Source: Dictyophora rubrovolvata (lineage: Eukaryota > Basidiomycota > Agaricomycetes > Phallales > Phallaceae). From it: DNA of 64,000 nucleotides. The translations under genes and the position numbers were made by a program. Positions 1 through 64,000 of this stretch are shown here, in pieces. Numbering within the stretch: the first letter of the stretch is position 1; each line of letters opens with the position of its first letter. Under the pieces are notes generated by a model. The model was not told where the DNA came from. It did no database searches and saw nothing but the letters and a program-made list of their open reading frames with translations. The DNA is taken from the NCBI GenBank assembly GCA_029959195.1, contig CP114122.1, positions 992,001 through 1,056,000 of the forward strand, written 5' to 3'.

Positions 1-252
1 CGGGCCTTAAACAGCTGGTATCCAAAGTTAACCTAAAAGCTTCGGGACAACCATTCAAGAAATCCATTGCTAACTTTTATCAGACCGATCCTATATCACG
101 AGCGTAAGTTTATTGTATAGTCGAACTTAACGCTTTTACAAACTTACGTTAATAGATCTGTCACTATGGCGCAATGTACAAAAGCGTTTGTTAAGGGAGA
201 GAACTTTGGTTTATCAAGTTCGGAGGAAGCACCCCAAGCTAGTTATGCGTAG
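1..252 (+). CDS. NADH:ubiquinone oxidoreductase 75 kDa subunit (complex I, NDUFS1/NUAM-type), C-terminal end only
   Basis: The window opens inside the last exons of this gene. Reading frame 3 from base 3 runs to a donor at 104 (gtaag); an acceptor ends at 155, and the next exon reads in frame to the TAG at 250-252. The joined end contains NFYQTDPISRASVTMAQC, which matches the conserved C-terminal motif of the large iron-sulfur subunit of respiratory complex I (N-F-Y-x-T-D-x-I-S-R-x-S-x-T-M-A-x-C). This subunit carries the N-module Fe-S clusters and acts in the mitochondrial matrix arm; the clusters themselves lie upstream of the window. A short, poorly conserved Ser/Glu-rich tail follows the motif. 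It is convergent with the Ste6-like gene, about 315 bp away. Confidence 0.85.
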
Positions 253-567
253 ATTTTTAAGTTGTAGATTAAATACTTAGTTTCTTTTGGCACGGATAAT
301 CAAATGTGCATTCATCATACCAATTTACATAGTTTCGTACTCTTTCTCGTGTAAAAAAGGTTTATTTCGAAGTCGAAAATATTTATACACTGGGTTACAA
401 GTAAACGAATGGTATGCGATTATGACATGCAGGCAAGTAAAACAAATGCTGTGGTGTACAATGCTTTTCTAGGAGATAAAGATAAATGTAAGGAATGAAT
501 CATGGATATGTTGGAATGAGCGTTGAAGAGTAAAATCATAAAAAAGGAATAAGATAGAACCAGAGAA
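253..567. other. Convergent intergenic spacer
   Basis: AT-rich spacer between the 3' end of the complex I subunit gene (plus strand) and the 3' end of the ABC transporter (minus strand). It presumably holds both 3' UTRs and poly(A) signals. No coding potential was recognised; the short ORFs here lack family features. Confidence 0.6.
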
Positions 568-3500
568 CTAAGTGTCCCCTGACCATTCACCAGCATTGGC
601 AAGCTGGAAGAAATGTCCTCGTCGTTCCATCAAAGAATTATAGGAGCCTTCTTCAACGATAGCTCCATCCTGAACGACAAGAATTCGATCGCACGTTCTC
701 ATCATCTCCAATTTGTGAGTAACCAAGACAGTCGTTCTGCCAAGTTTGACTCGTTGGATCGTTTCCATAACTGCTGCTTGGTTGGCTGCGTCCAAAGCCG
801 ACGTGCATTCATCGAGGATGAGAATATTACACGGTCGCACCAGCGCGCGCGCGATTTGAATGCGCTGCGCTTGACCACCGGATATCAGAGAGGCGTTTTC
901 CCCCAGAGACGTATTATAGTCTTTTGGAAGTTCCATAATGAACTTATGAGCGTTTGCGGCCTTTGCGGCGCGGCGAACTTGAGAGGCCGCGAATTCGGAA
1001 GCGCCATAAGCAATATTATCGTAGATACTCGCATCGAAAAAGTGAGGTTGCTGGCTGACGACTGAGACATTTTCCCGGAGCCATGAAACATCGGTATCAT
1101 GTAAAAGAGTCTTTCCGACAGCAATGGAGCCTTCGGACGGTTCATATAATCGTTGAAGGAGATGTGCGATGGTTGATTTCCCAGATCCAGAGGAGCCAAC
1201 GAAAGCAACCGACTCGCCTTCTTTGAGCTGGAAAGAAATATTTTTCAAGACTGGAACGTCGGGTCGTTGCGGGTATGCGAATGTGACATTATTGAATGCG
1301 ACGCGACCGGTTATTGTTGGACATAATGAACCCTTCGATTCTTCCGTGTCAGTCCCGATGCTCCAGATCCTTAAGAGATCGTGGGCAGCTTGAGTACATC
1401 TGGCAATCCGATCAACTGTTTTATGAAGATGGCGTTAGGTCAAAGAGGGAGAATTGGATAGGTGAAGAACTTACTGAAGACCATCATTTGGGCTGCGATC
1501 GAAACGCTGAATATGAGAAGATCAAGGACTTGAATCATTCGAAGGTAGGTGTAAGTCCCCTTAGCCACCAACAATGCGCCAATAATGAACAACAGAGCTA
1601 ATTCTCATGATCAGACATGTTCATAAATAATAAAGATGGAGTTGTTACCTTCAGACAGATATATCATAGCATTTGTAACACCGAATGCAGTCCCTTCAAC
1701 AAAGGCACCTTTCACGCCAGTGAGTAATGCTTCTGAGAGAGCTGTATCGTATTGGCGAGTGAATACACTTTGCATAGACATTGAGCGTATACTGCGTATA
1801 TGCAAGATCATCTAAAAGACGGTAAGATAAATAATTCAGGAGTTGTAGCATTGAGACATACCTCATAATAAAGCTTCGAAACCTCTTCGCGTGCTCGCTT
1901 GCTTTTGAATTGGAATTTGGAGCTAAGTCGTGTTTGCAGCGAAATGGCACCAGCGAATACCGGCGCAATAGCAAGGCCGACTAATGTCAGCTGCCATCCC
2001 CAAACCAACGCCCAAATCAAGCCCAACGTGAGCATCGAGGTTACGACGACAAACATGCTAAGACATATTGAAAGAAGACGTTTAGCGTCGTCAGCATCTT
2101 TAGCGAGAATGTTGAGCAAGCGAACTGGACTATTCGCCGGATCATCGAACCATGTCTTATCTTGTTTGAGAACGCGAGCATAGGCTTCCTTGCGAATCTT
2201 TGTCATCCAACGTACAGCAGCTAATTCCATAAGGATCGACTTCAATCCGGCGAAAATGCCATCGGCCGCGGCAACAGCTAATGTGATGAAAGCATACTTG
2301 ACGATTGTACTTTGTAATTCGCCGCCCGATGAGACTTGGAAGTATAATTGTGCCAGTAGAAAAGAGAACAAGGGTGGCATCGAGCCACTGATTACGCAAG
2401 CGAGCAAGCCCACGAAAAACAGTGGCTTGTTCGGGATGGTGGGATAAACTTTCCGTAGGACTTGAATTACTGATACAGGAGCCTCTGTCGGAGCCACCTC
2501 TACTTTGACATCTTGGGATGCACAAGCTAATCGCGTCCTCATTTCCAAGGTATGACTTCGGGTTCGATTGTGACGGCGTTTGACAGCTTCCATGCCACTA
2601 GAGCGTACAGCGTCCTTTTCAATTTCGAAATCCATGTCGTCGATGGCGAGCAGGGTTGTAGAGCTTCCAGATGAACGTTTCGGGAGGAACACATCGATAG
2701 ACGAGGTGGCAGACGGCGATAAAGGCGATTGGTAGCTATAACGGTTATTGAAATGAAAGGCTTTGGGAGGCTTGGATATTGGGGACCCGATGGTAGAATG
2801 TCTACGTAGATCAGGTACGGATTCGAACGAACTGTCTGAAACTTTCCGTTGTCTAGGCGGAGTAGCACTTTGTGGACGAAAAAGCTCTCGGGTATGTGAC
2901 AACTCGTTGACAGCATCAAACATCCAGTCAGCCGCTGGCCGAAGAGAAAATCCAACGCTTTGGGGCCTGCTGGCAAGGAATGCATCCCGTGTACCTTCGC
3001 GGACCGATTGGGCATCCAAGAGTTGGTCCACTTTGGTATGATTATCTGTAACGTCGATTTCTTTTTCAGGAAAGCCGTTGTCCATTTGGGTTTTGACCAT
3101 CGCGTTGAAATCACCCTCGGTATTGGCTTCAAGATCAGAACGGAATCCCTGTTCGACCACGGCGCCGTCTTTGAGGAAATAAACGAAGTCGGTAGGAGAT
3201 ATTTGAGATAGGTCGTGAGTGATAACGATGGTGGTCTTGTTCTTGCGCCAAGTTTTGATGGCTTCAAAGACAAGGAGACGAGAAGTGACATCGAGCGCGG
3301 AAGTTGCTTCGTCTAATATATACTTGTGAGAACCAAGCTAACATAATTAAAAGGGATATAATACCTAAAATAAGTACGTCGGGGTTTCGAATCCAAGCTC
3401 TTGCAATTGCAAGTCTTTGTCGTTGTCCACCAGACAGACTTGCCCCACCGGTGCCGAGCAAAGTGTCATAGCCGTCAGGAAGGTCTCGAATAAATTCGTG

Positions 3501-5217
3501 CATGAGAGCCAGTCGACATGCATTGATAACTTCGGAACGGGTTACTCCCATGCCCATTGCAACATTGTCATGAACAGACATATCAAAGAGCACGGTGGAT
3601 TGGTTGACCGAACCGACACGCGTTTCAAGCCATTCGGAGTCGATTTGTAGATAATTCTTATTATCGAATTCGATCCTGCCATGTTGAGGTTCATACATTC
3701 GCAGTAAGAGTTGTGCAATTGTTGATTTTCCCGATCCGGATCCGCCGACGATAAATGTCATTTCATGCGCAGGAAGATAAAGACTAACGTCTTTGAGAAC
3801 GAGGGAGTCCGGACGCGAAGGGTAGGCGAAAAAGACGTTTAAAAATGTGAATTCGCCGTGGCATTTAGTAGGCCGGATGCCGTGAATGGAAATGGTCGGC
3901 CTGTGTAGCTGGGTGGACGTCTTGGTCGACGAATCGTCAGAAGAGGGTACAGATACGGGCTCTTCAATGAAAGTGATAAGAGAAATCACTGCGATCTTCC
4001 CTTTTGTGAAAGTTTGAAGGAATGGCATAATTGCTTGAAGGCTGGTTGCGGCAATAAGACATGCCCAGAAAACAGCCATGACGTCTCCAGGAGTGAGTTT
4101 CCCATCACGAACAAGTTTTGCACCGAATCCGAATGCTTGTACGAAGAGAGCCATGGATTGGAATTGAGTAAAAGAGAGAGCGGTTGCCCAAACGATACCG
4201 CTGCTGTCAGCATAGCGCCTTACGATGTCCGCGGCGTGGTCAAAAGCGGATGTTTCACGAGGGACAGCATTAAAAGCCTTGACGGTCGCGATATTTGAGA
4301 CAGCCCGTTCGAGCAATGAGCTGGCTTTAGCCGTTCCATCGCTTTCACGGTTGTAGAGAGGCATTCCATATCGCTGGGCAAGAGCTTGAGCGATGACAAC
4401 AAGAGGGACCGTGGAGAGAATGACCAGAGTCAGATCCCAAGAGCGTACAAATGCCAGAATCATGCAGGTGACGAATGTAACAAGATGCTGGATAATCATC
4501 CCGGCTGCTAAAGCGGAAGCCGTTCGAACGTCGTCAGTTTCTCTAAACAAAATTTTCAGTCACTGTTTCAAAAAAAAACACAAGGAATACGAACTTGTTG
4601 AATTTAGCCATTAAACCACCGGCGCCAACTTTTTCAGTTGTGGTGTCTGCATCACCGCCTAGCTTGAGATCGTACCAGGTCATGGATTTAGTAGAGACAG
4701 CGTCATAAACCTGTTTGCGCAGGCGCATGACGTTACGTTCACCGACCCATATCCACATACACGATTGGACACTGCTGAACGCGAGTTGACCTGCTGCCAA
4801 ACCAACGAGTTCAAGCGCAGCGAAACCGACTCCATGGATGAGATTATGTTTAGCTTGTTGCGAGGGATTGCTGAGAGGAAATTCGGAGAAGGCATTGAAT
4901 GCCTGACCAACGACTTGAGTCATAAAAGGCGCCATACCGCCCGACAATATAGAAGTTAATACTGCCGGTACGATGAGAAAGATGACATCATGTCGCGTGC
5001 AGAATGCGTATAGGTTGCGTATGGAAGGTTTGGGAGGAGAGTATTGGGGTGCAGGAGTGGAATTTTCATCGTCTGATAAATCTTTCTTTATACTTTCAGA
5101 AAAAGATGACCGAGCATCTTGAATAGTCGAAGGAGATTGTGTCAAGTAGTATTGCTGACTTTGAGACCAATGTTTTTCGTCGTTGGGAACAGCGACGGCC
5201 AGTTCCGGTCGACGCAT
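568..5217 (-). CDS. STE6: Ste6-type ABC transporter (ABCB full transporter, a-factor pheromone exporter family)
   Basis: A full-length TMD-NBD-TMD-NBD transporter on the minus strand. NBD1 shows Walker A GGSGSGKST, Q-loop VNQSTVLFD, signature LSGGQRQRLAIARAW and H-loop ITHD. NBD2 shows Walker A GSSGSGKST, Q-loop VSQQPHFFD, signature SGGQAQRIQIARAL, Walker B LILDECTSALD and H-loop VTHK. A Ser-rich linker of roughly 200 residues joins the halves. The start at 5217 (MRRPELAV) was preferred over an upstream in-frame Met because the preceding segment looks like untranslated leader. Introns seen include about 4543-4594 and 3313-3364; the latter cuts NBD1 Walker B between LIL and DEATSALD. Further introns lie near 1808-1862 and 1600-1650. 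The family exports prenylated peptide pheromone at the plasma membrane and is tied to mating. Ste6 assignment over other fungal ABCB members is inferred from architecture and linker. Confidence 0.85.
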
Positions 5218-5958
5218 GATGGTGGTTGTAAAAGAGAGAACTGGTCCCAAGAAAACGAAAGCGAAGGAAATCTTGTCATAACGCACAATTATACCCTTTT
5301 GAAAGTGAACGAACAATAGAACAACTCTGGAAGACAATAAGAAGCGCCCACTTCTCGCTTAGAGTCCACGTGGCGGAGTTTGAAATATCTCTTTTGTTGT
5401 AGTCTGGCGAAAAAGGAAACTCAACCAAGAAAGGCAGCACCCTGTTCATTGTTTAATTATGGAAGAAAACAAGGACTGCAGATATTCGTTTGTTCGACTA
5501 TTGAAGGTTGAAGGTTCAGCAAGCATGCGTAAAACATAAGGGGAATGCGATCTACAGTGTGTGCCATTTGTAGCAAAACAAGCACTGCAATTGAGGATCG
5601 CAACGACCACAAAGGACGAGCCTCAATTATCTCACCGAGAATACCGGCAAAGACACATGTGATAAAAAGGATGTGTGTGTAATCGGTGTTGTCCTGAATA
5701 TGGTCCGGGATGGACTCGTGTACACTGCGTGCAGGGTGGTCGAATGACTCAACACGGGCTTATTCAGGGAACAGTCTCATTGTTGTCGAAGAGAGATAAA
5801 CGCAAAGGAAATGATAGTTACAGTTAGACATTATAACGGAAAGTGGTCGAAGACACATGCAATGTACTCAACGACTGTCAAAGTTGATTATGTAATATGG
5901 ATTACTAAACACTGCTTACCTAATCTTTTACTCTTTCACAAGTACTCTCTAGTAAGTT
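5218..5958. promoter_or_regulatory. Divergent intergenic region between STE6-like and NOP53 genes
   Basis: About 740 bp separating two head-to-head genes, so it must contain both promoters. I see no recognisable coding exon, tRNA or repeat. CAAT-like and AT-rich segments occur but none can be assigned as a specific site. Confidence 0.45.
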
Positions 5959-7608
5959 ATGCCAAAAGCTGTTGGTGTGCCTTCCCAACGCTCGCAACCT
6001 AGTAGGAAAGGCAAAAAAGCATGGCGGAAAAATGTGGATATTGATGTCATCGAAGACGGTTTAGAGACAATAAGAGACCAAGAGCGACTAGTGGGGTATG
6101 TTTTTTCTCCGCTTTTTGGCATGTTTTACCGTGAATAATTGTATGCTACCATAGTGAAGCTATCCATAAATTACCAGACGATGGACTTTTTAAAATAGAT
6201 GTTGAAGGAGACAAAAGCTGTGAGAACCAGAACCTTATTCTCGAGCATTTATCACTCACATAATATAAAATGTAGTACAACGAGCCGTGCCCAAGTTTGA
6301 CATGTCTCAACTCAAATCCGCGAAAATACTTGCCCAGAGATCCGCTGTACCAGCAGTATTTTCAAGGCCTAATGGTGCCAAACCGCAAAAAACGAAATTA
6401 ACACAAGCTGAAAAAGCACGCTTGTTACGAATAGGAAAACGAAAAGTCAAGGGCCCTTTTAACTCATATGTTGATCCTACCGAGTTAGGCGCAGGTTCTG
6501 CTTTACTGGAAACGACGGAAGCCGTGAAGAAAAGCGGGACTTATGATATATGGAGTGACCCATCCGATCCGTTTGCGGAGTATCTGAAAGGCACCCGCAA
6601 TTATGATTCTCCTGAAGATTTCCTCCTTCCTATTGTCGTTACGCCCGCTATAAAGGTATTCATACGTATTTAAACTTTGAGTTTAATGCTAAACGAAGAT
6701 TTTAACAGCCACCCAAAACATCGCATCCCAACAACCTCATTCACGTTCCAGCCGTCCCAGAACCACATGGTGGAACGTCATATCAACCACTCCCTTCCGC
6801 TCGCGAACAATTAATATCATCAGCTGGAGATTTTGAGCGCAAGAAGGAGGCGGAAAAGGCCAAGTATAAGAGCATAAAGGAAAAAATGTTGGCTGCAGTA
6901 CCGGATGGTGGCATGACACTCGACAACCTTGAACCGCAGACTGAAGGAGAGCAGACATACAATCCAGAGGACGCCGCTCCTGCTTCAAAGCTCCCTCCCC
7001 GAAAAACGCAAAAGCAGCGACGGAAAGCAGCGCAGCTACTTGCAGAGGTCAGTTGACCCTTCTTATCCTTCGGTAGATATTTTCTGATGTCATCTTAAGA
7101 GACGTGCTTTACAAGGAGAACGAAGGAAGCGTCGGTTATATGCCGTTATACCATCAGCCAAGTCTATACGATCACAGTTGACTAAATCACTACGCTCTCG
7201 TCGCGAGGCTTTAGATACCCGGCGGGCGATGCGAATCTTCCGCCTGAGACGCTCGGGTCTCGCTGGACAAAAATTCGGGAAGCACCGAGTGCAGGAGAAT
7301 CCAATTGATGTCCAATTGAACGAAGAATTAAGTGAAAATTTGCGAAGGCTAAAGGTATAGACACTTATGCCCCAAAGATTTCTGGAAAACTTATGTGGTT
7401 CTTTTAAGCCTGAAGGGAACCTCTTGCGAGATCGTTTCCTTAGCTTTCAACATCGTGCTCTGATTGAGCCCCGAGTTCCTGTTTTGTACGTATTTCTTGT
7501 TCACGCCTCGATCTATACTAAGCTTTTTTTCCTAGACCCAAACGGAGAAGAACCAAGACTAAAGAATACGAAAAACACGCTTGGAAGAGATTTGATCAAG
7601 ATCAATAG
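5959..7608 (+). CDS. NOP53: Ribosome biogenesis protein NOP53 (GLTSCR2 family)
   Basis: The N-terminus contains SRKGKKAWRKNVDID, the family signature. The middle holds a basic segment (GKRKVKGPF..), a Lys/Glu-rich helical stretch, and the Arg-rich block ERRKRRLYAVIPSAKSIR. The C-terminus reads RRTKTKEYEKHAWKRFD before the TAG at 7606-7608, again as in Nop53. Short introns are visible near 6096-6160, 6223-6273, 6655-6708, 7047-7100, 7355-7410 and 7484-7534. For example, joining AAAAGCT to TACAACGAGCC continues the frame as KSLQRAVPKF. In yeast, Nop53 is a nucleolar 60S factor that recruits the exosome helicase Mtr4 during 7S pre-rRNA processing; that role is family knowledge. Position is compact, sharing a divergent promoter with the ABC transporter and converging on the DHHC gene. 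Confidence 0.9.
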
Positions 7609-7776
7609 ATTCAGCATGGTCCATGTTCCATCTTTTATATACAATGTCATGCTGTTCCTTCAGTTCCAGTCTCAAAAACGCCGGTTGTACAGCTGATATC
7701 AAAAGTAGTTGTGAAACTTTCACGTGCCCTCAACTAGGGGCATGAAGCTTAATGTCATATTCAAAAGAAAAATAAA

Positions 7777-9220
7777 TTATTCCTCGTCTGTGTATTCCTC
7801 GTTTTCCCTGATCCCGTGATGGCGTTCCATTCCATCCCGCTTCGCCCAACCGATGCCATCAGTGTAAGGTGGTACACGGAGCGGTAATAATAATGTATAC
7901 ATAGGGCTAAGATACTCGGTCATTGCGATTAACTGGGGTAAGTAATCCATGATGCTTACTATCGTCCGGGCCCAACATTGAAAAAAAGCGCAAGATTCTT
8001 CCGATATCTGAGCTAAGCTTAAATGGATATACGGTATTAGCAGTGAAATGAATATACCCAAGATCGAATGCGTTTACGAAAACCTAAGAAATGTACTGAG
8101 TTAAAGGGTTCCGTGTTTATGCCATGATATGTACTTCTCCTCGGGTTTTAGCGACACGCCGGTAGGCTTCAAAATCATGTCCTTCTACAGAGGTTTCTCC
8201 TTTTGCAATGCTCCAGATATGCCATCCGCACATAATCAAGAGAGCAAGACATATAACTGCTGCCAAAATGAATAAAAGCATGAAAGCAGATGTCGGTGTG
8301 CGATATGGCCACTGTGTGTGTGCGAGATAAGCCTTTCTGCGAGTAATGAAGAAAGACGCAACTGACCGGGTCGAAGAATCGTGTAGCTTGTAAGAAGAAA
8401 GGTAAACCCAGAACGACGAAGCAAAATGAACATATTATTAAATAAGACCTATCTCTTTTTGTTAGAACAGAAGCTGTGTATTGTCTATAAACGTACATAA
8501 ATAAAACGAAATGCCGTTCGTTGTGTAGGCCGACGCATTGATTGATCCCTAGTATGGCTCAATTCGAAACTTTGAAGCTCACAAAAAGTAACAAGCAAAC
8601 CGAACACTTTAAAGGGAGAAAGACAGTTCAAAAGGATAGTGAACAAAAAAAAGCCATACGAACTGGACAATGGTGGTCATATTTCAAGACACATCTTTTG
8701 CAAATTTTACAATGATGTGTTCTCTTCAAAGAAGGAGAAGTCAATTATAACCCAACACGAGGGGAAGATATTGACCTCTGGACGTGGCAATCCGCACCTT
8801 CTACATTTATTGTATTTCGGAGGAGATAACTCATCGTAACATTGGATGCCTGCACTTGTGCTTGTTTTTTTTGCCCACGCCCATCCAACGGGCCGATTCA
8901 GAGTTATAGATTCATCTGCAAAGCCTGGCGAGGTTGTTAAAACGTGATAGTAGTGGGCGAACAAATTGACAATTAATAGGACGCAGGGTGGTATGGTAAT
9001 TAGAGGATAAGAAAGCGTCGGCGCAATGATCTCAACTGCTTTATGTTACTTTCTACAGCACAAGACGAATGATCAAAAACGTACAAAATATTACGACGCC
9101 TGCCACAATAAGGAGCCATGCTGATGCAACGAAAAGCGGACCAGCTGCTCCAGTTACCCGATCGGCGAGTCGCTCTAATGATTTAAAGCATTGGAAAACT
9201 ATTCGAGGGAAACAAGACAT
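7777..9220 (-). CDS. DHHC-type protein S-palmitoyltransferase
   Basis: The cysteine-rich domain is split by introns: CRRCGLPRPE (about 8770-8830), then RTHHCKICKRCVLKYDHHCP (about 8655-8715), then INQCVGLHNERHF (about 8505-8555). Downstream, a transmembrane stretch (LLFILAAVICLALLIMCGW) is followed by ETSVEGHDFEAYRR, corresponding to the TTxE region. The tail has NLALFFNVGPG and YTLLLPLRVPPYTDGIGW before the TAA at 7777-7779. The N-terminus at 9220 (MSCFPRIVFQ) carries one or two hydrophobic spans. The four-TM DHHC architecture fits Golgi or vacuolar acyltransferases of the Pfa group, which transfer palmitate to cytosolic cysteines; DHHC is the catalytic motif. I could not find a phase-consistent junction between DHHCP and the following Trp/INQC exon, so a micro-exon, unusual splice site or defect is possible there. 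Confidence 0.85.
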
Positions 9221-9746
9221 GAGGAATGGGGTTATGAAGTATTGTATAATTGCCTCCACACTGCGACCCGCCGACCTTCGAGAATTTGATTTGATCAATT
9301 ACGTCAGCCTGCTTAGTCATTAGCATGCCCGTTGGTAAGGGTTGGTCCGAAAAGAATTGGAATACGAACTTGCGCCACATATACACGTACATATTTCCCT
9401 CACCAAAGCCCCGAAAAGCGAATAAATAAGATCTTCAGTGTACGATTCTTTTGTGCCTGAATTGTCTCTACAATCTTGTGCTCGACAGCCGTAAATGACA
9501 TCATGAAAACTGAACTCCACAAAACGCACATAGTATCTACGCTGTGTAATATGTATACCCATCTATTAAGTACGTTTCTATGATTGTACATGTGATTTTT
9601 ATTAATATATGAGCTCATAATGGTCTTCTCACCTTCCTGATAAACCTGGAGACTTAAGCGCTTCGCCTACGTGACGTTACAAGGCCAGTCATTCAGCTCA
9701 AGTACTACCGAGTACACATTCATTACCACTCCTGCATTACCCTACA
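9221..9746. promoter_or_regulatory. Divergent promoter region between DHHC and phospholipase D genes
   Basis: About 525 bp between two head-to-head genes. ORFs on the minus strand here look like extensions of the leader rather than conserved protein. No repeat or RNA gene was recognised. Confidence 0.4.
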
Positions 9747-12700
9747 ATGGGAAGCGAGGGCATTGAGGGTATCGAGCAAGCTCTCGATGCGCTCACGGAC
9801 AATCACGAGCAGACGAGCCGGCCTACCCTTTCCTGCGACACCGTCGGCAATGCCAAAACAATACGCAGTCGTTCCGGCCAGAACGGGATGAGGGTTCGCA
9901 GTCCCTCGAGTCCATCCGGTAGAACAGGCGTGCCGCGTTCTTTGGACTACATGTCACCGCTCGTTCACAATTCTGGCAAAAATCCTTTCGAGTACACATT
10001 AGCTAAAGGCATTAAAAACGACGAAGAAGCTCCCCCAGATCCGTACCGTCGCCGATTTCATAGTGCTGACACAGATTTCAGGAGTGCTTTAGACTATGAT
10101 GATCCAGGTCAGCGAGAGAAAGAAAGAGAAGCCGCCGAAAGGATAAAACGCGCCAGACGACACGAGACATGGTTAGACCGAGAAAATTGGAATCCAAGGA
10201 AATGGCTCGTAAACCTGGAAGATCGTACTCCAGGTACTCTCCATGAGGAGCCTTCAGCTTCAGGCGCGGAACTTGAGCATACTCGTTCTGCTTCACCGCC
10301 TCCTCCACCGCCTCCTCCGAAGTTGATATTATCCCGAAGCTTATCCCAACCCCAGTCTCCAAAAGCACAACGAATTCAGGCTGTCGGGTGGATAAAGTTG
10401 CGGTCCATCTTTCCACATATCACTGGCTCCGCGCAAACGACTCAGCAAAATCCAGCTTCTTCAGTTGCCGGAAAATCAGTTAATATCACCGATGAATTAA
10501 TTACCGGAGGTCTCTCAGGTTTAGTGCTGGGAATGTGGTTTGAGCGTGATGACCACGGTACCCGTCGAATTCCTGTTTTATTACATCGTCTCCGGATCCG
10601 TGTAAGCGACAGCTTGTACCCTCTTCATAGCACCAAAACCGTATTTCGTATTGAGGTGCGATTTGTCTCGTCTCATGCAATGATCTTCTGACCTGTTATA
10701 CAGTGTGAATATGCCAACAACGCTGCCAAATGGGTCATATACCGACAATTACGGGACTTAATCTCCCTCCATACCCACTATCGTTTATCTAATGCCTATA
10801 ATCGCAATATTGATGCCCTACCGGAATTCCCTATGACAAGTTCGTGACCGACTATAAAGGTGGGAAACTTAGATCCATCTGCTAATACATGTTTTTTGTC
10901 TAGGTTTGCCCTACATGAATTTTTTGAAAAAACAAAACCGAGAGAGGGGTTATGCCGACCCCGGAAGAACGGAGTTCGCTCGTCTCCAGCGTGAGGCTAT
11001 AGAGAATTACCTAGTGGGTCTCATTCGTGCTGTGGTAAGGTCCTGCATGTCAGCAGCACTTGGTCTGCCGATTGATAGGTTTGGATTAGATGTTTCACCC
11101 TACTTCGAATCGTCTATCTCGGTTCTTTGAGCTATCTGCCCTGTTCATTCAACAGGCTCAAAGTGGTGGATATCAATCGAAAGCTGGGCTGTTATCAATT
11201 GAAGGGGCTTCGAAAACGAAAGGTGCTTTCGGTCGAAAAGGTTTGAATTGGTTTGAAAAGAAACAAACTCGTTGGTGTGCCGTACGAGAGAGCTACCTTG
11301 TTGTGTCCACTGATCCTGGAGAGGCACGTGAACAAACTATTGGTCGTTATGTGACTAGTATTGATTTGCATGCTTTCAGACTGAAATATTTGAGGTTTTT
11401 CTTCTTGACTCAGACTTCAAGATTGAACGTCCTGTTCGTGTATATCGCCAGGGCTTCCACCTCCTACAAGGTCGCCACGCTACTGAAACCCTTGACATGG
11501 AAGAGTCTCCAGACGACGACCAACAGGCAAATGGGAGAACCTCGACAAGCACATTCAGCAAATGGACTCTTTCTCGCGTATTTACTCATAAAAAATCAAA
11601 TTCCACTCATTCAACGCGTCGTGGTCGGTTTTCTTTTCAGTCCTACGGTAGTTCTAGCGATACGGACGATGACCAGCCTGTTCGAATCGGTACTCCTTTG
11701 GTTGATCCATCAACTAACGCGGATCCGCTTCGAGAGCCATTGAGCGAAGGCGAAACAGATCTAAGACCAAATCCCAACCCCCAAGCTATTGAACAAGAAA
11801 TTCAAGCTAAAATGCGCAAGCGACGAAAAGACGTGTCTAAACATACCTTTTTTATAGAGAATTCTCAGATGAGATTGAGACTGTACGCTCGGAATGCGGT
11901 ATGTAGCCCCATCATTGACATACCAAGCCGATGGATAATTAACCGTTATGACACTAGCGACAAATGCAGCAATGGATCACCTCATTAGAACGCGTCGCAG
12001 CCACGTCCCACTGGACTAGTCAGAATCGGTTTGGCAGCTTTGCACCGATCCGCTTGAACGTTGCAGCCCAGTGGCTGGTCGATGGGGTTAGTTTTATACC
12101 TCATTCAGGTGCTGATGTTCATTCTTTCAAATAGCGGGATTATTTCTGGAACGTATCGCGTGCTATCTTACTAGCGAAAAAGACAATATATATTCATGAC
12201 TGGTGGCTTTCACCCGGTAATTTGAATCGATTCTTTAAAATCTTTCCTGGTACTTACCGCGTGTTAGAATTACTCCTCCGTCGGCCGAATAAATCGAAAT
12301 ATCGGTTAGATCATCTATTGGAACGTAAAGCCAAAGAAGGCGTCAAAATATTTGTTATTGTCTAGTATGGTTTTTTGACTTTTTATTACATCAAATCAAT
12401 GGGTTAACTTGTATAAAGCAATGAAGTTTCTAGCAGGACTACTCCAACGAATAGCAAGTAAATATTTATTTTCCATTGTTTTTGCTTTGCTTTGTTGATA
12501 CCCGTCAGTTATACCAAACAACGGTTGGCTAGTCTCCATGAAAACATATTCATCCAAAGATCTCCATCACATTTCCAGACAGGCACTTATTATTGGGCAC
12601 ATGTAAGCGTTTCACTCTCGTGTCCAGAAATAACTGAGAAAATAACATGTTCTAGCATGAAAAATTATGCGTCATAGACGAAGTAGTTGCTTTCATGGGT

Positions 12701-15700
12701 GGTTTGGATCTATGTTTTGGAAGATGGGATACCCCTCAGCATGTTCTCATCGACGACGGAGAGATGGCAGGGGCGGCAGCAGGAGAGTATATTTGGCCCG
12801 GTGAGTTGCTTGTTCCCCTATATTGTTATGCAATTGCTTATGAACCCGGCTTAGGCAAGGATTATAGTAATGAACGTGTCGTCGAATTCCATACTCTCAA
12901 TAAGCCGCATGAAGATATGTATGACAGGACCAAAGTTCCCCGAATGCCCTGGTAAGGAATTAGAAATAGCTGTCTGTTGATCAGATTTAACTCTGACTAT
13001 GTATAGGCATGACGTTAGCCTTCAGATGGTTGGTGCTCCGAGCCGAGACTTGGCGCGGCATTTTGTTCAAAGGTGATATAAAAGCTTCGTCGATTTCAAT
13101 TTGTTGCTAAATTTTTTATTGAGATGGAATTTTCTTTTACGAAACAAGGTCAGTCATCACAAGTTTCAATCACGTTCATTAGGTTTCTTACATTTATCCT
13201 ATAAGAATCACTCTCGTGCAATGCCGTTTCTTCTTCCTCCGCCAGAGTTCAAAGCCCTGGAGTTGACTGAAAATGGTTTGACCGGAACATGCGAGCTACA
13301 AATCTGTCGTTCTGCTGGACCTTGGTCTCTCGGCACACCTGCTCGAATCGAACATTCTATTCAAAACGCGTATCTTAAAGGTAGGAGTTTCAACCATCTC
13401 ACGGTTTACATTTTACGACGAAAGTTATATAGCGATTCAATTATCTGAACATTTTGTATACATCGAGAATCAATTCTTTATTACATCGTACGTTTCCTTT
13501 TTTTGTCCTTCGTCAAAATTTCCTCTAATTACGATGCCAAGAACCGTTGTCAACGACGTACGCATTGAAAATAAGATCGGTGATGCTCTAGTCCATCGGA
13601 TCATTCGTGCTCATCGCGAAGGAACCAAGTGGAAAGCAATCATAGTTATACCCTTATTACCGGGATTTCCATCTCCAATTGATCAAGGAGAAGCTAGTTC
13701 TGTACGTTCTTTGGCATACATCAACTCCTAGTGTCTGACAATTTACATTGTTATCAGATACGAATAATTTTAGAATGCCAAAACCGAACAATTGGTCGTG
13801 GTCCTAACTCAATCTTCGCGAGATTGAGAAAGGAAAATATTGATGTATGTCCAGATCTTTTTTATTCAACGCATATTCCGACTCTTCATAGCCGGATGAT
13901 TACATTACATTCTTTTCTTTACGTGGTTGGGGCAAACTCAAAGGTGACGTTTTGACTACCGAACAGGTATGAATGGGACAATGCACCTGTGATAATTTTG
14001 AATACTGACAATTATGGAGGTTTACATCCACGGCAAAGTTAGTTTTTCTTTCAATGTCCACCTGGACTTCAAACTGAACTAGCAATAGATTATGATTGTA
14101 GATGACCGGTTGGCCATCATTGGCTCCGCAAATATCAATGAAAGATCGCAACGAGGCGACCGGGATTCAGAGCTTGCCAGTATCATCCGAGACACGGAAA
14201 TGATCGACGGGTTTGTATTTGTTAGCTGTCTTTTGGATGATCTTTCAATAATCACGGAAATTTTAGAAAAATGGACGGAAAGCCTTTCAAAGTCGGTCGA
14301 TTCGCTCATACTTTGCGAGTCAGGCTTATGCGCGAACATTTGGGTGTGGACGTCGATAGTTTATATGATGAGGAAATGGAGACTGCTTCTCCAGTCAATC
14401 CCACACCAGATAGTGAAATGTGGGACCCTAATAATGAGCAAGATCCTGAGACCACACAGCCTGGAGTTACGCATGTTGGCAAGACTTCAGACGGTAAACC
14501 CATCGGAAGTATGTTGGCTGATTTTAAGGACGCGGCTAATCAAGGTAAGGGGGCATTCCCTACGTAGCAAGACTTTGTTCATCATCGCCACTCTCCATTA
14601 GCTATTCATGGTTCTGCTGACGCGACCTCCAAAGATGCAGGTATTGCGCTGCGGAGAACTGGTTTTAAGCCTGGCAATGTCGATAGCAGAGCAGACGACA
14701 AAGCACTAGAAGAAGAACGTCAAGGCTTTGATAGAGAAGGAAATAAGGTACCGAACTTTGCGACATCTTTGGTTCCAACTCTTGAAGAGAAGACTGTGAT
14801 GGAGCATCGACCCCCGGAGAATCAAGCAAATGACAAACCTATTCTAGATCAAATTGACGAAAACTCCAAGGAAGGTCCTAACTCTAACAAGCCAAATGGT
14901 ACTGGTGCTACTATTGACCGAGATCCACCTGAAGCTCGAGTTCACGACGGCTCGGGCGAATTATACGGTGCACCGGCCGATGCCTCCAGGAATCCTCAAA
15001 CTGATGATCAACCACCGCATGCTAGACAAGGCAAAGACGATTCTAGTGAACAGGAAAAAGGCGCTGTTCGTGGACGTTCGATCCTAAGGCATCATCTTTC
15101 GGCACGTGTTGGAACAAAGCCTTGGACTGCACCGGTTCCCGCACCCAAGATCGACCCACATGGCTTCGAGGATCCTATTATAGACGATTTCTTCAAGAAC
15201 GTATGGGTGGCTGCTGCCGTGCATAATGTAAGGATATTGTTTTCAAATTGTAAAAGAAAGATTTTGATTATCTTGGGTTCAGACTGAGATATACCGCAAA
15301 GTATTCCATGCTATTCCAGATGATTTGGTTACAACGTGGAAGCAATACAGAGAATTCATTCAGCATCATGATCGCTTGCAAAAACCGGTACGTCCAACAG
15401 TATTGTCCATCTTTTATGATCTTCTTTGATAAGGTCACCATAGGTGAAAGGGAAGGAAATGTCCAATTCAGGAACGTCAGAGAGTGTTGCACAATTGCCG
15501 TCAGAAATGCAATATCATAATCTTGCACCTTCCGATCCGGCTGCCGAGAGTAGAAGGACGAGCCAAGATAATGGTGGCACGTCTAGGACCCCGTCATTGG
15601 CAGGATTAGACGCATCAGAATATCGACGTCGTTCGAGGCCTGACGAGCCTTTTGAACAATGGGAACGTGATGAGATGGAAGCTTCATTGAACCAAATTTG

Positions 15701-15913
15701 TGGTCACCTAGGTACAGACGTTGCGCTAGATTGCTGCTTGTACTTTGTGCTGACCGGAACGTTAGTTGTGTACCCTACTCGGTTCTTAGAAGGCGAAGAC
15801 GTTGTAAATAATTTTCTTTTCCCGTCTGATAGGTTTGGATCTTTTTCCGTTTGCTGGAATTTCTTTGCTAACCTGCCTATGATAGGCTTCTCCCTTTGCC
15901 AGTTTATGTCTAG
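9747..15913 (+). CDS. SPO14: Phospholipase D1 (Spo14/PLD1 family, PX-PH-HKD-HKD)
   Basis: A long multi-exon gene. The N-terminus is low-complexity with a proline run (about 10300). A PX-like segment follows ([12 protein letters not shown].., [19 protein letters not shown]), then a PH-like segment ([20 protein letters not shown], about 11245-11900). The first catalytic motif is [10 protein letters not shown] (about 12598-12675), with an intron separating the two His codons, followed by [14 protein letters not shown]. The second is [22 protein letters not shown] (about 14030-14145). The C-terminus reads [12 protein letters not shown] and, after a last intron, LLPLPVYV and TAG at 15911-15913, as in Spo14. 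The enzyme hydrolyses phosphatidylcholine to phosphatidate plus choline and is regulated by PI(4,5)P2 through PX/PH. A polar insert of about 170 residues (14770-15290) separates HKD2 from the C-terminal motif. At least ten introns are present. Confidence 0.95.
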
Positions 15914-16015
15914 TTTCACATTACGGATATTTTTGCTTACCCAAAACATTTACCGTGTAAACTTTAATTTGGACTTTAACAAACAATCAATGGTTTAATT
16001 TATTTGTACAATTTC

Positions 16016-17787
16016 TTATTCGTCAATTTGTTTACAAATCCAACCATCTGGACTAGGAAATAAAGTCACTCTACTTCCTTTTATCTTTTCCTTCTCTTCG
16101 GTCTTAAATCGCGCAGTAATTAACTCTAGGATATCTTCCACACAAATTCCAACGTCCGCACCGAGTATATCCGGTTCACCTACATAGCTCAAGTCACCGG
16201 AGTTGAGTCCGGAAAGAGCAGCGAAACGATTGTATATAACCATCTCCGTTTCTGCATCAGCCTTCTTTCTAGTCGCACTTGTTAGCGAAAGTCTCATTTT
16301 CAAATTCTTTTCAACGTCCTCGCGGACCCAATGCTCCAGTCTTCCACGGATCTTCTGGTTCTCCCTTAGTGGGTATGGTCTCGAGATGGATGACTGCAAT
16401 TTCATAGGGTGGGTTGATTGAGAACGTAATAAACGTGGGTAATCTTCTGGTAGGAGAAGTACCATCCTGGGAACTGGAAGAACGGTCTTCTTTGTGCTAA
16501 ACCAAAACGCGTCATTTGTAAGGGTAGGAACGGCAATAAGCACTGTTTGTGGACGTCGAATTGCATTGGAATCGAGATCAAGATCGGGTATGTCGTTTTG
16601 GCTTCCTGAGTGTGGCAGTGACATTGGTGAGCCTAAAGAATCATCGTCATCGTCATAGTCTGACCAGCGTCTTCCGACAACCGCTGGAGCTCTGAAAGGG
16701 TCGCTCTTGATAGGCGGGGGAGGCGGTGCTTCCTCTGGGGGTGGCGTCTGGGGAGGTGATGGAGGAACTTCGATGCGCCGTGCGACCCAGTCTAGTTGCT
16801 TGACGTTAAAAGAGTTTTCGGTGTCGAAAACAAATTGCTCTAGCCTGATTTGCGGTTATTATTAATGCATAGAAGCGAAGGTATCGATTGAACATACCTG
16901 GTCATATCGTTTCGGAATAAACCATAGCATCGACGAAGGGCCACACACGTGTCTCGCAGTGCTATACAGGGGAGTTTATCTCCAGTACTCATGCAGTACG
17001 TCATAACTGGGTACCAGACCAGGATGGCGAGCGAGGTTAGGGAGTCAGTATAGCCATTTGACGCGCGATTCTTGGCAGGTTCGAAGAAGCTGAAAAAGGT
17101 AGGCCTGTCACTTTCATCAGGTTCATCAATAGAATTGGCTGCTTTGGCAGCGAGAAGTATCTTGTTGATAGGAACGAATGACGCTGTGCCCATTGCGACG
17201 GACCACGAAGGCAGGGGTGCTTTATTGAGCCCCAAGGGGAAAAATCGGCGGGCGTGGTTGATTCGATGTGGGTAAATTTCGCGACTCATTGATTGTCTGA
17301 GATTAGAAAATGCGACCATGAAACTAGACGGGGAGGACGTAAGGCGACGGGGGTAAAAGCTTGCGAATTCTAGGGATCTGACACACCTTTGTGATGGATG
17401 AGCCAGCATCTTGCCTTTAATGTTCAACATCTGAAAATCGTGAGATTTCATCGCGTTGTCGTTAAACTGATCAACCTAGCGGACGATGCGATTAACGACA
17501 TGTATGGGGTAGACAGTAAAAAAAGCATACAATTCGTGCATCGATCTCATCTTTGAGACGTATAGTTCTCTTCAATGCCTCCTCCTTTCCATTATCATTA
17601 TCGACTTTCTTCGCACGCTGAGAAATTTCAGAGGAGGAAGTGTGTAAGCCGAGGGTGTGCTATAGGGAAACGCACAAGTTGTGCTGGAGGGTGAATACAG
17701 TACCTTTTTCTTCTGAGCAGCTTTCTTTTTCTTTTGATTTTTGGATAGTTTACTCGATAGCTCCACTTTCTCAGCTATCGCAATCAT
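16016..17787 (-). CDS. Uncharacterised multi-exon protein
   Basis: I do not recognise the family. The start at 17787 gives a very Lys-rich N-terminus (MIAIAEKVELSSKLSKNQKK). An exon then encodes a charged helical segment (KEEALKRTIRLKDEIDARI, about 17530-17620). The middle exon (about 16895-17310) encodes a hydrophobic-aromatic domain with FVPINKILLAAKA, PTFFSFFEPAKNRASNGYTDS and LRDTCVALRRCYGLFRNDM. A proline-rich, acidic linker follows (PPSPPQTPPPEE..). The last exon (16016-16624) holds PRMVLLLPEDYPRLLR and a C-terminal helical segment ending KQIDE. Length is about 450 residues. No signal peptide or clear transmembrane helix was seen. It converges with PLD1, only about 100 bp apart. Confidence 0.65.
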
Positions 17788-18614
17788 TAGGTTTCGTGAA
17801 AAAACCGCGCAATCGCTCGGCCACGAAGGTCGTGAGGTGATAATTGATCAGACGTGCTTATATAATAGGCCATATTCCCGGTCACGCGGCGAAGCTGAAA
17901 GCTTTGACCCGCCTACGGCCAAGTCCGAATTCACTGGCCAAACTTGAGTCACTCCGAATTCACCGTGACGTTATTTAAACTTCAAGCTGTCGAAGGCCGT
18001 GTGCCGTTAATACATTGGCTTCGCTTTCAAGTAATTCCTTGAATTCATCGAAAAGCGGCGTAAATGTTCTCCAAGGTTTGCGTATTTAATATGTAGTACC
18101 GTGGTCGAGATCAATCGACCATTTTCAAATCCGTGTGCTAATTATTAATAATAAAGGATATAATAAGATAGTCAAATCGGCTGGTTTTTCATGAGTGAGA
18201 TATTTGATATGATATGTAGACATCCCTGAAGCTCGGTCCGGGATGCGAGAAGATTGATATTTAATTCTGTAAATTCGATCGGTAGTTGATATGGCATTTT
18301 AGTGCCGTGCACATACGGAGTTTACCTAATGTTACTACGATGGATGCAAAGAAGATAATGAGATGAAATTCATCTAAATTTATGTTAAAATATTTAGAAA
18401 TGTCTCTGCGTATCATGGCAGGTATGTAGTGTGACTCCTGCGCGGAACACGGTGTAAATTAGGCTCCGCTTGAAGCACGTGACTGTCGTAATTCCAAACT
18501 TTCCCGAATCCACCTAAAACTCGAGAGTCACCATCTATTTGAACTTACTATTCTGCTCGAGGTCATAGTCGAGCGATCTAGCTGTTCAAGTTCCCGATCT
18601 TCTCGATCCGTTCA
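17788..18614. promoter_or_regulatory. Long divergent intergenic region upstream of the PDK1-like kinase
   Basis: About 830 bp between two divergently transcribed genes. It is AT-rich around 18130-18420 with short runs such as attattaataataaagg. Immediately upstream of the kinase ATG the sequence is pyrimidine-rich. No exon, repeat or RNA gene was recognised. Confidence 0.4.
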
Positions 18615-21005
18615 ATGTCACAGTCTTCGAGCTTAGTCCGCCCCGCTTCTGACGATGCATTGGTAGCGACATCTTCCAAAGTCAATCTATCTCGCAATAC
18701 CTCTGTCATATCGACAGTTTCCTCTAGCTCTTCCTTGGACGTCCCTCCTCTTCAGACTCGCTCTCATATGTCGGATACGTTTCTTCATACACCAGAGCCC
18801 AAACGGCGACCTCCGGCCTGGCTGACAAAAAGATTCAACAAGGACGCTGATGATAACGGTGGGACACAGACTCCAAGGGCAGCTGCATCACCAGCTCCAC
18901 CTGCTAATGGCACACCTCAAATGACTTCACCCGATGACTTTGAGTTTGGAGAAGAAATTGGCGGGGGTTCATGGTCAATTGTATGTAAATGTTACTTCCT
19001 CAAAAAAGTCACCCCACTTTTTTCATCGTCTCGATAGGTTGTAGACGCTATTCATATATCGACGGGTAGACACTATGCGATTAAGATTCTAAACAAAGCG
19101 CAGTTGGTTAAAGAAAAAATGACACAATCTGCCGTTGCAGAAAAAAAAGCATTAGCGACCTTGAAAGTGGGAGACCACCCGGGGATTATCATACTGCATT
19201 CTGCATTTCAAGATTCTACCTCTTTATGTGCGTTTTTACTTCTCAATTCCCAAGTTGCTCCGAACACCTATATAATATATTTCTACAGATTTTGTTTTAT
19301 CTCTGGCTCCAAATGGTGATCTGAGAGAGCTCGTCAAAAGTGTCGGCTCCTTCTCCGTCGACTGCGCGCGGTATTATGCAGCAACAATTGTCGACACCGT
19401 GCAATGGATGCATACGAAGGGCGTTTTGCACCGTGATTTGAAACCGGAAAACATTCTTCTCGACGCAAATATGAGGATAAAACTTGCAGATTTTGGCTCG
19501 GCTTACGTATCCGAGCAGTTAGATTTATGTCTGTCGAACGATTTAAAGTGACTTGACGTGGACTGATGTTTTCTTTTATTCTTCCGTTTAGCGCCTCGAG
19601 CGAGCACTTTCGTTGGTACCGCCGCTTATGTCTCGCCTGAGCTATTATCTGGGCCCCAAAAAATGACCAGCCTCAGGTGAGTGAAAATATTCTACTCTGC
19701 ATTCCCTTTTTTGCTAATACAATAATATTAGTTCGGATCTCTGGGCCCTCGGTTGCATTATATATTTCCTTCTAGTTGGGCAATCACCATTTTTGGCGTT
19801 AACCGACTACCTCAGTTTCAAGAAAATTGAAAAGCTGGACTATACTTTTATGGAAGGATTTGATCCCGATGCTAGAGACCTAATTCAGCGTCTGATTGTT
19901 AGTTTATTGCATCATTTCGGAACTCTTGACATTTTTTTCGTTTTTATTAACGTTATGGCTTCTGGCAGGTCACAGATCCTACGAGCCGACTGGGAACACC
20001 GCCCAAGTCATCTCCTCAAGAGCTGCGAGATCATCCTTTTTTTATCGGGCATGGACTGCAAGATCAAGATTCGACTGGGAAATATATTAATTGGCAATCG
20101 CTATGGTCCGATCCTCCTGCACGTATCGAATCTGGTCTGGTTCACCCTCCTCTCCCACTTCCAAGCAATGATAAATTAGCCAACGGACTTGCTTGGGTCG
20201 ATTTTATCAATGAATTTAGTGTTATTTCACTAGACCAGGAGAGACCTGAAGCAAGTCCTGTGACGCCTCGAGGTGAAGTTGCTGATGAAGAGTTATACCC
20301 TGAAGACCCCCGAACGCCTATTGCGCCTACATTTGGGGACAAACTTAATACTGTCGTCCCTACTGCAAATGTCGTGGATGCTTCATCTATACCAACGATT
20401 AACGGAAACGGAAATAATTTTACCAATGAAAAATTGGATGACAAAGAAACGTTGAAGACTATTGTTGCTAGTGATACCAAACCTCTTACGTCTTTGAAAC
20501 CGGAAGAGTTAAAAATAGTAAATGATCATTCTTGGTAAGAAATGTCTTTTAATGATACTAAAACTGCTTGTTGAAATGTACTCAGGTCATTAATATTGCT
20601 ACCACAGGAAACCATACTTCGAATCACCAAAGTAGAGGTGAGGACTGGACGTCGGCCTTTTCAAAGAACAGATCAGAGGATACTGGCTTTTACGACGTCT
20701 CCTCGAATAATATGCGTGAAAGCAAGGTATTCTTTAACGGGGAATGGAACACTAGTTCTCAAGCAAGAGTTCCTATTCCCCAAGTCTCCTGTTAATCGTA
20801 CAGGAAAGCGACTCATAAAGGTAACGTCCGACCTTGGAGGGAACCTGGTTTTTGAGACGGTAATTAATTGCTTCATTTGTGGAATCATACTTTCATGAGC
20901 TGATTCTGTTTCAAAAAAAAGCCTGAGAAATTGTATACGTATCGAATACTCAACAAACCTGAAGCGCAATCATGGTTTCAGCACATTCAAGAACTACTTC
21001 GATGA
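18615..21005 (+). CDS. PDK1/Pkh-type AGC protein kinase with C-terminal PH-like domain
   Basis: A Ser/Pro-rich N-terminus of about 110 residues precedes an intact kinase domain. Landmarks are the glycine loop [15 protein letters not shown] (split by an intron at about 18980-19038), catalytic Lys in [32 protein letters not shown] and [15 protein letters not shown]. The last is the PDK1-like activation segment with its autophosphorylated Ser/Thr. Phe/Tyr-rich C-lobe motifs follow. After a variable linker, the last exons (about 20600-21005) encode a PH-like domain ending [21 protein letters not shown] with TGA at 21003-21005. PDK1 orthologues phosphorylate the activation loops of AGC kinases (Ypk, Pkc1, Sch9 in yeast). 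Unlike yeast Pkh1/2, a PH domain is retained, as in animals and many filamentous fungi. Confidence 0.88.
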
Positions 21006-21827
21006 TAATTGACAAACGTGCACTTCCGACCCTCTGGTTTTTCTTCTTGCATATTCATATTATTATTTGGCACATTATTTTTACTTCAGGACTTTGCACA
21101 TCGAAAAAAAACTTCTTTTGATTCTTTCGTTTTCGCCTTTTTATCTTCAAAAAGCTTTTTATGGAAAACATTCATATCTATTGGTTTGTACAACAATTCC
21201 TTCACTTACGAAACAGCCAACATTCCGAAAGGAGTATATCCATCATCCGTATATATCACCATATTTGTACCATAGGCAGTATTCAAACAAACTTGACGAG
21301 GGTGTATTTTTTTGTTGATAGATACATGGTCCACGAGGCAACCTTCGAAGATGTCAGGCAGCCTCGAGGCGGCTAATCTATTTAGTTCTGTCACACATGT
21401 TACATGTGACAGCCCTGCAATGCGGCCAATCTCATCCAAGAACACAGCCCAGCCTGAGATTACATATTATGTTTGTGAACGTGGACGAGACTGAAATATC
21501 ACGTCAAAGATCATTCATTGTTCTTGTTTGTGATCACTACTTGCCCCAAACAAAGCAAGATAGAGGAAGTGGGTGAAGCCCCACAATTCAGCGGAGAACT
21601 CCAGGAACTTCGCACGGGTGTGTGCGTTTGACAATAAGATCAATTGATGGACAACAGCAGACTATAAGTTGCCATTCAATCTGTTATAGAGCGCCGTTAC
21701 AATAATAATCGGTTCCGTTATCCTTTTTTCCTTCCCTGTCCTTTTTGTCAAGCTGTCGTCGATATCTGAATCCACATACTCCCATTGGGTCTTTTCACGA
21801 CCGCGGTTTCTTGGAGCAGGTGAGGGG
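21006..21827. other. Intergenic spacer
   Basis: About 820 bp between two co-directional genes. It contains the kinase 3' flank and the promoter of the pseudokinase gene. An imperfect palindrome with TGTCAC/GTGACA arms sits near 21391-21413. ORFs on both strands lack family features. Confidence 0.4.
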
Positions 21828-23542
21828 ATGGAAAAGCTCCAAAACCTCGTCAATCAAACTGCAGCGATTGTCAATGCTCCGGAGAGACTGCATCCTCCAG
21901 AGGCGTGGTGGTCGAAGCACCAGCCATTTCTTGCAGAGAAGTGCGGGTACATGTTACGGCCCCGATATCATCCCTCATGGGTTCCGTCGTGGTACAGTTC
22001 TTACAAGAACCCTCGGAAATGCGAGGATGGTATTCCAATGCCTGTAATGGTGCGCTGTCTTCCTTTTCTTCGCTTTCTTTCTTTCTTGTTTTCTCTTCTC
22101 GTTCTCTTGATCTTCTCGATCTGCGCTGCTCAAAAAGCTTCTCTATTTAGCAAGGCTATCATTCAATGGACGCTATTCGCATGGTGGACAATGAACCGGT
22201 GATGTTGAAACGCGTCAAGGCACTACCTTATGCTTTCCAGGCGAATCGAAGTGGAGATGCGAAAACCAATGGGAGCGTATCTCGCGAGCAGAGTCGAAGA
22301 AAGAGAAAACATTACAAAAGAGACCTTCCATCAGCTGCACAGTCCCAGACATACGTCCATGGAAACGGAAGCAGAAGTTTCAAAAGTAACTCGAACACAA
22401 GTGTTCATGCTAGCACGAATGAAGAGAGAGCAAACAGTGTCGAGCCAGATCCTCCGGAAGTTCAGATTCTAAATATGCTTTCAAGTAAACATTACGACCT
22501 TCCTATCAACTACTGTGCGCGTTTGATCGACGTTTTCGACATTTCTGACGATAATTCTGGCAATATCACCGATATCATTCTTGTCCTCCCGTTCCTCAGA
22601 ACGTTCAATGATCCTCCATTCTTGACCATCGGAGAAGGCTTGGACTTTATTAGACAAGCTTTAGACGTACGCGAAACTACGTGCATCAATAACTGAAATT
22701 GATGAAATTTTTTCGTTTTCAGGCTGTTTTTTTCTTGCATTCTAATAATATCGCTCACAAGTTTGTCAAAAGAAATCCATCCTATTCTGGGTCTTATAGT
22801 TGACTTTGTCTCCTTTGTGCGTAGGGATTGTGGTGCCGCCAGCTTCATGTACGACCCTTCATACATTTTTCCGGAAGGCTACCACCCCATTATGACACAA
22901 ATGTCCCGGGATCTCAGAAGACGCGCTAAACATCATTCGCGTACCGAATTTCCACCTCGATATTATATTACAAATTTTAGTTATGCCAAGCTCTATGATC
23001 GGTCTGAAGGGATTCTCGATCATCCCGTTTTTGCGTCTGATACTAGTATACCTGAATATGGTGGTTTGGAGTATAATAATAAACATGATCCGTTTGCAGC
23101 AGATGTATATATGTTCGGAAACATGCTCAGAAGAGAATTTCTCGAGGTGAGTAGTAAATATACAAGTTTTGGGTTTTTATTGACGATCTTTTTCAGGACA
23201 AACATGGTTTTGAATTCTTAACTCCTCTTATCGAATCAATGACCGATTCTAATCCTGCGCGGCGGCCCAAAATCAAACAATGCGCTGAAAGGTTTTTTGC
23301 TCTTTGTGCTTATATACCTAAGGGTCGCTTGAGAAAACGATTTGTGTCTGGACCAGAGGGGGAGAGCGAAAAAATCTTAAATTCGGTTTCACATATGTTT
23401 CGGAACGTTAAATATTCAGTGTTGGGAATTCCTCCAGGTTTGTCCTCGCGATACAAGAGTTCGCTGAATTCAATAACTAACTAAAATTCTGCGTTTAGCG
23501 TATCTGGGACAGTATGCAGGTAAAGCGCCTGTGAGTGGTTAG
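21828..23542 (+). CDS. Protein kinase-like (probable pseudokinase) of a fungal expanded family
   Basis: Begins MEKLQNLVNQTAAIVNAPER. The kinase-like fold is recognisable from PVMLKRVKALP (VAIK-like strand), ILVLPFLRTFNDPPF (hinge), GLDFIRQALDAVFFLHSNNIAHKDCG (catalytic-loop position) and YITNFSYAKLY at the DFG position. The catalytic loop is split by an intron (about 22760-22828), and the join yields HKDCGAA. The HRD is HKD and the DFG is NFS, so the Mg-binding Asp is Asn; activity is doubtful. The segment PEGYHPI, then a C-lobe with DPFAADVYMFGNML, matches an agaricomycete family often annotated only as kinase-like. The last intron joins at GIPPAYLGQYAG and the TAG is at 23540-23542. A charged insert of about 80 residues (22250-22460) lies in the N-lobe. 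Confidence 0.75.
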
Positions 23543-23731
23543 TTCTTAGCGTATCGATCTCTTGGAAGATATTTTCGTAGAGACATTACGATGGTATTGA
23601 GTCACCATTTTTATGGGGAAAGCTCGGAGAAAGTCCGTACAAAGCTCCATTTCTCTCTTCTTTTTTGCCTGACAGCCTTTCAAAGCTACATGGAGGGTAT
23701 CCTGTGAGCTGGTATATTTGTGTTTAGTCGT

Positions 23732-25808
23732 ATGTCTTTTCATCATCCTACGCATACTATTCCAATCTAATTTTTTCCCATTCTTAAGATTTTATAAACT
23801 CAGTCAACGACAGTATCACCGCCCCACCGTTCTCACAGTTTCTCGCATGCGCGTCCAGGTGAGACGTGTCGTTGGTGTAAAATTCTATTCTCAACATTTT
23901 TTTTTTCTATGCAGCTGAATGGAAAACTGAATTTGCCAGACAGCAAAAAATGCATCGAATGCAGCTGGAAGGACGCACGCATGAAGGTTTTCCGTTCAAT
24001 ACTCAACCTCAGAACTCTCACGAAGCAAGGGTGTCGAGTAAGTCTCTGGTTGAAGTTATCCGCTGGTTTTATGTTCTAGTTTGTTTGAACTTGTGGTGAT
24101 ATTTCAGGGCGGGAACAATTTTTGATCAACCAACAACCTAGTCAGAATCGAGGGAGAACTGTAAGAGTCTTGTCTTATTATTATATCGAGGATCTTTTTT
24201 TCACGCATGCTTACTAGGCCTCTGATTCGGGTTATTATCATAATCCACGTATCTCTTCAGCTTCCCCAGAACCTATGCAACCTCCTTCGATTTTTACGGG
24301 TAAACAAGCAACGCCGACATATATGCCTGGTCCCCCCCAGACATATATTGTTGCACCGACACCGACAAACACATATATCGTAGCACCAACACCGACACAT
24401 ACACCTTTTACAGCCTATACCCAGAGACGTGAATACTATCCTCCGCCGGGCCGTGCTAATACTAACGACACGGATACGACGCATATAGAGTCGATTAGTT
24501 CTGTGACCCAGACGCAAGAGACGATTGTCGAAAACGGAAATGGGAGCGCCAACAGGGATGAGAATAGGGCTAACGGCAATGGTGGTGAGGGCGATGTTAA
24601 TGCGGATGTTAATGCGGACGTATCGCATTTGGATTTGGGTCTCGATGTGCCGACTGATGTGGGAGACCCTGCTGGATTGACGGGGACGAGGACGCCTAAG
24701 AGGTATCGATTACTCGACAAGGTTGAAAAGGAGGAGCAAGACGCTGAGATAGGGGCTTTGTCGTCTAAATTGGAAATTGAGAAGGCAAAGGAGTCTATTG
24801 CTGCTGCTAGTAGGAGTAGGTCTAGGCCTGCGAATTCCGGTACTGTTAGGTCAACTGAGTCATCTCGGGAAGATGGTGGTGGCGCGTCTACGTCCAGGTC
24901 CAAATCCAAACCCAAGCCCAAACCCACACCCGAATCCATATCCATATCCAGATTGAAACAAGAGAAAAGGGACAGCGTTCGTACGAGGGGTACTGATGAA
25001 TTTAATATGGTGTTTCCAGAACCTGACGCTCTTTCACCTGTGTTATCGCCGATGTATCAAACCAATAACGATCGTCATAGTCATAATCAAGAGGAAGAAG
25101 AACGAGTGGCGAGTCCTGTTACTATTCCGCCTCACAGTCCCGCGGCGGGTAATGTTAATGTTCCGGCGAGCTTGCTTACTGGACCGGCGTCGAAAAAACG
25201 GGAGGGGTCGATTCACTCGATTATTCCTGTACCTGCCAGCCAGGTGTTTGAGGATGGGGCGTCGCCTGTTGATAATGTTATTGGGGAGGAGGGGAGGAGG
25301 GAGTTGGATGGAGTTAGGCTGGCTAAAGAAGGGAGACATGAGGGAAGGGAAGGGGATAAACGACATCATCGTCAAAAGCATAAAAGTGGGGATCACCATC
25401 GACGCGAGTCTCGGGATGATAGTCTCAAGAGGGAACGCTCCACAAAATGGGATTGTGTACTCTGTTTGCGGCAATTGTCGAGTCGAGCCGAATCAATCGT
25501 GTGTTATCGTTTGTTTATGTTCTTCTCATTTTTAATATTTTTTTTTCTTGTAGGAACACATGCAAAGCGAGCATAGTTCGTGTACGGAGATTTTTTATTT
25601 ATTTATTTATTTAATAAACCGACATTTAATGATTTTTTTTCAAGATTACATATGTCTTCATTGCGGAAGTTATTACACCACCGCGAAGCATTTGAAGCTC
25701 CATAAAGAAAAAAGAAGACATACGGACGCGGATGAAAGCCGAAAACATAAACACCGTGATGGGGAATCTTACGAGTTCCCAAGTAGGCTGGATTACGATC
25801 GTCAGTGA
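23732..25808 (+). CDS. Hypothetical low-complexity protein with C-terminal C2H2-like zinc finger
   Basis: I do not recognise the gene. Predicted exons run AEWKTEFARQQKMHRMQLEG (about 23914-24020), REQFLINQQPSQNRGR, then a large exon (about 24218-25450) of Ser/Pro/Thr- and Arg/Lys-rich sequence. This includes a short tandem repeat YIVAPTPT (24345-24410), an Asn/Gly/Asp-rich stretch and an SRSKSKPKPKPTPE block. Near the 3' end WDC and HMQSEH suggest one broken-up finger. The last exon (about 25644-25808) has CLHCGSYYTTAKHLKLHKEK followed by His, a C2H2-like spacing. Nuclear function is plausible but not shown. The start is uncertain: the ATG at 23732 (MSFHHP) needs a small first exon I could not join convincingly. 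Confidence 0.5.
24336..24420 (+). repeat. Short coding tandem repeat (YIVAPTPT units)
   Basis: Two adjacent imperfect copies of a unit encoding T-Y-I-V-A-P-T-P-T, with a partial third, inside the zinc-finger-like hypothetical gene. The related acatat..accgacac motif repeats at the DNA level. Confidence 0.6.
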
Positions 25809-26055
25809 TTTTCAAGATACAGGAGTCCAGGACAAGGGAGCAAAACAAGTTATATATATGCGCTTTTTTTGTTGATTTCCGGATATGATATAGGGAGGAA
25901 TCTTGTGTTGTACTACTGATTCGGCATTGGTTATTCAGATATTATATAAAAATGTACTCAACTTGATTGTATGAGCCGTGTAGGTTCTTTTATAACATCG
26001 GGGGTAGTCGTTACGTATATGTACTAGTGTAGTTTGTTAGTTTGTAATCAATTTA
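25809..26055. other. 3' flank, no gene seen
   Basis: AT-rich downstream sequence of the zinc-finger-like gene. No coding exon or RNA gene was recognised before the direct repeat that starts at about 26056. Confidence 0.4.
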
Positions 26056-26169
26056 ATATAACGAAGGATAAGAGTCTAAGGGAGTTGACTGACCCCTGCG
26101 AGTAGCTGTGCTGCCTTCTGTCATTGCTCTTGAGTATTTTTCGGGGAGGAGTTTTAAAGCAGGCAATGC
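26056..26169 (+). repeat. Direct repeat, left copy, flanking secreted-protein gene 1
   Basis: About 114 bp beginning atataacgaaggataagagt and ending near aggcaatgcg. It is closely matched by 27571-27693 in the same orientation, with shared blocks gggagttgact, ctgtgctgcctt and ggggaggagttttaaag. The pair brackets secreted-protein gene 1, so the gene sits in a unit of about 1.5 kb. Confidence 0.85.
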
Positions 26170-26231
26170 GTGCATCATGATAGATCAATTAATCACACCG
26201 CACCTCTTGGGTAATACGGTCAAGCTCACCC

Positions 26232-26260
26232 GGAACTTTCAGGGTCCTTGCGTATATAAA
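26232..26260 (+). promoter_or_regulatory. Core promoter block with TATA box, secreted-protein gene 1
   Basis: GAACTTTCAGGGTC followed by cttgcgTATATAAA, about 120 bp before the ATG at 26378. The same block occurs before paralogue 3 (39502-39529), about 115 bp from its ATG. Conservation of sequence and spacing between paralogues supports a functional core promoter. Confidence 0.65.
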
Positions 26261-26377
26261 AAAACGAAACATTTTGGACCCGTACTTAACCTTCTCAACT
26301 ATTTTCCTTTAATTGTTCCTGTTCATTCGAACATAATCTTTGAAATTGCTATTGCTCCTTCAAACATCACGATTCAG

Positions 26378-27368
26378 ATGTATTCTTTCAAAATTCATTT
26401 TCAAGCTATCTTCCTCGCAACGACTTTCGTCACCGCTTTGGCAACACCCATTAATGTTCCCATTCGACGAGACTCGAACGCCGTTTCGGTCCTAACTGGT
26501 AGTTTTGATACAGCGGAGGCATCTACCGTAAGTCTCGCTTATTATGCCTCTACTATTCTGCTACCTTCACATTCTTTTCCCCCCTTTTACTCTCGGATAA
26601 GCAAACTCTCATCTCAGATATTCAAAATCTATCTCCAACCACTACTCAATCGGAGGCACAAGTAAATTACTTACCAACTTAGGCTGCTGTGTGTCGTCTC
26701 AAATTGGATTGTGTTTCAGATATTCCTCAATCATTTCGCAAACCTCTCAAACAATTTGATTGAAGTAAGAAACGTCCCCTATTCTCATCCAAAAGATGTT
26801 TCGTGTAATTGAAACAAATAGGTGGTTGCTGCCTTGGACGTAAGATAACTTGGGGCTTATTAGGAAAAAGAAACTGATATTAATATCAACAAAGTCATTT
26901 AATCTCACCGCCAACCAGATTGATTCTCAAACTCTCATTACTAACTCTGTCGTACCGACCTTCGTCGGCGCCAACAACACCGGCGCCACGTTCAATCAAC
27001 AGGCGAGCATTATCAAACTTCTGAATAGTACTTTCGGCGAAACTCCCTTTAATAGTAGTGGTACCTTTCCGACCAACTTCCTGCAATCCTTTCAGGCTAC
27101 GGAAATAGCCCTTGAGGTAAGATAGCTTAACTTGCTAAGCGTAATCCTTAATGATGATGATCTACAGGATTTGGTAACGGCCGTCAACGCGAATTTGGAT
27201 CGGGTATGCTTTTAATTATTTCTGAAGAACGCTAAACACACTCGCATTCATGCCTTTTTTCCTTTAAAGACTGTGATAGGAGAGTCACCAGAGCTGCACC
27301 AGGCTGCTTCAGACATAATGAAAACCTGGACCATTGCTGTTGACAATTTTAAGCCTTTGGTCCCATAA
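26378..27368 (+). CDS. Small secreted protein, paralogue 1 of 3
   Basis: Family not recognised. The signal peptide is MYSFKIHFQAIFLATTFVTA with likely cleavage after ALA before TPINVP. Seven exons, all joined in phase 0, are predicted: signal exon (ending AST), QTLISDIQNLSPTTTQSEAQ, IFLNHFANLSNNLIE, an 18-nt micro-exon VVAALD, a long exon (IDSQTLITNSVVPTF.. to ATEIALE), a 36-nt exon DLVTAVNANLDR, and a last exon ending DNFKPLVP with TAA at 27366-27368. The protein is about 200 residues, helix-rich, Cys-poor and Asn/Thr-rich. Exon-for-exon it matches the genes at 37244 and 39637. Downstream are a direct repeat and transposon debris. The helical, secreted, cysteine-free profile recalls HsbA-like surface proteins, but that is only a guess. 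Confidence 0.8.
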
Positions 27369-27570
27369 AGGAATAGAGAATGGATTTTATCTCCAGTGGG
27401 ATTTGTACATACGTGCGTACACTGCGAATACCTTCAATGTCTTGTAATTCGGGTTTTTAAACGGAATTGCTCCCAATGGCATCCTATTTATCTGGTCAAT
27501 CTGCGACAACTCATAAGTATAAAAAATTATGCGCTTAACCCATTGCAGACAGTCGAGGTGATTGATCATT

Positions 27571-27693
27571 ATATAACGAAGGATAAGAGTTTACTTAAAA
27601 GGGAGTTGACTGCAGACCTCTGCGAGCAGCTGTGCTGCCTTCCGTCATTGCTTTTGAGTATTTTTTTGGGGGAGGAGTTTTAAAGTAGGCAAC
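27571..27693 (+). repeat. Direct repeat, right copy, flanking secreted-protein gene 1
   Basis: Second copy of the block at 26056-26169, same orientation, starting atataacgaaggataagagt and ending near aggcaacgc. It has a few small indels relative to the left copy, so the duplication is not brand new. Confidence 0.85.
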
Positions 27694-27705
27694 GCTTTTG
27701 TTTAA

Positions 27706-27960
27706 CGGACATCGGTCACCGGTCACGGATTAGATATAATATGTAAAGTCCGTGGCATCCTGTGGCAGGACCCCTGATAATCAGCATGGAGGCCGTGGTC
27801 ATTTTCGGGCCTCCCAAGGTGGTCTGGAGCCCTCAATGCCGTGGTTTTTGCGGGCTTTTTAGGTCAATTTTTGCACTCATGCCGGGTTTTTTTTTGCAGG
27901 CCGAGCGTACCAGAAATTGGGTAGCCCGGGGCCGTCTGAGAGTGAGGTTAGGCCAGAACC
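27706..27960. mobile_element. Transposon-derived fragment (inverted relative at 36.99-37.03 kb)
   Basis: Contains GGACCCCTGATAATC at 27768-27782 followed by a GCAT.GAGGCCGTGG core. The reverse complement of this occurs at about 36990-37027. A gacatcgg..ccggtcac motif at 27708-27730 recurs at about 35850-35870. No ORF with family features was seen. The class of element is unresolved. Confidence 0.45.
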
Positions 27961-28045
27961 TCCAAGTTGTGCGGTTTGGTGTCTTACAGTTCTATAGTCT
28001 GAATGGAATGGCACGTGTTGGTTTTAATCCTTTTGATGTAGTTTC

Positions 28046-28263
28046 TGTAAGTTAATTAGTCTCTTCCCTAGTGGTTGGTAACAACAACTAGATTACCTGT
28101 AAGTTAATTAGTCTACAGGTGTGTAAGTACGTTATGTTACTATATTGATATGGTTTACTCACCTCTTCCCTAGTGGTCGGTAATGACGACTAGGGGAGAG
28201 GTGACACGCTTGTACTATGTGTATAGGGCATGATACTGGCGCTTAGTGTGCCGGATTCTAACA
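28046..28263 (+). mobile_element. Short TG..CA element, long form (218 bp)
   Basis: Starts TGTAAGTTAATTAG and ends GATTCTAACA. It shares these termini, the CTCTTCCCTAGTGG block and the GTATAGGGC..GATA.TGGCGCTTA block with the 106-bp element at 52818-52923 (opposite strand). Flanking pentamers are gtttc and atttc, a possible 5-bp target duplication with one mismatch. An internal second copy of the TGTAAGTTAATTAG start lies at about 28098, suggesting an insertion or duplication inside. It lies about 120 bp past the end of the tyrosine-recombinase pseudogene. Confidence 0.65.
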
Positions 28264-28381
28264 ATTTCATTTTGTTTCCGTCCAGTCTTGTCGGACACTC
28301 TGTCGCTGGCAGAGATGCAGCAGGGACCCTGTGAGAGGGGGTGGAACCTGAAGGGTTCAGTGCGTGGAGGGAGGTGACCGC

Positions 28382-29476
28382 TCACCCACAACCACCCCTG
28401 TGGTCACCAACCACCACCCCACTGACATCTGCTGACAGGCCTTCCCTCTCAATGAAGCCTAGGTGCTTGTGGGCGATTTGCTCGAAAGCCCGGATATAAG
28501 TTTCGTATGCCAGTGACCTCCACCTGCCCGCCAGCCTGACGATCTCCGGGCTGGCCCCTTTTTGAAGCAAGAGGGAGGCTCCCCCAATCCTGAACGAGTG
28601 ACTGAAGGAGCTGCCCAGCCCGCACTCTCTAGAACTCCATTGACTTGCTGCAAGGCTGCTTTCTTTGTCAAGGGGTGGATGTTACCTCATGTGTCCCTCC
28701 AGGAGAATAAAGAGTCCATGGGGCTTGCTGGGACTGCCTTGGCGAGGTTCAGCAGTGCCTGGATTGGACAACCTGTGTGCTGCGGCACCAGTGCCACTGT
28801 TTGCACCTGCCCTGGTCTAGCAGTCTTCGCTGAGGGTAGTGACAGTTTGACAGAGCATATTCTGCCCCCTTCCCAGATCAGTGTGATGTCTCGCCTCTTG
28901 GCATGTAAGTGACCATCAAAGGCATTTCTGGATTTCACTGTGACCTCTCCCAGCCTCATGAGTCCCCAGAATATGCAGGAGGCTGCTGCCCACACGCATG
29001 CATCGAAGGGAGAGCATGAGGACAGTCCTTCCTCAAGTGCCTTCAACATTGGCAGTGTTACCAGTGGCCAAGGGGGGCGCAAGCGCGTCCCTGCTTGGAT
29101 GGCTTCCAGTCCTCATAGTGACCAATTGATGTGGGTGGACGTTTCTGCTGACAGTGGTGGTGGCCAACCCTGGATGAGGTACCAGGCCCTAATCGCTGCT
29201 AGGTACTTCCTTGTTGTGGACACTGCAACTGTGCCCAGGAGGTGAGTGTCCTCTGCTGCTACAATTGATGGGTCGGCTGCTGCCCACAAGGCAAAGGAGT
29301 GCAGTACTGCTGCTGTAGCTGGGAGCCTGTCTTCTTCCAGGATGGAAAAGATGTCGCAGAAGATGTGGAATTTTCTGAGTCCTGCTCCATAGCTCTCTGT
29401 GTCATTCAATGACGCCTGTGCCACTGACACCCTCACTGACCTGATGAGATGATGGTCAATGATGTCTAAAGGAGGG
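28382..29476 (-). pseudogene. Tyrosine-recombinase (integrase) pseudogene of a mobile element, DIRS/Crypton-like
   Basis: Minus-strand reading gives an N-terminal SAM-like segment (SLNDTESYGAGLRKFHIFCD), a catalytic-domain start with GLMRLGEVTV (candidate first catalytic Arg), then HSFRIGGASLLLQKGA (HxxR box), VRLAGRW and YETYIRAF (candidate nucleophile Tyr). This is the tyrosine-recombinase order of conserved residues. It is broken by an in-frame TGA at 28687-28689 and by a 1-nt frameshift near 28600-28610, just before the HxxR box. Such genes are scattered in Agaricomycete genomes within DIRS- or Crypton-like elements; which class applies cannot be settled because no reverse transcriptase was seen. 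A solo LTR begins 7 bp beyond its upstream end. Confidence 0.8.
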
Positions 29477-29482
29477 GGGTTC

Positions 29483-29890
29483 TGTCAGGGTATGCTAGTG
29501 TTGTCCCCTTATTTTCCTTCATTTATCTTCGGTTCTGGTTTATCTTATTCATTTCCTTATTTCTTGTATTTTATCCCACTTCCTGCATTCCCCCTTCCTT
29601 CTGTATTCCCTTCTTTCCCTCCAACGGGCGCTGAGCACCCGTTCCCATCAGAGCCATGGCCTAGGCCCCGGCTAAAAGTCCGGGACCAGCACATATCTGC
29701 GCCCAGTCCATGAACCGGAGGCCGCGTGTGGCCTTCGCCGTTTTTTCATAGTATATAGTTAGTAGCCCTAGAGGAGGGATCTCTAAGTTTGTTCTCTTAG
29801 GATCCCCTCCCTCAAGGTGAGTTAGTATTATTCCTAGAATATATCTTGCTTAGGATCCCCTCCCTCTAGTCTGAGAGAGTAGCCCTGACA
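29483..29890 (+). mobile_element. Solo LTR, copy A (408 bp)
   Basis: Begins TGTCAGGG and ends CCCTGACA. It is flanked by ggttc and ggatc, a probable 5-bp target-site duplication with one substitution. It is nearly identical to copies B and C and separates the recombinase pseudogene from the gag-like fragment. An internal inverted segment of the aggatcccctccctc type is present in all copies. Confidence 0.9.
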
Positions 29891-29952
29891 GGATCGGACT
29901 TCCAAATTAGGAAGGTGTGGCACACGGAGTGTGACAGGGGGTGACCACATGT

Positions 29953-30220
29953 CTAGAGTCTCCCTGCTGTGGATGAACACTTAAGTGCTCCATGCGAGGC
30001 TTCTCCGCAGATGGAGCAGACGTGCTCGCTGGAGCACCGGCTGTAGCGACATGAGGATGAGGATGACCAGTTGAAGCAGACTGTCTTTCCGCTGGCTGCT
30101 TTGAGGGTGTTCTTGCCTTTGCCTTCATAGAGTTCGAGGCAAGGTTTCTCTGCTGTTGTTGAGGATGCTCTGCAGACTGACGGGAGATGCCCTGCTTGGC
30201 TGCACTGAAAGCACGCTAGT
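29953..30220 (-). pseudogene. Gag-like fragment with two CCHC zinc knuckles
   Basis: Minus-strand frame from 30220 reads CFQCSQAGHLPSVC (C-x2-C-x4-H-x4-C), a linker, FNWSSSSSCRYSRC, and CSICGEASHGALKC (a second C-x2-C-x4-H-x4-C), ending at a TAG at 29953-29955. The knuckles are intact, but the 5' part is missing: the frame abuts an LTR-like block at 30221. Such nucleic-acid-binding knuckles are typical of retroelement Gag proteins. It probably belonged to the same element as the recombinase pseudogene, now separated by solo LTR A. Confidence 0.7.
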
Positions 30221-30877
30221 TGTTACGTACGGTGGCCCGAAGCTATTCCGGATAGTTCCGAAGAAGTCCGGACCACGGGGTCAGATGGGAGGCAGAGTAC
30301 TGAAGTATGGGGTGAGGGACTTGGCTTCAACTTATATGTTGCGCCCACTCGCCCAGCTTACGATATCCCTCAATTTCGGAATACGAGGAAGTACGCAAGT
30401 ATGTACAAGTCCGACAACGTGTGATACAATGACGGAGTACAAGTCCACGCCGTCGAAGATGACGTGAACGATTAGTACGAGTTGACTTGAATGTTAAGTC
30501 CGGACCAACTACGCAATATGGATTAAGAGTACAAGACGGACTGGAGATGAGAGAGTAACTGATTAAACTGATTATATTCAGACTGAGGATCCACAGCTGA
30601 GGGAGCTGGGGTTTAAATACAGGAGGGAGTGGAACTATGTAAATGGGGATAGTGACAAATAAGGGAAAGTGGGAATTGACTAGTGCAAGCCAAGATGATG
30701 ATATTATAATCTAAGTACCTTGTTGCTAAGTGCGCAGGACAGAATTCCCCATAGGGAAATTCTGTGATACGGGGTACGGACAAGAATGCGGAGTACGGAG
30801 TTCAGGAAGTGGGACAGAATAGAGTACGGAGTTCAGACATATCCGGATTTGGACTATGGGTCACACAGGGCGTGACA
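30221..30877. mobile_element. LTR-like block (about 657 bp, different family)
   Basis: Starts TGTTACGTACGG and ends GGGCGTGACA, a TG..CA structure with imperfect terminal inverted repeat (TGTTACG against TGTCACG). It contains repeated gtacgga/agtccgga motifs and a TATA-like tttaaatac. It cuts into the gag-like frame. Flanking pentamers (ctagt, gtgag) do not match, so no target duplication is visible and exact ends are uncertain. Confidence 0.5.
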
Positions 30878-31656
30878 GTGAGTCCAGGTACTGCTTAGTG
30901 CGAAATAAAGGGGGGGAGGTGATGGAAACAACAACAAACAACAACAACCAAAAGACGGTTACTGTTAACAAATCAAGGGTTGCTTGTGAGGCAAAGTACG
31001 ATAATCGCAATAACTCAGATTGCAAGTTTATACTCCAAAATGTATGGTCTCAGAGTTTTCCAAAGGTAAAGACGTGAGTGTAGAGATAGACAAGAGGCAA
31101 AACCAAAAAATACTAAACAAAAACTACAAACTTAAACTTGAGTCAAACCAACGTAGGTATTGCTGCTGTTACAGGTATTTACATGCAGTATTTATATGTT
31201 TTGGAACAATAAGAATGTTTTTGGACTTTGAGTGGTAACACAATTAGTAATTGTGAGCTGGATTTGTAATAAAGAAGGAAAAGAAACAAAGAGAAAAGCG
31301 AGTAATAAAAAAAGGGGCATATGAGTCAGTGAGGCTATACTATTATAAAGAGTGAACAAAAGAAAGAAAGGAGCAACACAAAAGAATGAATTTAGAATCA
31401 ATACAAGTACAAAAAGAAAGAAAAAGGAGCAAATAAGAAAGGAAACGATGAGGATAGGAGGTCATTTTATTCATCCTTACTAATTTTCCCAAAATAGACA
31501 TCACCATCGATAAGTGCTTCACAGCCTCAGATTTTCAATCTTCATCTCCTTCCTTTAACCTCGGAAACGATGTGCATTCGCCACTGCCATATGTATCTGT
31601 GTATTTCATTGTTGAACTCTTGTTAAAGAGCTCCAATCGTACAGAACTAAAGGTCT
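30878..31656. other. Unassigned A-rich region
   Basis: About 780 bp with purine-rich, A-rich low complexity (for example aacaacaacaaccaaaag near 30940 and aaagaaagaaaaagg near 31410). Short ORFs lack family features. Probably decayed element or intergenic sequence. Confidence 0.4.
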
Positions 31657-32025
31657 TCACTCAAGGTATTCGGAAAGTGGTTGGGAAGTATCAACCTCTA
31701 GTGGACAGTAGTCAGGGGCAGGATGATTGTTGATTGCATTAGTGGGAGCATCCATGAAAAGAAATTCATCATGATAAAGAAGTGGTTGATGGAATATGAA
31801 CCACCAAACAGATTGTTTGCTACGATAAAACTGGCAAACCCAAACCAATTCATATGAACGAGCGAGTATGTTGATATGGATTATTTCATTCACTTTTGGA
31901 TTCTCTGGGAATTCCAGTTTCTCATAGGGTACCTGGTATTCTTGAATGGGGACTAGAGAATGCAGCCATAATGTACTTCTGTCTACCTCGATGTTTGTAC
32001 CAGAGATGCGATAAATCTATATTGT
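31657..32025 (-). pseudogene. Hypothetical ORF fragment
   Basis: An open minus-strand frame without an obvious start reads TLWLHSLVPIQEY, then NILARSYELVWVCQFYRSKQ, SVWWFIFHQPLLYHDEF, and ends PLSEYLE at 31657. Upstream the frame meets a stop near 32020. The aromatic-rich pattern (IHI.IL..W..WW..F) loosely resembles the neighbouring orphan protein at 32744-33361, so it could be a decayed relative. No family recognised. Confidence 0.3.
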
Positions 32026-32238
32026 TGATTCGAAGTTGGCATATCGTTCGTCCAAAGTTATCCCTGTAAAAGGATAAAAGGGGTAAGGAAGGAAGGAAGT
32101 GGGGGCAAGTGATTCATAGTCAAGAGGTTGCACGAGGCTCATGATAGAAGAGAAGGATAAGAAAGGATGGAATTAATTTAGACTCCGAAAGAAAAGAAAC
32201 AAGACAACAAAAGAGGGGAATAAAAAAATAAAGAAGTC
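32026..32238. other. Spacer before solo LTR B
   Basis: Purine-rich sequence with no recognisable gene. It ends with the target-duplication copy aagtc at 32234-32238. Confidence 0.4.
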
Positions 32239-32644
32239 TGTCAGGGTACGCTAGCGTTGTCCCCTTATTTTCCTACATTTATCTTCAGTTCTGGTCTATT
32301 TTATTTATTTCCATATTTCTCGTATTCTATCCCATCTCTTGCATTTCCCTCTCCTTCCATATTCCCATTCTCCCTTCAATGGGTGCTGAGCGCCTGTTCT
32401 CATCAGAGCCATGGCCTAGGCCCCAGCTAAAAGTCCAAGACCGGCACATATCCGTGCCCAGTCCACGAACCGAAGGCCGCGTGTGGCCTTCACCATTTTT
32501 CATAGTATATAGTTAGTAGTCCTAGAGGAGGGATCCCTAAGTTTGTTCTCTTAGGATCCCCTCCCTCTAGGTGAGTTAGTATTATTCCTAGAATATATTT
32601 TGCTTAGGATCTCCTCCCTCTAGTCTGAGTGAGTAGCCCTGACA
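32239..32644 (+). mobile_element. Solo LTR, copy B (406 bp)
   Basis: Begins TGTCAGGG and ends CCCTGACA, with a perfect 5-bp target duplication aagtc at 32234-32238 and 32645-32649. Same orientation and near-identical sequence to copy A. Confidence 0.95.
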
Positions 32645-32743
32645 AAGTCCTTGTTTTTCGTTTTAATTAGTATTATTCAAATGAAGTACTTCCTATAGCG
32701 TTATCCCAGATATCTTAAATATAGCCGAACAGAATTTCCAAAG

Positions 32744-33361
32744 TCAATGTAGCTTGGGGACAGTAGAAATAGGAGTCGTAGGACGAAAAGAAGGTGATGA
32801 AGGTTCGGTAGGAGGATCAAAGGTGGAGATAGGAGGTTTAGGAGTCATGGGAAATTGCAGAGTACCAGAATCATAGCAAGGAAGGAAAAATTCAGGTTCT
32901 GGCATGTGCTGATATTGACAATAGATCCATGAACAAGGGACATCGAATGCAATGTACCAGAATGCATGTCCATGTTCAGCAGTAGCCCATATCCTAGTAA
33001 CTGTGTCCAGTAGACCTATGTGAATTGTGTACATATTCACCACAATGAACCATTCTTCATATCCTTCTAACCATAATCGTGTTCCAAAAGAAACCTTCTT
33101 ATTGCCCGCATCTGAATATGAGATCAGATCCAAAGCTTTATGTCGACCGATAACAATGGGGTTTGGGTATAATGGTAATAAGGTGGAGGGATCGAGGTTG
33201 AGGTGTGCATAGGATGTGAAGTAGATGTAGTACTGAGTGTCCAAATCACAGAGATTGATATCAGGAGTAGAAGGGACAAAACGAAAACAATCAGAGTCAT
33301 TGATAGAAGGAGCGTGAAGGGACGGCAGGGAACGAGAAGAGCGAATCTGGAGTGAGGACAT
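32744..33361 (-). CDS. Hypothetical orphan protein (about 205 aa)
   Basis: Single open frame from the ATG at 33361 (MSSLQIRSSRSLPSLHAP). The frame extends further upstream without an ATG. The middle is rich in aromatic residues (QYYIYFTSYAH, FGTRLWLEGYEEWFIVVN, HAFWYIAFDVPCSWIYCQY). The tail is Pro/Ser/Thr-rich (TPKPPISTFDPPTEPSSP) and ends PKLH. No family, signal peptide or catalytic motif recognised. It sits within the transposon island, 100 bp from solo LTR B, and may be a lineage-specific gene or an element-derived ORF. Confidence 0.4.
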   Translation of the reverse strand: MSSLQIRSSRSLPSLHAPSINDSDCFRFVPSTPDINLCDLDTQYYIYFTSYAHLNLDPSTLLPLYPNPIVIGRHKALDLISYSDAGNKKVSFGTRLWLEGYEEWFIVVNMYTIHIGLLDTVTRIWATAEHGHAFWYIAFDVPCSWIYCQYQHMPEPEFFLPCYDSGTLQFPMTPKPPISTFDPPTEPSSPSFRPTTPISTVPKLH

Positions 33362-33439
33362 ATCTTTTGTATCAACATTTTTTGGGATAAAAAAAAATGT
33401 TTGGACGTGAGTTTTGGGTAGTTGCAAAAGTGAATTCAA

Positions 33440-34013
33440 GCTCCGAGGGACATATCGTGGGATTAGGGAATCTTCGGAACATTTATCCTAATTTTTGCCA
33501 AATATAGATTTTGGTGCGTGACACCACGCTCTATGACATTACGGTGATGTTTGTATTATCATTAAATATGATTATTAACATTTATACATTCATCGCTGAT
33601 ACCTGAGAATCGGTACTTAACACTGGGTGATGAAGCTGGGTACTGGTGCACTACCTATCATATTTGAGTATTAAGAGCTAATGCGATGGGATTTAATGGA
33701 GGAATTGAAAAGAAAATGAATGCAAAAGGAGATGAAATGAATCTAGTGAGTGCAATGGGTTCCTGTTGTGGTGGTTAGAGAGCTAGACGAGCTGTCGTGA
33801 CAGCGATGGTGCTTACCTGCTCAGCTGCTGAATGCCGGTGTCTGGCAGCACTCTGCTAATTAAGTCAGCACTTACATGAGTATGATGGCTTCTAGTGAAT
33901 GTCCCACTGTCTACTGGCATTCAATAATGGGCGCTAGTGACACACATTACACTTTGGCCTTGAACTATTGGTACAGTCTTGCACGGCGAGTCAAATCCAG
34001 TGACATCCACTGG
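33440..34013. other. Unassigned region
   Basis: No recognisable gene. Short frames only. Possibly the outer part of the element whose inverted repeat starts at about 34014. Confidence 0.35.
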
Positions 34014-35056
34014 GTGCTACTAGGGTTCCTAGTCGATTCGTCTCATTTGGCTAAATGGACTGGTGAGCCTGGTGCAGGGAAGCTCAAAGAGTAATAGAAA
34101 AAAATAATGTCAGAATAAATCATTGTCACATATTTTAGCCCCCGTTCATTTAGCCGTGTTGTGCCATTCAACAATTAAACTCGAGTATATTTTGAGCATT
34201 CATAAGTAAAGGTTGTAAACATAGTATTCTATTAGGGAGAGGAGGCCACAAAGGGAGATTTGCAGTCATTTCTCAAGTGAGTAAAGTAAGTCCCCTCTTC
34301 ATACACGTGATCACATACTGGGCATATTTCTCAGTGGGTAATTTTGCTGGAAGATGTGGTGGACGAGCTGGCATGTGAAGAAGATGCTTGATTATAGTCA
34401 CAGTCGGTATGACTTTGAGGAGTAGCTAGTAAAAATGAATGTAAACATAGGAAAGGAAAGAAATGAATTGAACATACATTCCGTGTGATATTCTATGTCT
34501 CTCTGTTAGAGACAAGGCAAAGCTGTCATGATCTGACACATGATAAAGGATTCCCAAATCATTCTCCCAATGCTTATCCTCCTTTCCTGCAGCACCCTAA
34601 TCATGATCCTTATCCGTCACCCCATCCCCAGACCTTCCTTCCCAACACAGCACGCTTATGCTTCATTCCCGTAACGCCCTTCATTTCATCCTAATGTCTG
34701 GACTTGTCCTTCCAATCCTTATCTACTACCTCCCCTTACACAACCACTACCAGCATGGATACCCTCTGGATCACCAATGATTTCCCACTGAACTCTGCGA
34801 ATGCGCCTTGCTGTTATACATGCTAAGTCGGCCTTTATTTTTAGCTCTTGTACTCAAAGTCTTTAATGCTGATAATATACTTTAGTTTATTTTTATTTGT
34901 TGAACAGCACAGCACAGCTGAACAAATGGAGACTAAAATGCATGACAATGATTTATTCTGACATTATTTTTGCTATTACTATTTATGAGTTTCCCTGCAC
35001 CAGTCTTACCAGCCCATTTAGCTGAATGAGACGAATCGACTGGAATCCTGTGCTAC
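34014..35056. mobile_element. Inverted-repeat (foldback-like) structure with about 190-bp arms
   Basis: The left arm (about 34014-34200) and right arm (about 34865-35056) are diverged inverted copies. Shared blocks include AGTCGATTCGTCTCATT, GGTGCAGGGAA and AATGTCAGAATAAATCATTG, then ATTTTAG. About 660 bp of unique sequence lies between. No transposase frame or clear target duplication was identified. It could be a non-autonomous foldback/MITE-type element or two inverted copies of one repeat. Confidence 0.65.
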
Positions 35057-35416
35057 TAGTAGTACTGGATCTAGTTTTGAGATCTTGCTGACTTGAATGC
35101 TTCACTCTGGAGCCAATGGCAGACATGAACATGACTCCGGAACCATGTCAAGTGTTATTGGCAATGGATGAAAAAATAATTTATGTACCAAAAACACATT
35201 AAAACTACCCATCATAAGCAAAGGTGTATTAAGTATGTACAACACCCTCACCAACCACAGAAATTTTAGTGTAGAGGGTTCGGAAAGCATCTACAACATA
35301 ATCAAAATTAGGGTTGGAAAACAAGATAGGGATAGTTACTTATATGCAGACTTTCTGTGGAATTGCAGGATAAGACTCCATTAAAATCTAATGATAGCCA
35401 CTGGTTTCAACAAGCC

Positions 35417-35822
35417 TGTCAGGGCTACTCTCTCAGACTAGAGGGAGGGGATCCTAAGCAAGATATATTCTAGGAATAATACTAACTCACCTAGAGGGAG
35501 GGGATCCTAAGAGAACAAACTTAGGGATCCCTCCTCTAGGGCTACTAACTATATACTATGAAAAACGGCGAAGGCCACACGCGGCCTTTGGTTCATGGAC
35601 TGGGCGTGGATACGCGCCGGTCCCAGACTTTTAGCCGGGGCCTAGGCCATGGCTCTGATGAGAATGGGCGCTCAGCGCCTGTTGGAGGAAAAATGGGAAT
35701 ACAGAAGGAGAGGGAAATGCAAGAGATGGGATAGAATACGAGAAATATGGAAATAAATAAAATAGACCAGAACCGAAGATAAATATAGAAAAATAAGGGG
35801 ACGATGCTAGCGTACCCTGACA
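35417..35822 (-). mobile_element. Solo LTR, copy C (406 bp, inverted)
   Basis: Reverse-orientation copy of LTRs A and B, bounded by TGTCAGGG and CCCTGACA with a perfect target duplication aagcc at 35412-35416 and 35823-35827. Confidence 0.95.
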
Positions 35823-35847
35823 AAGCCATTCTAATAAAATTTATTAT

Positions 35848-36180
35848 TAGACATCGGTGACTACCGGTCACTATTAAATTTAGGTAGTACATGACATAGC
35901 CGATGGCTATTAGTAGCCAGGTAGCTGGTGCCTGGTGGTGCCTGGTGCCGGCTATAGGGACGTTCACTAGGAGCAGAGCTACTGCCTTCCCCGAGCTTCC
36001 CAGCTCAAAAAAAGCTCTTGGTGCACTCCTCGATCTCAAGCCAGGTCCAAATTTCAAGCCGAAACTGTCAGTTTTTCAATTTTATGAGGCCAGGGCAAAA
36101 AAGCGGGCCTCTAGTTCGAAAATGGAGTGCATTAATATCTACTGACGGACCCAGTGTCCAGTGATGGCCAGTGATGGCCA
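35848..36180. mobile_element. Probable small transposon fragment
   Basis: Starts near gacatcggtgactaccggtcac, related to 27708-27730, and ends with a short direct repeat (ccagtgatggccagtgatggcc, about 36157-36179). No coding capacity recognised. Boundaries are tentative. Confidence 0.35.
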
Positions 36181-36985
36181 TTATTGGAAGTCAATGATAA
36201 ATAATGATTTTAAATGTAAATTAATAATAAATACAATCCAATTTTAGTCCACATCCTCAGGCTCGGGTTGTCCGGACTTAAGAAAAAAATATTGTGTTCC
36301 AGCGAAGTATGAAAAACAGTGAAAACAGCTTTCCACAACAACCATGCCTCGTCAACCTTGTTCCACTTGAAGCCAACCCAGTGCACCACCTTCAGGCACT
36401 GCTGCCACTTCTAAAATAGTAGAGAAAGGGCAGTAGAAGACCTTCAACAAGTTATTCTCACCGAGGGTCAAGATCCAACCGGGTAAGTGTGAATTATACT
36501 GCGTATAGTCTGTATCTATGCTGAAAACTATTTGATTTATTAAAAACATTAGTGCATTAAAAACCATCATTAAACAGGGAATTCCCCCTGCACCTCCCGG
36601 AGTCACGTTATCGACCCAAATCAGTGTTGAGGCTCCTACAGTCCACCAAACCGACATCCAGGTGGCGGCTCTCCCTCAAACACCCTCCCGGCGCATCATC
36701 AACCCTTTAACATGTGCAATGTGCTTTGTACTAATACTCAGCAATGCGTACTAAATTTTAAAAATAAACAATGGCGGGGAACATGACCGTTCCTTGCTCA
36801 TTGGATGACGGTGTACATTGCAGACCATCACAGACCAATCTACTGGGATATGACGACGGCCAGTGAAGACCGGTATCTACGGCAGTAGATGCGCATGTAC
36901 TGGAAAATGCGTCAATGCCGAGGGAATTTCGGGCCAAAAAGACCCAAAACGTCATTTTTTGAGCGGGCCGCAAGACCAAATTTTG
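36181..36985. other. Unassigned region in the transposon island
   Basis: No gene recognised. ORFs on the minus strand lack conserved features. The segment leads into the inverted transposon core at 36990-37027. Confidence 0.35.
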
Positions 36986-36989
36986 ATGA

Positions 36990-37027
36990 TCTTTGGCCAC
37001 GGCCTCAATGCGGATTATCAGGGGTCC
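36990..37027 (-). repeat. Inverted copy of the 27.77-kb transposon core
   Basis: On the minus strand reads GGACCCCTGATAATC then GCATTGAGGCCGTGG, matching 27768-27803 on the plus strand. It lies about 220 bp upstream of secreted-protein gene 2, so copies of the core occur at both edges of the island. Confidence 0.6.
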
Positions 37028-37243
37028 TCCTGTGCCCTCCTGTGCCATCATACCCTGACATCATGACAAGACAAACCACACCGCCCCTGGGTGATACGAG
37101 GTGATACGGTCAAACCTGGTCAAACAATTTCAGATTTGCGCATAAAGATCGCAACATTTCGGACCCATACTTCTCAACTATTTTTCCTTTAATTTTTCCT
37201 GTCAGCTCTTCTCCCTTCAATTATTCCTGTTATCACGATTCAG

Positions 37244-38243
37244 ATGTATTCTTTCAAAGTTCCTCTTCAAGCTGTCTTCCTCGCAACGACTTTCGTCACC
37301 GTTGTTTTCGCAACTCCCATTTATGTTCCCATTCGGCGAGACCCCCAGCTCACCACCGATTCGAACGCCGTTCCGGACCTACGTAGCGGTTTGGCTCAAT
37401 TGGGTGTATCTGCCGTAAGTCTCGCCTATGCCTACCTACACATTCTTTTTCCCCCCTCTTACCCTCCGTCCGGACAAGCAACTTGTCACCTTAGACATTC
37501 AAAATCTTTCTCCAACAACTAATCAATCGGCGGTACAAGTAAATTATCTACCAATTTAGGTTGCTGTATGTTGTCTCAAATTTGATTGTGTTTCAGGCAT
37601 TTTTCGATGATTTCTCAGACTTCTCAAGTAAACTGGGCGAAGTAAGAAACATCCCTTATTCTCATCCAGAAAAATGTTTTTTTATGTAATTGAAACATGT
37701 AGCTGGTTGGGGTCGCGAACGTAAGATAACTTGGGTTTTATTAGGAAGAAGAAACTGATAATTAATATCAACAAAGTCATTTAATCTCACCGGCGACCAG
37801 ACTGATACTCAAACACTCATTAATGACTTTCTCGTACCGGTCTTCGCCAGCATCAACGTCACCGGCACCGCGCTCAATCAACAAGCAAACACCATCATAG
37901 CTCTGAGTAATACCTTCGGAAATACTATCTTTTTAAACATCTCAAACTTTTCGACCAACTTCGACCAATCCTTTCAGGCTACAACAGTAGGCCTTACGGT
38001 GGGATAGTTTAACTTGCTAATAATAATCCTTAATGATGATGTTGATTTACAGGATTTATCGACGGCCGTCAACGCGAATTTTAATGAGGTATGTTTTTGG
38101 TTACTTCTAAGGAACGCTAAATTCTTGCATTCATGCCTCTGCCCCTAAAGAATGCGTTACAAACGCCAGAGCTGCGCCGGTTTAATTTAGACTTAACGAG
38201 AACCTTCACCGCTGCTATTGACGCTTTGCAGTCTTTGGCGTAA
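37244..38243 (+). CDS. Small secreted protein, paralogue 2 of 3
   Basis: Signal peptide MYSFKVPLQAVFLATTFVT with likely cleavage after VFA before TPIYVP. The seven phase-0 exons match paralogue 1 one for one: QLVTLDIQNLSPTTNQSAVQ, AFFDDFSDFSSKLGE, the 18-nt micro-exon LVGVAN, a long exon (TDTQTLINDFLVPVF.. to TTVGLT, with gtggga as donor), the 36-nt exon DLSTAVNANFNE, and a last exon ending AAIDALQSLA before TAA at 38241-38243. No stop or frameshift was found. The promoter region differs: the TATA element present in paralogues 1 and 3 is degenerate here (cataaag at about 37141), so expression may differ. Confidence 0.78.
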
Positions 38244-38702
38244 AACCGAGGGAATAGGGGATTTCACGTTGGTGAATTCGTTCTCGGAGTTCGGGGTGGA
38301 GTTCAGTGCGAAAGCAGCAGCGCAGTTTGATCAAAAACTCCACTCGCTAATTTGTTGTTAATTTTTTTGATCGAATTAAATTATTTATGTATGCCCGCAT
38401 AAGGTACGAATTAATTATTTATCAAATATTATATTATCCATCAGTCCACATGAAATATAAGCGAAAATGCGAACAGGAACTTAGGTGGAATTGCCGAAGG
38501 GGGGGTTTCACGTTAGACAAAGAATATTGTATGTTATAAATTGTGAAATGCAGTTACGGGACGGAGTATTTCTCAGTCTCCTTAACCGACAGATACAGGT
38601 CCCATCCACTCTCCCCAGTGCTGTTTCCGCTGGTAGCCTCAATATTACCCCTGTTTTTGATCAGTTGTCAAGCTACTTAACCGGTTTACGTTCATCGTGG
38701 AC
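38244..38702. other. Intergenic spacer
   Basis: AT-rich sequence downstream of secreted-protein gene 2. No gene recognised. Confidence 0.4.
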
Positions 38703-39090
38703 TCACATAAATGTCTGTTTATCCGTGCGAAACGTTAACAAAGACCGAGTCTCCTCCGGACCTATGTCGGTATCATAGTAGGTGATAGAGGCGGAGGGTA
38801 ACAAGACAACATCTCCAGGAGCGACTTCTAACTCAACGCCGACCTCCACCAAACGCAACTTACCCCCTTTCCTGTAGTCAAACTGACCCAAAGGCACAAT
38901 TGCGGAGAGGCCAAACGACAAGTTTTGAAGGTTTCTGCGCCGTTTGGTGACTGCGCGAGGTCCCAAGTTCAGCGTGGAAGCCATGAATGGTCACCCTGAG
39001 AAAGGACGCTCCAAGGTTTCATGCTTCTCTAGTGCTGATACGTTGTCTTCATAATATTGAAACAGTTGAGGTGACCAGGTACTAAAAAAG
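38703..39090 (-). pseudogene. Fragment of an agaricomycete-expanded DSBH-like protein family
   Basis: Minus-strand frame reads PQLFQYYEDNVSALEKHE, then a stop, then TLNLGPRAVTKRRRNLQN, LSFGLSAIVPLGQFDYRKGG, VELEVAPGDVVLLPSASITY and ETRSLLTF. This matches the pattern of a common, usually unnamed Agaricomycete family (F..GPR..., ITALG.FD...GGH, E.PPG...L.PSA...). I recall a link to TET/JBP-like dioxygenases and transposons, but this is not certain. The metal-binding HxD expected after the GPR segment is absent (KRRR in its place), the His after GG is missing, and a stop interrupts the frame near 38994. It is a degraded copy. Confidence 0.5.
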
Positions 39091-39500
39091 TCTCGAGTCC
39101 ATGTTAGAAAAGGAGAGTGACGTAGAAGTTGGACGTGAATATTTCCAAGATGCAGATTCCTTTATAGGGTGGGAATTTTAAAGTGGGAGCAAGGGTGGTC
39201 TGGACTCTGGCAACAAAGACTCCTAGGGCTCCGCGCATCAACTTACTGTCGGGTGTTTCCCTCCCCCTCTCGGACCGCATCTGGATATGGCCATGTGTAT
39301 ATGTACATAGCTTTGTCGCAGGACTGTGACTTGCTGCCATGTAAGTAAATCAGTCTTCCTTCTAAAAAAATATGATCGTTGTTTTTCCTGATTTTCGTAG
39401 GGACTCATTTAAATTCTGTGCGGATACAAAAAATACTCCCTCTGGTTACTGGAATGTATTGAACATGACTCACCGGAACTCTCGGAGACGGTCTTCACGC
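39091..39500. other. Intergenic spacer
   Basis: No gene recognised between the family fragment and the promoter of secreted-protein gene 3. Confidence 0.4.
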
Positions 39501-39501
39501 C

Positions 39502-39529
39502 GAACTTTCAGGGTCTTTGCGTATATAAG
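39502..39529 (+). promoter_or_regulatory. Core promoter block with TATA box, secreted-protein gene 3
   Basis: GAACTTTCAGGGTCTTTGCG then TATATAAG, about 115 bp before the ATG at 39637. Matches the block before paralogue 1 at almost every base. Confidence 0.65.
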
Positions 39530-39636
39530 GTCGACACATTTCAGGCTAGTCATCAGCTTTCTAAACCTTACTACCATACTTCCCCTCTATTTTTTATAAT
39601 CCCTTTTTAATTATCCTTGTTCATTCAAACATTACG

Positions 39637-40629
39637 ATGTACTCTTTCAAAGCTCCTTTTGTCTTCCTCGCAACAACTTTTGCCACTGCCGTATTGGCAA
39701 TTCCCGCTGGTCTGATTAGCACTGGTGTTGTCATTCACCCAAAAACTAGGGATGTAACGTTTGATTTTAATCAAGTAAAGTCCTCGATCGTAAGTCCCAC
39801 TTGAGCCTTCATTATGCTCCTTCTGTATCACAAATTAACTTCTCTCACCCCTTTTTAACAACCCTCTGTCTGTATAATTAGTCGCAATTCAACGATGATC
39901 TCAACAGTCTTCCAACTGCTGGCGAATCAGAAATACCAGTGAGTTATTACCAGGTCGGGTTGTCATGTGTATTCTCAAAGTTTCATTTTGTTTAAGCAAC
40001 TCGTCCGGAATGTTCAAGACCTCCTAGTGGAGGTAAATGAGGTAAAAAAAACAACCCTTTTGATTCTCAGCCGCAAAAAAAAAGAGATTTCCTGTGCATG
40101 TAACTGAAACAATTTCACCGACAGACGATTGTAGACATGGGTGTAAGGAACTTCAAAATTTAGAAAAGTGAAAAAAGAAACTGAAAATCATGTCAATGCA
40201 GCGCACTGGCCCCTTCAACCAACAGGATAGCGACAACTTCGTGAAATTCCAAGTCAATCCGATCTGGCTCAGCCTCAATGACACCATGAACCATTTGGGT
40301 CAACAGAAAGACCTTTTCGAGAGCGTGGCTGCCAATCATCCTAACCTTATTCCCGACACCAAGAAGGACCTCGAGCTATTCTCGCAGAACATCCAGGTCA
40401 GATAGTGTGTTTGGTAATATGAATACTGAATGAATGACGATCCTTGCCAGATGCTTGAAAATACCATCGCAAAGAATTTCAACAAGGTATGTTGTCGATT
40501 ATTTTTGAGAACGCTAGATGTTCACGTTCATGTTTCTCTTTTCTTGAATAGGGCGCCGTAGATCAGCAGCAATCTAATTTTGAAAGTTTACAGCAGAACA
40601 TTAACAACACCATTACCATTTTTTCATAA
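39637..40629 (+). CDS. Small secreted protein, paralogue 3 of 3 (divergent)
   Basis: Signal peptide MYSFKAPFVFLATTFATAVLA with predicted cleavage before IPAGLI. Same seven-exon phase-0 layout as its two paralogues: SQFNDDLNSLPTAGESEIP, QLVRNVQDLLVEVNE, the 18-nt micro-exon TIVDMG, a long exon (RTGPFNQQDSDNFVKF.. to LFSQNIQ), the 36-nt exon MLENTIAKNFNK, and a last exon ending NNTITIFS with TAA at 40627-40629. Beyond the signal peptide, sequence similarity to copies 1 and 2 is weak, while exon lengths and phases are kept. This is the oldest-looking member of the cluster. Confidence 0.75.
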
Positions 40630-40926
40630 AGCATGGGAAATAGGATAGATTAAGTCGCAGGAGATATCTGGTTTGGATGATTTTATTTAAAAAAAACATT
40701 TTCAGAGTTATATATATATGAGAATGATCTCTCGTTTTTATTCAATTTTATGAAACTAAGAAACTAAGATTCACAATTATTTCGAACATTAAGCGCGACA
40801 TCAAAGAAATTGAAAGGGAATGTCCGTAGGCTCCGCGGAACAACCCAAGAGAAACCTTGACTCGTGTTTGCGATCGACTGCACTCACTCTCCTATTTTGT
40901 TTTCTCACATAACATACTACTATATT
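40630..40926. other. Convergent intergenic spacer
   Basis: About 300 bp of AT-rich sequence, including a tatatatat run near 40710, between two convergent genes. No gene seen. Confidence 0.5.
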
Positions 40927-42393
40927 TTACCAACCCATCTGTTCATACGTCCAACCAAACACTCTGTCTCGCGGTTCACCATAATCGCAGTAGTGAATGT
41001 TCTTGTGCAAAGAACTGAGTTTATCAATATCTTCTTGTTCAAGAGTAGGAAGCTAATAAGTTGAATCGGTCTTTTTTTGTATCTTTTTGTGATTTAAGAG
41101 GTTGACCTACGGTAAGGTTTTCGATTTGATGTTTGACGCCTGTTGATTTCGGGATGGCAGACGTTCCTCTTGCCAGATGCCAGGCGAGAACGACTTGTGT
41201 GGGGACGACGTTATATTTCTTCGCTACTTCGATGACTACGGGATCGTTTGCGACGTGGCTGTATCCTTCACACGATTGAATAAGCCCAAAGAAGATTGCG
41301 CGGGGGTTACATACCTGTAGGGCTATAAGCCGTCAAAAGAATTCCGTGACTGTCGCAAAACTCTTTCAGTTCTTTCTGGTTTTGGTGAGGGTGCATCCTA
41401 AAATAAGCAACATTCACACAAGGAAAAAAAGCGACGGAGGGGTTGAAATTGACGCACTCGACCTGGTTCACCGCGGGAACGATTTTGGAATGCTTGAGCA
41501 GTTCAGATAGCCTTTCAGATATGTAAGATATTGATCTTCATAATGATAAGATAATGGTTCGTTACGTCTTTACTGAAAAGTTGGAGACACCTATAGCTCG
41601 GGCTTTACCAGTCTCGAGGACCTGTTCCATCTGAGCCCATGTCTCTTTGATGCCCGGGGGATCGGCGACTTCATAGTGACCGTCCGGGAGACGAGGGTCA
41701 GTGTCATCCTCTGGGAAAATCGATCAAAAGATGACGTTATGTATAGAAAAGCAGTAAAAAAACTTGAACGTACCTCCTTTGTACTTATATGCTTGAGGCC
41801 AGTGAATAAGATACTAGAACGGATGTCAGGAATGCTCTCGTGCTATATGTATGCATGCGCGACTTGAAAACGACTGCTACATACCAAATCGTAATAGTCG
41901 AATCCGGCCCGTTTCAAGCTTTGCTCCAGAGATTCAGCGACACGGCCATGATGATGATTACTGATGTCGTTTGTCTGGGGATCTTTTCCCTCGGTCTAAA
42001 ATTGAAATCGTAGAGTGACTTACGGAAGTTTTGTGGTGACAAAGACTTCTTCACGTGGAGTACCGACTTTTCGAACGGCGTTACCCACACTATGCTCGGT
42101 CCCATAGCCATAGGCGGTGTCCAAGTGTCGATATCCGTTCTTCATGTTGGTGGGGAAAGAATGTGTTAGAACTTGGGGCTAGAGGTAGAGAGCCAAAGAA
42201 CGCACTTCAAGTGCTGTTTCCATCCATGCTTGCCCAGCAGTTTGTTGCTCTGGAGTCGTCCCGGACCAACAACCCAGTCCTTTCGGTTCAATTGTCAAAA
42301 TGAACATGAAGGGAATATTGATTGTGCCTACGCACCGATTCCTGGCATTTTGACGCCATTGTTCAAAGTGTAGATGGGGATGTTGGAAGTCAT
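40927..42393 (-). CDS. Aldo-keto reductase (AKR superfamily)
   Basis: Starts [20 protein letters not shown]. Then [18 protein letters not shown] and [15 protein letters not shown] (catalytic Asp and Tyr), VFVTTKLP (catalytic Lys), [13 protein letters not shown] (catalytic His), [19 protein letters not shown], and the coenzyme-binding [14 protein letters not shown]. It ends [19 protein letters not shown] with TAA at 40927-40929. All four catalytic tetrad residues are present. About eight short introns split it. AKRs reduce carbonyls with NADPH in the cytosol; the substrate is not predictable, though xylose/glycerol-type reductases share these motifs. It is the first ordinary gene right of the secreted-protein and transposon island. 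Confidence 0.9.
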
Positions 42394-43648
42394 CGTCAAG
42401 GATGGGGATGGGTATGAGAAATTTCGCTATTGGGGCTAATAATTTATAGATTATCGCCCGGCCCGACGAGCACTTGTTAGGGCCTAATCGATTCAGGATA
42501 ATCTTTTTTCATAGAATTTGGTCTGGGAACGATCACTAGTGGATTAGATAGAACGTGTTGACTGATATATACCGAGCTGCCACATATGTAGGTAACACGA
42601 AAGGCCTGTTAATTTGATGACTTTTCCGCTCAGTTAGCGAAGATGCTTTTCAAATACGCGAAGCGAGTCTGTGCACGGTTGGGCGTCTTTTCAGGTCGGT
42701 ATATAAGCCGGATCTCCTGCGTTTCTGTTTCCTCACCACTCTGGCCTTTTGGCTTAGATCAAGTGTAGTATCTGTTCTTTTTAGTTTAACCACTAAAATG
42801 GCCGCACCGCGGTCATCATTGGTTAGCCAATTTTTGTCGCCTCCGTCCTTCATCCTCTGCTTGCACGTTGAAGGATACGATGACCGTGCCATTACAGTAT
42901 CGGCTTGTGTCGTCAGGGGTCTTATATTCTCTTCTTGAGTACTTTGAGGTCACCGAATTTCTTGCTTTTTTTTTATGCAGGGATGAGGTTCATTCAAATG
43001 AAAAAGGGAGCCTTTCTTTAGGTTTAGCATAGGTCATTAGTAATAGATACGATAAAATATGAGAATATTCTGGAGATTCTTTATGTTATGTTTGAAGAGA
43101 TTTGTCTGGTTTTCTTTGGCTTGTGGATTTACTTCCTGAAAAGTCCCCTTATCGGTGCTCAGATAGGTTGCAGAAAGTAAAGTCACTTTTTGTCTGATCC
43201 ATACTACTCTGGATAATAGAAACTGTTTGGTACATGGCTGCCCCAATTCTTTCATGTGGAGAGTAAAATACTCTGAATTGCGGTCTCAAATGAGTAAGGA
43301 TGTAAATCATTGTGTCATTAATTGTTAACTGTGAACTTCTGAAATATCACTGTATATCATCTGAAGCTGGCGTAAAATGTGCATGCTGGAGCTAAATTGC
43401 TGAAGCGCCGAGTCGCTGGCTAATCGGAATCCTCCGACTGATTTTCGCCGCGTACGTAAGAAGATCCCCACCTGGAATCACTCTCGTTCTTTTATATCCC
43501 TCACCCGATCTTTTCCGTATTCAAACTGGTGTGTCGGAGGCTGTGCTCAATCTCAAAGCCTCGTTCGAAAAAAAAACGACGCGGCGACACAACAACATCC
43601 AGTCGTGACGGAAACGCTGAGCACTTGAAAAAAAGCAAAAAGTTGATT
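42394..43648. other. Intergenic region upstream of the AKR and exonuclease genes
   Basis: About 1.25 kb between divergent genes. A basic frame immediately upstream of 43649 (KPRSKKKRRGD..) could be an extra coding segment of the exonuclease or its leader. Otherwise no gene recognised. Confidence 0.4.
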
Positions 43649-46227
43649 ATGAAGCGAGCTACGAGTGCATCACCGCAAGCAACGAAGAAACCACGGTTGG
43701 ATAACGTAGAGGTCGATAAGGAAAAGGCGACTCTGGAGTTGCATCAGCATCAGTATCAGTATCAGAATCGATATCAGCATTTGAACCCCAATCCGAATCC
43801 GATTTCTAACCTTGATACAAACCATAATCAGCAATCTGCAGCTGCAACTGCGTCAGAAGAGATCATCGTCGACGATATGTCTCCTACAAAAGTTATTGCA
43901 CCATTTAGTTCCTTTGTTGCAGACGGGAGTGCAAATGGGGCCGATGGTTGGACGAAAGTGGAGAAGAGGAAGATGAAGAAGGTTAGGAATTTGGACTTAA
44001 AGATGTCGGTATGTCAAATAGACGTGGCTTACCTTGCACCTGGCGAGTTTACGTTGTTTGTAGAATAACCCACCTCGGTTTAATTACTCCATCAAGGGTA
44101 TCACTGCTAAAAAAGAACCTATAAGCATTTCGGTACTTCTCACTCCAATGGTCCCCTTTCTAGTTTAAAATCAATTTAAAGTGTCTATTTTTATTTATTT
44201 AGGATTTGCGGGAACTCGTTATTCATTTAGCTGGTGACGGACCTGCTCAAGCGTGGTTGCAAGTCGAGGTGAATGCTTGTTCATGTCTATACCGCTACCG
44301 CATTTAATCTCAGTATCCCATCTTCCCAGAACCGCACCTCAATTCACAAAGTCGTAGCACTTCAAATACCCGGTTTAACCAATTCACTTCTTAATCTCCC
44401 TCCCCTTCCAACAAATCCAACCATCAATCCTCACATCCCAATCGCCATTCCAAACGCTGGCCCTTCCCATCCGTCGTTATTCACATCACCAACCCCATCC
44501 TTTTCTTCTTCTTCTTCCCAATGCCCAATTTCTTTCATCTCCCAAACATTTATGCACGCACTGCCCACTCGGGCACCAGGCGAACCCACAAAAATGCACA
44601 GCGTCCTCGGCTCATTCTTCATGGGTCCCGTCAGCGCTGAAGAAAAGAAACGGAGGATTCTCTCGCGACTTGAGGAAGAGCGTAAAGCCGGTCAGAGCCA
44701 GAAGAGGAAGGAGGATCCGTCGTGTTTGGTGTTGAGTGCAGAGGAGATGTGTTTGCAGGAGTATCCGATTCCGAGTTATATGGCTGATGTTGGGGTGGAG
44801 GCTCAGGTTCGGGTTGAGGCCGGGTGGGTGGAGAGTCCGGAGGTGCGAGAAGGAGAGGAAGAGGAAGGGAAAGAGGAGTTGCCGAAGGTGTTTGCGCTTG
44901 ATTGTGAGATGGTACGTGCCTGATAGGGGGGGGGGCGTCTTAATGTCCTTCTTGCTTCATTATTTTTACAGTGTCAGACGGAAGATGGGAAGGAGCTTAC
45001 AAGAGTCTGTGTCATAGATTATTATACCGAAAAGGTTGTGCTCGATGAGCTCGTCAAGCCTGTCAAACCTATCCTTGACTATCTCACTCGGTGTGTCCTC
45101 TCTCTTTCCTTTCTTATTTTTGACTTTTTGACTTGAGAGTTATGGCTGGGTTGGTCCAGCTTCTCAGGTATAACCGCCGAACACCTCTTAACAGTCACGA
45201 CAACCCTCCCGCTGATTCAAGCACGTCTACTCCGAATGTTCACATCGCGTACTATTCTCATGGGTCATTCGTTAGAGCAAGATTTGAAAGCGCTTAAACT
45301 TGCTCATCCGCGGTGCATTGATACGGCGTTGTTGTATCATCATCCTAGAGGGCGGCCGTTAAAACCGGGGTTGGCGTGGTTGACGAAGAAGTGGTGTAAT
45401 AAGGAGATTCAGAATCACGGAGAGGGCGGGCATGACCCTGAAGAGGATGCGAGAGCGTGTTTAGAGTTGGTGAAAAAGAAGTTGATTAATGGTATGCTGT
45501 TGAAGCCGGATCTGAATAGAGGGCTAATGTTCTGTTTGTTTTGTTTTGTTTTCTCAGGACCTACTTTTGGCGAGTTTAAAACAGATCAAGAGTCGATTCT
45601 TGAACGACTTGCGCGTGCTACTACACGTGTTCCGGGTGGTGTCAAAACTGGTGTAGTAGACTATGGAAATCCGTCTACATGGCACGGTGCAAAAGCTACG
45701 ATTGCTATCGCGTGTAAATCAGATCAAGATGTGCTGAATGGGGTGACTGAATGTCTTGGGCAGTGTCAGTTTGTGTTTGGTCGGTTTATGGAGTTGTCGG
45801 AGGCTCTTGGATGTACGTAACTCTATCAGCTTATTTCAGGGGGATTTACTGATTTACGCGAAATTTTTCTCTTCCAGGGTCTTCTAAATCACAGCAACAG
45901 CAACAGCAAGCCGAACAGCAAACACAACTACTACCCGCTGTCGACATGAACCAAACACTCTCGTCTCTCGACGCGCGATTAAAAGCGCTACACCACGCTC
46001 TTCCGCCACGCACAGCGCTTATCATATTCAGTGGACACTCTGACCCACGCATTATGGCTAGTCTAAGCCAGCGCAAAACTAAATTTGAGAATGATATTCG
46101 GGCAGGAAAAAAGCCTGAGGATATTTCTAAAGAAGGCTGTGGTTGGACGGCGAGTGATGCGAGGGCTCTTGAGGAGGAGACTGCCAAGGCGAGGAGGGGG
46201 CTTGCGTTTTTGTGTTTGAAAGCTTGA
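43649..46227 (+). CDS. REXO1/Rex-type RNA exonuclease (DEDDh family)
   Basis: The exonuclease domain carries FALDCEM (Exo I, D and E), VCVIDYYTEKVVLDELVKP, FSGITAEHL, LMGHSLEQDLKALKL (Exo II) and HDPEEDARACLELV (Exo III, His and Asp), spread over several short exons from about 44885 to 45500. The N-terminus is Lys/Arg- and Gln-rich with QYQYQ repeats; a second region (about 44330-44920) is Ser/Pro-rich. After the nuclease domain a C-terminal region (GVVDYGNPSTWHG.., LIIFSGHSDPRI) runs to the TGA ending at 46227. Family members such as yeast Rex1/Rnh70 trim 5S rRNA, 5.8S and tRNA precursors in the nucleus. The start is uncertain: 43649 is the first in-frame ATG, but the open frame continues upstream. 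A CAG-rich run encodes Gln at about 45890-45930. Confidence 0.85.
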
Positions 46228-46414
46228 AGGCACAAGTGTTGAATAAGTGAAGATAGTGTAGGATTTGGAGGGTGTATGTAGTGTATTCTATTATGTTACT
46301 CGCCGAGATAGATAAGGAGTTTCAGACTCCGCCCTTTGAGCACAGACCGCGTCTTGTCCTCGGCAGTTTCGCTCCTTTATCTTCACTTCCAAATTCAAGT
46401 TTTCATGCTGAGCT

Positions 46415-48896
46415 ATGAGCAGCGTTAGTTCACTGCATCGACGCAAGTCAAGCCGGGATGACGAAGGTCAATCTCTCGTTGTCGCGATCACAGAGCCCAC
46501 CGCCACGCACTATAACCAAAACGGCGATGATCTTCAAAACACTCAAACTCAAGCTCAAAGTCCGAGTCAACATTCGGTACATTCACCACGCAAATTGACG
46601 ACTTCGGCTCCCGACCCACCACCATTAAATGGCATTCCTTTTCCATTGTCTCCATCTCGTCAACGCGTTCTTTCAACCCCGTCTCAACCACCTCCTCAGT
46701 CTCCTCTTTCCTCCCCGACGTATCATCGAACCAGTTTCGGTTCGGCGACTGCTCCCAATCATTATCCTCACCGTAGTCATACACGAGCACCCTCGACCTC
46801 CTCGTTTTATACCCCGGGCCCAGGGCCGTCACCGCTCTCGGCCTCATTCCCTTTGCCTTCCCTTCCAGATGATAACGACTCGTTCAATGGGAATGGAAAC
46901 GGAAATACAAGTGCTAATGCTGCGCCACAACCACCCATAGCTCATCGACCAGCTCCACTCCCTCCAAAAAGGCATTCCCGAATCCATTCCAGAAATTTAT
47001 CAGTCTTTTTCCCTAGACCAGGTGCAGGACCGCCCTCAATTGCTGAAGATGGAATTCAAGAGGACGATCATACTACTCTCGCTCCTGAAACTCTATTGAA
47101 AAGCAGGAATAGTGACGCTCCGTTTCAAGAAGGAAGAGAGCTAAGTTCCACCTTCACTTTCGGTGGGAGGAAGGCAGTTGAAAACGGTCATGATACCGGA
47201 GATGACAATTCATCGCTTGGAGCACCGAGTCGGACTCGAGTCCCTCGACGAGGTCATCATCATAAACATTCCTTATCTCACAACTTTTTCTCGTTCATGG
47301 AGCCTGAACCGCAGGATGCTTCATTTACTTCTGGAGCCCCTACCCCTGTACCAATATCCACCGTTCTTACCACTCCCACTTCAAGCGCTCCTTGGACTCG
47401 AACACCGTCTCCTCAGCCAGTAACCGAGTCGATTCCTGCTATTATACCCCCCCAACGTCATGATTCACCCGCTTCGTTGATATCATCAGCTTCAGCAAGT
47501 GCACTAGTCCAATTCCTGTTAGGCGCGTTTTTATGGATACGTGGGCAAGAAGTTGGTTCGCTATCGTGCACCGGTTTAGGCTACTGGATTGTGTTCGACT
47601 CGTTCGGTATAGCCTTAGCCAAAGTTCTTCCGCAGTGGCTCGCTTCTAGTCCTTCGTACGGGTAAGAAACAAAAAAAAATTTCTAGTACATAATTATCGT
47701 TGTTAACAAAATAACACAATTTTGTTCCCCCCCCCGTGATCAATAGAAACGCACGGATAGAGACCTTGGCGATGTTTGCGCAGAGCATTTATTTGATATT
47801 TGCATCCGTTTATGTTTGCAAAGAAGCTGTTGAACATGCTCTTTTGACACATGACCAAGGTCATGGACATCATCATCATCGCGGAGACGAGCATGACGGC
47901 GAATATGGGTACGTGTCTATCCTTTCTAAGCTACTTCCTTTTTTTTTCTCAACATTCGACCAAGAATCGAGTTTCCCGTTTTTCTCATTTTTGCCGCGTT
48001 AAGCACTTTACTAGCCAGCAGCGTCAAATTTGACAATAATTCGAATATAGTAGGTGGTATGGCGTAACTTATCAACTCGATTGTTTTTTGGATTCTATTT
48101 TTTGAAATTATTCGTTTTAGCAACTTCGAATAGACTCCCTAGTCTAACGTCATTATTCGAACCCGATCAACATATCTTAACTTCCGAGCCTAATACTCCC
48201 TTGGGGAAAGCGTCCTCCAATCCATATACCGTACTCCCTTTTACCATGGGATTATGTATTCTCGGTGTTTGGAGCTTGGGTAATGCGTACGTACGGTTTT
48301 TCTTCTTCTTCTTAGATACATTTGCTTATGCAGAGATTTCTCTCTCTCTCTCTCCTTGGAATAACATACATAGATCTTATCACCGGCAAGCCGATTTACT
48401 GTTGGCATTTGTTATGGCCGTCATTACGTTTTGGGCATCATACCCAGCCGTAGTCGCTCTTGGTAAAATACTATTGCAAACTGCGCCTGAGAGGAGTAGA
48501 ATTAAACCGAAAGGCATTATGCGAGGTGATGGGAGGATGGAGGCATTCTTGCGTGTTATGCGAGAGGTTTGTTCTTTTAATTATGTTTTTTTCTCATCGC
48601 CAATTTATCACCATTGCAATTCCACTTTCTCCGATTACGATCTAAATTAGTTTGAGAGACATCCCCAAATTCTCCACCTTCCGCCTCCACATATTTGGCA
48701 GCTCACACCTTCTGTCACGTCTACTGAATCTACTTCCTCGCGCTCCTTACCGACGCTAATCGTTACGCTCGAACTTCATATTTCACAAGATCTGGACGAT
48801 GAGTCCGTTTTGAAACTGACAAGATGGGCATGGGAGCGATGTATCGGAGTTTTGGGTGGAGATGCAGAAGTAACGGTGGGAATTGTAAGAGGCTAG
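46415..48896 (+). CDS. Cation diffusion facilitator (CDF) zinc transporter, Zrg17-like
   Basis: A long Ser/Pro-rich N-terminus of about 350 residues, including HSLSHNFFSFMEPEP, precedes a membrane domain: VQFLLGAFLWIRGQ, GLGYWIVFDSFGIALAKVL, IETLAMFAQSIYLIFASVYV, the His-rich loop HGHHHHRGDEHDGE, PFTMGLCILGVWSLGNA and LLLAFVMAVITFWASYPAVV. The C-terminal cytosolic domain has LELHISQDLDDESVLKLTRW and ends VGIVRG with TAG at 48894-48896. Fungal Zrg17 pairs with Msc2/Cis4 to move zinc into the secretory pathway. Loss of canonical TM2/TM5 zinc-site residues would favour Zrg17 over Msc2; I could not verify every site. Five or more introns, one with a CT microsatellite at about 48339. Confidence 0.78.
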
Positions 48897-49979
48897 CCAG
48901 TTTAGCTGGAAAGATAGACGGACAATTCAACGAAAAAGAAAGGGGAGTTTGGGGTTGAGTAACTTATACGGGTAGCTTGTTCAAAAAACTTGCTCTTCAA
49001 AGATCCTTTTGACCTGTGTTTCTTTCCCGCGGTCACTGTAAGCAAGGGCAATAACAGAAGACTTTTTTTCCATTACATAAATTATATAACTTGCTGTTAT
49101 TCCACCTATGGATGAGATATATATCAATCAGATCTGTACCGACTACGTGGCGCTGATCGGCTTGCTAAGGACAATTTTGACGGCAAGCGATGTTGCAGGC
49201 TTTCCGCTGCCATCAGTCAATCAATCCCAGGCCAGGTATATACATACCTTCGTTGTCTCGCTTCCCGTCTCAAGTTCGGAGATTTCCCGTATTCGACGCC
49301 ACGCGTCACGCGTCATTGTCTACCTTTTCCTTTTCTTGTTTTGTACTAACCCTGTTTACCTGTTTAGCATGGATTTACTCTTTTGTGGCTAGTGTGTTGC
49401 AGTTGCAGTTTCTCAATAATTGTTTCCGCTCAGCTTATCATTTATATTTTCGTACGCGTTCAGGTCTACTATACCCCTGTGGAAACACGTCGTTTCGCGG
49501 GAGTTCTTATCGAAATAATATCGCTTAAAGAGCTTGAGAACACGCCTCGTGTCCTTCAAACGTGTTATTTCTATTTTGAAATTAGCTGTAGGTGTATCTG
49601 TAGACTGTGAGTGCTTCTTCCTTTCACTAGGGTCGTCGGCGGCAGTTGCAGTACCAATGCTCTCTGCTGCTCTAATAACGACTTCCCTACTGTCAGTCAT
49701 TATTTTTTAATTCGATTGAAGGGCCACCCCATTTCGCTAATCTGCCAGTGTCTTTACTTTGGATTAGATTGGCATTGCTTGCAGCAACATTAACGTGTTG
49801 TAATTGAAACACAGCCTTCAAGTTGTTCTCCGCCTCGTAACAATGTAACATGTACCATAAACTGTGTCTGTTTGTTTATGTTGTCGGCGAGGAATAAAAG
49901 GTTCCGTTTTGTCGTTCAAATGCACGTTATAAAGTCTGCTTATGAAAAGTCCGAAATGAAAGAAGAGACAATCGTCTCA
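48897..49979. other. Intergenic region, no gene seen
   Basis: About 1.08 kb between convergent genes. ORFs here are short, cysteine- and phenylalanine-rich by composition and without family features. No repeat recognised. Confidence 0.4.
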
Positions 49980-50532
49980 CTAAAAAATATAAGTTGAAAG
50001 GCATAGTAATACTTGTCCAAATAGTAAGAGAGGAAGATCTATCCTGGATAGGCGAATGTCGGATAGGGAATTATTGGTATTTCCGAAAGAGGCATCGGTC
50101 GCTTGGCCGGCACTCAATACAGTTTGGGTTGTTGTTGGACTCTGTCCAGAACTGGAATGCAATTGATATAGCGTGAAAAGAGGAGATACTCACTGTTGCA
50201 TTCATTTGTTATGAAACTGATTCCTTCTTGTAGTTGTGTTGGATTAGACGTGCAATTTTGTTTGATACATGACTGAACGAGTGGTAGAGTTGTATTGGTG
50301 CAAAGACAGGCGGTCGTTGAAGAATCGGAGTTACAGTTGGCTATTATTATATTAGTCAAGACTAAATAAAGATGGAGCGGGCAGAAACAAAAACAATTGA
50401 CATACGATAGTTTTGGGGAATAATACATGATAAAGCACACTGAGGTGGTGTATCTGCTAGTTGAGCTAGTACGACTCGTGAGACGCAGACCAAATAGAAC
50501 AAGTATAAAAGGCCAAGTTTGAGCCGATCCAT
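49980..50532 (-). CDS. CFEM-domain secreted protein, probably GPI-anchored
   Basis: Start at 50532 (MDRLKLGLLYLFYLV), an N-terminal signal peptide ending near VVLAQLADTP. CFEM cysteines follow: PPQCALSCIIPQ in exon 1; NCNSDSSTTACLCTNTTLPL and VQSCIKQNC in exon 2. The tail is Ser/Thr-rich (SPTTTQTVLSAGQATDASFG), and the C-terminal end is hydrophobic (LPLLLFGQVLLCLSTYIF), consistent with a GPI signal. CFEM proteins sit at the fungal surface; some bind haem in iron uptake, others act in adhesion or host interaction. The Asp that coordinates haem in characterised CFEM proteins would lie in NSDSST, but its register is uncertain. A second CFEM gene lies 6 kb to the right. Confidence 0.8.
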
Positions 50533-51730
50533 TATACACAGAGAGCTGGAGGCAATTAGATGATGTTGTGGGGGTGTTGGAAATCTCAAACTATAAGTTA
50601 ATAACCATACAGTGACAATCACCGTCATTTGATGGATAATAATAGCATGCGCATACGCAGCACTTATTTATGTCGCAAGCTACTATTAACAGCTAAATTC
50701 GGATAAGGATATTATTTGAATTAGCGAGCGTTCGAAAAGAATCCAGGGGTAAATCACCTCAAATCACATGAATGAATTGCTACTGAGTTATTATTATTAT
50801 TCTGCGGTTAGGAGCAGTGACGGTCAAGTTCCCACCTCCCAGAGAATACTAACAACATGATCATAATTGGTAGGTACTACTTTGGAGTGTGTAAAAGGCT
50901 TACCAAAACGTTGTAAACAGCTAATGAGGTTTACGACAGGAACACCTCATGAAGTCTTCATAAGTAAAGGCTAGGAATTGCCGGCACGTCAAGGGGTTAG
51001 GCAGGAATCATGGATAGTTTGTGACAACATTGTGATACATATTCTGAGGTTAGAGGGATATCTAATGCATGGACTGACCTCGCAAGGCTTTACAAGGCTC
51101 ATGCAAACTTACAGGGAAAGGGTGGAGTGTCATGGTCATGCAAGACGCTCAATCTGGGTTTGCTCCAGAGCACATTAGCCGATCCGGAAAGGGAAAGAGC
51201 CTTCCAGATCAGCTGGTATCCTCCGGAGCACAAACCCAGATCGCTGATCGGCCCGCCTGCCGGCTGATTATTGACAAGGCGGCGTGAGCTCGGTGCCGTT
51301 TTATTGATGGAGTATTTTGAGCACTGCATCCATGTAGAGCTCAGCTCAGAGGGTGAAGGTGTTGTGAGCAGAGGAGGGGCCCCAATAAAAAAGCCAGAGA
51401 TAGTGAAACTTACTCTTGAGAAACCAAATACAGTGGCGTAACTCTATGTATGACTCTCCTCCAACTTTATAAACATAGAATGAAAAAAAACCATCGTAAC
51501 CGTCCTCGCATGACTCCGGATAATGTAGCGAGTTCTGTAATTTCCGCAATCAAATAAGGACGCTCCGATAATTATTGGGAAACGGTATCGCTGAGCAGCG
51601 GATGGACACGATTGGCAATCTCGACTCCTTCTGAACTCTGTTCTCAAATTGGGCCCGGGGTGTGAGCCCATCGGCTATTTTGAGAATGTGGAATTCACAG
51701 ATTTTGAACATAATCAACAAGACAACGAGG
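50533..51730. other. Intergenic region with one inverted repeat
   Basis: About 1.2 kb without a recognisable gene. It contains the inverted repeat described at 51151-51233. Confidence 0.4.
51151..51233. repeat. Short inverted repeat (hairpin-forming)
   Basis: AATCTGGGTTTGCTCC (about 51150-51165) and GGAGCACAAACCCAGAT (about 51217-51233) pair as an imperfect stem with two extra bases, around a loop of about 50 nt. Possibly the remnant of a small foldback element. Confidence 0.5.
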
Positions 51731-53148
51731 TTAAATAAATATTATAATTCCGCAAAAAAAATCTTCCCATTCGGACGGAGATGGGCCGATCTCGGATTTA
51801 GAATACGGGACATCATGATGTCTAATGAGCTTGCCAGACGAGTCCCTTCTGATTTCTTCATAAACACGAGGCAGATGAGGTTCACATCGATTCCAAATAT
51901 ATAGTTGCATATATTGAAGGGTCTTGATCCGAGAAAATTGCTTTATTATCTTCTCGGCTTCCTCTGAATGAAAGGTTGCAGACAGGTAAACATGCGCGAC
52001 TCTAGAGGATGTAGCCAAAGCCGCCACCCAGCGTTTCTAATTTTGGCAAGATAAAAAATCGTGGAATATATAAATGGGATTCAAAGGCTTACTATGTCCA
52101 TTGGAGATAATGGCCCAAGAAGATTTATTTTTCGTAGTTTCGGTGCGTTTCTCACAAAGTCCGTCCGATCAGTAGTGCTATATTCATAGGAAGAGGTGAG
52201 ATACATTTTGACTACGCGATTGAAGTAGCGGGCGTTTGTTTTGTAGTGCACTATATTGGATAAGACGTCCTCTGAAAGGAAGGACCCGCCTGTAGTGTAG
52301 GGAACGTCGAACCAAACGGAACGTAGCATCTGCAAAGAGGAGACGGATAAACGAGGCGATGAGAGGTCAGCAGTCGACACCAGGCTTTCGAGATTTGGTT
52401 GTCGTTGAAAAAAATCGGCTACGATTGTTTCCCTTTCCACCACATCAGACATATGGTTAAGAAGATGTAAGGACAATCGTCGGAGCTTTGTCCAGCTTCC
52501 GTACTTGAAGCAGATGGAGATGCAAACGGGAAGGAAGTTTGGATTATCACCAAATCCGAACTGCCAATATAATGACAGGGCACGTAAACAAATGGGCCCG
52601 TTCAACAATGCATGAATGATGTTAGTCACATCAGACAACTTCTCGGAGTTTGTAAATTTCCACGTGAATATACTTATAGTGGTCATGTACGAAAGCGCCT
52701 TGACCAACGCTGCTACAATGGAAGGGTCAATATGCGCAGAACGGTCTTGGATCTGCTGCGTCAATACAGGAGGTAGTTTAGGATGCTGGAAAAAGTCTTC
52801 GACAATAAGGTCCAGGCTGTTAGAATCTGGCGCTTTAAGCGCCAATATCACGCCCTATACGCGTAGTACAAGCGCGTCACCTCTTCGTTACCGACCACTA
52901 GGGAAGAGTCTAATTAACTTACACAGGCGACGAACGGCTCGCGCGCAGGGAGGATGAGCAACTAGATATTCCCAAACATATTGTCTGCGTATGTCCCAGC
53001 CGCGGATGTGGCAGAACGGGAGATGGTGAGGTAAAATTATTGAACCGAGAGGGCGAGAGACCAATGCTAAGGAGAGTAAATCGCGTCCTGAATCGATCCC
53101 ATATACTACTTGATCCCAAATTTCGACGGGAAGTGACTTGGGAAACAT
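51731..53148 (-). pseudogene. F-box-like protein gene interrupted by a mini-element
   Basis: Start MFPKSLPVEIWDQVVYGI, with DLLSLALVSRPLGSIILPHHL, the standard agaric F-box N-terminus. A leucine-rich C-terminal region of about 400 residues follows (KLRRLSLHLLNHM, NLESLVSTADLSSPRLS, LRKINLLGPL), then a last exon after an intron near 52030-52090, ending FCGIIIFI. F-box proteins recruit targets to SCF ubiquitin ligases. The frame is broken at 52818-52923 by a 106-bp TG..CA insertion with a 5-bp duplication (GCCTG). Without element and one GCCTG, the protein reads through as RRLDLIVEDFF. With the element present, translation meets a stop inside it. Splicing GT (52922) to AG (52817) would leave a net +5 nt. 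The gene is probably inactive unless another splice pair is used. Confidence 0.75.
52818..52923 (-). mobile_element. Short TG..CA mini-element, short form (106 bp), inside the F-box gene
   Basis: On the minus strand it starts TGTAAGTTAATTAG and ends GATTCTAACA. It is flanked on both sides by GCCTG (52924-52928 and 52813-52817). Termini and internal blocks match the 218-bp form at 28046-28263. The start includes a consensus 5' splice site (GTAAGT), and the end plus first target base gives CTAACAG, a branch-point/acceptor-like sequence. No coding capacity. Confidence 0.85.
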
Positions 53149-53664
53149 GGCAGGCCGCAGGAGTCTGAACTTGCAAGTTATAAGAACTACAGACAAGCTT
53201 TGATAATCAAATCTCCGTTATGTAATAAAACAATGACATCGGGCTCAAGCATGCCACCTATGGCTATAGCAGGGATTAATGAGAATGACCTGGATGTTGC
53301 AAGGGTTTTAAAGAACGTTTATGTTCGACACCACGCTGCGACGATGAACCTCTGAAGGCCTGAGGTCTCTAAAGCCTAGTATCTTAGAGTTCTCTAGGGT
53401 ATTCCGAACTCTCTCTCAAGTCTTCATTCCCGTGATCGATATCGGCGCGAAGATCAATCTATGTATTGCCCATTCTGTCGCCGAAGGCCACTCGCTTTAT
53501 TCCGCGGATAATTTTCCAGTCCGTTGTACCACGGCTTCTCTGGGGAACGTTAACCGTTGGGTGTCGTCATTCAGAGACCTCTTAGGATAAAAAGAGCGCG
53601 ATGCTTTTTTTTTTTGAAACCCATAATCTCGCGAGAGCCGGCATCTTGAAAAGCACCTGTTGAA
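53149..53664. promoter_or_regulatory. Divergent promoter region
   Basis: About 515 bp between the F-box gene and the SDR gene, transcribed away from each other. A poly-T run is at about 53608. No gene seen. Confidence 0.4.
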
Positions 53665-54753
53665 ATGGTCAATCTTTCAAACAAAAGAATTCTCCTTTTC
53701 GGCGGTAGCTCCGGTATGGGATACGCTGTCGCTGAAGAATGCCTCAGAGAGAAAGCCGAGCTGGTCATTATTTCCTCCTCGAGTCCACATAAAGTGGACC
53801 AGGCTGTTGCGAGACTTTCAGAGGCCAAGCTAGGTCCAGGAAAGGCTATAGGACGTCCCGCAGATGGCAAAGATGAAGCCGCTATTATAGCCTTGCTCAA
53901 TGAGGTTGGTGAGATGGATCACATTGTATGGACCAGCGGAGACAAAATCACATGTCTCTTTCCAGAGGTTGAACTAAAGGATGCCAAAAGTGAATAGAAA
54001 GATTCATTAAATTATGTATGATCTTTGAAGTGACCTTTTGACCCGCAGCCTTTTTTGATGTACGTTTTTGGGGGCCGGTTATTGTTGCAAAGAATGCCAA
54101 GTTCAGGCCAGGTGGATCACTCATTCTCACTAGCTGTGAGGTTTCATTATTCAAACACTGGCTTCATATTCACTAAAATGTCCTTGTTCCAGCCAGTACA
54201 GTTACTAAACCTGCACGGTCACTGTCGCTCGCCACCTGCGCAGTCGGCGTCGTGGAAACGCTTTGTCGGGGTTTAGCTGTCGATCTTGCACCGATTCGAG
54301 TTAACGCAGTTCGAGCCGGTGTGGTGAGTTCGACACTCTGACGTTTCGGTTTAGCTTATAGCTTTCTGACGGACCTTGTTCAATAGATCGATACTGAGGT
54401 AAACCGTCCATTTTTTTTTTCTTTGAGTATGGTTAACGCATTTCATCAGTTATGGCAGGAAAGCAGGCCTGAGGCTAAGGAATATACTTTCAACTTAATA
54501 AAGAATACTGCGCCCGTTAAACATGTTGGGACACCTGAAGAGGTAAGCTAAAGTTGGTTAGAACGCCTCGTAGTTGTTCGGTAACAAACAATACCTTTAG
54601 ATAGCAGAAGCTTTCATTTTTCTCATGAAGTAAGCCCCAAAACCACTGAAGCAACACCTAGCAAGCTTGCGAGTGTTTTTGACACAATTTTACAGATGTT
54701 CTTTTATCACCGGTCAAGTCATTCCCGTAGATGGAGGATACACCATTGTGTAA
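53665..54753 (+). CDS. Short-chain dehydrogenase/reductase lacking the YxxxK motif
   Basis: The Rossmann start is RILLFGGSSGMGYAVAEECL (glycine motif). Then a nucleotide-binding acidic/Ser strand (LVIISSSSPHKV), MDHIVWTSGD, FFDVRFWGPVIVAKNAK, GGSLILTS (the catalytic Ser region), and VNAVRAGVIDTELW. It ends CSFITGQVIPVDGGYTIV with TAA at 54751-54753. Where most SDRs have YxxxK the joined exons read KPARSLSLATCAVGVVE, so neither Tyr nor Lys is in place. A fungal SDR subfamily with this change exists, so it is more likely an atypical enzyme than a broken gene. Five or so short introns, one near 54367-54470 with a poly-T run. Substrate unknown. Confidence 0.8.
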
Positions 54754-54921
54754 TATTAGTTCAAATAATAAACGTGCATTTCTCAAGAATATAATAATCA
54801 GTGATATATCGTAAACAATCCACTCATGTGGACTGTACATAGGCCCTAAATAGTATTACATTCGACTCGTATATATCATACTAACTGAAAAGAAAAATAA
54901 AATAAAAAGCAGACTACACAA

Positions 54922-56346
54922 TCAGACGTTGTCTGAAAATGGGTCACCGGCATTCGGCTTTTCCTCGATATCGCCAAAGTCATCTCTGGAATCAGTTCCG
55001 TATCCGGGGAGCTTATTGCCCTCGTAAGGGGGAATATTCGATGAAGTATTGCCTTCGAAACCTGGGGGAGGGCCTGGGGGAGGGGCAAATGTTGGATACG
55101 GGATTTGACCTCTGCCATATCCTTGGGGTTCGTAATCATCTTGGTCGCCGTAATGGTCGTACCTGAGATTATCAAGGCGGACCTGATCTGATCTAACCTG
55201 CGCACGTGAGGAATTTGGATCCAGGACTTGCCGATAGTGAGAATAAGCTATGCTGGCAAACAGGACAGCGAGAAGGGTGGCAAGCAGCAACCAAACAATG
55301 ACAGCGAATGAATCGTGATTGAAGAGATCGTTACAAACTATAGAAAGAAGGTTAGTGTGACTTAGCATTTACAATGCAGATGAAAATTTACACTGTGGGG
55401 CATTTTCTGTCGTGACTCTGAATCTTCCCCAGAACCCGAAACTCTGCGCAAAAGTTGAAAACAGCCCGACGCAGAAGAATCTGAAGACACTCACTGAGCC
55501 CTTTGTCTTGCCCGTGGCTACGTTTACACATTCGTTTATCAACGTACTCTAAAATCAATGCAGATCCATGTCTAAAATCAAATGGGACCAATCGGATCAT
55601 AGGAATTACCTTGAAAGCAAAATGGACAACGGTTCGCACAAGCTCGGCAGCGGCCACTAGGAATATGACCAAAACCGATAATCCCACGAAGATCTTGGCA
55701 ATAGCAAGGCGACGCTGGGATCAATCAATCAACATACTTCACAAAGAATGACAAGCCAAGAGGCGCACGGATAGTGCTCCATAGAAACCTATCGCCTTGA
55801 AAGAAAGATATCAGGTAAGACAATATATATATACACTACAGGATTGTCAGTACATACTTCAATGACTGCAACGCCGGCATATACAGCCCCAATAATTATG
55901 TCAAAGATAATGAGCTTGTTGGCTGAAAATAGCATTATTACGACCAAAGGAAGGTGGCAAGCTGGGCATGGCTCACCATTGTTGCTTCTGTCGGTACTTA
56001 TGTCCTGAAAGCCACCAATCTATCCCAATACGAAACATATAAGTTAAGAAATACGACCAGTACTTGAGAAGTACTTGAGAAATTCGGAGATACGTACAGA
56101 CCTGTCAGAGAGAGATGAGATGGCAACGAGTATGATATTCACACCTACTTACCAAACGAGAGACCATATTACTGCTAAAATAGTGAAACCCAAAACAATT
56201 GGTCGAAGGTTTGCTCGCCCAAACATCCGGTTTGCGATTGCATATGAGGGCGGACGACCTTCAACGACGGTGAAGTCATTGTGTACATCAAAAAGTTGTG
56301 ATTGTTGATGATACTTACCCGAAGGTGGAGGTGGTCGTGAGGCCAT
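54922..56346 (-). CDS. Uncharacterised multi-pass membrane protein
   Basis: Start MASRPPPPSGKYHQQSQLFD at 56346, then SYAIANRMFGRANLRPIVLG, LGFTILAVIWSLVW (first TM), and, over several short exons, at least three further hydrophobic spans (including LVVFLVAAAELVRTVVHFAF-like and VIVWLLLATLLAVLFASIAY). The C-terminal cytosolic tail is proline- and glycine-rich (FAPPPGPPPGF) and ends NAGDPFSDNV. The four-TM layout with a short N-terminus and a long polar tail occurs in many unnamed Agaricomycete proteins. No catalytic motif recognised. Introns are numerous and short, so exact internal exons are tentative. Confidence 0.65.
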
Positions 56347-56742
56347 TTAATATAGATGGTCGTAAAGTAAAAAGAGTAGGAAGAATACAACAGGAGAAGA
56401 AGAAGTAGAAAGTAGTGGATGGAGTGGTAAGAGAGAAAAAATGCTGCCAAGGGACGCGGACAAAAAAACTGCCACGCACAAGGCGAACCACAGCTGACGT
56501 AAGCACAAGGTAACTCCTCGGACCTCAGACAATGTTGGACGAAGCGATGCTCTGGGCCATTCTTTCCTTTGTTGGGATTGATAAGGAACAAAGAATTCAA
56601 TTAGGTATAACATTCAAAAATACAATTTCTACCCATATTCACGACATAATGATATGCCACTACTCAAGAAAAACGAAGTAATTTTGAAGTGTAGTAACAA
56701 TAAGTGAGCGGAAGAGAAAAAGCTCTAACACGCTGACTCAGA
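56347..56742. other. Intergenic spacer
   Basis: About 400 bp, promoter of the membrane protein gene and 3' flank of the second CFEM gene. Purine-rich near 56370-56420 on the plus strand. No gene seen. Confidence 0.4.
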
Positions 56743-57396
56743 CTAAAGAGTCAAAGCGATTCCAGCCACAGTAAGGAGTAATGCCGCAGCTGCGCGGACA
56801 TCGAGAGAAATAGCCCCGCTGGTTTGGGTAGTGGATCTGTTACAAATGTTAAATACTTTTATCAAAAGGAAGACGGGAAAAAAGATGCGTACGGCGCAGG
56901 AGAAGTTCCAGAAGGAGAAGACGTAGAAGGGGAGGTTGTAGTAGGAGCTGCAGCGGATGCGTTGCTTGTGGAAGTTCCCTGGGGAAACAGACTGGTGTCC
57001 GTAGTCAAGTCAACACCCTTTGAGCGAAAAAAAGTAAATCAACGGTCACGAAAAGGCGTTTGAATTATACACTTACAGCTTCTTGGCAAAGAGTTAATGC
57101 AAATTGTTCAGCCGCGGCGAAGTCGTCACTAGACGTACAGTCTTTTTTGACGCAAGCGAGCTGAGCTTCGAGGAAAGATTCATCATGACACAGGCAAGTA
57201 TCGTTTTGGCCGCAGGAACCTGTCGTCACGTTCAACTACCTATCCAATACCAGAGAAAGAACGAAAACATACCAGTCGGGGTAGTTGCTAAGCAGTTAAG
57301 GGCACAACTAGGGGCACCCTGTTGGCGGGCGACGAGTGAAAAGCTACTGACGGCTGAGAACAACAAAGCCAAGACGGAGAAGAAGATGAATTGCAT
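56743..57396 (-). CDS. CFEM-domain secreted protein, GPI-anchored type
   Basis: Starts MQFIFFSVLALLFSAVSSFS (signal peptide). Then PSCALNCLATTPTG, an intron, GSCGQNDTCLCHDESFLEAQ and LACVKKDCTSSDD, and LTLCQEA: eight cysteines in CFEM spacing, with Asp before CLC at the position that coordinates haem in characterised CFEM proteins. A Ser/Thr/Pro-rich tail (SNASAAAPTTTSPS..) leads to a C-terminal hydrophobic end (AAAALLLTVAGIALTL), a typical GPI signal, with the stop at 56743-56745. A cell-wall or plasma-membrane location is expected. It is the better-conserved of the two CFEM genes in the window. Confidence 0.88.
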
Positions 57397-57949
57397 GGTG
57401 AAAAGCAGACAGTGAGCGACGTTGGAAAACGAACGAAGGGTTGAGGGTTATATGAAGATTAGAAGACTGGAAGGAGTCTGAAGAGGGACAGGAACGAGAA
57501 ATAACCAGCAACTTTATATATCCGTGCGAGGGTTCAATATCGCTTCGAAGTTTGTTCCAGAAAGGACGGCGAACTGGTCATCCCTAGCCTTCAATAGCCC
57601 GCGCAATTCACACAAGCGACAAAAGGAATCCATTGTTCCAGAAGTGGTCATTATTCCTTGATTATCCTCGAGTGCTTACGCTTTGAAGGAAAATAAAAGA
57701 ATGCTTCCATCTTTTGTTGCATGTGTGGACTTGAGCTACAAGCGATAAACAATGTTGAATTCCAGAACGAACAATGGGAAAAGGCACAAGTGGATAAAAA
57801 AAGATATGCGGCAGCTTTTCTCACCAAGAGCTTCACACGCCTTTCAATATAGACGCCCAAACACCGGCTGCTTCCGGCAACTGTACAGTTTCTCACGTCA
57901 GCATTTTCACTTCCCCTTCCCTCAACACCTCAGCAATTCGGCGGCGCAA
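57397..57949. promoter_or_regulatory. Divergent promoter region, CFEM and RPL31
   Basis: About 550 bp between divergent genes. The RPL31 side (about 57900-57945) is pyrimidine-rich (ttccccttccctcaacacc), a common feature of fungal ribosomal-protein promoters and leaders. A TATATATCC-like segment at about 57515 may serve the CFEM gene. Confidence 0.45.
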
Positions 57950-58643
57950 ATGGTAGGTATCGTCAGCGTCGTACAATGACCTTGAGCACTAAAAATGTAA
58001 CTGTAGGCACCCACTGACCGCAAGAAGGTAATCTTATCGTTTCCCTCATGCATTTGAGCCGAAGAGTGACTGGATTGTCCTTGTTCAGACGACAAAAACA
58101 AAAACCCGTTCGGCCCTTCAGGACGTCGTAACACGGGAATACACCGTTCATCTCCACAAGCATGTTCACGGTCGCTCATTCAAAAAACGCTCGCCTCATG
58201 CCATTAAGGCTATTGCTCAGTTTGCTACTCACATGATGGGAACGAAGGACGTCCGTATTGATCCCAAGCTGAACGAAGTAAGGACTACTCGTTCTTTTAT
58301 CACCCTTTTAATCGTTTATCATTAATCCTCATTTCTTATAGGCTGTCTGGGCTAAAGGTGTCAAAAGCCCACCTCACCGAGTCCGTGTCAGATTGGAACG
58401 TGAGTGGGACTTTCACCCTGAACTCGCATGTTTTTTTTTCCTTTTTTTTTGCTCACTCAACTATACCACTTAGGTCGAAGAAACGATGAGGAAGACGCGA
58501 AGGAAAAACTATATACGTATGCTACCTTTGTTCCCGTCACCAACTTCAAGGTTAGCACAGTCTTGTCTCTATCTCTATCTGTTGTTTAATGTGCTTAACT
58601 GTCTTCCCAGGGTTTACAAACTGTTGTCGTTGATGCTGAATAA
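57950..58643 (+). CDS. RPL31: 60S ribosomal protein eL31
   Basis: The ATG at 57950-57952 is immediately followed by a donor (gtaggt). The intron ends at 58088 and the next exon reads [20 protein letters not shown], then [74 protein letters not shown] and LQTVVVDAE with TAA at 58641-58643. Length and sequence fit eL31, a component near the peptide exit tunnel of the large subunit. Four introns, the first directly after the initiator codon (about 136 nt). That intron shows no convincing box C/D or H/ACA snoRNA. Confidence 0.96.
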
Positions 58644-58696
58644 ATACACCTTATACATTATAGCATATGATTCAGACGTATGATATGCTTTTTATT

Positions 58697-58999
58697 TCAA
58701 GTATGTTTTTTACGGATATGTCGACCCAAAAGAAACTGCATCAGTTCAATCACCCAATGCATCCCGATTCTAGCCATAAATCTTTTTTGACCTGAACGTC
58801 GTGGTAATAGTGGTTCCTGATTAGAAACTTGTGTAATGACCTCGCTTCGCTGAACAAATGTTGAATCCGCGAGTCTTATTTTCAACCTCCCTTTGTCCGT
58901 CCGCGATCTACTGCCAAGGCTCACAGTTGATGAAGATGGGCCATCAACGAAGGCACCTTGGAAATTTGTTCTGATGGGACAAAGGGACCGGAAGTCCAA
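58697..58999 (-). CDS. Small hypothetical ORF, doubtful
   Basis: A 100-codon frame (MDFRSLCPIRTNFQGAFVDG..) with no recognised family, ending IRKKHT. It lies convergent to and just beyond the RPL31 3' end. It may be spurious. Confidence 0.25.
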   Translation of the reverse strand: MDFRSLCPIRTNFQGAFVDGPSSSTVSLGSRSRTDKGRLKIRLADSTFVQRSEVITQVSNQEPLLPRRSGQKRFMARIGMHWVIELMQFLLGRHIRKKHT

Positions 59000-59446
59000 A
59001 TCAAAGCTCGTCTTTGCGCATGCACATGATACACGGCTGAGCCTTGACTAGACTGGTGAAACCATCACCTTATCTAAAATCTGTGCGATAGGAAGAGATC
59101 TTTGTCAATGCCCCAACTCTTTTTGGACTGGTGATGACGAATTAGGCTATCACTATCGACAATTCCTATCTTAAGCGGTATTTTTATCCTTTCAAAGACA
59201 TCCCATTGAACAGCATATCCTCAATATGAGATTGGTCAGTGACATAATTCATATTGATCTAATTCGGTCGACATCTTTTACCATCGCACACTGATAATGA
59301 TTGGTTGGTCATTCGTTGAAATAAAAAAACTCGTCGGATGAAGCTTAATATATGACATTTTCAAAATACGATCTAATTAACGTGGTAACTAGATACAAAA
59401 CACGAGCAAGACCGACGAGAAAATGGAAATTTCAGTTTCTAGACCT
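59000..59446. other. Spacer, no gene seen
   Basis: AT-rich region downstream of the mannitol dehydrogenase gene. No exon recognised. Confidence 0.4.
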
Positions 59447-60959
<1,513 letters not shown>

Positions 60960-61687
60960 GATTTTGAAGTTTGTTTGTTGAGGCAAACAACGAAACAGTT
61001 TTTAAGGAGAAAGTCGGAAGATCTGTTCTGTCTGTATGACGTTGCGCTCGAAGCGGATCGATCGCCGTCCACAGATATTCACAACGCGTCGTTCAAGGAG
61101 ATGACAGCTTATTCATTACACGAAAGAAGGCCGGCGACACGACGAAGTCCTAGGCTTGAAAGGGGATTCCATAAAAATTTGAACGCAAAAGGCAAAGACG
61201 AGATGTCTTCAGTGCAAGGCGTTCAAAGAAGTACAATTCGACAGTCTTCCGCGGAGTACTAAGTAGTGATTAGTTGTTGGCTTGAAGTATTATAGGCGTC
61301 ATCCATTCATCCTTAGCCAAGACAACGATTACTAGTAGTAGTCTTTGATGGCGCGCTAGTAGGAATGTAGAAGCCTGTCGTTCATTGGTCAGCGTGCCCC
61401 TTATAGGCGCGTCACATCCCTGAATCGACATCCCCCTTCTTGCCACTTGGTGATGAGGGCGAGATCCTTTATTTGACCCAATACTACGCATATTCCCGTT
61501 TTTATCATTTGTAGACCAATTTTCAGTTTCAGTATGTTCTTCTGAGCCGAAAATTCGCAACAGTCTCATATTTCGTTTTGAACTTCCCAGGTGACGTTAG
61601 GGCTCGCGCCGCTTTTTTCCCGGGTCACGCTAATACCGAGGCGGCGCTACGCTTTGTGTTCCTCGATCCCGATCGAGACGAGGCATC
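60960..61687. other. Intergenic region
   Basis: About 730 bp between divergent genes. A minus-strand frame at 61270-61569 (MRLLRIFGSEEHTETENWS..) has no recognised family and is probably spurious. Confidence 0.35.
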
Positions 61688-62281
61688 ATGGAATATCAGT
61701 CTTGTTTGAAACTACATCTCAACAGACAAGCTAGGTTGAGGCTTGTCACCTCGTTTGCCTCCCACCTTCACAATGCGCCGTACAGCAGTGGAAATGCCAG
61801 TACTGAGGTGGCTGGTATGTAGTAATGGGAAATAACGTGCACAGTCCGTCTAACCCGAACTCCCTCAGGCTTTTATCAACATGGTGGTGTTTCAGTAGCT
61901 ACGTTCGCTTGTTGGTTAAGGGAAATTTGTAACTGCTCGGGAGACTGGTATCTTTATCCATATGATGCCAACAATGTTCGGGTGGCAACGGGCCAGCCTC
62001 TCGACTTCGCAAGTGAGAATGAGATGCACTGCCCGGCCACTAGGTTATTTGCTCTTTGGGTAGGTTACTGGAAATGAGTTATGTCTGTCTTACTCATGAA
62101 TTATCATATAGCAAGCACTGCTGTCACCATTCATCTGACCTCTGAAGCTCCTCGAATTCGAGCATATTCTACCAATTACACCCATACATCTCGTGTAAGA
62201 TCTCACTTCGGTTCTTCCACTAATTATTCTCAGTCCACTGGTTTTACAATAAGAGTTCGCGAAAGAGATAATTCTCTTTAA
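61688..62281 (+). CDS. Hypothetical small protein, tentative
   Basis: From the ATG at 61688 (MEYQSCLKLHLNRQARLRLV) an exon runs to a donor near 61816 and joins an acceptor near 61869 to read GFYQHGGVSVATFACWLREI, NCSGDWYLYPYDANNVRVAT and CPATRLFALW. A last open stretch (ASTAVTIHLTSEAPRIRAYS.. to RERDNSL) ends at 62281, but I could not find a splice pair that keeps this frame. Alternating polar/hydrophobic residues suggest beta structure. No family recognised; gene or pseudogene not decided. Confidence 0.35.
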
Positions 62282-62640
62282 AGTCGTGCATTAATGTCGA
62301 CATTATCTGCAAAGCGGGCGTCCAACGATTTAAAAAGATTTATCACAGACGAATTGGTTGAAGAAGGAAAGGATATTAATTCTTGACTCCAACTTTTTAA
62401 TCATTGCGACTACATGATTATTCTCTACCTTCCTGACAGTCGAGCATTATCAATCATGATGCGTCCACTCCCGGGTTCAGTGTTCGCATAAAATTATGTG
62501 CGAGTTTACTAAAACTTCGTATGAAGACATTCTCGACTAATTATAATGGATCTCCTTCCTCAAAAACTAAACAACTTCAAGCAAAGGCAGTAAATTTTTC
62601 TTGATTCAAGAAATAAAGTAGATAGTATCGAATTTAAAAA
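62282..62640. other. Spacer, no gene seen
   Basis: AT-rich region between convergent transcripts. No gene recognised. Confidence 0.4.
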
Positions 62641-64000
62641 CTAGATGACGCCCTTCTTCCTCAATACATCCATTTGTTCATCAGAATAACCAATTTCTCT
62701 CAAAACCTGTAAAAATAATCAAACCTAGGTGCAGTCGATTCAAAGAATACCATTTACCTCGCGAGTATGCTGAGAATGCCATGGGGGCGGACGGGTGATA
62801 GGCATTCTTTTCCCATTGTATTGCACTGCTGGTGCTACCATCTTTACTTTCCCAACACGAGGATGCTTAAAAAAAAAAACATGCACGTTAGTTATCTCAG
62901 GTTCTAAAAGGGATCATATAAGTCACTTACATCAACCTCAGTTACAAGATCACGAGCTACCGCCTGCGGATGCTCGAAGGTCTGTCGAATATTATTGATA
63001 GGACCAAAGGGGACACTGATAGATAGGATAAATACGTTGTGGAGAAATCAGTTTAGCTAAACAAATTACCCCTTTCCCTTAAACTTCTCTAACCAGTAAT
63101 CTCTAGTTTCTTCCATTAACCTGTTTTCAATAATTTCAATTAACTCTACTCTGTTCTTCACCCTATCACTGGGAGCCATGAATTTGGGATCGGTTGCAAG
63201 CTCCGGAAGTTCTAGGATTTGAGTAGTCAAAATTGCAAACTACGCAACACATCTTTAAAATTTGTCCATCGAAAATCGAACTAACACACCTGACGATTAT
63301 TGGCGGCACCAATCATAAGATAACTATCTTTACACTCGAAGACTTGGTAAGGAACGATAGAAGGGTGAGCAGTCCCTAGCCGGGATGCTTCCATACCAGC
63401 CACAAGGTAATTTGATGCAATGTTAGCTAGTCCAGCAACCTTGTTATCGTACAGCCAGTCAGTGGCGTTCGGACTTATTAGCAAAGCAATAATATACCTG
63501 AGAGTCGAAAAGGTTACAATCTATGAAAGCACCTTGTCCGGTTTGCTGGCGCGAAATCAGAGCTGCCATAATGGCCCCATGGGCGTATAGTCCACATGCG
63601 ATATCAGTAACAGCGACTCCGACTTTCACAGGAAGACCATCGGGTTCACCGGTACTAAATTATGCATAAAATTTCAAGGGAAGTAAATGTTGTGTGGCGC
63701 GGACGTGGGAAAGGACGTACATATGCATAAGACCAGCTTCTGCTTCTATGATAACGTCATAGCCCGCCTGTTCGGCATAAGGACCCGTTTGGCCATAACC
63801 TGAAAGGACATGAACAATTTTGATTGAAACGAAACAAGATCTACATACCAGTTATGCTGGCATAAATCAATCTCGGATTGATCTTCTTACAATCCTCCCA
63901 GCCCAGGCCAATCTTGGCCAGCTTCCCGGTAACAAAGTTCTCGACGAGGACGTCTGCGCCCTTGACCAAATCTTGCATAATCTTCAAGCCCTCGGGCTCT
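62641..64000 (-). CDS. CaiB/BaiF family (class III) CoA-transferase, 5' end outside window
   Basis: Minus-strand exons read [40 protein letters not shown] (family signature with the catalytic-region YGQ.GP), [114 protein letters not shown], and a C-terminus ending RKKGVI with the stop at 62641-62643. Fungal members are mostly mitochondrial or peroxisomal. The closest characterised group by motif is the human SUGCT-type succinyl-CoA:glutarate CoA-transferase and formyl-CoA transferases; the exact substrate is not determinable. The N-terminal part lies beyond 64000. About seven short introns. Confidence 0.9.

Follow-up and report, generated by a model that had tools for sequence, protein, structure and literature searches.

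A 106-bp insertion in an F-box-like gene of Dictyophora rubrovolvata is very probably a shortened solo LTR of a Ty1/Copia retrotransposon family

FRetro129, a SMART element of grasses, has 85-bp LTRs with TGT..ACA ends, 5-bp target-site duplications (TSDs) and solo LTRs of 79–87 bp, and its relative is a Copia element with LTRs of 76 and 90 bp, as far as the account in PMC3281118 goes. The fungal Helenus TRIMs are described, in the corresponding part of PMC10886601, as having 5-bp TSDs, two LTRs with a primer-binding site (PBS) and a polypurine tract (PPT), and a tRNA-like sequence in the LTR. Here, we analyzed a 106-bp insertion in a 64,000-nt stretch of the Dictyophora rubrovolvata genome (C6:992001-1056000, hereafter the window), searching a genome of 28.24 Mb on 11 contigs. 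The insertion is real and of an ordinary kind, a solo LTR whose small size has an instructive cause. It and its family resemble Ty1/Copia in the TG..CA ends, the 5-bp TSD and the order gag, integrase, reverse transcriptase (RVT_2) in one frame, as well as in the excess of solo LTRs over two-LTR copies, 27 versus 3 among the loci examined. Unlike the usual Ty1/Copia LTR, the window LTR is down to 106 bp after losses in or close to internal repeats; it is otherwise ordinary. The likeness to the TRIMs Helenus and Ajax lies in the short LTR-derived sequences and, for Helenus, also in the 5-bp TSDs (as covered in PMC10886601). The account of FRetro129 is of a complete 292-bp non-autonomous two-LTR element and the window site holds one LTR without an internal region (PMC3281118). 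The original prediction had called the segment far smaller than usual LTRs; the LTR and solo LTR lengths given for the grass element in the same account are a precedent for such a size. In contrast to the tRNA-like LTR sequence that PMC10886601 gives for Helenus, the three LTR copies of the window family that were scanned (L001–L003) had no Rfam match up to E 5, and an origin of the LTR from an RNA gene was rejected. A literature search returned no title evidently on the 4.8-kb Copia family described below, which we do not claim to be unpublished.

The features at the insertion site are as follows.

52818..52923, plus strand (retrotransposon coding sense; TGTAAG...TTCTAACA is read on the minus strand): short-form solo LTR (106 bp) of a Ty1/Copia retrotransposon
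52813..52817, no strand: target-site duplication copy, GCCTG on the minus strand
52924..52928, no strand: target-site duplication copy, GCCTG on the minus strand
52924..53148, minus strand: upstream part of the interrupted F-box-like gene, ATG at 53148 to ...RRL, 75 codons
52084..52815, minus strand: downstream part of the same gene, an open stretch of 244 codons (LDLIVEDFF...MDIVSL)

On the minus strand, GCCTG is followed by TGTAAGTTAATTAG ... TTCTAACA and again by GCCTG, and the segment between the repeats is exactly 106 bp long, as had been predicted for a TG..CA segment with a perfect 5-bp TSD. Thus, a single LTR stands directly between two TSD copies at 52813–52928, and the internal region is absent at the site. 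When the 106-bp element and one GCCTG are left out, the upstream ...RRL joins DLIVEDFF... in phase, so the predicted joining of the frames was borne out; it adds no evidence of its own, however, because every clean insertion with target duplication restores the frame exactly. A chance arrangement is instead contradicted by the uninterrupted site in a paralog (see below) and by the other copies that the genome search, as anticipated, brought up: among 38 loci, 26 other solo copies share the ends and a 5-bp duplication, which is perfect in 25 of the 26 (selection of the solo copies required resemblance to the ends and a duplication with no more than one mismatch).

When the genome was searched at the protein level, a close paralog with 95% identity over 75 aa emerged at C6:965670, roughly 78 kb from the interrupted gene. 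At the DNA level, it aligns with the window copy in two blocks that share one GCCTG: 231 bp ending with this GCCTG (97% identity) and 313 bp starting with it (91%). Read base by base, the paralog has CGTCGCCTGGACCTT uninterrupted, with one GCCTG and an open frame. Three more paralogs, all on C2 (532240, 3086221 and 3066365), are matched on both sides in the same frame with equal listed open-frame length; all four paralogs that are matched on both sides have them in a single open frame. Judged from paralogs in one genome, the empty site with its single GCCTG argues that the 106-bp segment is an insertion made after the gene duplication, not an inherited intron. The empty site that the original prediction had proposed to look for in sister strains was therefore seen, with the difference that a paralog provided it.

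To place the segment in a family, we used two queries: the segment with its flanks gave at least 69 matching pieces in the genome and a 218-bp copy at least 39. Of the 38 loci examined (L001–L038), 27, including the window copy, are solo LTRs with a 5-bp TSD, perfect in 26 and with one mismatch in one; the ‘TSD’ rows of L011 + and L027 +, with one mismatch each, are chance matches and were left out of the 27. Their lengths are 218 bp (n = 13), 219 bp (n = 8), 166 bp (n = 3), 210 bp (n = 1), 116 bp (n = 1) and 106 bp (n = 1). Another six loci pair up as the LTRs of three elements of 4,837, 4,837 and 3,176 bp, whose outer duplications match (GATAG, AAAAC and TATTT); the remaining five (L021, L029, L031, L037 and L038) are truncated or rearranged or lack a recognisable TSD. 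Two of the solo LTRs, L034 and L035, are identical and have the same TSD, and their flanks agree at 600/600 positions on one side and 376/600 on the other (compared ungapped), so that they look like one insertion copied along with its surroundings, leaving 26 independent insertions among the 27. The two (C2:740231 and C2:727576) lie in opposite orientations about 12.7 kb apart, an arrangement that reads as an inverted duplication that copied the insertion.

Both 4,837-bp elements have 219-bp LTRs and a single frame of 1,437 aa, which runs on the other strand from the one that reads TGTAAG. In the one full copy scanned for domains (L039, frame submitted to Pfam in four pieces), we found the Copia gag (PF14223), Pol_BBD, gag_pre-integrs, the rve integrase core, SH3_retrovirus and the Copia-type reverse transcriptase RVT_2 (PF07727, E 1e-68); a zinc knuckle was sub-threshold, and the fourth piece had no match. 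The LTRs of the full copies are the 219-bp form, which the 106-bp form matches piecewise, and a polypurine-like tract, GAGGGGGTG, lies upstream of the 3′ LTR. With a 250-aa reverse transcriptase piece as query, three close internal copies (96–100%) were detected, the next best matches being at 45–46%. Between the two LTRs of an element, we counted 0 and 2 differences in the 4,837-bp elements and 0 in the 3,176-bp one, and the family has therefore been recently active. The 3,176-bp copy (L041, C4:2006500-2013800), with identical LTRs and a shorter, 763-aa frame, appears to be a recent, internally deleted member. Priming by the anticodon arm of the initiator tRNA-Met, a known mode in Copia-type elements, is not confirmed for this Copia family: the 12-base stretch that follows the LTR (complement GGGCCCATAACC) is present at 30 places in the genome, versus 1 for a backward control, and ARAGORN reported no tRNA gene in the 5 of these 30 places that were read.

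The usual 218/219-bp LTR contains two pairs of internal direct repeats, TGTAAGTTAATTAG twice at a distance of 52 or 53 bp and a 28-bp stretch, CTCTTCCCTAG..., twice at a distance of 102 or 103 bp. Dropping the DNA between the TGTAAGTTAATTAG pair yields 166 bp, the length of L018, L020 and L026. Dropping that between the 28-bp pair yields 116 bp, and when this was done for 26 long LTRs, the products aligned to the natural 116-bp copy (C6:2334439) without a gap and with 2–15 mismatches (26 of 30 long-LTR picks were used; L001 (spurious), L006, L028 and L033 (one repeat found) were left out). One substitution and a 10-bp gap are all that separate the window copy from this 116-bp copy, and a 3′-end variant, AAAGCGCCAG, is common to the window copy, the 116-bp copy L002 (TSD ATTTC) and the 218-bp L003. 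Two decayed short copies, L031 and L037, are located on C8 and C9, L031 with a different gap in the same stretch as the 10-bp gap of the window copy. The length change probably ran from long to short, although decayed L031 and L037 would also fit an old short form from which the 218-bp form was derived. The matches listed in the genome searches, which score only the best candidates, included no two-LTR element whose LTRs are 106 or 116 bp long, and the parent of the short form was for this reason not seen.

Taken with the single LTR at the site, these data make a solo LTR of this Ty1/Copia family, left after LTR–LTR recombination, the very probable identity of the 106-bp segment. An integrase would have inserted the retrotransposon into the first exon of one duplicated F-box-like copy, with duplication of 5 bp of the target, and recombination between the two LTRs would have removed the body while one LTR stayed between the TSDs. 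We infer both steps from the structure and from established knowledge; the TG..CA ends, the 5-bp TSD and the other genomic copies agree with the integrase-type insertion of the original prediction. Its ‘very short non-autonomous element’, by contrast, gives way to a solo LTR of a 4.8-kb Copia family, shortened to 106 bp from 218/219 bp. The LTR would be short because of the two repeat pairs in its usual form: absence of the DNA between the 28-bp repeats would give 116 bp, and a further 10-bp deletion 106 bp. It had presumably reached this short form, or most of it, by the time it arrived.

A different course of events, in which a 218-bp solo LTR at this very site lost 102 bp and then 10 bp, would change the length history only and leave the solo LTR identity unaffected. 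The internal repeats make such losses easy, the 10-bp gap is absent from the 116-bp copy, and decayed L031 is gapped differently in the same stretch. Nevertheless, the 102-bp absence is common to L002 at an independent site, and L002 and the window copy share the AAAGCGCCAG variant, though 218-bp L003 has it too; since L002 shares both, a shared short parent is the simpler account of the 102-bp step, and we regard loss in place as rather unlikely overall. The 10-bp loss may well be local to the window site. Far less probable is that a TRIM/SMART- or MITE-like miniature element, non-autonomous and 106–116 bp long, moves as a unit by means of the Copia integrase. Such an element could account for the two short copies in good condition, which lie at separate sites with TSDs, have the 102-bp absence in common and differ by one substitution and 10 bp, and for the existence of two older short copies. 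Against it, a TRIM or SMART has two terminal repeats flanking a PBS and a PPT and the site has one LTR, and a lone LTR without PBS or PPT is not reverse-transcribable by itself. Moreover, the other 25 TSD-flanked solo copies are 166–219-bp LTRs of the same Copia family, and the 116-bp form is the product of loss between the internal repeats of the long LTR. On the lone LTR without PBS or PPT and the LTRs of a coding family, an independent mini-element was rejected.

We give next to no credence to an ancestral spliceosomal intron of the F-box-like gene flanked by a coincidental GCCTG repeat, even though the gene strand has GTAAGT one base into the segment, the segment ends in CTAACA followed by the G of the TSD, and 12 GT..AG combinations within the range scanned leave an open frame, among them a 96-nt GTAAGT...CCAG. 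Copies of the segment with TSDs occur at other places, and the paralogs are open across the site in 4/4 cases with both sides matched, which led us to reject this reading. Antisense to the retrotransposon, 27/27 TSD-flanked solo LTRs start with TGTAAGT (they were picked by likeness to that start). On paper, the frame would be kept by the 96-nt splice, which leaves five extra codons and an open frame, or by a 108-nt GTGTAA...ACAG splice, but this is weak evidence because so many choices in the scanned range do the same. That the solo LTR acts as a ready-made intron and that the F-box-like gene might survive the insertion is, going by these motifs, a long shot. With a solo LTR as the explanation, the locus is a clean case of a retrotransposon interrupting a duplicated gene, with the TSD, the empty site in a paralog and full elements in one genome, and the discrete lengths of one family's LTR, set by internal direct repeats, explain a puzzlingly small insertion. 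Before a very short TG..CA insertion flanked by a TSD is named as a new mini-element, one should ask whether it is a shortened solo LTR.

The interrupted open frame had been predicted to be an F-box gene; the interruption held up, while the F-box label comes from sub-threshold Pfam scores. The 75-aa N-terminal part matched no Pfam family at E 0.01 or better, its F-box-like match being at E 0.031 (14.5 bits versus a curated cut-off of 24.3, sub-threshold), and the best of three paralogs matched PF00646 at E 0.0046 (17.3 bits versus 20.5, also sub-threshold). As these scores are below the curated cut-offs, ‘F-box-like’ is a fair label. Without splicing, the frame of the gene enters the LTR for 11 codons and then meets a stop, and gene function was probably lost after the insertion. 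A donor-like GTAAGC is present near the end of the downstream part, from 52092 on the minus strand, and the last codons of this part may belong to an intron. The window copy is also without about 170 bp and several short stretches present in the paralog at C6:965670, and may differ from it functionally for reasons besides the LTR. Between window positions 52084–53148 and this paralog (C6:965670-966822), 5/222 nt differ before the LTR and 20/228 after it (Fisher p 0.003, split point chosen at the LTR), as if gene conversion or selection had reached one side only.

We found no preference of the family for coding sequence, as a frame of ≥150 aa runs across the empty site at 5/27 solo LTRs versus 19% in an unseeded random draw of 426 flank positions. 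All five frames run antisense to the retrotransposon, from which we claim no orientation bias: L032 is Gypsy-integrase-like, the coding status of L033 is doubtful, and L019 has a kinase-like frame (146 aa) in the opposite orientation (the frames of L032 and L019 were identified by reading their translations). Also from its translation, L032 (C2:237610-239711) is a solo LTR nested in a Gypsy-type-integrase-like frame. By raw count, the duplicated target begins with A or G in 22/27 solo LTRs, which hints at a possible weak purine preference there.

The window contains a second LTR of the family.

28046..28263, minus strand (retrotransposon coding sense): second same-family LTR in the window, 218 bp, TSD GTTTC/ATTTC with one mismatch, decayed mostly by C-to-T/G-to-A

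Compared with the reference copy L011, this LTR has 13 differences, 11 of them C-to-T/G-to-A. Such changes also make up 10/14 differences in L032, 13/13 in L034, 13/13 in L035 and 15/17 in L036 (in this comparison, L001 gave a spurious row, and the picks for L006 and L028 may be wrong), a pattern of decay in the family's LTRs that looks RIP-like or methylation-type.
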